Below, one piece after another: positions 1-64,000 of a stretch of DNA of 64,000 nucleotides. The stretch comes from Panorpa germanica. Lineage: Eukaryota; Arthropoda; Insecta; Mecoptera; Panorpidae. Made by a program: the position numbers and the translations under genes. The DNA is taken from positions 8,432,001-8,496,000 of the forward strand of contig OY783216.1 in NCBI GenBank assembly GCA_963678705.1, in the 5' to 3' direction. The notes below the pieces were generated by a model. That model had not been told where the DNA came from, did not search any database, and worked only from the letters and a program-made list of their open reading frames with translations. The first letter of the stretch is position 1. Each line of letters opens with the position of its first letter.

Positions 1-478
1 AATTAAGAAAAACTATATTATAGTAAAACCTCCAAAATGTGACAATATGTCAAAATGCAGTAGGATTTACTTTTAAAAGAAGTTTAATGTCAGTTTTTTA
101 AAAATATTGAAGATATTCTATTTCCATTTTATTTCTATTTTCGGTTCTGGTTGATTAATATTTTTATGTTTTCATAAGAAGCGCGGTGGAATAACGCAAC
201 CTACATAATTCCCCTAGTTTTATACAAAGATTTTATCATATTTATAATTGATTGAAATGTTTTTATGCCTATGACGGATCATACGGCCTTCATATAAATC
301 ATGGAGTCATGGATGTTTACTCGACTGTGCTTTTACGAATTCAATGCTTGTTTATTTAGTGTTGATCTCAATCACGTGATGTATTATGAAGACTTAGATA
401 AAATCGGTTTATCTTTATATTTTAAAGCGTGCGTTCAACTAAATTGTTTTTAAAATTCAGAATTGTTAAGATTGTTTT
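1..478. other. AT-rich intergenic DNA
   Basis: No open frame, RNA gene or repeat structure that I can support. Composition is like the rest of the non-coding window. Confidence 0.5.
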
Positions 479-496
479 TCATACCCTTGTTTTTTT

Positions 497-951
497 TTTT
501 AGAATTTGAGGCTTTTGTTCACCACTGATGCTGTGTTTTGTTCGTTGCGTTTGATATTGTGGGCAGGTTACTAGTAGATCATGGCCTGTTATTTGCGTCT
601 GACAGTTGCTGCACTGCGGAGCTGTTGTTTTACTGATTAAATGTTGATGCGTCAAACTCGTATATCTTGTACTTAGTTTGAAGGTGGCTTTTTCGTTTTG
701 TCCATTGTTTTGATAAGAAGTTTCTTTTCCCACTTGCTTGTATTTTCCTTAATCAATCTCAATTTGTTGCTACTTATTTCGTCCAGCACTGGTTTTGAAT
801 TTGCCTCATACTCTTTGTAAACCATTCTATTAAGTCTAAGTGTAATATATCAGAGACTGGAGTTTCTTCTATAGCAGCCAACTTGGTGGCTTCATCCGCT
901 GACTCGTTCCCTGATATAAGACTATGGCCAGGTATACCATTGTTTCTTCAA
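497..951 (-). mobile_element. Non-LTR retrotransposon ORF2 tail (RNase H and Cys-rich end), decayed
   Basis: Read on the minus strand from about 951 downwards, the DNA encodes GIPGHSLISGNESADEATK. This is the PGHxGIxGNExAD signature of the RNase H domain found in LINEs of the I/Jockey/R1 type. Further on, in another frame, comes TTAPQCSNCQ...LLVTCPQY, the Cys-rich segment that normally follows RNase H in these ORF2 proteins. The two parts lie in different frames with stops between them, so the copy is dead. A second copy lies at 24230-24600 in the other orientation and lacks about 36 bp present here. What is seen is motif and order; the family name within the I/Jockey superfamily is inference. 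Confidence 0.8.
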
Positions 952-1019
952 TACCTAATGCTAACATGTAAAAAGAACGTTTTCCTTTGATCTTACTGAC
1001 TCCAGATGGGAATGTGTTT

Positions 1020-1205
1020 TATTTACTAAAACAGTTTTTAAAGACAAAAATGTTTGGAACTGTCTCTTTGCTGTCAACATTGGTGTTTTTGTTCAGAAAA
1101 AACAGTTTTATTAAACTGTCTCTGGTGTGAAACCGCCATTACGTTTTTTAGAGTTGTGTAACTACTTGTGACATAACGTAAATTTTTTATAACGTAATGA
1201 AAGAG
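1020..1205. repeat. Dispersed repeat family with AACTGTCTC motif, copy 1
   Basis: Contains two near copies of a block around GGAACTGTCTCTTTG and TTAAACTGTCTCTGGTGTGA. Similar blocks recur at about 2080-2150 and 36570-36930, so this is a dispersed repeat and not unique DNA. No coding potential. Confidence 0.55.
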
Positions 1206-2079
1206 ACAAGCGGAGAGACAAGCTATTGTTTCGGTAACGCGATATTTTTAAACTATCTGTAATTGTTTTATTCACATGACCAGTCCTGGTAAAAGCAATC
1301 CATAGAAAGAAGTAAATCAATCAAATATTCAATTAATAAAACAAATTCTTCTAACTTGAAATGACTCTTTAAAATATATTTGAATTAATACAATCTGTGA
1401 TCAATTACGATAGTCGTAAAATAATAAGTTTTAAGCGAATAAAATTAATGAGTTTTCTGAATTAAAAGGATGAAATACTTATACCCTGACTTCTCCACAG
1501 AGTGGGAGGTAGGTGGTAGACGAGGCCTGGCTCTTTGTCGGTTTTCTAATCCCTCAAATGTCGATCTGGCTGGTAATCAGAACAGCTTATTATATCTGTG
1601 CCCGCACAGTACAGAGCGCTTCACAGATTCACAGATGCAAGAGTCGTAAAATCCTGTTAGCTATTTCACCAGATTTCTGAGGTATTAATATTTAACAATG
1701 TACCAGTATTTCCACAAGGATTTAAGGATTTAATACGGATCCTTTATTTGTATCTCCTAGTTGACTTTGCAATAGCTTTTTAAATGATTTTGTTCACTGT
1801 ATTTGTTAATATTTAGATAAAGGATTTCACACCAAGTTTCACACATGGGCAAACACACTCACTCACACTCACGCTTAGTGAAGCGTACTGCAATGTCATT
1901 TAGCGTTCACAAAGCGAAACGGATATTGTTAAAATTAAAGTATGAATTGCAATTAATATTTTATTAATATAAAGTCTTATCTACAAAATACATTCAACCA
2001 AACATATAATAATATTCAACCTGCTGTATAGTATCGCCATCTATATTTCGCTAGAAAAAATGGGCAAGTATCGTTTCAC
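1206..2079. other. Intergenic, no gene seen
   Basis: No gene or clear repeat found. A somewhat GC-richer patch at about 1490-1640 has no open frame of note and no recognised structure. Confidence 0.45.
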
Positions 2080-2150
2080 CTTAAGAACTGTCTCTTTGGT
2101 GTTTTTGTTTGTGTTTTATTGAACTGTCTCTCTCTGGTGTGAATGGTGAT
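2080..2150. repeat. AACTGTCTC repeat family, copy 2
   Basis: Carries AAGAACTGTCTCTTTGGTG followed by a second TGAACTGTCTCTCTCTGGTG block, spaced as in the copy at 1020-1205. Confidence 0.5.
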
Positions 2151-2917
2151 CAATCGTGGCCTCGTATATATGTGTTCTGATACATTTTTCAAATGATTTC
2201 ATTTATCTTTACTGCAGAATTCTCAGATGTATGTAGTATTAATAAAAGATGTGTATACCATATATATATACGTGTGTGTATATATTTATATTATTATATT
2301 ACATTTTCTCTCCTGTACCACTCCCCTCTCCTTCCTTCACCCATCTCACACAAGCAAAGCATCTCTTCCTGCGCCCTTCCTTACCTACTAGCATCACAAA
2401 GGAACGTTTTATTTGATGTCAAACAATATTATACCAATTTATTCTTGAACACGTAAGGTTTTATCTTTATCCTTTAAAATATAAATATTCCATAAACATA
2501 ACCTCAAGATATCAAGAATTTTGACATTTAAGCTTTTTATTTAATATAATAAGTTGACGTGCAGAATATACAAGACTAAGGTCGAACCAGAGACGAGAGT
2601 TAAACCAGAGACAGTGCTTTGGATACGTTATAGATGTGACGTTGATTTTACCCACATTTCCAAACTTTTAAAGAGCAATGCCATATTTATTTTATATATC
2701 TTCTTCTTCTTCTTCTCCTTATTTCTTTATTTTTTCTTATAACACTTTCTGTAACCAAAATAAGCTTACAAAGTTAAACCGCAGCACAGAACACGCAAAA
2801 TAAAAATTCACCGATCTGGAATTATCTTAGAAAATATTGCTTACAATCGATGGGTTTATTTCCAAATATTTATTTTTATCTCACAATCATTGAGAATATT
2901 GACATATTCAAATGCCT

Positions 2918-2944
2918 TCTAGAATCTAGAATCTAGAATCTAGA
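2918..2944. repeat. Short tandem repeat, 7-bp unit
   Basis: Almost four units of TCTAGAA in perfect tandem. Each unit contains an XbaI-type palindrome, so the tract can fold on itself. Confidence 0.85.
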
Positions 2945-3068
2945 TGCTTATTTATTCAGGATAAATATATTTTTTGATGTCAACATTTCATAGCTATAAT
3001 ATTTACAAAATTGTGTAGCACTGTAGAAAAAACTTCATATGATTTTTAGTAGATAAGCTGGAACGGTT

Positions 3069-3152
3069 CTGGAATAATTTCTTTAATTAATTTAAAAATG
3101 TATTAATCCAATATGTTATGTTGGAATAATTTCTTTAATTAATCCAAATATG
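3069..3152. repeat. Tandem duplication of about 50 bp
   Basis: The block starting TGGAATAATTTCTTTAATTA occurs twice in direct orientation, about 50 bp apart, each followed by an AATCCAA(A/T)ATGTTA segment. It looks like a local duplication with slight later divergence. Confidence 0.75.
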
Positions 3153-3159
3153 TTACGAT

Positions 3160-4490
3160 TTCCTAAATCTAAATCTCCGTAACGAGAAGGCTGCCTTGTA
3201 AGATCTTAATAAAATAATATCGACGGTGATTGAATTAATAGAAAGATGTAGTTTGTCTATAATCTTTTTAAAACTAACACAAATAAAAACACAGAACGCG
3301 TAGATGTTACTTCACGGAGAAGTTTTAATAAGTGCCAAATTATCAATAGGCAGTTAACTGTGGGTTATTAAAAACCTAGGTTGATACCTTTGTGTTGATA
3401 AATTTTCGAAATTTGTCACTTACATCCTTTTGCTTTTAGACCCCTTATATCACGTGATCTATCGTGAAAACTGTTGGTGTCATTAACAAGCGACATTTGT
3501 TTAATAAAACACATAACAATAACTTGTAAATATATAGAAAACCCTTAAGAATATAAATATTAGAAAACTATGGAGTCTACATACATACGGGAGTCTTTAA
3601 TATAGAAAATGATATTGTAGTAACAAAGTGACAAGTCGGGGAAGTTCAAAACAATGAATTCTTCAGTGAATCTCAAGATTCTAAGTTTTATTTGACTTTC
3701 GAACAAAGCTACGCTCTTAATCAACATAATAACAACAATATGCTTTGTTTAAATTTAATTTACGCTAAATACACTTGTCGTAAATTAATTTCCAAGCTCT
3801 CAAATTCAGAACTCTTAAGAGATTTGAACAATTCTCACAGACAATACTATTGCAGGCTTCAATGCAATACAAACAGGTAAATAGCGCATTGCATTGTCTG
3901 CCTAAATGTATGCCACCCACACTGACGTATGCACAGAGATGTGTGTGAGATGCTCTACTGTTTCATGCTCTATAATATGATAACACCGGTGGTGTCGGAG
4001 TGTTTCCGCTAGCAATTCTCGTGTTCGAAATAAAGTTCAGTTCCGTTGAATTATTCATATCCGTGTGGATCCGGTAGCATGATTTCTCTACATTTGAAAA
4101 TAATATCACTCCACTTACGAAAACTGCTTGTTAAGTTGTCATTTCTTGTGTTTCTTTCAAAACCTGTCTCGAGATATTTTCAAATGCAAGCTACATAAGA
4201 AATACACATTCTTATTTTGTCTATTACTTCATAATTTGTCTTACAAGTCAATAACGTCTTGCTAAACACAGTTAAGTATAAGTAAATATTATTTAATATA
4301 ACAAAGTTTACCTTTTACATACTCTTTTTAAGTAAATAATAATGTAAGATTACATAATAAAAGTTAGCTTACGATATAAATTAATGTTTATCAATATATT
4401 GTACAGCTTCATAGAAATTAATACATGGTTCTCAAGCCTGTTGTATTGTATTTTACATTATACATTTCTTTTACAAATTATAAATTAGAA
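3160..4490. other. Intergenic, no gene seen
   Basis: AT-rich. The longest frames are about 60 codons and have no recognisable motif. A GC-richer patch at 3880-4090 is unassigned. Confidence 0.45.
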
Positions 4491-4496
4491 AATAGA

Positions 4497-4645
4497 GAAA
4501 TTATATTTCTCTAATTGGTACATAGCTTGTATGTCGGTAAGACAGTGACCGTTCAGTGAAAACATAAACTCATGAATGCCATGGATGATGTTATAGGAAT
4601 AGCGGTAAACACAGTTGATAATTAGAGTCGACAGAACTCACTGTG
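4497..4645 (+). repeat. Diverged internal copy of the 61.9-62.3 kb inverted-repeat element
   Basis: This segment matches the reverse complement of about 62027-62170 over some 145 bp, including GTTCAGTGAAAA, ACTCATGAATGCCAT and GACAGAACTCAC in the same order. The outer inverted repeats present at 61880-62296 are not recognisable here, so this is a truncated or older copy. Confidence 0.75.
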
Positions 4646-4699
4646 CATATTGTGAAGTTATAACAAAATAATATAAAAAGGAATTAACAATTTAAATAA

Positions 4700-5260
4700 T
4701 AAAGTTTAAATTTTCTTCTTCCATTTCAAAGTTCATCTGCTTTGTTATCTTCCTCCACTGCTTCCTCTTTACTTCCACAATCTATCTACTAACTTCTCTT
4801 CTTTTGTATTTATTCCTCACGACTCCCTCTGCTTACAAAGTTTCTCCTTCTTCTCTCTTCTCTTTCTCTTTACTTCCGTCTATCCCTCTTTCCTTGCAAT
4901 AACTCCTCCAAAATTAATTCACTTTCCACTTTATCCTGACACGTATACTTAATGTGTTCTAATTTTTCCTCTTCCTTTCCGTATATGCTACATAATTTCT
5001 CTTCTACTGCTCTCCAATACCTTCTACCTCTCTCTTCATTCCACAGGTTGAATCTAGCAATTAATTTCACATCCTTTCCCCCTTTATTTTCCCTTTGTGG
5101 TAATCCCTTAGTGCATAACCTTCTGCACCTTGTATTGTATCTTCCTTCGTTCATCTTCCTCATCCTCTCCTGTTCTTGAATCTCCACGTCTCTTTTCTTT
5201 ATCATACCTTCCATGTGCTCTTACTCTATTCACTTCCAGCGCTGCTACCTTCTTATTACC
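4700..5260 (-). mobile_element. LINE 3' fragment, RT C-terminal Cys/His region
   Basis: The minus strand is purine-rich and open from 5214 to 4870. It encodes, in order, a basic segment, IARFNLWNEERGRRYWRAVE, a CSIYGKEEEKLEHIKYTC stretch and a basic tail. This is the arrangement R-x-NE-x-YW-x-E-x-C-x-G-x-E-x-EH-x-C seen at the C-terminus of many insect LINE ORF2 proteins. The upstream RT domain is missing. Related fragments lie at 42616-43170, 45985-46470, 48540-48890, 51650-51880 and 63078-63215 (all minus) and at 56430-57015 (plus). Family name within the LINEs is uncertain. Confidence 0.75.
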
Positions 5261-5269
5261 TTCTTATAT

Positions 5270-6690
5270 CTTGTATTCTCTAGCCTATGGTATATAAAAA
5301 GAGTAAAGCACGAAATTTCCACATTTAAATCAACCTCCAAGTGTTACAGCTAAGAAACTCTCAGAAATTTGATTTCATATTAGCTGCGTTCAACTCAGTT
5401 TGATTGTGTTGGTATCCAGACGAGGAGAGACGCTTCAGTATTTATTTTGTATTAATATTAATATTGTATGTATATTTAGTTTTCTTGTAGTTAATATTGA
5501 TAAAAATATCGTTCAGCTCACGCAACATCAAACGGAAGTTAACTGTGCTTGTAGAAACAGTATACATCATTCCAAACATCAAATAAATTAATGTTATCAT
5601 TTAGTGGAAACGTGAGGCTGATAAAATTGTTAATAATTACTTCGATTACTATCTTGACGTGAGTCAAGACATGACTGACGTAATCCGATGGTTCACTACT
5701 TTGAAATTTACCAACTATTAATCTAGCGGAACCTAGTTTTAGTTCTGCGAAATAATAAATTATGCAGTTCTCATCCCAACCGTGGTTTATTGGCCCTTCT
5801 TACAAAAAATGTGTTTCTGAAATAAAGAAAGCTAAACTTAAGAATGCTTGAGTTGTGTAGCTAAGTGTAGATATTATCACGATATTAGTGCCCTCTTTAG
5901 TAGTGTTCTAACTAATTTTGAAGAAGACTAAATACTGTTTATAGAGGCCATGTCACAGGTGGCTTCGGCAAAGCATCAGTGGAGGCTTTTTCATGTTCGT
6001 AGGCGTGTTCAGATGCCAATGTCTCTGCTAGTACTAGGTTTACTACGGCGACGTACGACAAGTCGGTAGTGTTTGTCCATACAACACCTATGTCCACACC
6101 TCACAAAACTAAACATGCCTATGGCTACAGTTCCATGGTTTATAAATGAACTTAGGGAATTTCACATATTACCAACTGATCTTGTTAACACTATTCAGCA
6201 AACAAGGCTTGTCAGATATCGAAATGGCAAACGCAAACGCCAGGTGCTCCTCCAGTAGAAGTCTGTTGATGAAATATATTGAAGATGTGTTTTGAATAAT
6301 TTAAGAAAATAAATTATTAACATTTGAAAAAGATATATAACATAGACAGCTTAGATTTATGATGTCTAGCCTACTTTGCTGTTTGTGGCTTAAAAAGGTT
6401 GTGTTTTGTTAGATACAAGTATTTATTTTAGCATGTCAAATTTATTATAAATACAGATGTATCAATAGCGGGCTACTACGAAAAAAGAACGCTTCATAAA
6501 TATATATTCCCATATGTTTTGAAAGCTCGCTTACTAAATAATGCTAAGGCTTTTAATGGCTATTTTTAAAAGCACAATATCTAACTGGATCCGCTCATTG
6601 TTACAAGAGGATAACGTTTGAAAGTTTTAGTAAAAAATATACATCCTATATATATGTTTCATAACGTAGTTTTTAAAGCTTCTTTTAAAC
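5270..6690. other. Intergenic, no gene seen
   Basis: Short frames only. A GC-richer patch at about 5940-6260 has an open frame of 61 codons with no recognised domain, and is left unassigned. Confidence 0.45.
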
Positions 6691-6699
6691 GTGTCCAAT

Positions 6700-6805
6700 T
6701 TGTATTGCAAGTCAATTTCTATATGAGAAGTAGAAAGGAAATCTTGAATGTAGCTTGTGGTAAGCTAGCAAGTATAAATCTTACACTGGAAGACAATTTT
6801 CTACC
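6700..6805. repeat. Dispersed repeat family with AGCTTG...GCTAGCAAGT, copy 1
   Basis: Contains TAGCTTGTGGTAAGCTAGCA, then AAGTATAAATCTT and GACAATTTTC. The same order of blocks recurs at about 8163-8330 and in part at 37536-37610. Confidence 0.6.
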
Positions 6806-8160
6806 AAGTTATGTGTCGTTATAAACCTTTACATAACAATACGTCGCTTTTTTGGATATCTGTTGGTAAATCTTGCACTTTTAAGTTTGCCCACTTCTGA
6901 TTTAGACTAACCCGGCGCCTGTATGGTAGAAAATTAGTACAACAACTGTATGGTGGGTCAAGATGACTCGGATATTGAACCGTATCTAATTTCTACCGTT
7001 TAAAGGAAATGTAAGGATAATCTTTAGAATGAGATAAATAATTTCTTAATTATTATATTTTGGTGAAAAACGTATTTACAAAAAAACTATACAATCAATA
7101 ACGCGCGTTTGAAAACACCACGGATCATTATGACTCAATCTGAATAACGTCAGGTTAATATCTATTATTTTGAATTCTAAACACCATTAATTATATAGAT
7201 GACTTCCTAAAATACTTGTACTACATAATAATCTCTAAATTTCTGCTGTTATTAATAAACTTATACTCTTGTAATCTTTGTATCAAACTAGGGTTGATTC
7301 ACAGAACTTATTTAACCTTTCATGACACCCCTGTATAAAATATTACTATGATTAGTCCCATATTACGAACTCAGATTCGCCTCTGGAGAGCTAAACCAGG
7401 ATTAGCTCACTTGGAGAACGATCACTCATGGCTTTGTGTACAGAATAAGTGGGTGTTGTCCACCATTAAGGACGGACATCCACTTTTAGGAAGCTGTATA
7501 ACTATACAATCATATCACAGACATCTGAAACACAGAACTCTCTCAGTGTCTGTTTTTGTTAGACAAAGAGAGCAAACACTGATACCAAATATATCATCTT
7601 GAGTCGGCTAGATGACCTAATATCTTGTATACAAAGTAATATGATCGTGCCATCTATTGAGAGGTGTTTGTTTCACATTTTAGGTACTTAAGGATTTATG
7701 CAGTTTGAGATAAATACATCGATCAATTTCAGATGTAATGTATTTCTTGCCGGTGGTGGAAACGCCGGATATTTTCACCTTGAGAGTTGATTAGTAAATA
7801 ATCTAATTATAATAAAAATAATAGCTACAATTAAATTTAGATTATATACTTATAGAGGGAGACATATTTTCTATTTACATTATATAGAAATTTTAGAAGA
7901 ACTGGATGTTTCAAATTACAAAAAACAAATGCTTTAAGACCAAGGTGGCCAGTGTGCTTAGTCATAGACATAATATGGCATAAAACGGGATTAAAAGTTT
8001 AGGTAGTAATAATAATAATGAAATGTAAATAGGTAAAATGTAAATAAAATAAAGTAAGAAGGGCGAAAAAAGGACCGTGGTCCTAAGAAGCCCGTGAAGT
8101 ATTAATAAAAATTTAAAAAAATGCTTTAAGCCTGTGAATTATTAATAATAAAATAAAATT
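6806..8160. other. Intergenic, no gene seen
   Basis: AT-rich. An 84-codon frame at 7348-7602 begins in a slightly GC-richer patch but shows no domain, and I do not call it a gene. Confidence 0.4.
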
Positions 8161-8162
8161 AG

Positions 8163-8330
8163 TCTATAGTAATCTAGCAAGTGCGAACCTTGCATAGCAA
8201 TACAATTTCTATATAAAAAGTATAAAATGAACCTTGAAATTAGCTTGTAGTAAAGTAGCATGTTTGGAACTTGCATATTAAGACAATTTTCAATCTGTGT
8301 AAAGGAGGATTACTATATTTTGGCATAGAC
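8163..8330. repeat. AGCTTG...GCTAGCAAGT repeat family, copy 2
   Basis: Carries TAATCTAGCAAGTGCGAACC, then ACAATTTCTATATAAAAAGT and TTAGCTTGTAGTAAAGTAGC, matching the copy at 6700-6805 block by block, including the trailing AGACAATTTTC. Confidence 0.6.
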
Positions 8331-8494
8331 TAGGCGACATGCATGTATAATATAAATATTAACTGATTACATAAAAATGAAAAATCAATTTTATAAAAGT
8401 GTAGACAACCGTGAAGTGCTGATTGTATTAAGAATATTAATGACTTTCACGATGCCGATAATACATTATTTTTTTACACATCATTACTTTTTAA

Positions 8495-8498
<4 letters not shown>

Positions 8499-8533
<35 letters not shown>
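8499..8533. repeat. (AT)n microsatellite
   Basis: An uninterrupted AT dinucleotide run of about 35 bp. Confidence 0.95.
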
Positions 8534-8534
<1 letters not shown>

Positions 8535-8979
8535 CACATAATTGCATAATAAAGAGGGCGTGAAACAGAACAGAACAGGCAGCCCTGTTCAGCCCTACTC
8601 AGCCCAGCCCAGCCCTATATATGCAACCAGGATGACAATGAGAGCTTTGCAGCCTCGCTGGCGTCGGAAATTCTAATAGCTCCTTGATTTATAATACATA
8701 TTATGATAATGCTTGGAAAATAGGTTTCAGCTATTAGAAGCGCCATTAAAGCTTAGTTACCCGAGATATTTAAAATAGGGTTTAAATAGTTAACTATGTA
8801 CTCGTAGTACATTTCTTCTACTACATTATCCTATTATGTCAGAATTTCTCTGTTACAACACTTCTTTAAAGTTTTTATTTTATTGACCCTTTATCATTTA
8901 CAATGGTCCTATGGTATACTTGTAGCTAACAATAAGCTTTCGTAAGAGAAATAATCAGAAATATTAAAAAGTGGTTAGC

Positions 8980-9093
8980 CGCCTTACACATAAACCTGCC
9001 ATTAAATTTATACCACGTATAAACTGATAATAAGCCTGTCCGGACGGGCTTTATACCTGGTATAAATGATATAACAGGTTTATTTGTAAGACG
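8980..9093. repeat. Palindromic short element, about 114 bp
   Basis: The whole stretch reads as one imperfect inverted repeat about the centre GTCCGGAC near 9041. The outer arms are CTTACACATAAACCTG (8983-8998) and CAGGTTTATTTGTAAG (9075-9090), with one mismatch. The inner arms share ATTTATACC..GTATAAA and GCCTGTCC/GGACGGGC. It would fold into a long cruciform or hairpin. It may be a foldback MITE or a solo palindrome; no coding. Confidence 0.8.
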
Positions 9094-9900
9094 TCTCCAT
9101 CATATTGTTTAAGTTCTGTTCATTTTTATTAATAAATAAAGCAACGTTATAAACCTTCGGAAATATAATGATGAAATGATGCATTCTTAACATCATTGTA
9201 CACTGTCTAACTCTCTCCATGTGAATGTGTTCCAATATAATTGATATTCTTACAGTATCCTAATCGGGTTATGCATAACACGTTCTGCGATAACAGATTG
9301 TCTCTACCCTCACGAGGCTCACAGATTGTGGAGGCTTACATGATACGTAAGGTGTCTTACATCCCCTTAGTGTTAAGGGATATCAATTACATAAACATTT
9401 AACATGACAGTGTTAGACAACTACTTGTCACATCTGTCATTAATTAATAATAAACACCTATTTAAACTTCTGGAAGTTGTTCAATGGATTTACTGCGTGT
9501 TGAATAACATGCAATCTACATTTTACTTTTATTTTGATAGATATTTTTTATGGTAAATGAAATCATTATAACGAGATCAATTCGGGCACTGCTTGAACAC
9601 GCTAGTGCACTGTTAGACCATTTATTCGTTGTGCATGCTGCAAATTGTACAGGGAAGAACGGAGCGAATCGGATATTCAACAGAAATGCAAGAGTTTGTT
9701 CATTTCGAACGAATAGCATCGCCAACCGTGACGAGATTACTTTATGCAGGGTGTTGTAGTTACCCTGGAAACTGCAGGGTTGCAATGTAATAAAAACAAT
9801 CCTGATAAATGTATCTATTGTGATTAACAACGTGAAAATGGATGTATTTATACAAGAGTCTTTGAACAAGAGATGTCATTTTGTATCCACATGATATATC
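9094..9900. other. Intergenic, no gene seen
   Basis: Overlapping frames on both strands at 9516-9869 have no recognisable motif and mixed base use. I treat them as chance. Confidence 0.4.
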
Positions 9901-9919
9901 ACTCTGATCTTACTATAAT

Positions 9920-10640
9920 CTATCTGTAAACAATGTAATAACCCATTAACAGTAAAGTATATAATTCTTCGATGCTACAAGTACTCATCACAAAGACAAA
10001 ACAGCCCTGGGTGGGCCCTGGCCTTCTCAAGAATTTTTTCCGAATGATTTAATTACTTGAGATTTCGTAACAAGGTTTTTTTCACGGGGTGGAGTTGTTA
10101 GCACCACGCCCAACCCTCAGCCTGGAGGACCAGTCCCCTGATATAATCCCCAGGGGCAGGGTGCCTAGATATACCCCCAGGCACTGGGTACCCATTTTAG
10201 TCGCCTCTTACGACATGCATGAGCAACATTGGGACTATTCTTTCACACCCGGTCACCACTCGGGAATTATAACCAAAACCCAGATAATATCTGGCCCGGG
10301 GATTGAACCCGAGGACATAGTAGTCAGAGTCAAGCATCAATGCTCTCGCCTACTGTGCCGTGATTGACTTTATCAATGAATCTAATTTAATCTTTTTAAT
10401 TTTAATAATCATACTCGTATTTATAAATTTTTATATTGTTTTTAGTGTTGATGATGTACCGTTAGAAATAGAGCTAGTTCTACATATAACTCGTGCAATT
10501 CTTTGCTTCTACTTCATAGACATACGTCTATCAGAAGCGTTTCTGAATAGAACACAGTTGGTGGCAGTATCTAGTGGATATGAGATATATAAATCGATTA
10601 TACATAGACCAGGGAGTGTATACCTTTCAATAAAATATAA
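9920..10640 (+). repeat. Dispersed repeat, copy 1, interrupted by a SINE
   Basis: Left part (about 9920-9996) begins AAACAATGTAATAACCCATT, and the right part begins TTGACTTTATCAATGAATCT. The same two parts, joined, occur at 43708-43960 (AAACAATGTAATAGCCCACT ... TTGACTTTAACAATAAA) and in part at 11570-11890. The SINE at 9997-10366 therefore inserted into an existing repeat copy. Confidence 0.65.
9997..10366 (-). mobile_element. tRNA-derived SINE
   Basis: GC-rich compared with its surroundings. On the minus strand the 5' head carries a pol III box A-like GGCACAGTAGGCG (complement of 10347-10359) and a box B GGTTCAATCCC (complement of 10299-10309), spaced as in a tRNA. The body follows, with the conserved-looking GTCGTAAGAGGCGACTAAAA (complement of about 10197-10216), then a GC-rich tail ending near 10000. 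The 92-codon frame on the plus strand is a by-product of this GC-rich sequence. A truncated head of the same SINE lies at 26093-26152. Confidence 0.85.
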
Positions 10641-11569
10641 AAATACAACTGTTTTGCAATTCCAGTAAAATGAATATCAAGTATCATATCGTCTGTATCA
10701 TTACGATCTTGTGCGACTCCAAGTGGAGAGCCTCCAGGGGTTTTACCTGAAGATAACTGTGAATGTACTTCACAACTTCCAATTCAAATATATGAAAACA
10801 ATATACATGTACTAAGAAACCCAATATCGTAAAATTGTAACACGGTAACTCGGCATTGTATTTGCCGCGATAACCCACTCTCTAACCCATTTGGAGACTT
10901 TTTATACACCGGTGTGTATGAAGGAGGAAAGGAGTAGTAGTTTATTTACATAACCCCTTCACCCCACCACCTGACAATGTAAGTACTTTACTGTATGTAA
11001 AATGTGGAACATTCTGAAGTTGTCTGTTATTTGTTTGTTGGTTTACCCCCACCACCAATTCAATGACGTCATGTCATTTGAAACACAACTGTGTAACGGT
11101 AATAATTGTTTTAATATTGTAATATAATACGAATATGTATCGAGTATTAATAGCAATTATTTCGTAATATTATACGTTGTAACAATAATTATGTCTGAAT
11201 TAGAGGATTCCAATATGTGGAATTACACAAAGTTCCAATTTAAATTGTGTGGAATAATGATGAGGTAGGTAGGTATAGTATTACACCAATCAATCGATGA
11301 TATGATGGCAAATCAACAAACGTATGATACGTCATGTAAATGGGAAACAGCAATGTTAGAATGGATAACTATATTAAGAAGAACATTGGAAATATTGTCA
11401 GGAATAATTAGGATTTGCATATTACAAATCATAAGCCGAACTTAATATTGGTACAATAGTATTTATTAACAAATATAAGAAATGTATTCAATGCTCAATG
11501 AACTGTTATATATTCAGAAAGTCGTCTAGCAGTGCCTTGGACCAAATGCAAAAGGGTCAATCTTTCCAG

Positions 11570-11890
11570 GGTTTAGATTACGTAAATAATGTAATAAGCA
11601 AATGACACAGATAAGAAATGTTTGACCCAGTAACGGTAAAGTTTATCATTCTGACAAGACTGTACTATGCCTAAGGAATACAGGCAGATATTTGAAAGCA
11701 GGGAAAGTCTGAAAAACCTTATTGACTTTATCAATAAAACTAATTTAATCTCTTTATATTAAGTACCCTTACTAGTATTTATAAGTTGTAAATTATGTAT
11801 TGTAAATGTTTATAAATGTATATATTTGTTTAAGAGCTAATAACTTTTGAAAGCTGATGCACTCAAATTAATATTAAAAAAAAATAAATG
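11570..11890 (+). repeat. Dispersed repeat, copy 2
   Basis: Shares with 9920-10640 and 43708-43960 the blocks AACCTTATTGACTTTATCAA, TAATTTAATCTCTTTA and AGAGCTAATAACTTTTGAAA followed by GCTGATGCACTCAAA. It is diverged at its left end. Confidence 0.65.
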
Positions 11891-14800
11891 TTTGAAAATA
11901 TTTTAAATAAATATTTTAAAACAAGTAATTAAAAATACTTCTATATTGGATTCAATTTTTTATTAAAAAACAGTATTTAGAAATGATGAAAAAAGAAATG
12001 ATATAACATATTTATTATTTACGATTATTATTATAAATAATTTTGAATGAGTGAAAAGAAAAGATGAACGACTTTTCTTTCATTTCAGTATAAATTAAGA
12101 ACTAACCACCCAATCAAGTTCAAATTTTGAGCAGTTATGCAAAACATATTTCCGCTCCTTACAACTTCCTGGACCACACAATTTATACCATATTTTAATT
12201 CTTATATAAATTGGAAGTAATTCCAACTGTAATGTATAGGACAACGAAATAATATAAACCGTTTAATGCTAACTACATTTGCACAGTTAATGAGAATTTT
12301 GAAATGTTTTGTATTAAGGAAACCAACCGGTGTGGTGTGGTACGGTACGGCGCGTTGTGGCGTTAAGCACTTTCATCTTTCACCCCTTTTTCTTACTATT
12401 AAATCAAGAAGCATAGCATATATATTTTAGTAGTCTCTGACGTATCACGGTTGAAAAGTAGTATACGTGAGACGGTTCTATCTTGACAGTGCTGAGATGC
12501 AGTGGTGGGGGCAACTGAAGGTATCAAAGCATTCTGCAGGTGTGAAAGGTGTGTCAGAAATGAAACGTGTATAGAAAGCTTAACGTCCCTTATAAGTATT
12601 TTATTGTTCTCGAGAATATTTGAAAATGGTGAAAAAGTCCCGTAGGACTTTGTTTAATACTGGTGTAAATAGCCTGGCGAGTTATGGGTGGTGGCATTGA
12701 AGTTGATGACCATTGGCCTACCCTTAACTTACTGCCCTTTATCAATATCTTATTCAGATTTTATGTCCATCATATTCTGCTTCCTCTATGCTTTTCGAAA
12801 TATGTTTACGAGCCTGTATGGCATTATTATCGTTCGTGATAGAGAGGACGGGAATATTTCAGCATGGAATAATGTATCAGATACTTCCTTATACAAAAAC
12901 TGGGATACACAGGATGAATTATTTAATAGTTGACCTATTAAAGACCGTTGCAAAATAATACACTCATAAATAAGTCAAAATGTTTATTTTTAAACATAAA
13001 AATAAATATTTAGAAACTTCGATATTTTTTCTATAAATGCTACTGATGTTTCTGTATATTTATAAAAACAATTAAAATGGCTGGCTGAGTAACTAAAATG
13101 ATCATCTTTAAAATATTAAACATCTGAGATCATCAAAACTTTTCAGGGAAAGCTTGAGACACCGTGGCAACTAATATCCTTAAAATCGAAAAGTGTACAA
13201 ATTTTTCCTTTGATTTGATTTCAAATTCCATTGTATCTAGTCACAAGATACTAAGTTAGATACATTGGATAAAATAGAATTACGAGAAGAAGTCTGTTAT
13301 TTAATACAGTACAGATTTAAATTTGAATTTCAACTTAAAGTTTGTATCATTTTCATTTACAATGATCATTTTTCTTCCATCCCAATAGTTTTTTCTTCCG
13401 CATAACAACACGTTGTTACCTATTAACATCGTTGTTACCCATTTCTTCTTCTTCGAGTAACGCGTACATATCACTGGTTGCAAGGAACTCCAACCGAGGT
13501 ACAACTTTTCCCTATTCAGCAAACTTCACGTCACATTTTTATTAATTATTTAGGTATGATATTCTTGTTTTTGCTAATCCTTGTTTAATAAACTTTATAC
13601 ATCTCTCCTGCTTGCAGCTACTGTGTTCAACCGAACCGAACCGAATCAAACCGAAAAGAGCCGAGGTTAAAATATAAACCTTAAGATAAAAGAGAGTATG
13701 TATTATTCACAAGGGGTAAGCTCTATAATTTATCTTATACGTTTTAGAGCAGCGAGTTATGGAGGTTTGAAGCTATATGAAACTTTTAAAACGCCATATT
13801 TTATATTCGATTTCTTAATCTTAAAACGTCGTAATATTTTATGAAAACATGCAGTAAATAAACCAAATATAACACCCTAAAAAAATAGAACCAAAGAAAA
13901 TTTATTAAAGTAAACATAAAATTATTTATCGTGCGTGTTTATTTAGGACTTTAGTGGTAGTGAAGGCATAGGGGAAGGGATTAGAGGGTGCGGGGGATAA
14001 AGGGGTGCACACTGAATTTATTATGAATATATTTACGATATAAAATATCTCGCCTAATTTCATTTTATTTTATTACAAGTAGTCTATATGTTTCGGTAAT
14101 TTTATATTTTTATGAATTCTTTTACTAGATATTTCATTATGTTATTATATATAAGCTGAAAAATACGTAGCTTAAATACGTTTACTATAGTAAACAGAAG
14201 GTGATTAAAACAATAAAGACGTTATCAGAATAACGGTATTTACGTTTGTATCATAATAGAATTGAAAACAAAGATTATTTTATATGAATGAACATTATTT
14301 TGTGAGTAAACAAATTTAATGTTATACAGGAATAACTACAACGTGTACAAAGCAAAGTCAACAACACCTTCTAAGAAGACAGAGGTAATTCTCTTATTTA
14401 TTTCATTCACTGTCGACCTATTTTCGATATTAATTCTATCACATTTAATCACAATTGAAATAGAACTGGTCTTGAAATCAAACTCAAAAAACAGACGCTA
14501 AGTACGACAGTTTGGGAATCTTGGCAGTTAGACATCAGGGTCACGTTGGAAATATTTAGTTTGGGGTCCTATAAACGTGAGTTTAACAGTGTTGATTTGT
14601 TATTTCTTAAACACTTGAACTCTGTTGATAGCCCGGTTCGCCTCTGTCATATTATATATCAAAATATATTTGTTTCAATTTCATAAAAATCTAAAGAGAT
14701 TTTTTGTTTTATTTTAGATTAGGTTATTAACGTATTTTGGAATCTTAAATTTAAATTGCATCTTCACAGATTTTATCTTTGGAATTCTCGAAAAACTACA

Positions 14801-15150
14801 ATAATATATAAGTCCATGGTTTCGGGAGTTTCAACCTTTCGAATTATATGATGATTACTCGATTTCACATAACAGAAAATAACTAAAAAGAAATTTGACA
14901 AAATATTTATATTGTCCTTAGAATTTTGTAACAGCACAAGTAAATAAATCATTCGCTGAAAGGAGCTTTTCTAAATTAAAATGAGCTTTGACACTTTTAT
15001 CTATTAAAGCGGAAACAGTATTTTAAGCTAGATTATGATACAGTGACTCAGGAGTTCAGTAAGGCTAAGATCTTTCTTTAATTCTTTATTGTTAATTATT
15101 ATACTTAATAATGTTATTTAAAGTAAATATGCTTGCATTGTTACTAATTA
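11891..15150. other. Intergenic, no gene seen
   Basis: AT-rich throughout, with short frames only. A GGTACGGTACGGCG-type patch near 12330-12360 and CCGAACCGAACCGAA near 13630 are short local repeats. Nothing else is supported. Confidence 0.45.
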
Positions 15151-15161
15151 AATTTTGACAG

Positions 15162-15510
15162 TTAAATATTTATTTCTCTGTATAAAATTCGCACATTAAA
15201 TTTAAGTCTATCTTCTATCATGCGAATGAGGGTAAATCCGTGGACATTGCACCCCTCGTGCCTTATGGTGAATAACGTTCGGTTCACCATTATACGTCCA
15301 TTCCTTCCCAGGAAGAATACTACATACTTAAAATTACGCCTTCCATGTACACAAGCAGATGCAATTTCTGCACAAACTTCGCGAGTGTATGGCAAATATA
15401 GGCTGGCATCGCAAACCTCTAGAAGTAGAGGAAAATCAACTAAGATTTACTGCACACACTACATTTCTTGGAGATGGAATAAATGTATTCCATGACTGGC
15501 AAAGAATGAA
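15162..15510. other. GC-richer patch with overlapping open frames, unassigned
   Basis: Frames are open on both strands: minus 15162-15395 (77 codons) and plus 15220-15495 (91 codons). Base composition is visibly more balanced than the flanks. I recognise no family in any frame. It could be a remnant of a transposase or other gene, or of a repeat; the coding strand cannot be settled by eye. Confidence 0.25.
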
Positions 15511-15619
15511 CTCACAGATAAACAAATCAAAAATAAACAAATATAGCAACCATATAATAAACAAATCTGCAAAACACACAATTATTATACTACAATTAAT
15601 GCGAGATATTACTTAGCTG

Positions 15620-16869
15620 TTGAAATCGTAGTAATATAATAAAAAAAAGAAAAAAAATTACGTCTCGCTCGTCATTATGCACAAGTACCTTGAATATCAA
15701 AGCACAATAATTTTCATTTAATAAACTACACTATCCATGTTTGTAAATACGATTCCTTTGTTTTTGTTTTTGTTTCCCGACGAGCGAATAGTAATTTATA
15801 ATCCAGTATAATATCAATAACATAGTTATTATTTATAAATTATTTTTTCACTATAATAAATTAACATCATTGTATACAATATCGCAAAACACTTTGTTAC
15901 ATAACACATAGATATATCTATTGCTACATGAATAAAATAGAACAATATTTCACCTTTGAACTGCGTGATCACGTGACTGTGTCTATGGATGTGACGTATT
16001 ACACTCTATCGACAATGTATTTGTTACGTTGTAATTTAAAATGTTTTGTTTGTTTATTTATTTATGAATTTTTTACACTTTTTTTGGATTCTGATATGAA
16101 ATACATTAATAATTCACGTAACAAATGTATATAATATATAATAATAGTGCGGATGATTTTGTAGCTGACGTTGTCATACGGACATTTGTGTTATTTTGAC
16201 GTGTGGTTTTAGTGCACCTGCACTTGAATGGGTTGCATCATTTTTATATATAAATGACGCATAAATATTGCTATAGTACACAAAGCAAAATAAGAGTACA
16301 CTCTGCTCACAAAATTATATATGTATATAAAAAAAAAAAAGAAAAATCTTGTTACTTTAACGAGCTTGGCTACTCCGCCGCTGGTTATTAATGTTCTGGA
16401 TTATTGAAAGGAACACCACACTAGATAATATTGACGCACACAATAACCTGTTGCTATGTATTATGTATTGTTTCTGTTTAATTACTATGTGTCAAATATA
16501 AACGAAGATAATTAATTGACTAATCATTCAATTACAATTTTTGAAATATATTCTTTTTTGACACATAGATGACTTATCAAACAATCCTGTCGTTGAAAAT
16601 AATATTACGAGTATTAATATATACAATTAAAGCAATTAATTTGCTTGTAAATGAATTAATTGACTTTAATTAATTAATTGTATATCTGAACTTCCGGTAG
16701 ATAACGAACGATCTGCTTAAACTGCGGGGATACTTGTTAGGATAGCGCTGAAGATTATCATAGTTTAGGATTTTATTTCGAGAAAAAATTAAAATGAATC
16801 TACGCAATAAATATTCTGTATCATCTTCAGAAAAACATAACAAAAAAAAATCGTGATGTTCACCATCAA
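15620..16869. other. Intergenic, no gene seen
   Basis: AT-rich with short A-runs. No frame has a recognisable motif. Confidence 0.45.
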
Positions 16870-17050
16870 AAGCATGCAATGTAACTGTCCTGCGACCTAG
16901 AAACACAGTCGCTCAAAACCAATTTCAAATCAGTTTACTTTCATTCGTGCCGTGTGCGTTCTCTCACTCACAACACAGTTCCGTTCTCATTCGATTCGGG
17001 CAGATTCGGGGCTCGCGTTTGCAATCAGTCGACCCATGTGCGGACGGCCT
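16870..17050 (-). mobile_element. MITE family A, half copy
   Basis: Matches the right half of the full element at 60626-60998: CCTAGAAACACAGTCGCTC, TGTGCGTTCTCTCACTCACA, GCAGATTCGGGGCTCGCGTT, then the terminal AATCAGTCGACCCATGTGCG and GGACGGCCT. The other terminal inverted repeat is missing. Confidence 0.8.
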
Positions 17051-17059
17051 AAAGCTCTA

Positions 17060-18270
17060 AAACACAGTGAGACGATCCTTCAGCGCATCGTACAGATTCT
17101 TCCAATTATTATACAAACTATAAGTCTTTAAATCTTGGTTTATAAAAAGAGCTCACTGTGAAACTTATATAATAGCAGAGTCTACGTCTAATCAAAATCA
17201 TAAATAATTTGACTTCATTTAAAATTGATAACCCTGAGTACCGCTAAATTTGACTTAAGTTACATGACAGAATAACAGTGTTTGCTAATGGAGACATGAA
17301 GTTTAACAAGTAAATAGATCTCAGTTAATTGAAATGACGGATTTAAAACAGCTATGAAAATCAAATGTCTAATACTTATGAATTGTGTGAATGAAGACAA
17401 ACATCTTGAAATAAAGCTCTCATAATTACATCTAGATACCGTAAGCAGCTTGAGGCGTTCCGTTTACCCTGTGGCATATTAAGTTTACTTGAAACATGTG
17501 GGTTCAAATCTCAATCTACCAACACACACACACACACATCCATATAAATCACAAGCACAAGACGCACAACAAGTTAATGATTTGAAAACGGAAGTATGTT
17601 GTATTAGGCTGATACCAGCGCTACTGGTGGTGGCAGAGCGTACTTACTTTGACTAATGTGGTGTATCCCACATTAAGTGGGATGTTATAGAGGTTTGTGC
17701 AGTTTCCGTTCTTAGACTTTGAAGTTTTGAAGAGTCAACAAGACGTATATTGAGTATCAAAGTTCTCTGCTAGAGTCCTTCAAATTTCAGTAGTGAAACG
17801 GTCATACAAATGTTTCCAAGTAAGGAAATTTGATACGTATATTTACCAGATGTTGGTAACCTATACTTCGTGGGCATTATGTGGCTGCTATCATACGAAA
17901 ACATTAGCAACAATTTTCTGATTAATATTTTCTTAAGAGACATATTTAAAAAATGATACAATTTTTTTGATGCTTCTGTTGAGATAAAATACAATCAGCT
18001 ATATTTATTTTCTGTCTTAGCCTTCTACCAAAGAAGAACAGCTGTATTGTTGTTGATACTTTTGTAACACTGATTTGTGATAACACTGGTTTAAAATTTT
18101 ATGTAATTCGTTTCATTAACTAAAACAGTTCTTTTTGTAGAATTCTTGTATATTATTATTATTATAAATCGACTAGTTTCCTCAAAGTAGTAGAAAAGAA
18201 ATACAGTAAATATTATTTTTATCATTAGGTTGATAGCTTGTAAATTCTCGCAGTTAAAAAATATAGTATA
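17060..18270. other. Intergenic, no gene seen
   Basis: Contains a short (CA)n run near 17522-17537 and a small hairpin TCCCAC-ATTAA-GTGGGA near 17667-17683. No gene. Confidence 0.45.
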
Positions 18271-18281
18271 AAAATACAATC

Positions 18282-18760
18282 TTATGTATTGGCTAATTGG
18301 GCGATGATCTGAACTAAACATTGAAAAAAAGCTGCTTATATATAAACAAGTGCTAAAGCCAGTGTGGACGTATGGAGTGCAACTCTGGGATTGCACGAAG
18401 AAATCTAACGTTAAAGCAATTCAAACGTTCTAAAATAAAGTTCTGCGAGGAATAGTTAATGGGCAGTGGTATATCCGCAATAGAGACCTGAAGATTAACA
18501 CAGTCGGAGAAGAAATCAAATCTATAGCAGCAAAGCAGGATTTGAGACTTCGTAACCACGAAAACATCGCCGTGACGCAAATGTTGCTTGATAGTAATGA
18601 TGTTCGATGACTTCGCAGGACTAAACCCACAGACCTAGTAACCTAATCATGTAGAATTGTTCATTGGAGCTATCTCTATCACACCGTGTAATTATTGAAA
18701 TGAAAACCACTAGATAAGTGTATCTATACTTAGTTGTAGTGTTATAGAAGTTAACACAGT
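18282..18760 (+). mobile_element. Jockey-type LINE 3' end, copy 1
   Basis: The plus strand encodes LMYWLIGR, then a TGA in place of an expected Arg codon, then KKLLIYKQVLKPVWTYGVQL, NKVLRGIVNGQWYIRNRDL and a conserved C-terminal stretch. This is the RT C-terminus of Jockey-clade elements (MYWLxGRxSxL, KxxLKPxWTYGxQLW, WYxRNxxxxxDL). A further stop after the F of IQTF and others show it is dead. The last about 150 bp match copy 2 at 41395-41756, showing a shared 3' UTR. Confidence 0.85.
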
Positions 18761-18799
18761 AATTAAATACAGTACTTCTAACTTAGGAAAAAAGAGATT

Positions 18800-19830
18800 T
18801 TTATAAAATAATTAATAAAATTACGAATTCCCCTTTATTTTTTAAATTCACCGTGTAAACAGCTACTATGTACCCAATGCTACTGCATCCCTAGAATATA
18901 TTTATGCCAGCAATTCACTCTCGCACAACAGGCGAGATCGAGTGTGTACTGTAGCTCTCGCCTCGCGTTAGATTGCCTCGTTTGATGACAAAAGTCAATG
19001 GAAATGAGAGGTGATACCAATAGCCCCATGTACATTCTCGTTACATCGACAAATGTTTTGACAAATGTCTCGCCGAGAGTAAACCTCCGGCATTACAACC
19101 GTACCTAACTACAACATTATATTATATCACGAATAGTTCACCAGTAATATACAGTACCTACAGTATAAAGATTTTTTGATTAGCAAGGTTATTTGCCCCT
19201 GGTATATAGCAACCATTACAACACAAAACTTATGTTATACAATACATCTTACAGAGACGCAGTAAGCAGCCTCAGTGCTTGTGTACATATGGCAAAACTC
19301 GAATGATTGAAGAGTTTGTGCTTTGGAGTTGACATTGTATTTGAAAAGTAGTTGGGTAAAAGCGGATGACATAATACCATTATTAATAAACTACAAGTAC
19401 AACTTAGTATGTATGTATGTGTGTTTGTTAGTGTGTGTGTAAGATTCATAAGTAAAAAAGTCTGCAGAGAATTTAGGGCGACTTAAAAAAAATGCAACTT
19501 AGAAAGTTATTGTATGTTTATATGAAATAACAGAAATTTTGAATTAAGTGGGGATAAAGTTTTTTTTTTGTTAAGTAATCAATCTTACTTTATCAGATAA
19601 ATGTGAAAAAGTTATGTGCGCATTTTTTAATACCTTGGAGAAATAATTTAGATGTTCATTGTGAAACTGGGATAAGTCCAATTTGGAATAATCGTGCTGT
19701 TAATAAAAGTGTTTTCTGTAAATGTACGAACTTCTTGTTGTTCACAAACATCCACTATTTTAGAATGGACAACTCTGTATCCAAAAAGAAAAATATGTTT
19801 AGATTATAACATTAATTACTTTTGATTGCG
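18800..19830. other. Intergenic, no gene seen
   Basis: A GC-richer patch at 18900-19090 has several CTCGCC/GGCGAG words but no open frame of note. A TATG/GTGT simple-repeat stretch lies near 19405-19440. Confidence 0.4.
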
Positions 19831-20211
19831 ATCAGGGCCGCATTTCGAGGTGTGGAAGCCCTGGGGCAACGAAGAAGCAGAGACCCCTAATTATTTTCTG
19901 AATAAAAAGAACAATTTTTTTCCGTCAAGTCTTTTAAAAGTCTATTGCTTTTATCTCTATTGTAGGGACCCCTCTCTTGTGAAAACCTAAAAAAGGTAAT
20001 TTCAGATAGACTGGAAACCTCGTTTCCATTTATATTTACCACCAAAAATTCAATTCAATTGTGACCTCTAATGGTAATTTCAGATAAGCTGGAAGACCTT
20101 ACATAGACCACAATAAATTTGGTTCAATTATTAATAGATATAATTAACTTCGCATGAGAACAAGTAAAAAGACCCCACATTGTGTGGCCCCTTTAGATTT
20201 GGTGTGCCACT
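19831..20211. repeat. Possible decayed DNA element with CAG-type ends
   Basis: Starts CAGGGCCGCATTTCGAGG..CCCTGGGGCAA and ends ..GTGGCCCCTTTAGATTTGG..GCCACTG. The complement of the right end reads CAGTGGC, loosely mirroring the left end, as in hAT-like elements. Inside, a block beginning GGTAATTTCAGATA(G/A) occurs twice (about 19996 and 20072). No clear target-site duplication is seen. Confidence 0.35.
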
Positions 20212-20219
20212 GAGTGCAT

Positions 20220-21330
20220 AGAAATGCAGCAGACTTACAAGACTTTTGTAATTGCAGCATAGTGTTACATATAACTAATAAACTAGCGTGTTAATTTCCA
20301 TGGTCATTAGACCTTTGTGAGGTTTATAAAAGCCATACATTTCATTGAATTTCAATGAAAATATTAAAATAATCCTTGCAACGGATTCAAATTGTAATAT
20401 CTTCGAACGTTATTCTACATATTGCAACAGAATTCCACAATTTCCTCATAACGATGTAATAAACATTTATAAATAGCTTTAACAAGGTATCAATACAAAG
20501 TTAATTAAAAGGATCTGCCTTGTATAAACGGGTACACTCCCCCCGCCCCCAACTGCTTCGAAGATTATATAAATAAGCACTAAGGCGGGCTGATTTTTCA
20601 ATTCTGAGTTAACTGAGGTATTCTTATAAACCTTGGTTAGCTTTGTTAGTTGTATGTCTCAGGTGGCCAGTTGACGTAGCTCTATCTTCTAGCGGTAAAA
20701 GCCTAAAGCAGAAGTTTCATCTCTACCTAAAAAGCCGGTTCGCAAGTAGTTGGTTGCAGTGTGAAAGAGACGACAATCAATTTCAAAGGTCATTCACTAA
20801 AACGTCCTTCAAATAAGTTTTAACGTCTACTTTACCATGAACCTAATTCTGACTTGAATTTTAATTTTGTTATATAAAATATAAAACAACAACGTGAAGT
20901 ACATAGTTGCGCTCGCACATTGCAATTTACCGACAACCGAGCTCTCTACCTACACCGTACAGCGAACGTTCGTGATTCTACATAGAATTTTGAGACTATA
21001 AAAGCACAAAGTTCCATATATAAAAGTTCCTACGTTTTGTATAAAAATAACGACATAGGCAGTAGTAGAGAGAAACATTATTTAATTATTTTTGTAACAA
21101 AAAAACAATTTTCATTTAAAAGCTCAAGCATTAAAGCTTGGCTTTATTTTTAGTTGTTTGAAATTATATGTGGCTACTGTTTAATTAGCTTCGTACTTTG
21201 AAGTAAAATTTATTACGTGTTTTCGAGTGCTATGTTACTTGTATGTGACATACTCATAGACAGTTGTATCTCCTCCGCTTGTATTCAATAATAAGTTCGG
21301 AGGATGACATATAGATGACGTCACTATTGA
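20220..21330. other. Intergenic, no gene seen
   Basis: No frame or repeat that I can support. Confidence 0.45.
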
Positions 21331-21339
21331 CAAATCCAT

Positions 21340-21560
21340 AATATTTATATATAGTACCAACTTTCAAACGATATGTGTGACATCATGACATTCTGGCCAT
21401 TAGTTTTCGAGTTACAGTAAAGTTAGTGACGCTGCTTTCCTAATTTTCTGTAAGAATTTCGTGTGCTGATAAAGCACTGATTTTTAATGTGAAAAAATAC
21501 CAAACCAGAATATCATTTGCAATTTTGTCAAAACCATTGCTTTGTTAAGGTGAAACATTA
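21340..21560 (+). repeat. Dispersed repeat (AACTTTCAAAC...ATTCGTGTG), copy 1
   Basis: Matches 48297-48520 block by block: AGTACCAACTTTCAAACGAT, GAGTTACAGTA, AATTTCGTGTGCTGATAAAG and CATTGCTTTGTT. It is non-coding. Confidence 0.7.
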
Positions 21561-22106
21561 CTTACGAGTATATTATAGTTATATAGATAAATATAGGTGG
21601 CAAAAGTGTACTAAAATGACAAACGAGTTGCAATTTTGTACTAGTACTCCAAATTTATAAACGTTAATAACTTTGCACACGATTGTTATGAGCTGTAAGG
21701 TTGGTAACCTGTACACTTTTTAGAGTTTTGTCAACAATATATCTTTTTTACGCTCTGTTGTATAAAAGAGATAACAACTAGCGGTTGTGAGGTCAAATGC
21801 ATTTCGAATGTTGTACAACGTTGAATTCCTTCAATATGATAAAATGATTAATAATTGTTAATATCTTCTAACATATAAGGAGTTATTAAAAAATAATTGA
21901 ACACTTGAGGTTCTAGTAACCAACTTTATCAATATATAGTACAGTTTTATAGAAATTAAGACAGGGGACACAAGACTAATAATTATTTATAAAAATTGCA
22001 TTTGCAGTTGCATCTTAAACTATAAGCACTTTATCAAAAGAAAAATTATGAAAATTTGATGACATTTGTAACGTAAACAAAAGAATAGTATGAGTGTAGC
22101 TTAAAT

Positions 22107-22480
22107 ATGAAATCATACACTGTAAAAGAAAGGTCCATCCACATCCAGTCCCCATCCCATCAGGATGACTCTGGATTCACAACCTCCCCTTCCCACCCTG
22201 CCCCTCTCGTTACCCGTTGCGGTTTCTGTTGCCAGAGTCTGGTCAACTACCAGACCGCCGCTATCAAATACATAATTCCCTGGGCGAGCCTAGTACAACA
22301 TTTTGCACTACAGTGCCATAGCTCCGTGCCTCGGTGTTTCTCGCACATACCCATTCTACGTACTACTTGTATCTCCATCTAGTGGGTGTGATATAATCCC
22401 CTGTACCCCCTCCACCACCCCTGCTCTATACTCCTCTATTACCACTATCATACGGCTAGCTGTTTATCACTACAGAGATG
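22107..22480. other. GC-richer patch, unassigned
   Basis: Composition changes sharply from AT-rich flanks to CT- and GC-rich sequence with two overlapping plus-strand frames (91 and 77 codons). The first has four His and a CGFCC pair but matches no domain I know. No pol III boxes or terminal repeats are seen. It may be an unrecognised repeat insert. Confidence 0.3.
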
Positions 22481-22539
22481 TAAAACGCTGTATTCGGAAA
22501 CTTGTTTTGAAAACAGAGGTAATAAAGTTTATATAGGAC

Positions 22540-24220
22540 TCATATCCATTCCCCAGGTGGTCGTAACTTTGCTAAATACATTTTATTCCGAACTGAATAA
22601 TTAATAATAATCGCATTTATTTAAATTTTGCAAACTAAACTGTAATGCGAGCTGGTTTTTAGTGAGGGGGAGTGAGAGGAAGGGGTGCACTAAGTAATGA
22701 AAATATTACTACCACTAGTACTTTTTGTATGGTATTTAAAAAAGTATTCCGAAAGTGTAGTTTTTGCAAACTTTTATAAAGTCCGCTTTTTTAATTTTTA
22801 TATTTCATTAATAGTATATTCGTCTAGTTTAGACTTGTTGCTGTACTACAATGTGAAGTAATAGGATTTTATAAATTATTAGCTATTATTAAACGTAAAT
22901 ATTACGTTAAAAATATTACGAAAAATGTAAATTTAGTGTATAACTGTCCTTAAGTGTGGTGAAAATTTGGTAAACACCTCGAATTCGTTAAAATATATAA
23001 AATAAATATAGAAATTTATTTTGTGAGAGCTAATTTTATACATTTCTATGTTAAAATATATATTTTTGTAACTTTTACAAACTAGAATGTTTTGTACTAT
23101 TTCATTTTTATAATAGCTAGAAATTAGCTCCATTTTTCTGGAAGGTGATTATTATAAACTGAATAAAATGAACATTTTTATATGAAATCGAGAACATAAA
23201 CAAAATTGCCTAAATTTTAATTTAAGGTTTTAACTTTATAATTTTTTAATGATATCCTGAATAAAATTCATCATTAAGAAAAAGTAGTACTTTAAAAGAA
23301 GCATAGACATCCGGAATTTAAATATATATAAATAAATAAATATATATAATACCCGATAGTATTTCTTAGTATTTTAGAATATAGTACATCAATAAGTTCC
23401 CCCCCCCCTCTCACTCCCTACAAATGGTTACTCAATCCCTTATCTATCTCCCGTATTTCAACCACTATTGCCAACTTACAGCACACCCCCTAAAGCACTG
23501 TGGTCAAAGTTACCCATTTATATAATGCAATCTATTTTTCATGCATTTTACAACTATACATATTTATATTATACTCGTACATAATAATATTAAAGTAATC
23601 ATTTTTCATTGCAATAATAAACTCATAAAAACGTAATGTAAAAGCATTCTATGAAATATCTCCATCTCCCTGTTCTCGGGAAGTAGCTCATTTCGAGTAG
23701 GGGGTAGAGAGTAGCTAGTAGCACATTTTGATATACCATAGAAAGTGTACCAACCGTTAAATCAACAATAATGTTATTTTATTGGCACCGTTTGTTTCAT
23801 TATTTGCAGTTTTAATCGTATCTCGTTTCACGATATTTCAATATAAAGAAAATATAAAAATATTTATTACTCTTATTAAGCTAATGAAAATAGTAGTAAA
23901 GAAAATAGAAAAGCGATTTCTCAACATTGAATTCACTAACATTTTTACGACGTAGTGTTTTAGTTATATATTTTAGTTACAAGATAGTATACCATATGGC
24001 AATATGCGCAATCGTTTCCTGCGTTTATTTTCGTTTTAGTTTTATAAGTATGCATACTTTAAACTTAAAAAATTAAACATGACAGTACTGTGTTTTATAG
24101 TCTTTATCGACAGAATCTATCTTACTTTTTGGCTTATGAGAAATAAGGAAATAAAAGTAATTGTATTAAATATAATAAATTGTATTAAACAAAGATAATA
24201 ATTCATTAAAGTGATGTGGA
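22540..24220. other. Intergenic, no gene seen
   Basis: Very AT-rich, with a C-run at about 23398-23408. No gene. Confidence 0.45.
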
Positions 24221-24229
24221 TACCTGAGC

Positions 24230-24600
24230 ATTGTTTGATATCGGTATAAGGGTAGGAGGCAAATTCAAAACCACTGCTGGATTAAGGAAAATACAAAAAA
24301 GTGGGAAACTGCTTATCAGAGCAACAAACAATTCGAAAAAGCCATCTTCAGACTACGAACAGGACGCATCAACATTTTATGAGTAAAACAACAGCTCCGC
24401 AGTGCAGCAACTGTCAGGCGCAAATAAGAGGCCAGCATCTACTAGTAACCTGCCCACAATATCAAACTCAACGAACAAAACACAACATCAGGACCTAAAG
24501 GGACCTAAGGTGAACTAAAGGACATGCTTTCAGACAATCCAGAATAAATTAAAAAAGTGCTTGAATTCTTTACAGATATAAACTTAATAAACCAAAATTA
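24230..24600 (+). mobile_element. RNase H-type LINE ORF2 tail, second copy
   Basis: Encodes RRQIQNHCWIKENTKKWETA, then a stretch ending in the Cys-rich TTAPQCSNCQAQIRGQHLL and VTCPQYQTQRTKH, the same order as at 497-733 on the other strand. Frames are broken by a stop and shifts. The RNase H motif itself is not present on this copy. Confidence 0.75.
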
Positions 24601-24609
24601 ATTAACATA

Positions 24610-26090
24610 AAATAACTTCAGGCGTTATATTTTTAATTCCGCCGCGATTTGAATAACTTTTTTAAAAAATTTCTATAAGACTTATTAAGTAAAATTTCAT
24701 ATGTAATGTTATCTCCGTTAAAGTAAACGTAACATTTATGTAATAAATGCGTTTATATCTGTATATAAGTATACTATGTTTACTATAGATATGTGTTTTT
24801 CAAAGCAATGGTTATTCTGACTAAAGCTGAAGCACGTTCAGTATTCCAACCATTTCCGATTTTGATTTTCTTATTTTCTTTCTTACAAATAGTGTTGCCA
24901 TATCAGTTGTATTTGAAATGGAATTTTTTGTGCTTCCTGTGTTACATATCTCCATAGAACATACAGTCTACATCCGGTATTTCGTTTGACCACAAATAAT
25001 TCAATATACATTTTTATCTCCAACACCACACTGATGCCTCAGAGATTTAAAAAATACGAAAAAATAGAAAAAGACTTTTATAAAGAAATGTAAAGAAAAC
25101 TCAAAATAACATTACTATATCTTAATCTTAATTTTTAATTCTTTTTCACTTTAACTTGGTGGCACAATTGATTATCAGGATTTAAACTTTTCTTTTTTTT
25201 TTTAACTTTTATTTTTCTTACCATTTGGCTTTTAAGTTCACTTTCTGTAATTTCATAATTACTTTATTCTAAATGTCTGTATTTAAAGTTCTAACAGCGT
25301 ATAATTGTCCACGGAGCTATCTGACACGATTATAACTCCAGAGCAAACAAATTAGTTCACGGAGTTGCCGGTAGGCTGAGCTGGCCTCGAGTGCCTAAGG
25401 GTTGTAACCCTAATAAAGAAAATACTCTAATAATAACTAATGCGAAAAGGGAATTCTGAATTATTAGTTATTAATTATATAACAAAACGTTAGTACATTT
25501 TATAAGAAGACATATAAAGGGTATCCCTTTAAAAGCATCGGATTTAGTATCGTCCTACAGAAAAGTAGCATCTTGTATATCCGAGGGCATCGAAATGGAG
25601 GAAATCGCAATAAATTAAGAAAATTAATTAAATTGTTTATTAAAATAGACTGCTATGTGTTCAGCTCCGATTCCGGGACTAACGGTCTTATTAGACAGCG
25701 GTGTCTGATGTCCAATAATTCGGTAGAACACAGATTAAAAAGAAAGTACCTCAGGACCAACTAATCAGAATCTAGGATCTAATGAAAATGAGGGATGAGT
25801 CGATGGGCACACCCCGCGCAAGACACTTTATTATTTTTAAATACTTATCACTGAATGTCTTCTAAACAGGACAGATTGTAATAATCCAAAAAAATCAAAT
25901 AAAAAAAATAAAATTTAACGTCGACCTACTTCCGATGCTGAGCCTATCACCGATGGCCTTCTACTATGTTGGTAATTTTTTTAGTGTCGTAGCCTTATAT
26001 AACTACACTACATCGCTGTCTGAGAAGTTTATGATTAAGTAGATACAAAATCAATTTATATTGATAATAATCATACTCAGAAAATATAAC
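24610..26090. other. Intergenic, no gene seen
   Basis: No gene. A stretch near 25990-26030 (CTACATCGCTGTCTGAG..TATGATTAAG) resembles 55110-55140 and hints at another low-copy repeat. Confidence 0.4.
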
Positions 26091-26092
26091 TT

Positions 26093-26152
26093 TGGTAGTG
26101 GGATCAAAGCCGAAGACACAACAGTCAATATCAAGCATCATTGCTCTTATCC
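26093..26152 (-). mobile_element. SINE head fragment
   Basis: On the plus strand TAGTGGGATCAAAGCCGAAG ... CAAGCATCATTGCTCT parallels the tRNA-like head of the SINE at 9997-10366 (GGGGATTGAACCCGAGG ... CAAGCATCAATGCTCT). Only the head is kept, and it ends in a C-rich run and an (AT)n tract. Confidence 0.6.
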
Positions 26153-26165
26153 CCCCTCCCCCACA

Positions 26166-26187
26166 CATATATATATATATATATATA
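26166..26187. repeat. (AT)n microsatellite
   Basis: A perfect AT dinucleotide run, directly after the C-rich end of the SINE fragment. Confidence 0.9.
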
Positions 26188-26189
26188 CA

Positions 26190-29100
26190 AAAATAATATT
26201 GAAATATTAATTAAATTTTATGATTATGCAAAGAACATTTTAATTATAAATTTAATTTAAATGGAGTTACGTACGTATATAGTCAGCGACGTAAGTTCTT
26301 TAATGACTCGCTCTTTCCGCCGAAGAAGCGTCCCCTCCCCCACACCAGTTTGTTCCACAGAAGGCGCGCGGACAAGGGCAGGTATCTTTGCGAGCAATTG
26401 AACATTTTCAATATGCTTCATGTACTTTAAATTTTATATTTCAATGCATTGAATAAAAATTAATATGAGTATTAGTGAAATGGAAGTCTCAACGGTTGCT
26501 GCTGGTCTTTACATTTCAGTTTGCAAAAATGAGTTGATTATTTTCATTTTATTTTTAATAAAAATACCATATTTATTTAATTTAATATCTTTATACAAGG
26601 TACCCTTAAATGTTCTAAACATGTCACAACTAAAAATTTAATACCGCAACTGTACTGGACTGGCAACGTGTACTGGAAGTTTTTCTAGGTATAAAGGATA
26701 TTATTAACTATAATTTTAAATTTTCAAGATAATCGTAAGAAACGTGATTTTCTTGTAAACGTCTTTAAACAAAGCTTTTGCTATTACTCGTATTATTACA
26801 ATTATATACTCTAAGCATTTTTCATTATCTTAGACCCCCATTAATTTCTCATGATTAGTTCTCCTTCTTGCACCCATCATGGGCAGCACTCGTATTCTGA
26901 TTCCATCAATTTCTTCTTTCTCCATCAATTCTCTCAGCAACGATGTTTAGTTCAACTTACATCATTAGCCAGACATGTGTAACTTGGAATGTCTTCTCAA
27001 TAAACTTGAAACGAGAACCATTTTCTTTTTGTTTACGAAAAATATCCAAACATTCTCATTGATAATTATTAGTTATTATTAGTTTATCCAGCTATAGAGG
27101 TCAGCATTTTTATTTTTGTTTTGTACAAACTCATGAAAAGTTTGTTGCCAAGTTATTTCTTCATGGTAAAACTGTTTCAGAGTTTCAAAGTTCTTTTATA
27201 GCTTCAATAAGTACTCTGAAAGTAGTTTCCTTCAAAAACGGAAGTTCCATTTTTTTCAACACAAATAAACAGTATGTAAGATTGTTTGTTTGATATCCGG
27301 TTTATATCTGTATGTATGTATACATATAATGTATAAAAATGTATATTGATACAATTTGATGCAACTTACTTTGTATTAATGCTGTCTTTAGGCTAGCACA
27401 TTTCTGGTCTAAAAATAACAGAAAATTATCAACGACTCTGGTAGCTTGATAGAAATGTGTTAATGAAAAGTGCCCAGTTAGGTCGTTTAAAACATTATGC
27501 ATTAAAACAAAATTTTGGTCAAAAATCGTTTTTTTTTTTGAGAAGCCGCCATTTTGGAAAAAAGATGTATTTTGCTTGTTTCTTAGATTAATTACTAGAT
27601 TGTACATTACTTTAACGAAATCCGTTTGGTTTTTTCAATTTAGATGATCCAGTCTGGAGGTATCGTGGTCACCGCAAGATGCATTTTTTGAGAGAAGCTC
27701 TAGAAAATCAGATATAGCAACTTCCAAATGATTATTTTTGCAAATATAAAAATGTTAAAATGCAGTTAAAAGATACGATAATATGTGTACAAATTTTTAC
27801 ATTGATACAATTAAATGTCTTCTCAGGAATTTTTTTTGAAAAATCGCTTTTTTTGGGTCTCGTAACTGTATACAAACCCTGAAAAGCTCTGCATATGGTA
27901 CTAGATGTTTGAACGTATAATGTCGTATATTGAGTCAAGTCACGCGTTAGGTGCTGCGATTGCTCACTAAGGACCAAAAAATGTCTTTGCCATGGAAAAA
28001 ATTCAAGAATTGATAGACCACCTACCGTATTTACTAGACCCGGCTATCAGCACTTTTTTTCTTTCGAATAAAACACTCATAAACGATAATTTGCAGAACA
28101 AAATGTCAATTACTATTTGGACGAAAAAATACTTGTTTTTTTATGTTGAGCTGGAAACTTTTTATACAACCCTCGTAACACATAGATATAAATTATGATG
28201 ATACATGAAATACCATAATAACGTTTTAATTAATATTTGCATTTGGTCAATTATTTCTATGACACTTTTTCAACCATGTAAAAAACATGTCTAAACATGC
28301 TTGTGTTTATTTACAGTCGTGATTTCATTTTTCATTTTAATTAGGACGCAGTGAATGGTGGACGTGAACGGCGTATGCGGCCAGCACCACGTTTGCACAA
28401 ACTCACAGACCAAATACAATTTTAGTATCAACTCATGTATAAAGTTTGCTGCACTAAAGGTGCAGCGTTGGGTTTTAATTACTATCACAGTTAAATATAT
28501 ATATGAACACTTTAATTACTTAATAATGTGATAATCCTTACACCGAGTCACATATTTGACTTTTAGGGTGCTCTCACACTGCAATCGACTACTTTTGACG
28601 TCGACTTTTTAGTAGGATGTACTCGTATTATAGTTGTTTTGCATTAGCACACTTTATGAGGAGATGAAGCTTTATATTCTAAAATATTCTATAAAAGAGA
28701 TGTGTCACATAGCTGCACGCCCAAATTTCATACATATTTCTCTAATTAAACAAAATTGTTAAGAATTTAGGATATAATTTATATAAATAAATAATTAGCC
28801 AATTACCTCCGCCATATTGAATTATCTAAATATAGAGTTTTAATATTAAAATTCTTAAAACTTTCCCAGACAACATATTTTTCTTTGAATAATACAGTTA
28901 TAAGTTTTCTGAATATTTTTGTATAAAATAGATTTGATTTTATAAATTTACATTTTATTTTCTTATTGATAAGCACAAAAACATTTCAGACTTGGTATAA
29001 ATTAGAATTGTTTTTTATCGAAATACACAATCTATTTATTAATACGTAGGAGTACATTTTTAAAGTCATTCATTTGGCTAATTGAGCGAAGGTAGAGTTG

Positions 29101-29587
29101 GAACACGGTTGGAAAAGCTGAAAGAAAACTCAGTCGATATAAAATAAGAGTTGATACTTCACAAAACACGAGTATAGGCAACGAAACCAGCAGGCAGCTA
29201 TTGTCTGTCACCAACCACCGGAATAAAACAGTGAGAGTAGGATACCGTTGTGAGGATGAGGACAGGATTCTGGGTGGTGGCTGGGGGGTGGCCTATGAGA
29301 ATGAGAGTGATACTGGGGATACTTCAAACTTCCTTTTCAACGAACAAAGAATGAACTCCCCCTACTCTATCATCCATCAAGTTGCTTCTACAACAATAGG
29401 TGAAACAATGGACTCACTACATACGTATACTTCGGCCTATTGAATCTTTCAATTCTTCAGTAGGAGCAGATCCATCTACACTAGGAAGTCTGGTTCTATG
29501 GAACGCATATTATTATTTGTGTATACGGGTATACGTATGTATAGTCTGCTATATAAGTTCCTGGTATAAAAGGCTAGGTATCTATTA
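26190..29587. other. Intergenic, no gene seen
   Basis: Several frames of 60-100 codons on both strands have no motif and AT-driven composition. A short GC-richer frame at 29201-29443 is unassigned. A segment at 28562-28600 resembles the CTCTCACACTGC-type ends of MITEs, but no partner end is found. Confidence 0.4.
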
Positions 29588-29735
29588 AGGCCGTCCGCAC
29601 ATGGGTCGACTGATTGCAAACGCGAGCCCCGAATCTGCCCGAACCGAATGAGAATGCAACTTTGTTGTTAGTGATAGAACGCACGTGTATACGAGTGAGA
29701 GAACGCACACGGTACGAATGAAAGAAAGTATAATA
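29588..29735 (+). mobile_element. MITE family A, half copy
   Basis: Starts AGGCCGTCCGCACATGGGTC right after ATTA, then GACTGATTGCAAACGCGAGC, CCGAACCGAATGAGAATGCA and AACGCACACGGTACGAATGA. This matches the full copies at 50156-50523 and 60626-60998. The second inverted repeat is absent, so the copy is truncated after the left half. Confidence 0.85.
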
Positions 29736-29739
29736 TAAT

Positions 29740-32700
29740 AAGCACTACATTTCCATGCTGCATCTTCTACATACATCAACTTATAATACTCCATTAGTTA
29801 TTAAAGTTTGAACAATTTGCATAAATGTAATTAACGATCTTTAACCACGTTTATTCATATGTTCATTTAAGCCCTAAACAATAAGGACATCAGAATTGTA
29901 ATCTTTATTGGTCTTCTTCCTTGTTGAAAGCTGTGTTCAAGTGTTGGCACCTCAGCCAGTGTTATTAAATTAAGCGGTAATATATTTACTTAATTATCAC
30001 TTAATGTGTTTCCCCAGATAAGGGCGTACCCTATTTGTTGAATATAAATTCCTATTCTCTCGTGAAGCCATCACAACTCAGAAGTGGGAACTTAGTACTG
30101 AGACTACTGAGTGTAGAGGTCGTGCTCTTGGTCTTCATCTTTGTGTTCCATTAGACGCACTCTAACTAAGTGCTACATCACATCAGTTTGGATAATAATA
30201 TATCCAACCGACAAACTAACCAACAACGTTCTACAACGAAATGGCATTACAGGGATGGAAAACCTAATCATATAGGTGGCACGCAAACATTTACAAATAA
30301 TATTTATGAAACTCTACTAACCAGTTCACTGAATTTAAAATCTAACAACCAATTGCAGTGTCAAAATATAAATACAATAAAAATAGACTAAAGAGTCGTA
30401 AAGTTTGATGTCTATATGAATGTCGCATTGGATTGGACCATAAGAGCTCAACAAATCAAGTCTTATACACTTATGTCTAAAGCCGGTAGCAAACGATGTT
30501 GTGAACACTTTCCAACGTTGTATACTTGATAGTTGGTCGATGATGGAACTAAGTGTCCAACGTTCATGTTAGAAGAAGTTCGGACTATTGTCGGTCTTTT
30601 GACAACGCCTCAAGAGGGATTTTTCTACCCCCACCACACACTTGATTCACATGTCATGCACTGCTGCACGAATCGTCCAACAAAGGAAGGTTTTATACTT
30701 GAAAGTTTTGGTTAAACAGTGTCAGTGTCAATAATATCAATAAATTAATAAAATAAATAAATCATTCGGATCAAACATTCGTTCCACCGTGTAGCAGGAT
30801 TCTTGTCATGTCAATCTTCCAATATTTGACTCACACGTTGACATTTGGAGCCGTCGTAAGAAACTTTCACATATGTATGAATAAAAATATGTGGATCTGG
30901 TATGTTGGTGTCACACTGCAGTTAGGTTCACCATCTCTGTAGTATTACAGCGCTTGCCATAGCATTAGCAATACATTTACAACCATTCCTCAAGTTACAG
31001 TTTGATACCTTCAGTAAATTGAACTTTAACCCTAATTTGCATGTTAGATAAAGGTGTATTCCATATTACTGTACCTTTTTAACATAAATTATTAGAAATA
31101 TATATATTACAGAGTTCACATTCTGTTTTAAATAAATTAAAAGAAATATTTTAGTTGAAAAGGTTCAGTTTTCAGTAAAACCTCATGAATCTGTGTTTTA
31201 GAAAGTAATTTTACATTTCGATTGATTCAGTAAATGGCTCCTTCCTTTCTATTCCTAGCACGGTAACCATCTGCTGATAACAGAACAATAAAACAAGGTT
31301 ATGGGCCCAGTCTAGTCGATAAATGAGGCTAAAGCATTCCACTACTCTGGCGCAATGCCCACTACAGATAAAGTCTTTAACAAATTTATGTTGTAGCACT
31401 TAAACAGGCAAATAGAACAAGCCTTCATAACTGGCAGAGAGTTTTAGGATTTTATTTATATAAACTGGATTTATAATATTAAAAGTAGAATGAGAAAGGA
31501 AGAAAAATTGACTTCTATAAATTAGAAAATTATCTTATCAAATTTTAATTAATTGCTTCCAAGTTTTATATCTTCCTGGAGTATCACCTTAATGCGAACA
31601 AAAGCTCGAAGGAAGAACTTCACAGACAATATGCTTAAGACCGTTTCCCAAAGTATTAGAGATAGAACTAGGTAAAAGTAGGAACCAGAACAAGGGAGAG
31701 GGGTGGTAGCGTATTTTACTTATTAACGGTATTTTCAGGCAGTGACTCTCAAACTCTATCATACAAATTTCAAATCTCGTAACATTTTAGCAACGTAACT
31801 CTCTTTATTCTTGTTGCTGTACTCTTTCAAGTACCCAAAAAAGAACAAACTAGCCAGCCCGAGTCAGTTACCAACCTAACGTATTCAAATGTATACGGAA
31901 AAGAGAGAGTACTGCGCTATTTAAATTTTGGAAAAGAGAGAGTACTATTCGTCATCGTTTCATTCTTCTGCGTAAAGTTTGGGAACATCGCTCTAAGCCA
32001 GTCCTCCCTAAGGATGTGGGGAAAGTGACGGGGACATGGTTTGTTAGCTCTACATTCTACACACCGTGCTTTAGATGAAACAAGGAGTCCTTCTAATTTT
32101 ACATAAGACGCATTTAAGGTTCGTCATCTGGGAATTGTGCTAAGTGTTTTACAACAAATAGCTTTATCGATTTGAAATTTATTTTATAAATGAACGGTTT
32201 ATTAATTTGTTGCCTGCAAAGACAGCAAGCACCTTTTTTCTTAATCAACTTATGAATTAAATGTTCTTTTATTATAGTAATTTGATTGTTTGGACACTTG
32301 GAGTAACTTCATTGATTAACACCAGGAGCGCTGGTGTTACAGTTCGATGATTCATAATCTGTTTGTATTTCCAATGATGCGGAAATCGTGAAAAGTTGTC
32401 GATAATCGTGTGCAGGAGTAGAAGAAGAAGAAAGTTAAAGATACAGAAAATATTAAAGTGTTGTACTTTGCTTTTAAAGAGTTTTACTTTGTGATTTTCG
32501 AATAAGAAAGGAACAGTTTTGTTTAAAAATATTTTAATATTTCAATTGAAGTTAGAAATATAATATTACAATGCTAGAGAATGAAACAAATTAACGTTAA
32601 CATGAGTGACGTAATCATAATATTTAAAAGCTACAAAGTACGGTAATGGCGAAACCATTCCACCTGTCGGAGTACAAATGAAGATAAAGTTGATGCAAAC

Positions 32701-35700
32701 TATAATTGAAGTGCAATAGTGATAGAAACGTTACAAAACAAAACATTTCGCCATATTTTTTTCACTTGTAGTAACGCCCTCTGCATTCATATACGGGTGT
32801 ATTTACATTTAGTTTTTTTGTTTTAATGATGTAATAGATCTAGAAGCTAGCCAGACCAATTTATTCAGAATGCTAATAGGATATCGAGTTTATCTCAAGC
32901 TGCGATTTTATATTTGAAATACGGCAAAGTTCCGAGCGATACCCCCCCCCCCCTACCTCTCTTGCCGCATCACACCTAAATCCTTTATGTATAAGCTGTA
33001 TTTCTTTAATTATACAAGACTTTCCTACCCTGTCTAAAAGATTAAGTAATTTATACGGCCCTTACAAATTATATTTATACAATAAAGTTATTTCTTAGTG
33101 TTGAGGAAAAGTGTAGCTGGTCTGTAAAGAGGAGGAGGATAAGATAAAAGGATGTACGGGGGTGGTTCATTAATTTATACAAAAATATTATTGTTTAGGA
33201 ATAATTTTATTGATTATATCAGCTGCGTTAAAATACTGAAAGGGTATTGGTTCTGATAAACCGGAAAGAGAAGCACTCAGACACGTAATGAACGTGGAAA
33301 ACCAGGTGCGCCATATTTAATTATAATATGCTTTTTCGTTTCGCTCTTTTTTTGTTAAACGAGATAATATAATGGGCTTTAAGCTCCGGAAACTAACTCG
33401 TAATTACAAAAACCATGGGAAATTCTATATCCTCTTATTTAATTGATTTAGTTTATTAATTATTTTTAATATAAACAAAAAGTATAAAATAAAAACCATA
33501 TAAATCTTCTTAATGAAATAAATGAAAAAAATATATAACGAAATAAAACGACAATAAATATTCATTTGTTGTACAACACAACGCTATGGTATGGCGAGGC
33601 TAGGCTTTGTGCCCCAGGAGGCGCTAAGCCCTGAGTATGATGGCGGCGCGGTGTAGTTGTTAATTAAAGTCATTTGTCAAAGGAAAACGTACGTGAGTAT
33701 TAGTTTTCGTTTGGCAATGAGTTTGAAGTCTGCAAGTTCGTAGTAAACCAAAGTGAATGAGTCATGGACATGTTTGTTCGGTGCGAGTAGATTGTTCTAA
33801 CATATTTTGATTGTGGGTTAAAGTTAGGGTAAGAAAGTCAAACTTAACACGATGTTAAATCCAGTGCTCGTGGTAGTAGTAATTATAACTAAAATAAAAA
33901 TATTCCAAAGTTTTCCAAAGATAAAAAAAGGAAATAATTTAAAGAATATATAATGATCCACAGATGAAGCTAAAGTTTTCAACAACTGGAAGCTGTACCT
34001 TAATTTATCTCGTGTTGAATCTTATGCAGTGTACAGTAGACCAATACTGCATTCATTATAAAATAATGCAGAAGTGAAATTTATTTTTAAACTTTCCAAA
34101 TTATGAAATACTGTTTTCTTTGGATGCGGATGGAATTGCTTTTTAATTATAATGGATAATCAATAGCCTTTGTACTTATATAAGATAAATGAACTAAGTC
34201 TGAACTGATGGGAAAAGCGAAAACACTTTTAATTAGGATTGTATCGTTGAACTTTAAGTTTAATTAAGCAATATTTTACGAAAATGCATTAAGGAAAGAT
34301 GCCAGATGCTGTGTTCTGTGTTCATATTTCGTTTTTGTCATTTTCTTGTCTTAAGGCATTGTGATAAAGTATGGTTTATTAGATAAAGAAAGCTAAATGC
34401 TAATGAAATTTAGGAAATTAACTTTAAAATTGTATCCATGATAGATCATGAAGAGAATCATTTTTCTCAAGTAATTTGCAGAAGATAACCCAACTGAAAG
34501 CAAATTTATGAAACGTGAAAAATTGTTATTCTATAAATGAAGCTTCTACATTTATTGTATCTTACGTTATCAGAGTGGAATTGGGTTGTATACTTATGGC
34601 CCTATTTTATAACTTTCTTTCAGACGGTATGCAGCATGAATTGGACTACTGTGACATTCATTTGATTATTAATATTGGCAAATAAATGCTGGAGAACTGA
34701 CACCGGACGAAAATCAAATTAGTACGCATGCGCTGTAACGAATTTTTGTCATGCATCGAATAGAATCTGCGTTATTTTTTGGAGCCGGCTTTTACTGTAA
34801 ATGGATTTTAAAAATTATTATACCTAGCTCTTTTTTTCTTTATTTCATAACTATAAATTTTTTGAATGTGATAAAAGGCTATGTGCCTAGGAAGCCCGAC
34901 AAATCATAATATTAAAAAAAAAACTACAAATTTTAACAACAAAAAATCGACGTTTTCTTTTTCAAACAACCTTTACTTACACAAATTAGTTTCGCAAATT
35001 AACGCACACTTACGATCAATTAGAAGATCTGCCACTAGTCTCTCCCCCTCGCTTCATTATTATTTTAGAAAATAACCATGTGAATGTCACTCACCTGAAA
35101 AGAAAAAAAAAACTATTAAAAAACATATTCAGAATCACTTTGTGAATATTAAAAGCGTTAGTGATTATGGAATGATGCAAATAATGGAAAGGGTAGTAGG
35201 TGGAGGGTGATAGTGATAATACTAACAAAAATAACAAACTGAATATTATGTATCACAATTTTTGTGTTTGTTGTTATAACCAAATAACATATTTGAATAT
35301 GAATACTAAATGTGTATTAAAGCTCGTTATTTTAGTTATTCGAAAAGTTTAACGCTATAAAAACAGGAATTTATATTTCCATGTATTGAATTTTATTAAA
35401 ATATCTTCTAAACGTAAAATAATTCGGAGAAATATAAAACTTTGTATATGATTCTTCTTCCTGGAAACTTTGAGATGGTCGTGAGTTCCTGGTCTTCTTC
35501 TTTTTACACTTTTCTTATTCGGATTCGTTTGATGGTAACTGTTCTACCAGGTAAACACTTTTTCGCATTCCGGTGATTCATTCAAGATCGACTAAGTTTA
35601 GTAAGTTTACTTTTAAGCATTTAACACATTTATTAACTTTCTTAATTTGGTTTTAATTAGATTATAATTTACACACACACACAAATGGATGATTAATAAG

Positions 35701-36560
35701 TATCTTATATTATTATTTTATTTTAATAGTAGCTCTTGCAATATTAGAAGGCTTAAATTAAAGGTGTTGCTCTAGTTTCTAAGTTATTATATTTTCAGTT
35801 AGATTGCTTTACATAATGAATTGAGAAAATGATTTATCGAATAATTGAACACATCAACGTCATAGACAACACTTCCGAATTGCATTTACACTATAAAAGA
35901 ATGATAATATCATTACAGAGTACTAAATCCAACCTATTAATTCAGAATTATACAAGATTAGAGCCCGTGGGGATGCAGAGAGCATAATTCAACTATCGGC
36001 GACGTTGGAACTACTTGGTCTTCTAATAATAGCATTGTTGGTACATAACAGCATACATCACAATGTATGTTGTGTAATTGCGGAATAGTTACAGTCCATG
36101 GGGATCGCCATCTGCAATTCGTAGACGTAAACATACACTAGCATGTTATTAACGTAAATAATTCGACAAGTAATATGCATATTAAACGAATGAATTAAAC
36201 GAATAATTGGAATATGGAATAAATACCAGTATGAACCAAAACTGAAATTATTCGGTTTGATAAATAACATTTCTAAACATTAAATGGAAGTGCAACCTTG
36301 TAAGGTTGATTACGATGTCATTACAAAACAGCGATGGTTGATGTTGATGTTTTAATTCGGGTTGTGAGCTCCACAGAGACCGAGTTGTGATTAGTTGGAA
36401 GATGTCCATTTCTAAAAGAAGAGAGAAGCCGTTATTGAAGAAGGTAGGGTAACTAAATAGGACCCATCACGAATGCCGTTAGTATAAGTACGAAACGTTT
36501 ACAAGCTATATTTATTTAATAAAACAAAACACATAAAGCAAAATAGACAATAAACAATAC
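29740..36560. other. Intergenic, no gene seen
   Basis: Nearly 7 kb with no supportable gene. Frames are 60-73 codons at most. A C-run lies near 32941-32953, and a GC-richer patch at about 33590-33650 is unassigned. Confidence 0.45.
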
Positions 36561-36569
36561 AATAATACT

Positions 36570-36930
36570 AAACAATAATTTTGTTTTCAAGAAACAAAAC
36601 AAGAGCAGAACTGTTTTATTTTAAAACAGTTCTATTTTTCGAAAACACAACAGACTGGTTTTGTTTCTGTGTGTTCCTTAAAAAGTTAGTATCCCACAAA
36701 TTATTGTGTTGGCGATACATTTCTATTAAATTTCTGGTGTTTTTTTTGTCCACTGTATTTTGCACTTATTTATAACTGCTCTTGGAACTAGGTGCTAGGC
36801 AAATGATAAACAACAACTTAAAAGCGCAAATGTTCACAAAAAACAAAACTGTGTCTCTTCGGTGTAAACATGGATGTTTTTGTTCGCGTTTTGCTGTATT
36901 GTCTCTCTGGTGTGAAACCGACATAATATA
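36570..36930. repeat. AACTGTCTC repeat family, copy 3, with hairpin
   Basis: Contains a perfect 12-bp stem with 3-nt loop at 36607-36633 (AGAACTGTTTTA / TAAAACAGTTCT). It ends in TGTCTCTCTGGTGTGAAACC, shared with 1110-1140. This is the longest copy of the family in the window. Confidence 0.6.
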
Positions 36931-37535
36931 ATTATAAAATTACGTATTAAGTAAATTATATTGCGACGTACGACAGACAAATAATATAAAATGAATACTA
37001 AACATATATTTATATATATTTAAATTATAATATATTCATATTTGTCACAGGAAATCAACGAATTTCAAGTAGAGGAACTCTATTTAATAAATTACTATAA
37101 GAACATCGTATCAGCCAATCATGTCTACGTACTACGTCTTATATTGAGTCTTGAAGTGGCAGGAGCCAGGTCACGAGTTACCTCACAAGCTGGTTGGTAG
37201 ACAGAGGAGTACGAGGTAGAGGACAGGTGGATGGGGGTGTTTGATTCTGCGAGTCATTCGTATATTAAAATAATACGTGATGGGATCCATTTTTATCTTC
37301 CAGTCTGCTCGTCACAACCAACCGTGCGTGACTTCGTTCATGAACAAGAGTTAATAATACGTCGTTCGAAATAAACTTGTCAATTACATATAAAAATCAC
37401 ATGAAAAATATCGCACATTGTTTTAAATAATGCTTATGCTGTCACGATGAACGAGCCTATGGCGTTTGTGAAGTGTCATGCCTCAGATAATTAATAATCA
37501 GCAGTACTTCTTGTACTACCCAGGTAGAAAATGTT
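36931..37535. other. Intergenic, no gene seen
   Basis: AT-rich, with a GC-richer patch at about 37130-37260 that has no open frame of note. Confidence 0.4.
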
Positions 37536-37610
37536 ACCCAATGAAACCTTTAATTAGCTTGAAATAAGCTAGCAAGTATGAAGTTCAAAATTAACCAGAA
37601 GTTAACTTAA
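37536..37610. repeat. AGCTTG...GCTAGCAAGT repeat family, partial copy 3
   Basis: TTAGCTTGAAATAAGCTAGC followed by AAGTATGAAGTT parallels the copies at 6700-6805 and 8163-8330; only the first part is kept. Confidence 0.5.
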
Positions 37611-37619
37611 CCATCGAAC

Positions 37620-40600
37620 CGTCTATTTTCTAGGCAGCAATTTTCTTTTTTTATCATGTAAAGTTAAAATAGAACTAAAATTTGAAATAAAACTAGGAAT
37701 TATTTTATTGAACTTTTATTATATAGTTTATATCACAGGCGTCAAACAATTAACTATTTCTTTAGTTTACGCAAAGCAATATTTTATTGGAGAAAAGATA
37801 ATTATCATTAGTGATTTTTTTTCGTAACGTCTTTATCGCTATCTTTAGTTGGTTTACGTTTTTCATTAACACAAAGAAAAGCGTAGCTTAGTTCACACTT
37901 CCGGGAAAGCATTAGCGTGCAGCTTAATCCAAGACGTTATAAGAGCTCGTTTCGTGGTGTGATACATAGTACTGCCATCTATCGTTAGAAATATAAAGAA
38001 TATCTTATTTATGAGACTGTTTCTATTTTAGTCTTTTTTAAAAAGACACAGTTTTCCTTCTTTACAATGTAACGCTCAGTATTTAATTTTCTGAAGAACA
38101 CACAAATTTATATTTTGCTAATTATAAAGGGTTCATGTTAAATCTTTTACGCTGCTACTTTCTGTTCACTCATGGCGGACTCCATTGTCCCAACCATCGG
38201 TATCACGTTGCGTCGCTCATGTCACTAAGTGAGTCATATGAACAAAATTTCGGTTTGTATTTGAATGGAATTCGTATATCACTTGATATGCAATAGAAGC
38301 TGCCTATAGAACATGTGACTTTAATAATTATATATACGTAAAATCTCTTTGCTTTAGTGCATATGCACTATAAAATGTTCTATGTAATATATAGTTCACT
38401 TCGTTGCAGTACTGTGCTTCTGTCAAAAGACAAGTAATACCATTCCTAATGGATTCGATCAAATAAAGTATCGTAGGTACATTGAAGTGAAATAACAATT
38501 GATTCCACTCCATTCTAGTTCAAATAGCGCTCGATTCGAAATACATTTGAATACACAATGAATATCAGCACAATCACAGGTAAGACTTGTACAATATATG
38601 TGACTGAAGGTAGGTATAGTGTGGGTGTATGTTTGCTAAAATATCGACCGTGTTGTAGTAGGGTAGGTCTTTTATAAAAATAATCTAATCGTTGACATTG
38701 TAAGTTTACATGAATAATTTAATACCGGATATTCCCCAGTCGTGTTGGGTAAACAAATACAAGGCCTTGTTATTTCCCCCTTGTTGTCTCGTTCCCTCCG
38801 TCACTGGTTGGGTGCCACTCCACCCTAATCATTCCATAACTTTAATACCACCCTGATTCCATGGCGTTGACACAATGCATGCGGTAGAGCGTGCGCTCCG
38901 GCGTGTGGACAGCAACACGTAGGGTGCTAACATTTGGGGTTAATAATAAATTGTGCGTCCACTTTATCGAGCTTTGATTTCATTTTTAATCGAATAGAAA
39001 TATCAAAGCTGATTTTGTATATTGATCAGTGTATAATATGGATAATATGCATAGACGTAAACACATGCAGGTATATATCTATCTACCGACTCGATTTCTT
39101 TGTCTCGTATGTACATATGGTATGTTTCATCACGATATTTTAAAACGTAATTTTGTGTAATGTTAAAATAGTAAATGCATCAGGCTGAACACAAATTAGA
39201 ACCGTGTACGTACATATCTTTCGGTCCTTTTTAGCTTCAAAAGTTCAGGAATGAACTGACTGTTGTATACGACAAAACGTGTAAACAGACGGCACAAAAT
39301 GTAGTCGCAGCAACGTGCTATGTGACGAAGAACAGGTGTAAGGAGAGAGAGTGGAAAACAAAAGCGAGCTGATATAAATTATTTGCAATGTGTACAAAAG
39401 ATACACAGCAAAAAGCAAGCAGAAAAATTTCTGGTAGGTCACAGTAAGCGCTGCCCAAGCGAAACAAGGAGAGATAGAGAACAGAAAGAAGAAGAAGGGG
39501 AAGAAAGATTTTTTGAAAATACGAACTTAATAAGAGACTAATTCCTAGGCCAACGACTCTACCGCAAAACGTTAAAATATAAACGATCTTTAAAGCTCAG
39601 AGCTTGCGGTTTTAATCAGTTTGTATCTTAAGTCGCTTCCAATGTGAGAGCGCTGATTATATTCACGAGGTAGTTCGTTCTAGTGTGAGTTCAGCTTCAT
39701 AATGGAGTCCGTTATATATCCAGCTACATGTATTGTGATAAAATCACTAAACGTCAGTCCCTTTTTACGTTTTGAATCTTCAGTAAACATTTTACTTAAA
39801 AAGAAACTAATATACTATTATGTTTGGTATATGCATGTGTGAGCGTGTGGAATATGTACATATATTTGCATATATATTTGTTTAAGCACATGTATCAACT
39901 TTTTTTATCCAATCCTAAAACTTAAGAAAAAAAAAGAAAAAACTTTTAACTTTTGAAAACAATTACAGAAGAAATCGTTGAGCCCCAACGGACAGAATAT
40001 CAAGCAGTCAATTTATTTTGTGCCCCTAACCTAACAGCAACACCCCATACATTTTGTAAAACATTTTCACTTAGAAAAAGGTAGCGATATATCATCAACG
40101 CTTGAATATTGCATGAGTAATATAAAAGTTTCCGAAAGTGAACGAATTATGAAATAAAATTGAATTGTTTTTAAATTTATGGCAGTTGGGAGAGGTAATT
40201 TATAATTTGTTGAAAATAGTTTAGTTGCTTGACTGTTCTACTGGTTCTATTCTATGTTCTATGGTGGTGGGGCTGCCTGCCTGTTGAAACTTTACTAGAA
40301 CATTTTGTAAGTTACACATATGTATGAATATATGCTTTATTGAATCTATGGGAGTGTTACAAAGCTATAAATATTACAACGCTCGGTCGGGAGATTGGAG
40401 ATTATATCGTAGTTCTTGTTTCTTGGTTTTGCTGCAATTTTCTTACAGATATTATTCATACATTTTATGTTTGTTTTGCAAAACTAAAAATAAATACAAA
40501 GAAGATATCTTCCAAGCTAATAAATAGCTTACTTAGAACACGAAGGTCTTATACATTTTAATGACAATGTAACAGAATTATGATAAACTTTAGATTGAGA

Positions 40601-41390
40601 GTGGATCGAAAAGAAACCAGGAAAAGAGGGAAAACAAAATGGGAAAAGGAAAGGGGGAACTAATACGAAGAAAAAAGAGTAGAAATGGAGAAGGCAGAAT
40701 GTTTAGAAAGGGGGTGGGTGCAATGCATTATAATGGAAAAGGATGTAGAAGTACAGCAATAAGGAACGATGCAAAGTACCTGAGATATATATTATATAAC
40801 TTTCGAACCCAACTGTAAACACAAATCTGCCTTTGAGTCAACATCATTCCGTAGTTATGATTGTAATCCAATATCGACCAGCCAGTCGTTTAATTTAACT
40901 ATAAATTATTTAGTGTTTTTCAAGTGGTATTTGTACATGTACAAGCATATTTGAATTATAGTTTATTAAACGAGTGCAACGTTTCTGAGCCACCATGTAT
41001 AATTATAATATATGATCGTTTGTTAAAGTCTGTCGCATATCTTGTTTACATTTGTATTTATATTTAACAATAGATTTACCTTGTATTATACATTATGTTA
41101 TTGTAATCTGTACAATTAATGTGAACATACTTTTATAGTTTTAATATATTCGTGACTTGAAACAATTTATTTTAGTTGGCGCGACGTAGCATATTCAGTT
41201 CTGTTGTTCAGCCTGGTCCGCACACCACACTTCTTACACCGTACACAAACAATAGTCCGTGGAAATTATTATAATTCATAATTTATTGAACAAGGACCAG
41301 CTTTGTATGATTCAATTTATATGTTTTTTTTAATAATCATTTTCTACTGCTATCGACTTTATAATAAACTGCCATTCCCTGCCATGGTTC
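37620..41390. other. Intergenic, no gene seen
   Basis: No supportable gene. A purine-rich patch at 40590-40760 could be a remnant of a LINE but lacks a recognisable motif. Confidence 0.4.
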
Positions 41391-41394
41391 GGTG

Positions 41395-41756
41395 TTGGAT
41401 TTAAAAGAAAGGTAACTAATTAAAACATTCCAAAATAAAGTTCTGCGAGGAATAGTTAATGCACCGTGGTATATCCGCAATGACGACATACATAGAGACC
41501 TGAAGATTAACACAGTCGAAGAAGAAATCAAATCTATAACAGCGAAGCACGAGTTGAGACTTCGTAACCACGAAAACGCAACGATGTTCGAAGACTTCGC
41601 AGGACTAAACCCTCGGTCTTATTAACCTAATCATGTAGAATTGTTCATTGGAGCAATCTCTACCTCACCGTGTAATTATTGAAATGTAAGCTACTAGATA
41701 AGTGTATCTATACTTAGTTGTAGTATTATAGAAAATAAATAATATAAAAAAAAACG
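41395..41756 (+). mobile_element. Jockey-type LINE 3' end, copy 2
   Basis: Encodes NKVLRGIVNAPWYIRNDDI, HRDLKINTVEEEIKSITA and KHELRLRNHEN, the Jockey RT C-terminus. The 3' UTR shared with 18282-18760 (AATCATGTAGAATTGTTCAT and onwards) ends in an A-rich tail near 41756. It is less diverged in the WYIRNDDIHRDL segment than copy 1, which has lost several codons there. 5'-truncated. Confidence 0.85.
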
Positions 41757-41759
41757 TAA

Positions 41760-42610
41760 GAGCCAAACTGTTAAGGTTACGCCCCTGCTAGAGAATATAA
41801 GCAGTAGCATTGCTTTAACAGCATCCTCATAATTTTCCATTGATTAACGCTTTAGTCAAGTAAAGAATCTTTCTCTGTCGTAATTCTTTGTGGTTCAGTG
41901 AATTGAGTTTCATCAGCCAGCCACCAGCGGCAGCACGAGCGATGCCTCGAGGGCCATAGAACTCTAAATGTTATTACCGCTCGTTATTCTGATGTTAAGA
42001 TGTTATATAAAATGTGGGATGCTAAATGCACAGGATCTTTTGGCTCGTTCTTTATCTTTATTTGTTCACCGTACGTTATCTCAGTAAGGAACGAACGTGG
42101 GAGGAGAGTAGGAGGGCGGGGGTAGGTAAATGCATAAGAATTATACAGGAATTCTCAGAAACTGAAAGGAAATAATAAAAATAAAATAAATTACATTCAA
42201 AGAATGAGGCATAAACTTGAAGAGGTTTATTATATTTTTAAGATGGGGTGTACTAAATTTCTTATTTGCAAACAGTATGTTTTGAAGCAAGTTTAAAGAT
42301 AATTAGTATAAAATGTGCAATTTACTAAAAAATGGTATAATTGTAAAGAATTTCATCTGGTAAAGAGTTATTAGGTGCAGTACACCTGAGAAATTAAAGA
42401 TGCCTCAATCAAAGATAGTACAGATTACTCTGTAAACGGAAAGGTATCAATTACGTAACATACATGTAAGAATTATTATTATTAATTACACTTAGGGACC
42501 TTCCGTAGATTACGTCACATGTAGCATAAAATATATAAATTTTTTTGGAAAAATATATAAGAAAAATTGAATAAATTATAAATTTTCAAAAGATCAAAAA
42601 AAGGAGGAAA
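41760..42610. other. Intergenic, no gene seen
   Basis: No gene or repeat that I can support. Confidence 0.45.
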
Positions 42611-42615
42611 GGGCT

Positions 42616-43170
42616 TATTATTATTATTATTATTATATAAATTGTGTGCCTTTCGGCTTAACAATCTACAGTATTATATTTCCTAATACATTTTATTCTT
42701 ATATTCAAACTTACAACTAAACTTAAATAGTTCTAGACTTTTATTATTTCCAAAAGTACTTTTTGCTTGTTCTTCTCTTGACCCCTCTCTTTTTATTTTC
42801 CTTAGTCCTTCTTCATGCTCACCGTTTCCTCTCTTATTGTCTTCTTTGTTTCCTCTCAACAAACCCTCTATTATATTTTCACTATACTTCTTCCCTTCCG
42901 TCTTCATTTTCAGGCTTCTCCCGCCTTTTATGTCTATCACTCTGTTTCTTTTGTCCGACCATTGCGTTGATACTGGGAAAAATATTCCCTTCCCATTCAC
43001 ATTGTGGTTTGGAATGGCAACTAGGTGTTCGTATGGTTATATTATACATCACCACTGATTAAAATCATTTCAACTCTGGCGTTACTTTTCTGTCCTCGTT
43101 TCTTTTCTCTATGTCCGCCATCCACCTCTTCCCTTCACCTTTTTAAGAATTATGAAATATTGAGTCCTAT
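42616..43170 (-). mobile_element. LINE 3' end with ATT-repeat tail
   Basis: Read on the minus strand, the copy ends in GCCGAAAGGCACACAA followed by a (AAT)n tail (complement of 42617-42655), typical of insect LINE 3' ends. Upstream, the complement of about 43090-43137 contains GTGAAGGGAAGAGGTGGATG, shared with the copies at 48600-48650, 56437-56456 and 63090-63150. The hydrophobic plus-strand frames here are antisense by-products of the purine-rich element. Confidence 0.75.
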
Positions 43171-43455
43171 TCTAGGATTAAAAGATTTGAAGAAAATAAT
43201 AAAATAAACGCTTATAAGTAGATGCTTAAAAAAGCTAATATATAAATGTACGGTTTCTTTTTCAATTCTCAACGCTAAAAATTACTAACTGAAACCCTAA
43301 CTCAGAGCCCCCTCCCCCACTCCTCTTTTCAACAAGTTCCACATTATTGTACAGTAGAAATTAAACTTCTAATTGCAAACTATTGTAATTGCAAGACTCA
43401 TAACTGACTAACTTACACTCCACGGGGTAATTAGCGGGAAAAATAAAGTTTAATG

Positions 43456-43494
43456 GTCACGTGTCACGCTGCAACGTTGCATGCAGCACGTGAC
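43456..43494. repeat. Imperfect palindrome with two CACGTG E-boxes
   Basis: GTCACGTG..CTGCA is mirrored by TGCAGCACGTGAC around the centre CAACGTTG. Two perfect CACGTG hexamers (43458-43463, 43487-43492) sit in the arms. It lies about 1.1 kb upstream of the hydrolase-like gene. Whether it binds bHLH factors is inference only. Confidence 0.6.
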
Positions 43495-43707
43495 TTAAAA
43501 TGTGATTAAATAATTCAGATTATAAATATTTACTGAATGTCAACTCCTTGAATATAAATGTTATTTAATCAAATAACTTATAGTTCCTTAGATTTGTTTG
43601 TGATTTGAAATATTGCAAACTTAAGTTTTTATTTAATTTGTTCTATTAGTCATTTTTATTATTTAAAGACTGGAAGTAGTACTAATAGACTAATAGTAAT
43701 AGTAAAC

Positions 43708-43960
43708 ACAACTTATGTAAACAATGTAATAGCCCACTAACAGTAATTCTTTGAAGCTCCAAGTTCTTATCATAAAATTATAATATTTCTAATGACTAAA
43801 GAAACCAAAGAAAGTCTTAAAAATCTAATTGACTTTAACAATAAATATATTTTAATTTCTTTACTTTAAATTATAAACTATGTATATATTGTTTTAAGTG
43901 CTAATAACTATCGAAAGTTGATGCTCTCAAATAAATATTTAAAAAGTATATTTAAAGAAC
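43708..43960 (+). repeat. Dispersed repeat, copy 3 (uninterrupted)
   Basis: Carries AAACAATGTAATAGCCCACT, CATAAAATTATAATATTTCT, AATTGACTTTAACAATAAA and GTGCTAATAACTATCGAAAG in one continuous run. It shows the pre-insertion arrangement of the copy at 9920-10640. Confidence 0.65.
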
Positions 43961-44517
43961 TCTTATAATTTGAATTATAGATAGGTTGACCTTTCATTTA
44001 TTTGGCTCGCCTTTAGGGTTAGCTACCTTACTTAAATGTATGTGTCATATTTACTATCAACAACTAGATATGTATTTAATGACTTGGGTCAATAAGAAGT
44101 ATCAGATAAGTCACAATTACGATGCAAACGCTCAACAGTAATCTTAATACAGTACAACTTATTTCTTTACAAAATACGAGTATAACTGTAAAATGTCAAC
44201 TTTTCGTAGCTAATTTAAATTAACTACTTAACGATTTTACTTGATATGGAACGTTTGTGACCCATTTTACTACTTTTACAAAATAATAAAAATTGTTTTA
44301 CGCATTAACATACTCATAAAACTTCTAATTAGGCATTACAAAATCTTAATTAGGTCTTTTCAAGGCTTAAAGGCATTTAGAATAGTTATTTTAGAATAGT
44401 GAGTTTCACTTAAGTAAAATATCACCTGAATGTGAGGTTAATACATATGTTAAATATGATTCGCAAAATTTTAGTTGAATTATTGGCTTCACCTTCATTG
44501 CCTCTTCGCATAACTTC

Positions 44518-44525
44518 TATAAAAG
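44518..44525 (+). promoter_or_regulatory. TATA box of the hydrolase-like gene
   Basis: TATAAAAG lies 90 bp before the ATG at 44608, so a start of transcription near 44550 would give a 5' UTR of about 55 nt. This is a good match to the metazoan consensus in the right place; the transcription start was not observed. Confidence 0.55.
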
Positions 44526-44607
44526 AGTCAATAGACTGTATTTTGATAAATATATTTATATTTTCTGTATTTATTAGTTATTTCTGAGTTTTTGAAACGA
44601 GAACATC

Positions 44608-44610
44608 ATG
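44608..44610 (+). CDS. Hydrolase-like gene, exon 1 coding part (start codon only)
   Basis: The ATG is followed at once by a perfect GTAAGT donor, so exon 1 contributes only Met1. This start puts exon 2 in frame with an Arg-rich presequence. It is preferred over the internal TTG/ATG options in exon 2. Confidence 0.75.
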
Positions 44611-47600
44611 GTAAGTAGTCCAGCATATTTATAATATATATATTTGTTGTTAAATTTATTACTAATGAATAGGTATCTACTTGGGTATTACAAAGCATTT
44701 ATTTTCGGTTTTAGAAATTTAAAAAGAATTGCATAGTTGTAGAAAGTTTTTGAATTAAATCCAGGACTTTATTAATTACTAATAAAATTACAAATAAGCT
44801 CAAAAGGTTAAGTTTAGTTACAGCATTTTGAAAAAGGTTAAAGTATTCTTTGTCTATCTACAAAAACGTAACCCCTTATAAAGAGGGTCTTTTTATAAAG
44901 AACAACATAAAAATACAATAATTTCGTGAAAAGTGATAGTTTATATTTATTTTAATCCAAAGTACAAACTCTTAGGTTAGTAATGTAATACAATATCTGC
45001 CAAATGTCACCGTAATGACGACTGCATGTTGATAATAAAAAATAGTGCGAAATTTAAATACATAAGTGGTTTCAACATGTGTTAAAATTTATGTTTGCAT
45101 AGAGTCTGATTCTGTCTTTGAAGAGAAAAGAAGACATTATTTCTTTTGACATGAAGCCATTGATATTACAGTATTATTTAATTTTTAGGCGTTACTACGA
45201 AGAAGCTTAAGATTATTCAATCTACGAAATCGCATAGTTTCTATAAGATATTCCTCTGAAGCATCCAATTTGAATATCACCGAAATCCAAATACCAATTC
45301 ATAATAATTTGGTTCAAGCCAAGTGGTATGGCGACAAAAGCATCCATCCAATCCTGGCGCTCGATGGATCGCTCAATAAGAAACACAAGTTGGATAAAAT
45401 AGCGCGGAAACTTAACGGTAAATCTGTGTTGATGATTGATATGTCAGACGCCGTTGTACCACCCCCACCCCCGCCCACAAAACCTATTTTGTAAGTATTT
45501 AAGAATATGTTACCCTTATAAGAACGAAACGGTAGCATTAAGGGTGGTATATGGGATCCATCCCTCTTGCTATATTTTGAATGGTTTCTGCTCAAACTTG
45601 ACATTTTTTCGAAACATATTTCAAGCTATTTTTGTATGCTCGATTTAACCCTCATCATAAACCAATCGTTTGTTGACGCAAACAAACTTTCTACAATATT
45701 TATAAACACGATTGATTTTTAACTAATACTCCCTTCGGATATTTTCAATGTGTTTACTGGATCAAAATGTTTTTACATTTTACTGCCAATAAAAAACTAA
45801 AATTGTTTGCTTTTTCGATAATTTTGTTTGCATAAAACTTTGTAGCTGAAATGTTCCTTTTTTTACTATTGTTTTAAGAATGAAGTATTTCTTATTATTA
45901 TATCTTTTAGGCGTTACTGTTTTATGTGTGTATATATGTACGAGTATATTGTATTTTATTGAATGCGGCATTAATTTTACATTTCATGTCATTTACGAAG
46001 TTACATTCTCTTCTTCTTTTCAATGCTCCTAGCGCTTGTTTCCCTTTTAATCTCTCCTCGCTTTTCTTGTGCCATACATCATCTTCCTTCTCTCTACTTT
46101 TGCAACAGTTATTCTCACTACACCTTCCCACTTATTCTGCATTTTCACTCTCCTCTCCTTCGTTCTTTTTCTTCGATTCATTGCCTTATCCTAATCCGCA
46201 GCTGTCTGTATCTTACATTATGCCTTGATTCTCCCTTATTCCTTATCCTCTCTTCTTGTTTCACTTCTATATCCTTCTCTTATTATCCTCTGGACCTCTT
46301 GTTCCTCCTCCCTTATCTTTTTAGTCTCCTTCACTGCTATTAATCTTCCTTTATAATATCCTCTCTTTTCCTTGTCTCATCTCGTACTTCCCTCAATCCT
46401 CCCATATTCCTTTCATCCCACTTTTTCACTCTCACTCACGTTTATACCTTAATTCTGTTTACCTTCACTTCCTCCAATACCCAGCGTGCATTGCTACGAA
46501 ATCTTTTATCTCCGTAATTCCAAATAAAGTTTCAAACTTTTTTCTGGTAAGTTTTATATCAATTTTAAATTTTTTATATGATGTAAATTGACATAATTAA
46601 GTATATATATATTGTCGAAACTTTTCCATTATTATAATTCAATTGTTGTTGTTCGATACGGCAACTTACAATGACATTGTCATGACTAAGCATCTTCAAA
46701 AGCTACAAACTTTGCAATTTTGTCAAAATAGACATCAAATAAATATTCTCTAAAAGTTAGAATATTTAATTGTTTTAATAAATTCAAAACAATAATGAAA
46801 TGTTAATATTAAACTTTTTTCTCAATTAATGTGAAGCAGACATTTTTATTTACGCTTTTGATGTTGACCCCCTACCAGCACTATATTTTCTACACTATTA
46901 AAAACGTGTTTAAATTTAATGGGCAAAAATTAATTTGGCAAAACAATTCTTTTGACAGGAAAGCCTTAGTCCTATTATTTATAGAACCTGTAGTTGTAGA
47001 ATATCGAAAAATAAGTTGTGCGGTCTCCAAATTGAAATTCGCTTAAAATCCAATAAAACTACAAGGTTTATGAACATAAAGTTTAGGTCAAAGGTTAAAT
47101 TTGGAAAGTACCGCGTACATAGTTTACAACTTAGTGCAAAAAGGTGTATATTTTATTTTCCCCTGCTATCTCCACTAACGTCTTAGCTTTCTAACGTGCT
47201 CGTATCTTGTGGTGGCGCATATTAAACCTCCAACGACCTCAGTGCAGCTAAGATGTAAACAGTGTTAGTCAAATATGTTACACAAAACAAAAAAGAAGTC
47301 TTTGGAGATACATGCAAGCACCAGACATATCACAAAAGTTTCCCGTAAAGGGACCACTGAGAGCTATTCAGAAATATATATATTGATGTCTATGTATACG
47401 TATATATTTCTTCCATAAATTAAAATGAAACTTCTTGTTAAATTACAATTAATCTTATAAAGCAGATAAGGGTTTCTTATAAATCTAATTTACAATGATT
47501 AAAATGCCATAACAATTTTAGGGGATGCAGTGTCGATGTCAGTCCCAGTCGCAGCCCTTATCCCAATTCTCTGGAATGGCTGATAATAATTCGCAGCGTG

Positions 47601-50600
47601 GTTAAACATTTTAAATGGAAAAGGGTTACATTACTCGGGCATTTATTAGGGGCGCAGCTATCATTTCTTTACGCGGGAATGTTCCCTGCTGAAATGAATG
47701 TTTTAATCGCCATGGAACGCTGTCTACCCAATGTACATGAACCGTACGATGGTCCTGAAAATTTAGCACGAATAATTGAACAGATTATGGAAACGGAATC
47801 ACTGAATCTAAATCCGGATCAGAATCAGAATCAGAAGCTGAACGGTATGTAGTTCACGGTACAATACGGGAGTATTGAATTGTTTTAAAAAACCTTTTTA
47901 TTTTGTTAGATATGAGGGCAGGATTAACCTATTAAAACGTTTAATGTAGGGAAATTTCAGTAAAATGAAAACGTTGAAGCATCTGCTTGATATTCCGGTG
48001 TACGTGGAAAGTGTTTTTTATAGATACAGTACTTTATTTTATGCATTTCTTATAATTGTTTTGCTTTCAAGCTTTCCTATCTCCTCAAATTAAATTTACA
48101 CTATTTTCTTAAACAATATCTAATACACCAGTTTCGCTTTCTTCTACTGCCTTGATCTGTTCTTTATCGTTCTTTTCTTCCATCTACACATCTTCATTTC
48201 TTCCTCGCTCTTAGTAAATATCCTTTCATGCTCCTACTTTCCATTTTCGCACTACATATAACACAACAAACAAACTACTATTTGATAAATAAATATGATT
48301 CTTAAATAGTATCAACCTTCAAACAATATGTGTTAAAATTTCGTGACAATCCATCTATTAATTTACCAGTTACAGTAGTTTTAGTGAGGCTACTTTTATA
48401 ATTTTCAAAACAATGGAAAAATCTGAATTCGTGTGTTGATAAAGCATAGTTATCATTTGTCTCCATGGAGCAGAGTTCAAATATCAATTGTGTCCCAAAT
48501 AGCCATTGCTTTGTTCCTTATAAAAGTAAAAACAAAACAGCTACTTCTTTGCTCCTCCTGCTACTCCCTCCTGTTTCTACTCTGCCATTTCTTTTCTTTC
48601 CTCGTTCCATTTCTCTATCTCCACCATCCACCTCTTCCCTTCACTGCCTAATATTCTTTTTGCTTATTACCTTATTCTCACATGAAAACTTAATGTGCTC
48701 CAATGTTTCTATCTCCATTCCGCACACTCAGCACATTCTTTTCTCGCTATTTGCCCAGTATCTGTTTCCTTTCTCCTCGTTTTCCAATCTAAATCTAGCA
48801 ATCCTTCTCATGTTTTTTGTGTCTTTTTCTCTTAAGTATTGTGGTCTCTCTCTCTCTCCTAAATCCTTTTATAACCATTGCTAGCCATTGCTTTGTTTAA
48901 ACGGTATTTTTAACCTTTAAAAAGCAATGATTTAATGGGTAAAATACATATTTATCTCTTTTTAAGTATTTTTGTTGCATATTTTTAATTTACTTGTTTT
49001 AATTTAGATGTTAACGACTTTATTTTGTTTTTACTTATTTTTCTTACTTTAATCATTCTTTATGTGCATGCGTCAATTATTTGCGTTGCACAAATTGAAT
49101 TAATTGAACTTATTTATACTATGGTATCACATTCTAAGTTACTATCCGAGTTTCTTGAGCTAGCGTATATTTAACGTATATTTGGCACCATCCATGATAG
49201 ACTACGATGATTCAATAGTTTCACAGAGTTGTGAAGGCCATTGTTTGAGTTCTTTATTTGCTTATTACTTTGAATATAAATCCACATCATCTCAATAATA
49301 TACAAGTAGTTGCTTGGTTGATGCCTTCCATTTATTTCCATTTGTATCGATGTCATAAAAGCCCGCTAAATACATAAGAGCGCTGTATACAACTACGTGA
49401 ACATCCTATTAACTAGTCCATCTTAACTTAGATGCAGCACACAATTTAATTGAATTTATTTCGTTGTCTTAGTCAAGCTATTAAACCCACTAGAATATCA
49501 AGCAGCTTAAATAATTGCTCTATGTTACAACGTCGATTCAATTTGCCTGATTACAACTTAAATGTAGTGGCCTTAATGTTTATAGCCATGTTCTTTTCTG
49601 TTGTTAAAGAAAAAATACTTAATTTACAGCCATTTTACTGTTATCGATTTTACTTATTTCTTATCTAATCGACTTGTGTTAAATCTTTGTTTATAACGTA
49701 CTCGTATTTAAATATCACAATTTTGCAATGAAATTACAGAAAAGCGTGACGTCACGCAATATGGCGACACGAATACGAATGTGGTAGCGGCTATAACTAA
49801 TACTAACCCCATCTGGGGGATTAAGGGTACACCGTGGCTTACACATCCTGAGGTATGTATCCCTAAATTCTTGGTAATCAAACCCCGAACCTAAGAATGT
49901 TACCCGCAAACCTTTTTTGAGTCGAATGAATTTGTAACCAAATGCGGGTTTGCTTTTTGTAATTAATCAGGTTGTATTAGTTGTGGTAAGGGACACCCTG
50001 CTTGCTTGTTTTAGACATTCGACGCTGTAATGGACATTCGATATTTTTGCGTAAACTGAAAGAGAAACACACGCAGACGAATTTGTAATTATTAGAATTT
50101 TTGTTTTTTTTGAATTCCGCATGTAATCCAGTTCCAGTGTGAGAAAGAGCCTTGTGCCGTCCGCACATGGGACGACTGATTGCAAACCTTAGGCCGAATT
50201 TGTCCGAACCGAATGAGAATGCAACTGTATTGTTAGTGAGAGAACGAACGTGTATACGAGTGAGATAAAACACACGGCATCAATGAAACTAAACTGGTTT
50301 AGAATACGTTTTCAGCGACTCTGTTCCTCGGTCACAGGGCCGAGATTGTTTGCATGCTTTTGATGATGACATCATGAACAGAGATGTGTACAAATACTAT
50401 TCAAAAGTATTTAATACATACAAATATGACAGAATAAAATTCCCTGTTATGCTATTGTTAAAAATTCTATAGAGTCACGAAACACGGCTAGTTTGCAATC
50501 AGTCGACTCGTCTGCGGAGTGCCTTCAGCTGCTTTCAAGTTGCAACCGTAAGTAAATCCTTCTTCGTCATTGTGAATCCGAAGGACAAACATAGGCGGAA

Positions 50601-51326
50601 AAAAATACACGCGTGAGAACCGCCTTAGGCATGACAAGATTGTTGACACATATGAGTTCAAAGAACTAAAAGAAAAACAATATGTCTATTCAACCCGTCG
50701 AGTTCGCTTTCAGTTTTTAGATTTTACAAATAGGAAAAAAAACATTTCCAAAAATAGACTTTAGTATTCAATGTCTTTTTTAATTCGATAAATATTATAG
50801 CTCAATAAATAGAGAACATGTTACGAATATCCATAGAATTCGTTATGACTTTATTTAACATACAGTAGCGAAACAAATACCATAAACTAACACATGTTGC
50901 CAAAGGGAATTCTCATGCGATGCTACAGTATAAAAGCTTCCGTTATTATCTCCTTCCCCTCCCATAACTGAACAACACACCAATATTAATTTCAATACAT
51001 GTAATTATTTCCAATTACCAAAAGTACTCAAACATTTGTAAATAGTTTTAAGGACCTATTAAATATGTTACATATCATTAATATTAATTTCCTTGTAGAT
51101 TTTAGGATACGCCTCCCGGATAATTAGCCCCACATTAATATTAGATAACAAAGGAAATCGAAATAATTCTGTGGAGCAACTACGACTCCAAGAGGTGCTG
51201 GAAATTATGTTCAAACAGGGCACATACGTGAAGCATTTAGATGATCGTGTTGGGGATGGTGACGACATTGACGACATCGCTAGGATAATAGACTGCTTTA
51301 TTGACGAACGTTGTGTATACAAATGA
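44608..51326 (+). CDS. Kraken-like serine hydrolase homologue, alpha/beta-hydrolase fold, predicted inactive; five exons
   Basis: Joining 44608-44610, 45189-45490, 47522-47844, 49740-49852 and 51099-51326 gives 969 nt, 322 residues and one TGA stop. Every intron is GT-AG with GTAAGT or GTATGT donors, and all phases agree. Residues 1-27 are a basic, Arg-rich amphipathic stretch (LLRRSLRLFNLRNR, then RYSS), like a mitochondrial presequence. The fold follows insect Kraken-like serine hydrolases: an EIQIPI..AKWYG start, PILALDG (family HGW), a GHLLG elbow at 141-145, and GTYVKHL at 288-294. The family's nucleophile Ser is Leu143, the HGW motif is DGS (60-62), and the catalytic His position appears to be Tyr290. 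The cap region is shorter than usual. Members of this family act as esterases or thioesterases of unclear substrate; this one probably cannot hydrolyse. Intact frame argues for a pseudoenzyme, but a young pseudogene is possible. Confidence 0.85.
45189..45490 (+). CDS. Hydrolase-like gene, exon 2 (residues 2-101 plus two bases)
   Basis: Preceded by ATTTTTAG and followed by GTAAGT. It encodes the presequence, the first beta strands and the DGS motif (60-62). A run of six prolines (92-97) falls where the family has the DLPGHG loop, and the exon ends on two bases of a Leu codon. The in-frame TAA just after the donor is intronic. Confidence 0.85.
45985..46470 (-). mobile_element. LINE fragment in intron 2 of the hydrolase-like gene
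   Basis: The plus strand is very pyrimidine-rich, and the minus strand is purine-rich with open stretches rich in Lys, Arg and Glu, like the other LINE tails in the window. It lies antisense in the intron 45491-47521. No conserved motif is clear, so the assignment rests on composition and resemblance. Confidence 0.5.
47522..47844 (+). CDS. Hydrolase-like gene, exon 3 (nucleophile-elbow exon)
   Basis: Acceptor CAATTTTAG, donor GTATGT. The first base completes Leu102. The exon encodes WLIIIRSVVKHFKWKRVTLL, the GHLLG elbow and the helix that follows it (LSFLYAGMFP). These match the family well apart from Ser to Leu at 143 (codon TTA, 47643-47645). It ends with a NPDQNQNQK stretch built from a CAGAAT repeat. 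Confidence 0.88.
48297..48520 (+). repeat. Dispersed repeat (AACTTTCAAAC...ATTCGTGTG), copy 2, in intron 3
   Basis: Same blocks as 21340-21560: AGTATCAACCTTCAAACAAT, CCAGTTACAGTA, GAATTCGTGTGTTGATAAAG and CATTGCTTTGTT. It lies directly next to the LINE fragment at 48540. Confidence 0.7.
48540..48890 (-). mobile_element. LINE RT C-terminal fragment in intron 3
   Basis: The complement encodes CGMEIETLEHIKFSCENKV, the CxG..ETxEHIxxxC motif of LINE ORF2 tails, followed by the shared GTGAAGGGAAGAGGTGGATG block. The plus-strand frame of 139 codons is the antisense shadow of this element. Confidence 0.75.
49740..49852 (+). CDS. Hydrolase-like gene, exon 4 (reduced cap region)
   Basis: Acceptor AATTACAG, donor GTATGT. 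It completes Glu210 and encodes 37 residues, including QYGDTNTN and IWGIKGTPWLTHPE. The family has a longer, helical cap here; this version is short and Thr/Asn-rich. Confidence 0.8.
50156..50523 (-). mobile_element. MITE family A, full-length copy in intron 4
   Basis: About 368 bp with terminal inverted repeats: left GCCGTCCGCACATGGGACGA, then CTGATTGCAAAC; right GTTTGCAATCAGTCGACTCG, then TCTGCGGAGTGCC. It is in the opposite orientation to the copy at 60626-60998, since its right half (GCTATTGTTAAAAATTCTAT) is the complement of that copy's left half. No transposase, so it is non-autonomous. Confidence 0.85.
51099..51326 (+). CDS. Hydrolase-like gene, exon 5 (C-terminal exon)
   Basis: Acceptor CCTTGTAG in phase 0. 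It encodes 75 residues and TGA: SRIISPTLILDNKG corresponds to the strand before the acid loop, GTYVKHLDD to the histidine loop, and IARIIDCFIDE to the final helix. The alternative acceptor TTTTAG six bases on would shift the frame. Confidence 0.85.
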   Translation: MLGYASRIISPTLILDNKGNRNNSVEQLRLQEVLEIMFKQGTYVKHLDDRVGDGDDIDDIARIIDCFIDERCVYK

Positions 51327-51542
51327 TGTGTAATATACAATTGTGTTTGTGTGTGTGTGTTTGTAAATGTTTACGTGTGTTAGTAATAGCATTGGATTTG
51401 AATATTTTGTCATTAGCCGAGAAGATGTTAGCTTGTTAATTACATACAGTTGGAATGTTAATTCAACTCGTTTTAATATTGACAAACACGTAGAAATATG
51501 TGTCACTTGGATACAAAATTAAGAGGATTACTTGTTTTTGAT

Positions 51543-51548
51543 AATAAA
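51543..51548 (+). terminator. Poly(A) signal of the hydrolase-like gene
   Basis: AATAAA lies about 217 nt after the stop codon and is the first canonical hexamer downstream. The 3' UTR before it contains a GT-rich run at 51341-51362. Confidence 0.5.
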
Positions 51549-51649
51549 CGAGTTCACGAAGTTTCATGAAGACATTTATTATTATTAAACATTAGGTACT
51601 ACTTTCTTTCGTTTTAAATCATTAAATTACATATCGTTGTGATTAATTA

Positions 51650-51880
51650 TATTTCGTTTGTGTTCCTTATTCTATCTACCCATTCTCACTCCGTTAGAAT
51701 GCATCCCTTCCTGCTTCTCCTTGTGTTACCTTTTCTGTTCTCTACTCCTCCACTTAACCATTTTAAGCTCTATGTTCCTTTCTCTTTTCCTTTTTTTGTG
51801 TACCTCTGTCATTCACCGCTTTCCTTCCCTGTCTCCTCCCAAAAGCTCTTCTATCTTCATTCATTGACTAACCACTGGTA
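51650..51880 (-). mobile_element. LINE fragment downstream of the hydrolase-like gene
   Basis: Pyrimidine-rich on the plus strand, purine-rich and Lys/Arg/Glu-coding on the minus, like the other LINE tails here. The hydrophobic plus frames are antisense shadows. No diagnostic motif was found, so the call is by resemblance. Confidence 0.45.
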
Positions 51881-52185
51881 AATAAAACTTAGGCTGATCA
51901 AATTCTTGATCGATGTAGTAGTCCTACAAAATCCTTCAATGGTATCCTTCACTAAACTATTTTTGTACAAATCCAAAATAAAGAAGAAATATTCTTTTTA
52001 TAAATTGAGTTCCACTGTGTCTTAAAAAGAGACACATTTTATCTTGAGAGAAATTAACTTATAGAGAAATTAAATTACATAAACGGAAATACCTTTAAAC
52101 TAAATGTTATAACAAAATTTGGCGTCAAAAGGTCAAATGTTGCAATATAGATAAATTTGAAGTCACTGTCGCACTAGGGCACCCC

Positions 52186-52223
52186 GCTGTCACATATCTG
52201 CTTTCACCAGATAGTGTGACAGC
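52186..52223. repeat. Perfect-type hairpin, 15-bp stem
   Basis: GCTGTCACA and TATCTG pair with CAGATA and TGTGACAGC, with a 7-nt loop and one bulged G. Further CTGTCGC and TAGTGACAG words flank it (52163-52290), so it may be the core of a larger foldback element. Confidence 0.7.
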
Positions 52224-52711
52224 AGTATATGGACTGTCGCGCATCTTATCACGTGCAAATAAAAATCTGACAGTATGATAGTGACAGCCCGCTCTTTTTA
52301 AGAACTAAATTTATTATATTCATTTATTTTTAATATTAAAAATGGCTCCGTCTATGCAATTCTGTGGGAGAGCCATGTTAAATATCGTACTGTCATCTCA
52401 ACTACCCTTACGTGTACACACTACACTGCCATGACAATACTGTCGAGGTACTTGAAGAAGGATAGCTGCACTTCAACTGAGAACTGATATTACCCCTGCA
52501 TATTTAATTGAAATAATTATTGCAAGAGGATTGTCACTACATTATTATTGAATTAGTTTTAACGTTGAAATGAAATGAAATGAATCACTCATGAATGATC
52601 ATCCAACTATAAATATTTTTATAACCAATTTTATTGTACAGGCATGTTTCATTTATTTATTGAATTAACAAAACATGTGTAACAGTACATACGCAGAGCG
52701 GGGTCTAGTTT

Positions 52712-53136
52712 AAAGGCCCCTTACATACTACATTATGTTGGGTGACTCGACTAACATGCTTGATCGATTTAGAATCTAATGAACGTAGCTAGGTTTACCG
52801 ATCTATTGCAATAAGCATGTTTATGTAGTTTGTTTAGAGAAGTCTTTTAGGGATGTAAGAAGCAAAGAAAACAGCAGCAAGTATATAAAAAGAAAGAGTT
52901 ACGATGGATGTACTTGTAAAAAAGCATAAGGAAAATAATATAGGGTTTCCAATAGGTGCGATTAATTTTACATTTAGAACTACAGATTATTTTACTGTTT
53001 TATCACAAAAATATAACAATTAGTTTTATTGTTTCTATTTAATTTTTTTAATGTTAGTTAACTCGTTAGAAGCTCGCTTGAAGTGAATCGCAAGCATGCT
53101 CGATTCGAAAGATATTCGATTGTGTATGGGGCCTTT
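52712..53136. mobile_element. MITE family B, single copy
   Basis: About 425 bp. The left end AAAGGCCCCTTACATACTAC and the complement of the right end, AAAAGGCCCCATACACAATC, form inverted repeats. A second inner match is AACATGCTTGATCGATT against the complement of AATCGCAAGCATGCTCG. Inside is AT-rich and non-coding. Confidence 0.75.
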
Positions 53137-53139
53137 TAC

Positions 53140-55620
53140 CATGTGTTGAAATGCATACTAACACAGCCCTGTAATATAATAATAAATATAGCTATATAGT
53201 ATACTAGTCTGACGTTTATTTGTACTTCAAATTACAATGACGATTTATGCAGTGACATGGAACACAGCATTAATAATTATAATTAATTTAGTTGAATATT
53301 ATGATATTAATGACACACCTCCCCCTCCAACTGTCATAACGAGGAGGAGTGAGTTGATATTAAAATCATGATGAATAACCAGTAGCACAACCAATAGCTT
53401 TGTGAGGGTAGAATACGCACAGTGGTTTAAATCACGAATATAAAAAAAAAATCAAAATATTGATGCGAGAAAATAATTGTTACATATTTGCCCGGTTTAC
53501 TGCAATAACCCTACCCCCTCCCCCAGGGGCCCGATTCATAAGGAAACATAACATAACAAAAGAAAAACTATTTGCATCCAGCAAAAAATAAAACATTGAT
53601 AGTGAAGTTATTTAAAGAGAAATTATGACGTAATATTACGATAAGTTTAAAACAACTAAGAATGAACTTTCCTTGAGTAAAATACGCATCTTTAGTATAA
53701 GTTATAGCAACAGCGCTACTGCCACTCTGTTTTGTTAACAGAAAGTAAAACCCTCGGAATAATGATGTTGGTTTATTTGAACAAACTAAAAGCTATATTA
53801 AAATAAGTCTAAAACGAAGGTAAATAAATAATAAAATAGGGAACGTGAATAGGGAACATAAAATAGAGACAAGGAACGAGAAATGACAAAAAGTAACTTA
53901 AAAGCTTTTAGTTTTACATTTTTTATTTTAAAGAATTTAAATATTGTATTTATTTTTCACATAATCTTAAGTTGAAATAACAAACTTTTTGTATTTGTTT
54001 TAAATTGTGGAAATGAATTATAGATATATTGGGTATTGGAGGTTTATAAATGTGTTAGGTTTAAATCGAAAATTGGTGCGCATGCGTCTATAGTAATATA
54101 AATTTTGACAGTTCGACAGTTGTACTCAATTTTATGTGAAATAATTAAAATTGCTGTTTTTAATAACAATTAGTAATAGAAATTGTTTGTATTTCTTTAT
54201 TTTTGACAAACTGACATTAAACTTCTTTTAAATATAAATTCTACTACATTTTGACAGATTGTCACACTTTGGAGTTTAATATAGTTTTTCTTAATTTAAT
54301 ATTTTTAATTAAAGACATTGAACCTTGCAAGATTCTAAAAAAACTAAGAAAACTTAAAAAATAAATTAAATTAAAAATGGTACTGTGAATGACTACCAAT
54401 TTAAATTAAATACAAAATAAAATTAAAGCAGTGAGTGGGAATGATACTTAATGATACTTATATGTTTTGTCTCAACTCTACGTGTTAGATTTCACATTCT
54501 ATCCATCACTGAAACAACCCTGAATTTCAATAAGTCTTTAAATTTCAATTCAAATACCGTACAAATGAATATCCATGACAGAAAAATGCATAAACCCGAA
54601 ACGAATTGAATTCCCTTATTACTCGGGAGCCAACTAACCAAATCCCGCAGGATTGTCAGTAACAATTTTGTAAAATAAATTTTTCACAGTTCGCTAAAAA
54701 AAACCCGTCTGTTTCAGTCATTACTTGCAGTTACTATCCGTGCAACGAAAATCGAACTTTGTAAACTGAAACAAGAGCCACACCACAACGCTCTGTCGAT
54801 CGAACGAGGGCAAAATAGTTAGTTAGTTTGAAGGCTGGTCTACTGTTGGGTTTAAAATCTAAATTAAATATTCAAAGCTATATTTACTGCAACTATTTGT
54901 TCGTTTTATGTTTCACAGAGCTTGCATTTACGTGGCGCTAGTTGCATTAACACGCAAATTTAATTATTGGTAAAAAAAGCTGGGCATCGGCTATAGTTAG
55001 ATGCACACGTACGTGAGTACGTGCGCAATTATCTTTTTATAATTTCAATTGTTGTTTTTTTTATATTTAATTTATTAACGAAGCCCTATTTCCACTAATA
55101 TGTGAACTACGCCGCTGCCTGATGAGTATATGATTAAGCATACTCTAAAAAAAACTTTATAAATTTTAGAGCAGGTTCTAAAGCATATTTTATAACCAGG
55201 TATTAAGAAAAATTCAGATCAGTGCATTTTCAAAGAATTGTTTAACAAATTCGGTCTGAAATGTTTCTTAAAAAAGGAATAACTATTTCGTAATTTTAAT
55301 ATGCTATGCATTTGCTACTTAATTTTTGATACATAATCAGTGATACATAATCAATTTAATTTATAACGATTAACTCCAGAAAAGTAGGGGTTTTTAACCT
55401 CGTTTCACTACACATATGCACAAGACATTAACAAAGAACATTGACAATCTAGATTCAGGCTCAGGCCAGGCACCATGCATTAGAATAAGACATACTGTAA
55501 TTAAAATTAATTATTGTAATAACATTTGATTCATAAATATCTTTGAACTTGCATTTTGATAGGAAATAGTTGCACAGTATATAAAAAAACACAGTTAAAT
55601 CGTGAAAAGATCATAAATTA
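53140..55620. other. Intergenic, no gene seen
   Basis: AT-rich with no supportable frame. Words near 54710-54730 (ATTACTTGCAGTTACTATCC) are mirrored near 56296 (CAGTAACTGCAAGTAAC) and may be unrelated. Confidence 0.4.
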
Positions 55621-55623
55621 AAA

Positions 55624-56037
55624 TAAGGCCTGTCGCACACTGTAAGCGTATTTAAGCGACAACGAAATCGGCTGACTCCTGTGATCTTTGCATGTGCTGT
55701 ATCACAATACGTACATACCACGTACCGATACGACAGTACGCCAAGTCAAACTTGTGCACTATAATAATTTATCATGAGAGCAAATTTTTACTTCAATTTT
55801 TATCCATACACCACTGTTCCTTCCAGCCTGAGCTGGCTGATTGCATTTATAAGCTAGGGATTGGTTTAGCGTTGTAGCATGTATACGTTTGGTTAAAATT
55901 CGCTGAAATTGGGACGGCCGTATGCAGTGCGCAAGAGGGTTCATTACATTTACAAGGTTTGGATAGGTAAGCGTAGTAGCGCGTATACGTCCGGTCAAAA
56001 TTGGCTTAAATACGTTTGCACTGTACGACAGGCCTTA
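55624..56037. mobile_element. MITE family C, single copy
   Basis: About 414 bp. Left end TAAGGCCTGTCGCACACTGT and on to AAGCGTATTTAAGC; the complement of the right end is TAAGGCCTGTCGTACAGTGC and on to AAACGTATTTAAGCC, so terminal repeats run over about 34 bp with few mismatches. A direct repeat of about 36 bp (TAGCATGTATACGTTTGGTT near 55876 and TAGCGCGTATACGTCCGGTC near 55976) lies in the right half. Non-coding. Confidence 0.88.
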
Positions 56038-56429
56038 AAGAAATGTTTACGTTTCTATAAATCGAATAACCTAACTAATCAGCTATAAACATAGCAACTG
56101 TTTGCACGATTGCAACCACCACAAAACCTACAACAGTTTTATAACATTTGTCTGGTTTCCAGAACGTTTGAGGTTTTGAACCACGTTTTACGGTTTCATA
56201 AATAATTATTTTAATTACTGTGTGCATTCAACGAATACATTTTTTGTTAAATTATCGTTATTTTCACCACATATACATTATTTTAAATCGACATCACAGT
56301 AACTGCAAGTAACAGTGGCCAGTTTTATATTTCTATTTGTTTTATGTTAGTAATTATAACAGATACTTTTGTATTCTGTTTATTAAATTGTATTTTACAT
56401 TATTATCGAAATATAAATATTTAAAAACT

Positions 56430-57015
56430 TAATCAAGTGAAGGGAAGAGGTGGATGGCGGAAATAGAGTAAAGGAACGAGAAAAGAAAAGTTAAGCCCAG
56501 AGTAAAAGTGATTTTACTCTGAAGTGACAAAAAGACGAAGAGACAAAGAAGACAAGAGATGAGGAAACGATGAGAAGAAAGGAGGGCACGGGAAAATGAA
56601 GGGAGAGGGTCAAGAGAAGAAGAAGCAGAAAAGTACTTTTGAAAATAGAAAGTGAAGTAAAGTAATCGTTCCTGGAGCAACTGCTCTTGATGAAACCAGC
56701 GCTATGAAACTCTGGGAAGTGTCGTTAAAAATCGTAGGAATAGAACAGGATCCGTATCCGCTTCCTGAGTGAGCCCTAAAGTGTAAAAAGTGAAAAGAAG
56801 ATTGTGTGGAGATAGAGAGAAGGAAAGACAGAGTACCAACAGGAGTAGCAGGTATCAATTTATCTGTTTAGTTTGTATATTTCTTTTTTCTTTTGGAAAA
56901 AAAGAGAATGGATAGACAGTCTGTAATTAAGCACAACGTTATGTAATTTATTGATTTAACAATGTATTGCCTAATGGCAAAAACATTGAAATAAATAATA
57001 ATAATAATAAAATAA
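56430..57015 (+). mobile_element. LINE 3' end, sense strand, with (AAT)n tail
   Basis: Begins with GTGAAGGGAAGAGGTGGATG, as in the minus-strand copies. A purine-rich region follows, then TTGCCTAATGGCAAAAACAT and a (AAT)n tail at about 56995-57012. The only copy of this family in the window on the plus strand. The part at 56690-56850 is not seen in the other copies. Confidence 0.75.
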
Positions 57016-57019
57016 CTTA

Positions 57020-60000
57020 ATCATAATTTTCTGTTCAATTGTTGAAATCATTATTCAATAATTAACACGTTATACATATCTCATGTATTTCTGTATGTTT
57101 ATTCATAATGTGTTCCCGGAAAGAACATTCCAAACATTTAGTAGTTTTGTTTGTTCATTTTCAGCCTTGTTACGCACACGGTACGCACAACCAGTCGTCG
57201 TCGTATTCTACAAGCAATTATTTCCGCGCGTCCATTCAACATAATACGCGTGGGGAGCGCTGAATGCCAAACGAGCAATGTGTAATCAAAACATTTGAAT
57301 ATTTTGGTTTGAGTGACGTTAATCAAATCACACAATCATACAACCCCTTAGGGGATGCCACCATACATACACAGTCAGTTGTACTCGTAGCTACCGTAGT
57401 ACAACGTAGACCCATATACTGAAGTATAGTACAGCTGCGTAGCTTGGCGTAGCATCGCGTAGGCCTGCGTTGAGCTACATAGTCAGTATCCGGCAAACAA
57501 ATCCGTGCAGACTAAAGGGCACAGTACACTGCTTCATTTAATTTAGTGGAAACACTTTCGTTCTTTTACTTTTAATAATATTTACATCTTTTACAAAGCA
57601 ATTAATTTTATTTGAATAGGATTCAAAGGATTCCTTTAATAAAAGGGTTGTATTTGGATGTTTCCACTAATAATTAAGTGTTTAAGTAGTTGATTTGTAG
57701 ATCCCTTTTTGTGGACTTCACACTTTATACAATTTATTTTAACCTTATGAAATGTTTATTAAAGAAATTTATAGGTAACTGTTTATGGTACAAAATCTAA
57801 TGATTTTTAAACATAAATTTATGTATGTTGTGTTAGTTTAGTATAACTTTTATGGATAATGCGTTCACTTATTCGCACCAGACCGGGGGAATGCATCGTA
57901 TACTCACTAGTGAATATAGATTTGATACTATGAGCACCATTTCTACGCTTAACAATTAATGTCATGCAGTAACACCCTGCAATGTACTTTTATTTTTACA
58001 TTTTATAGCTTGAAGAATAAATTAATTATATTTGAAAATAATTTATATTTATTCATAACGTTTTCCTTCTTCAATCAATTCAACATTTTTTAATAATACC
58101 ATTCATTTAATAATAAATTAAAATCTGTTTCTAATTAACTTTGTTTATTTATAAGTTAAATGGATTTTCGATTTCTCGTACTACGTAATTTCATTTAGAG
58201 TGTAAGCCAACCCACTCCCTTCTGCCCCGCCCCCCTTGCTATCGAGGGTGAGTCATTAATAAATAATTGAAATAGATAGGATTTCACAATCCCCATCGGC
58301 TTTTGTGTATATTGTGTATTGTGTAAATGTGTAGGTGTAGATATGTACAGCATGTTAGCACATGTGTGTGTGTGATGTGATCCATATGCATTGAGCATTG
58401 AATCCATTCGACAGGGATTTAACAAAATATTTCTAATTATTAACTGAAGATTAATTTTAATAACACAACGATATTCTGTACGGCTTTGGTAACAGATATT
58501 TATTTGGACAAATTGTATTCAGTGACACTCGCAAAACAAATATTCAAAACGGTCTGCAAAATCAAATATGAGTTTGTTTCACCAATTTTGACTAATTATT
58601 GAACATATTTAAAAGACAATAATTAAATGATTATTGAACTTATTATTAGGTTTGGTACCTTGCGAATACAAAAAATCATATTTTGGACAATTTTTACCTT
58701 TATACGAGTTCACTTGGGCTTGTTGAAAAAGTGTTCAAAAGATGCGTCCTTTTAATTAAAGAAAAAATAAAATAAATTAAAATAAAAATTCAATTATTTG
58801 TTATGGCGTGTGTTATCAAAAGTCTAAATATAATTTTGAAAATATTTTATGGCATCAAAGTAACCAATCCCTACCACCAGTTATCGGCGAAAATTGGCGT
58901 GTGATCTACCACACACTGGGACCCATAACACTATTTGTATAATGTGATTGAATCTGCCCTTATACCTACTTAAATAGTTACCACTTACAAAAGATTTTGT
59001 ACTGAAAATAAATCAAATTTATTAATTAGGCTATAGGTCCTCATATATTGCTATGCTATGATTAAGTATATGGCACTTTTCCGGAAAAGTACTTAACGAT
59101 TTTTTTTAATTTTTTACAGGAATGATATCAATCTTAAAATAAGACGTTCCTGAAAATTTCCACCATTATTACCCATAGACCATTATATTCTAACGTTGAA
59201 AAATCCTGGTACCTAATGAAACAAAACAAAAAGTGCATGCTTTTTTTATTAAATGGTTTAATGATTTATATAAAAACAAAATATTGCAGTCTCGCAACTA
59301 TGATGCTGGAGAGGAGTGGACAAATGATCATATGATCATTTGGTGCTGGGTAGGAGCCAAATTAGATAAAAATAAAAATTACGTTTTATAGAAAGAGCTT
59401 TCTAAATGTACAATGTAGAAATGTACAAATGTAAACGACGATGCTGCACAAAATGTAGTTAATTTTTCCATAATAACAAAATTGATTTATTAATTTATGG
59501 CTGTACAAGTCAAAGCTTAATAAATATAAAAAAAGGTTCTACAAATTTCTGTAAAGTTTGGTTTACATTTATTTACAGATGTAATCATCTTCCTAAAATG
59601 AATAATCTTCAAAATAGACAAATTAATTGATTTTAACATACGGCTTCATTTCGTGACTACAAATATTGTAAGTAGAAGAGAATTCTAAAACTTTGTGTTC
59701 TATAAGATTATAAAGTATGGATTCCAATCGTCCAGGGCCAAAGAATCGGGTGCGGGTGCGAGCTCTAATACAACTCCCCTCCTCTTCGCCCTATGACTCC
59801 ATCATAATCGTTATAAATAGCTGAGTTCGCGAACTCTTGTAAGTTCTCTAGTAAAAGCTTAATTTATAAATTATAAATCTAATTAGACACAAATGTATTT
59901 AAAACCCTTCGCACCCCTACTTGGCAGTTGCCAGTTGGCATACTGTGACAAATGTTTTAAAAAGTAAAACGAATGTCACAACCCTTACTCTTACCACCAC

Positions 60001-60620
60001 GTGCCAGCCACCACTTGCTCAAGACCTCGTTACCTCGTTCTTTTAATGTCATCCCTTTTCTCATTTTAATTATGAATTACATTTTCTTAATATAATATAA
60101 TATAGCTACTATAAATAAAAACATTAAGTGTTAGAAATGTACCACTTCAACAAATAAATTTAATAAAATCCATTATTGAAGACCACTCTTTCCTAATCTA
60201 TTTTTAAGGCACTGTGGCCTTTTACATAATCAGGGGCCTCCTTTTCTTTTCTTCAAATTTTACACTGTTTTATTTTTTTTTTTTAAAAGAAGAAGAGCAC
60301 ATTACTAGTGAGCAAAAGTCAGAAATAACGCCACAGATTTGAATTGGTATATAAGTTTTAAATAGAACATTATTAAAGAGAAGAAAAAAAACTAAAAAAA
60401 AATCAGAGCATAAATATGAATTGAATCGAGATACAAAGATGAAATTTTTGAATACAGATTTATTGGATAAAAGTAAAATTGGCCCAATTAAAAAATGTTT
60501 ATAAGAGATAATGGTAGGTTCACAACCAAATGAGTGGAACTTAATATAAAAAAGAACATTTATTTTAGCGAACAATTACATAAAAATAATATTTGGCTGT
60601 AAGGCTAAGTTGACAGCTAA
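57020..60620. other. Intergenic, no gene seen
   Basis: GC-richer patches at 57160-57270 and 57380-57520 hold repeated CGTAG words (CGTAGCTTGGCGTAGCATCG) but no open frame of note. The rest is AT-rich with no feature. Confidence 0.4.
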
Positions 60621-60625
60621 TTTTT

Positions 60626-60998
60626 AGGCTATCCCCACACGGGTCAACTGATTGCAAACTCGAAGTTTCCAACGAAAACGAAAAAAGGAGCCATGTCGAG
60701 CCGTGTTTCGTGATTGTATAGAATTTTTAACAATAGCATAATAGGGGATTTTATTGTGTCGTATTGTGAGGTATTTGTATGTATTTAAATACATTAGAAA
60801 TGTATTTGTGCACATCAATAGCATGCAACGCAATTGCTCTGCGCCCTAGAAACACAGTCGCTCAAAACCAATTTCAAATCAGTTTCTTTTCATTCGAGCT
60901 TGTGCGTTCTCTCACTCACAACACAGTTCCATTCTCATTCGGTTCGGGCAGATTCGGGGCTCGCGTTTGCAATCAGTCGACCCATGTGCGAACGACCT
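60626..60998 (+). mobile_element. MITE family A, full-length copy
   Basis: 373 bp from AGGCTATCCCCACACGGGTC to CCCATGTGCGAACGACCT. The inner part of the inverted repeats is ACTGATTGCAAAC against GTTTGCAATCAGT. Half copies are at 16870-17050 and 29588-29735, and an inverted full copy is at 50156-50523. The 89-codon plus frame across its right end is not a gene. Confidence 0.88.
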
Positions 60999-60999
60999 T

Positions 61000-61875
61000 T
61001 ATTAAAAACATGAGCGACGACATAGTGGGTGGGAGCAATGATACTTGACGCTGACTGTTATGTATTCCGGTTCGATCACCGGATTTGGTTGTTATTAGGT
61101 TAAATTGATTGTGTCGGACACATATATGAGGACACGACACCACAAAAACATTCAACATAGTATGAGATCATCGGTCAGCATCGGAAATAAATTACATTTA
61201 AAAAACAGGGGCGTAGTTACAAGAATAATATACAAATTACACTATTAGTAACCTCCAGACTGTAATTCTTACAAATATATACTCACATTTCAGGGCCTCC
61301 TAAATATAATTTGTCATATTTCCTAAATACAGTTCTGTAGCATAAATTATTATAATATTATTTACAATTAATAAAATAAACACTAATTAGTTTTAAGATC
61401 CAAGTCTCGTCAAGTAGGTTATCGCAATTACGCCTTTCTCTCGAAACCTGTTCTCACACTGCGATGGCATTCAGGTTTATTGCCACTGTGACCATGATAC
61501 TGTACGCAACGCCCAAGGACCGGGTTCTCTCTCTTGTTCAAAACATTCCATTACTGAAGAATGCCCACAACACCTGCACGTTTACGTACGGAGAAGGTTT
61601 TGTTGACTTGAGTGTCATTTAGTCGTTTGCAAACGCAGGTTGGTTATTGTTGTTATTGTGTGTTAATCACTTTTTATTTTAATATTAATAATTAATGTCT
61701 ATAAACAAATGGAACCTTACACAAAGTTTTAATAGAGCTATTAATATGATAAAAACAAAATAAGACTTATTTGCAAATTAATAAAATAACTTGAGTGCAA
61801 AATATTACTAGATTTTGTTTAAGTGATTTACTTAATTTATGGTAACATCGAAGAAAACGTGTTTACTGAACCTGA
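61000..61875. other. Intergenic, no gene seen
   Basis: No supportable gene. A segment near 61449-61460 (TTCTCACACTGC) resembles 28570-28582, possibly the end of another short element. Confidence 0.4.
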
Positions 61876-61879
61876 TAGA

Positions 61880-62296
61880 GTGTCCAAAATGTGTGCGAGA
61901 AAGATAGGTATATGTTCCTATTTGTTCTCTAGTTAGAACTGTCTAATTATAATACGTGACAGTTGTTAAATATGACGTTATATTGATGTAGAATAATGTA
62001 AATATATATAAATATAACTATAAACGTGAGTTCTGTCCACTCCAAATATCAACTGTGTTGGCCGTTATCTCCACAGCAGAATCTATGGCATTCATGAGTA
62101 TATCTTTTCACTGAACGGTCATTGTTTTACTGACAGATGAGATTTGTACCAACTAAAGAAATATAATTTCTTTACATTATTATATCTTAATAGAATATTA
62201 ATATTTATTATATCTAGACAGCTGTCACTTTCGACGCATACGCATAGAGAACAAATAGGAACATATACCTTTCTCTGTCGCACACATTTTAGACAC
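61880..62296. mobile_element. MITE family D with about 50-bp inverted repeats
   Basis: Left GTGTCCAAAATGTGTGCGAG, then AAAGATAGGTATATGTTCCT and ATTTGTTCTCT. The complement of the right end reads GTGTCTAAAATGTGTGCGAC, then AGAGAAAGGTATATGTTCCT and ATTTGTTCTCT. The repeats are nearly identical over some 50 bp. An internal 145-bp part is shared, in reverse orientation, with 4497-4645. Non-coding. Confidence 0.88.
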
Positions 62297-62796
62297 ACTT
62301 TTAGTCTATAGGAAATATAGGCTATTCACTCTCCATATATATATGCTCTAAGGATGTAATACGTGAAAACTCTTTCTAAACTTAAACTCTATTTTTTATG
62401 GTTTTTTATTTTATAAGTTATTTTTACTTTCGTACTTCTGATGAAACATGAAACTAAGCAGAAATTCCATTGCAGAAAAATAAAATAAAAAACTTTTGCA
62501 ATTACTAAAAGTATCAAAAAGTATTAAGCTAACATTTTACATTAATTAGTAAATCATTTCCATTAGTCCAGATAAATATTTGATGGGATTAAGCGGAGTA
62601 ATGTCATTAGTGCAGATTAGTGAAACATCATGATTGGTTTCATTTTAAATAATTAGTGTTCTGCTAATAGCGGACCTAATAACTTATTAGGAAAACAAAG
62701 CTTGTTGTTGTTGAAAGGTTAAAAGGACATTTGTCTACCCTACCCGTATGTGTAGCTACGATACATTTCACTGATATATTCTTTTCGTTCCTAGAT

Positions 62797-63052
62797 ATGG
62801 GGCTGGAGCTGTCAACTTTAATCCAGGTGGCGGTAGTTGTCATTGCTGTCGTTATTTTCTGTATCTGCTTAAAAATTTACACCATCGTAAGTTGCGGTAT
62901 GTTCAAAGAAGAGACAAGGATGGATGGGAGGACGGTTGTGATCACCGGGGCTAACAGCGGTATTGGGAAAGAAACCGCCATGGATTTAGCTAAAAGAGGA
63001 GCCCGTGTCATTATGGCGTGCAGGAATCTAAATTCTGCTAATGTTACGAGAA
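62797..63052 (+). CDS. SDR gene, first coding exon
   Basis: Begins two bases after the acceptor TTCGTTCCTAG with ATGGGGCTGGAG, and ends at a GTATGA donor. It holds the membrane anchor, the glycine-rich cofactor loop and the basic ACRN segment (typical of the cofactor ribose or phosphate site). The frame also stays open upstream, but that part lies before the acceptor and is intronic. Confidence 0.88.
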
Positions 63053-64000
63053 GTATGAGTTTTCTTTTTATAGTTTATAAGGTATGTTTCTACTCTACTG
63101 TTCTACCTATCTCCGTCATCCACGTCTTCTCTTCACTACCTCCTTTTAATAACTGCCCAATATTCTTTTCGCTTTTTACCTTTTTCTCACATGAAAACTT
63201 AATGTGCCAACGTTTCTATCGGATAAGATAATATTTTGCATTTATTGTAATTGTGAATCGTATAAATTTGTTAATTATCAGCCACGCAATCCGAATCGAA
63301 CTCGGGATCAAGAACTTTTAAGAAGCACATTTATGAACCATATTAGTTTTTCATTCACACTGATATATTTCTATATTAGTTCCTTTTAGTCATCTAAAAT
63401 AACTCTGTGTTAAATATTTTTTTAAAAACAAGTTAATATAACAACAAACATCTAATTGAACGTTGCTCATAAATTTGCAGATGCCATCATTGACGCCACG
63501 GGAAACAAAGATGTGTTCGTTAAGAAACTAGATCTAAGTAGCCAACGCTCAATAAGAGAATTCGCTGAAGATTTCCTGATGACAGAAGATGCACTTCACG
63601 TACTGATCCACAATGCCGGAACCGCCCAAGTGTTTAAAAAATTAAAAACCGAAGATGGCATTGAAACAACAATGGCGGTTAATTATTACGGCGTTGTCTT
63701 GTTGACACATTTATTAACGGATATCCTGAAACGTTCAGCGCCATCTCGGATCGTTATAGTGACGTCTTCGTTTTATCGAGTTGCTTCTGTCAATTTAGAG
63801 AATTTGAATCCAGTGGAAACACTGCCGGCCTACTTATATTTCGTATCGAAGTTAGCCGTTATTTACTACTGCCAGGAATTGGCGAAGAGATTGGAAGGAA
63901 CACTAGTATCAGTCAATTGCCTTCATCCAGGAATGGTTGATACTGCTATTTGGAAAACTGCGCCAATTCCATTAAATTTAGGAATACTATGTTTTTCAAA
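62797..64000 (+). CDS. Retinol-dehydrogenase-like short-chain dehydrogenase/reductase, 5' part
   Basis: An NAD(P)(H)-dependent SDR of the microsomal RDH11-14-like group, which oxidises or reduces retinoids, sterols or other lipid alcohols and aldehydes. Exons 62797-63052 and 63481-64000+ join in phase (A|AT, Asn86) to give 258 residues before the window ends; the family is about 320-330. Residues 8-31 form one hydrophobic membrane anchor, then GMFKEET and [17 protein letters not shown] with the TGxxxGIG cofactor motif at 50-57. NAG is at 130-132, the likely catalytic Ser at 181, YFVSK (Tyr205, Lys209) as the YxxxK pair, and HPGM at 234-237 followed by [17 protein letters not shown], very like lepidopteran members. 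All active-site residues in view are kept. The substrate cannot be told from this. An upstream 5' UTR exon is implied by the acceptor at 62793-62794. Confidence 0.92.
63078..63215 (-). mobile_element. LINE fragment inside the SDR intron
   Basis: Shares with 48570-48700 the blocks TCACATGAAAACTTAATGTG, CCAATATTCTTTT, and the complement of GTGAAGGGAAGAGGTGGATG in a diverged form. It lies antisense in the 428-bp intron 63053-63480. Confidence 0.75.
63481..64000 (+). CDS. SDR gene, second coding exon (continues past the window)
   Basis: Acceptor AAATTTGCAG. It encodes residues 86-258 with [18 protein letters not shown], the NAG, Ser, YxxxK and HPG motifs, and stays open to the last base. No stop or donor is reached. 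Confidence 0.92.

Follow-up and report, generated by a model that had tools for sequence, protein, structure and literature searches.

In a stretch of 64,000 nucleotides of the Panorpa germanica genome (hereafter the window) lies a gene with an uninterrupted frame whose predicted product has lost signature residues of the serine hydrolase family that it resembles. This raises the question of whether it encodes a maintained pseudoenzyme or an enzyme of changed chemistry, whether it died recently, or whether it is an artefact of the gene model. As the initial annotation had proposed, five in-phase exons on the forward strand (44608..51326) join into 969 nucleotides that encode 322 residues followed by a TGA stop, and coordinates, splice sites and frame were all borne out: the donors of the four introns are, in order, GTAAGT, GTAAGT, GTATGT and GTATGT, and all four acceptors are AG. 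Exon 1 (44608..44610) is a bare ATG followed directly by its GTAAGT donor. Exon 2 (45189..45490) encodes residues 2–102 (codon 102 in part), comprising an Arg-rich N-terminus, the first strands of the fold and a changed oxyanion loop, and exon 3 (47522..47844) covers a helix, a strand, the nucleophile elbow, and a further helix and strand. These are followed by exon 4 (49740..49852) and exon 5 (51099..51326), which encodes the C-terminal portion and ends at the stop. Read in its other two forward frames, the joined coding sequence contains 28 and 27 stops, and 966-nucleotide intron stretches contain a mean of 16.9 and a minimum of 7 (500 draws), indicating that an open frame of 322 residues is not due to chance. 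The in-frame codon score of 0.089 exceeds the maximum of -0.057 among 500 intron stretches, with the introns doubling as training background, and the GC content of the coding sequence is 0.42, against 0.25–0.36 across the four introns; taken singly, exons 2 and 5 have in-frame codon scores that do not beat those of every other frame.

A profile built from 76 family rows matched the window protein with 49.5 bits (E 1.7e-17 in a one-protein search), and in a six-frame scan this match was carried by exon 3 alone (E 1.8e-13), exon 2 alone reaching only E 4.6. When compared with C3 and C9, two paralogues from the same genome, exon 3 showed 35% identity (E 3e-11) and 37% identity (E 6e-12), respectively, and exon 2 showed 33% (E 3e-4) and 25% (E 0.003); for neither exon was the real score against either paralogue reached by any of 2000 shuffles. 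Exon 5 aligned with C3 in the expected order at 33% identity and E 1.8, ranking behind a chance match at 60402–60482 (E 1.4), and its score was reached by 2 of 2000 shuffles against C3 and by 1093 of 2000 against C9. Exon 4 by itself has no detectable similarity to the family, its scores against C3 and C9 being reached by 989 and 1964 of 2000 shuffles. Across the matched parts the window protein is 34% identical to C9 and 32% to C3, and its best sequence match in the PDB is PA1622 (E 2.9e-7). The Pfam Abhydrolase_1 model gave the whole window protein 16.3 bits, under the curated cut-off of 25.8 that C3, C9 and the third paralogue, C5, pass. These comparisons place exons 2 and 3 clearly in the Kraken/SERHL/PA1622 branch of the α/β-hydrolases, with membership of exon 5 weakly suggested. 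The proposal that all 322 residues follow a Kraken-like fold hence stands for exons 2 and 3, and for exon 5 as compared with C3, and is not borne out for exon 4 or for exon 5 as compared with C9.

AlphaFold2 was run on two single exons. For exon 3 the block means were 91–95 over positions 31–60, and the prediction places Leu143 at a strand-helix turn (strand 35–40, helix 42–53). The top Foldseek matches of this exon are the PA1622 entries 7al6 and 7al5, from the same family; the best of them has an e-value of 7.6e-3, with no match below E 0.001, and superposition of the top match is poor, with an rmsd of 9.3 over 81 columns.

Three motifs, DGS (60–62), GHLLG (141–145) and GTYVKHL (288–294), are altered exactly as first described, down to their key codons. 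DGSLNKK stands for HGWQDNA at residues 60–66 (45363..45383), changing the oxyanion loop (D60 GAT, G61 GGA, S62 TCG) and leaving LNKK at the QDNA positions 63–66. GHS[LM]G reads GHLLG (47637..47651; codons GGG CAT TTA TTA GGG), with Leu143 (TTA, 47643–47645) occupying the position of the nucleophile Ser of GHSxG. GTHH[VL]HL reads GTYVKHL (51219..51239; codons GGC ACA TAC GTG AAG CAT TTA); here Tyr290 (TAC, 51225–51227) sits at the position of the catalytic His, the pattern G[GT]HH.H is absent, and of its histidines the last, His293, is kept. The PGHGxS loop is likewise absent, and six prolines at the end of exon 2 (residues 92–97; 45459..45476) replace or adjoin it, forming a Pro-rich insertion at the joint of exons 2 and 3; the cap region is shortened, part of it missing relative to the family. 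Glu167 (47715..47717) is retained at the likely position of the triad acid, a role that we presume from an alignment with YbfF; the corresponding column in the 76 family rows contains Glu in 48 and Asp in 28. A loss of the acid at residue 168 had been considered and was dropped, as the acid column of the family is that of residue 167, where Glu is common. We conclude that the nucleophile and the oxyanion-loop signature are lost from the predicted protein. Loss of the catalytic His, in the weakly alignable exon 5, is less firmly indicated: the equivalence of Tyr290 with this His derives mainly from the C3 alignment, since exon 5 can be aligned to C3 and not to C9. It is true that the key codons lie one base from the normal ones, but this tells little given the long branch described below.

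Could the missing residues be supplied from elsewhere, with the real product built from other exons or with exons 4 and 5 lying outside the gene? The first coding exon consisting of an ATG alone, the lack of similarity in exon 4 and the resemblance of exon 5 to C3 only would be compatible with such a faulty gene model, as would, on paper, other in-frame splicings of intron 2: of the 108 pairings of 12 donors with 9 acceptors close to the exon ends, 36, including the annotated one, kept the frame open. However, HGW, GHS, PGHG and GTHH occur in none of these 36, and the sole GTAAGT among the donors tried is that of the annotated intron. Across the whole window, a profile search of 2,877 six-frame pieces of at least 15 residues and tblastn searches with C9 and C3 brought up exons 3 and 2 alone above background, and no other exon with the missing motifs. 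Furthermore, the five exons join into an open frame, and the window contains zero N. Ser or His supplied by other exons, the case that the initial annotation had itself raised against its reading, was thus looked for among the window exons and the intron 2 splicings and not found, and we consider an artefactual model highly improbable. A GTAAAT donor near 45418, tried as an alternative, is not among the 36 open splicings.

Three more members of the family were found in the genome, C9, C3 and C5, and all of them keep GHSxG and the first His; HGWQDNA is present in C9 and C3 independently, and C5 reads HGTND. The nucleophile Ser is also kept in 80 of 80 bacterial relatives, 77 of which have GHSxG as extracted; L029 and L060 have HGW and GHSMG in another frame, and L040 has AHSLG, with its Ser kept. 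The 76-row family set consists of 82 rows less L029, L060 and four more, and as HGW, GHSxG and length served as filters for it, its counts of 76/76 at the HGW and GHSxG columns are so by construction; the unfiltered figure for these columns over the 82 rows is 98%. Similarly, the bacterial scan sought HGWQDNA, so that conservation of this motif among those rows is in part a product of the selection. A search for orthologues in viral contigs gave 35 stretches that matched a pattern, and none of them was a relative. An Orco gene marks the source as an insect, Orco being too conserved to indicate the order, and a search for a chorion family, run with no positive control, gave no match. The end branch of the window gene in the tree is 4.74 changes per column, versus 0.75, 1.49 and 2.43, that is two to six times the branch lengths of the paralogues. 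So long a branch is expected if catalytic constraints have been lifted; relaxed constraint or a poor alignment would account for it too. At identities near 30%, synonymous sites between the window gene and its paralogues are presumably saturated.

The conservation of the gene was compared with two null models, 40 shuffles and 40 neutral-decay runs. Of 60 core columns of hydrophobic class, the window gene keeps 49 (C3 56, C9 53), against a mean of 36.5 and a maximum of 42 in the shuffles and a mean of 36.5 and a maximum of 43 under neutral decay. At the invariant columns it keeps 11 of 31 (C3 25, C9 27), which is at the level of the nulls (means 8.7 and 9.3, maximum 13). Letting C3 decay neutrally to 30% identity introduced a mean of 14 stops and a minimum of 9 in 40 runs. 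The window gene hence combines an open frame with fold positions conserved beyond neutral expectation. With a core above the nulls, invariant columns at their level and 9 or more stops in every decay run, the loss of catalysis most probably took place in a gene whose frame selection still maintained.

The initial annotation had left the choice between a pseudoenzyme and a freshly dead gene. Fresh death is not supported as an explanation of the altered site: the probability that neutral decay changed all four key codons and left the gene otherwise intact is, under a simple model, at most 8e-6 if there are no indels and 5e-7 if these occur at 0.1 per substitution. The pseudoenzyme reading is supported, since the gene retains its frame and splice sites, its composition and its hydrophobic core, the invariant columns having fallen to null level. 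It could still be that a former pseudoenzyme or relaxed paralogue died very recently, its frame being open for want of time. The very long branch would suit such a history, and the open frame bounds the neutral time only to about 0.02–0.04 substitutions per site; but death would have to fall inside this narrow recent interval, and the good splice sites, coding composition, core pattern and zero disabling changes seen all speak against it. We therefore regard recent death as unlikely; were the gene a recent pseudogene, it would be an ordinary one.

The retention of an acidic residue at the likely acid position and of the last His of the loop might instead point to a changed enzyme, in which a remnant site (Glu167, His293 and the new Asp60 or Tyr290) supports a different chemistry. 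However, changes affect the nucleophile, the residues of the oxyanion loop, QDNA and PGHGxS as well as, with less certainty, the catalytic His, and the invariant columns are at null level, making this reading very doubtful.

Accounting for these features, the gene probably encodes a maintained, fast-evolving pseudoenzyme, namely a paralogue of the insect Kraken/SERHL serine hydrolases that keeps the α/β-hydrolase core and would be incapable of nucleophilic ester or amide hydrolysis. The protein would be made and fold, and we infer a binding or scaffold role for it: the remnant pocket may take up a small ligand, or the partner may be a protein, for which the active-looking paralogues are candidates. 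Residues 2–24 (45189..45257) are Arg-rich with zero acidic residues, a composition like that of a mitochondrial presequence, which suggests import into mitochondria. The C-terminus of C9 is SKL, and the window protein is devoid of this tripeptide. We tentatively raise the possibility that a duplicate of a peroxisomal-type SERHL enzyme lost catalysis, ends without SKL and gained a mitochondrial presequence, giving a mitochondrial binding protein; if so, one insect gene family would have seen both a move between compartments and a loss of chemistry.

Exons 2 and 3 align to the core of the family that includes Kraken/SERHL and PA1622 (7al5, 7al6), and the window gene differs from these in lacking the nucleophile Ser, HGWQDNA and PGHGxS, in the Tyr at the catalytic His and in the shortened cap. 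According to PMC7022630, NDRG3 (6l4g/6l4h) has the hydrolase fold with non-reactive residues in place of the triad and is non-catalytic. The window protein is similar in combining the fold with replaced triad residues, and the 50 structural matches listed for exon 3 include NDRG3; NDRG is however a separate sequence family (Pfam Ndr against exon 3, E only 0.14), and triad loss in the window gene would be independent of it. Non-catalytic α/β-hydrolases are thus already known from other families, and the window gene probably adds one in Kraken/SERHL; among the matches listed in the open-licence literature, no paper described an inactive member of this family. A further parallel comes from the GH28 pectinases, a different family. 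In leaf beetles, these include paralogues of digestive enzymes that have lost catalysis and still matter to the animal, a role tested by RNAi (PMC6549527). Like them, the window gene is an insect enzyme paralogue without predicted catalysis. If maintained, an inactive Kraken/SERHL paralogue beside three Ser/His-intact members in one genome would offer a small system for the function of such inactive copies. In Drosophila sechellia, Kraken itself plays a part in resistance to toxins (PMC13042304).

The initial annotation had placed a Kraken-like serine-hydrolase homologue with five in-phase exons on the forward strand of the window at 44608-51326, and we recovered all of these exons in the frame claimed, encoding a product of 322 residues, with all four introns being GT-AG and having strong donors. 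The residues and codons it gave for positions 60-62, 141-145 and 288-294 also match the sequence throughout. No stops occur in the joined frame, compared with 28 and 27 in the remaining two forward frames and a mean of 16.9 (minimum 7) in 500 random 966-nt draws from introns 2-4. The window belongs to a genome of 464 Mb in 249 contigs, which an Orco gene marks as that of an insect. A codon score trained on three paralogues from this genome versus introns 2-4 of the gene gave 0.089 for the coding sequence in frame, and intron stretches reached at most -0.057. The per-exon scores are less clear than that of the joined coding sequence, with the annotated frame not being the best in exon 2 (0.009 versus 0.019 in the +1 frame) or exon 5 (0.064 versus 0.074 in +2). 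The GC content of the coding sequence is 0.42, that of its introns 0.25-0.36 and that of the 1-kb flanks 0.25-0.33. GC3 of the coding sequence (44608-51326), also 0.42, exceeds the values for the introns and flanks as well as those for the coding stretches of the three paralogues (0.23-0.32).

A genome search with the window protein recovered itself, clear relatives on contigs C9 (34%) and C3 (32%), and a C6 match at chance level (E 0.8). The C9 and C3 paralogues share the motifs HGWQDNA, PGHG, GHS[ML]G and GTHH[VL]HL. Querying with C3 drew in one further relative, a fourth family member on contig C5 (C5:3504820-3505161 and 3501425-3501898, minus strand), whose motifs are HGTND, GHSLG and DGTHDVH, so that HGW is replaced by HGT and THHVH by THDVH. 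This member retains the serine and the first histidine, and departs less from the family signature than the window gene. Among solved structures, the one closest in sequence is PA1622 from Pseudomonas aeruginosa (7al5), which matches the window protein at E 2.9e-7 and C9 at E 5.9e-29. At the level of single exons, the scores of exons 2 and 3 against C3 or C9 were equalled by none of 2000 shuffles, and that of exon 5 by 2 of 2000 against C3 and 1093 of 2000 against C9. For exon 4, 989 (C3) and 1964 (C9) of 2000 shuffles did as well as the real sequence. A tblastn scan of the window likewise made exon 2 (E 3e-4) and exon 3 (E 3e-11) stand out in matching C3, and exon 5 (E 1.8) rose no higher than chance matches. 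The window protein lacks part of the cap region. We placed it in a tree of 29 rows, made up of the four members from the genome plus 25 of the 74 bacterial rows; its position there is unsure, and its end branch measures 4.74 changes per column, versus 0.75, 1.49 and 2.43 for C3, C9 and C5.

When set against a family alignment of 82 rows, 80 of them bacterial and the other two C9 and C3, the window protein departs at the His and Trp of the oxyanion loop, QDNA, PGHGxS, the nucleophile Ser, and the catalytic His with the His that follows it. It retains Gly61, Asp85, Gly141, His142, Gly145, Gly288 and His293, and, since Glu167 occupies the likely acid position, a column of Glu or Asp in the family, the triad is not entirely lost. 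The conservation of HGWQDNA in the bacterial rows is partly built in because they were found by a scan for it; GHSxG and GGHH were not search criteria. Because exon 5 aligns firmly to C3 only, we are less sure of the missing His than of the missing Ser.

Exon 3 (107 aa), folded alone with 28 bacterial rows (mean pLDDT 76.6, pTM 0.60), is predicted to form a helix, a strand (35-40), a helix (42-53) and a strand (58-64), with Leu143 (residue 41 of the piece) at the sharp turn expected for the nucleophile. A Foldseek search with this model ranked PA1622 first (7al6; probability 1.00, E 7.6e-3, TM-score by query 0.48), with an rmsd of 9.3 across 81 columns, and NDRG3 is among the best 50 matches listed. 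The exon 2 model (100 aa, mean pLDDT 72.5) has four strands and one helix. Its best five matches comprise four entries named pyruvate decarboxylase and one named FrsA, all of which we take to be alpha/beta-hydrolase-fold proteins; the remaining matches listed are mostly esterases and other hydrolases, and PA1622 is absent from the best 50. Neither single-exon model gave a Foldseek match below E 0.001, and both were built with family rows, which biases them towards the family fold.

We then considered 60 core columns, at least 90% hydrophobic yet not invariant, of which 49 are hydrophobic in the window protein, 56 in C3 and 53 in C9. When 40 shuffled versions of the window protein were aligned alike, the mean was 36.5 (SD 3.2, maximum 42); letting the C3 gene decay neutrally in 40 simulations until identity reached 30% also gave a mean of 36.5 (SD 3.7, maximum 43). 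A second set comprised 31 columns in which a single residue occupies at least 90% of rows; the window protein keeps 11 of these, C3 25 and C9 27, the latter two being slightly favoured as they are among the rows defining the tested columns; the null means are 8.7 and 9.3 (maximum 13). Thus, the hydrophobic core is above the null, and the invariant positions, which take in the catalytic motifs, are at null level.

The initial annotation had also raised the possibility that the gene is freshly dead. All 40 runs in which C3 decayed neutrally to 30% identity ended with at least 9 stops, and the intact frame limits hidden neutral change (95% limit) to about 0.043 substitutions per site if indels are ignored, or about 0.020 if they arise at 0.1 per substitution. 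The maximum probability of changing the four key codons (60, 62, 143 and 290) with the rest unbroken is 8e-6, or 5e-7 with indels, in a simple model treating the changes as independent. These figures indicate that the active site was most likely not lost through decay of a dead gene; it is possible that the gene, already inactive, died very recently. The pseudoenzyme proposal stands as the best of the readings: with its core above and its invariant positions at the null, this gene of one genome is most likely a non-catalytic paralogue, whose product would work through binding rather than catalysis.

In losing triad residues the window gene resembles the NDRG proteins, which have lost the triad within the same fold (PMC7022630, whose introduction describes further non-enzymatic members), and the beetle GH28 proteins include insect pseudoenzymes with measured effects (PMC6549527). 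The open-licence papers listed in our searches included none on an inactive Kraken/SERHL member. The finding is real, yet is another case of a known kind, from one genome.

Residues 1-24 of the window protein carry six Arg but lack both Asp and Glu, and their top 18-residue hydrophobic moment (0.48) ranks 295 of 304 among windows of the protein. This stretch resembles a mitochondrial presequence and is a candidate for one. C9 ends in SKL, a peroxisomal signal. For Drosophila Kraken, a table in PMC7477296, citing one survey, marks no peroxisomal localization. Taken together, these points make a change of compartment relative to its relatives just a proposal.

A 71-nt repeat (87% identity) occurs at 43068-43138 and, in intron 3 of the gene, at 48574-48644. 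Minus-strand frames at 48728-48868, near the latter copy, and 4873-5220 share IARF.L.NEE-like letters and look like a dispersed element. Long open frames on the forward strand at 62683-63228 and 63456-63998 read as short-chain-dehydrogenase-like, and from their start we take them to be retinol-dehydrogenase-like. About 380 kb downstream, several forward-strand exons on contig C13 (C13:8873425-8889319), four with HGWPGS, are presumably epoxide-hydrolase-like; the match at 8888957-8889319 spans three stops, perhaps an intron.
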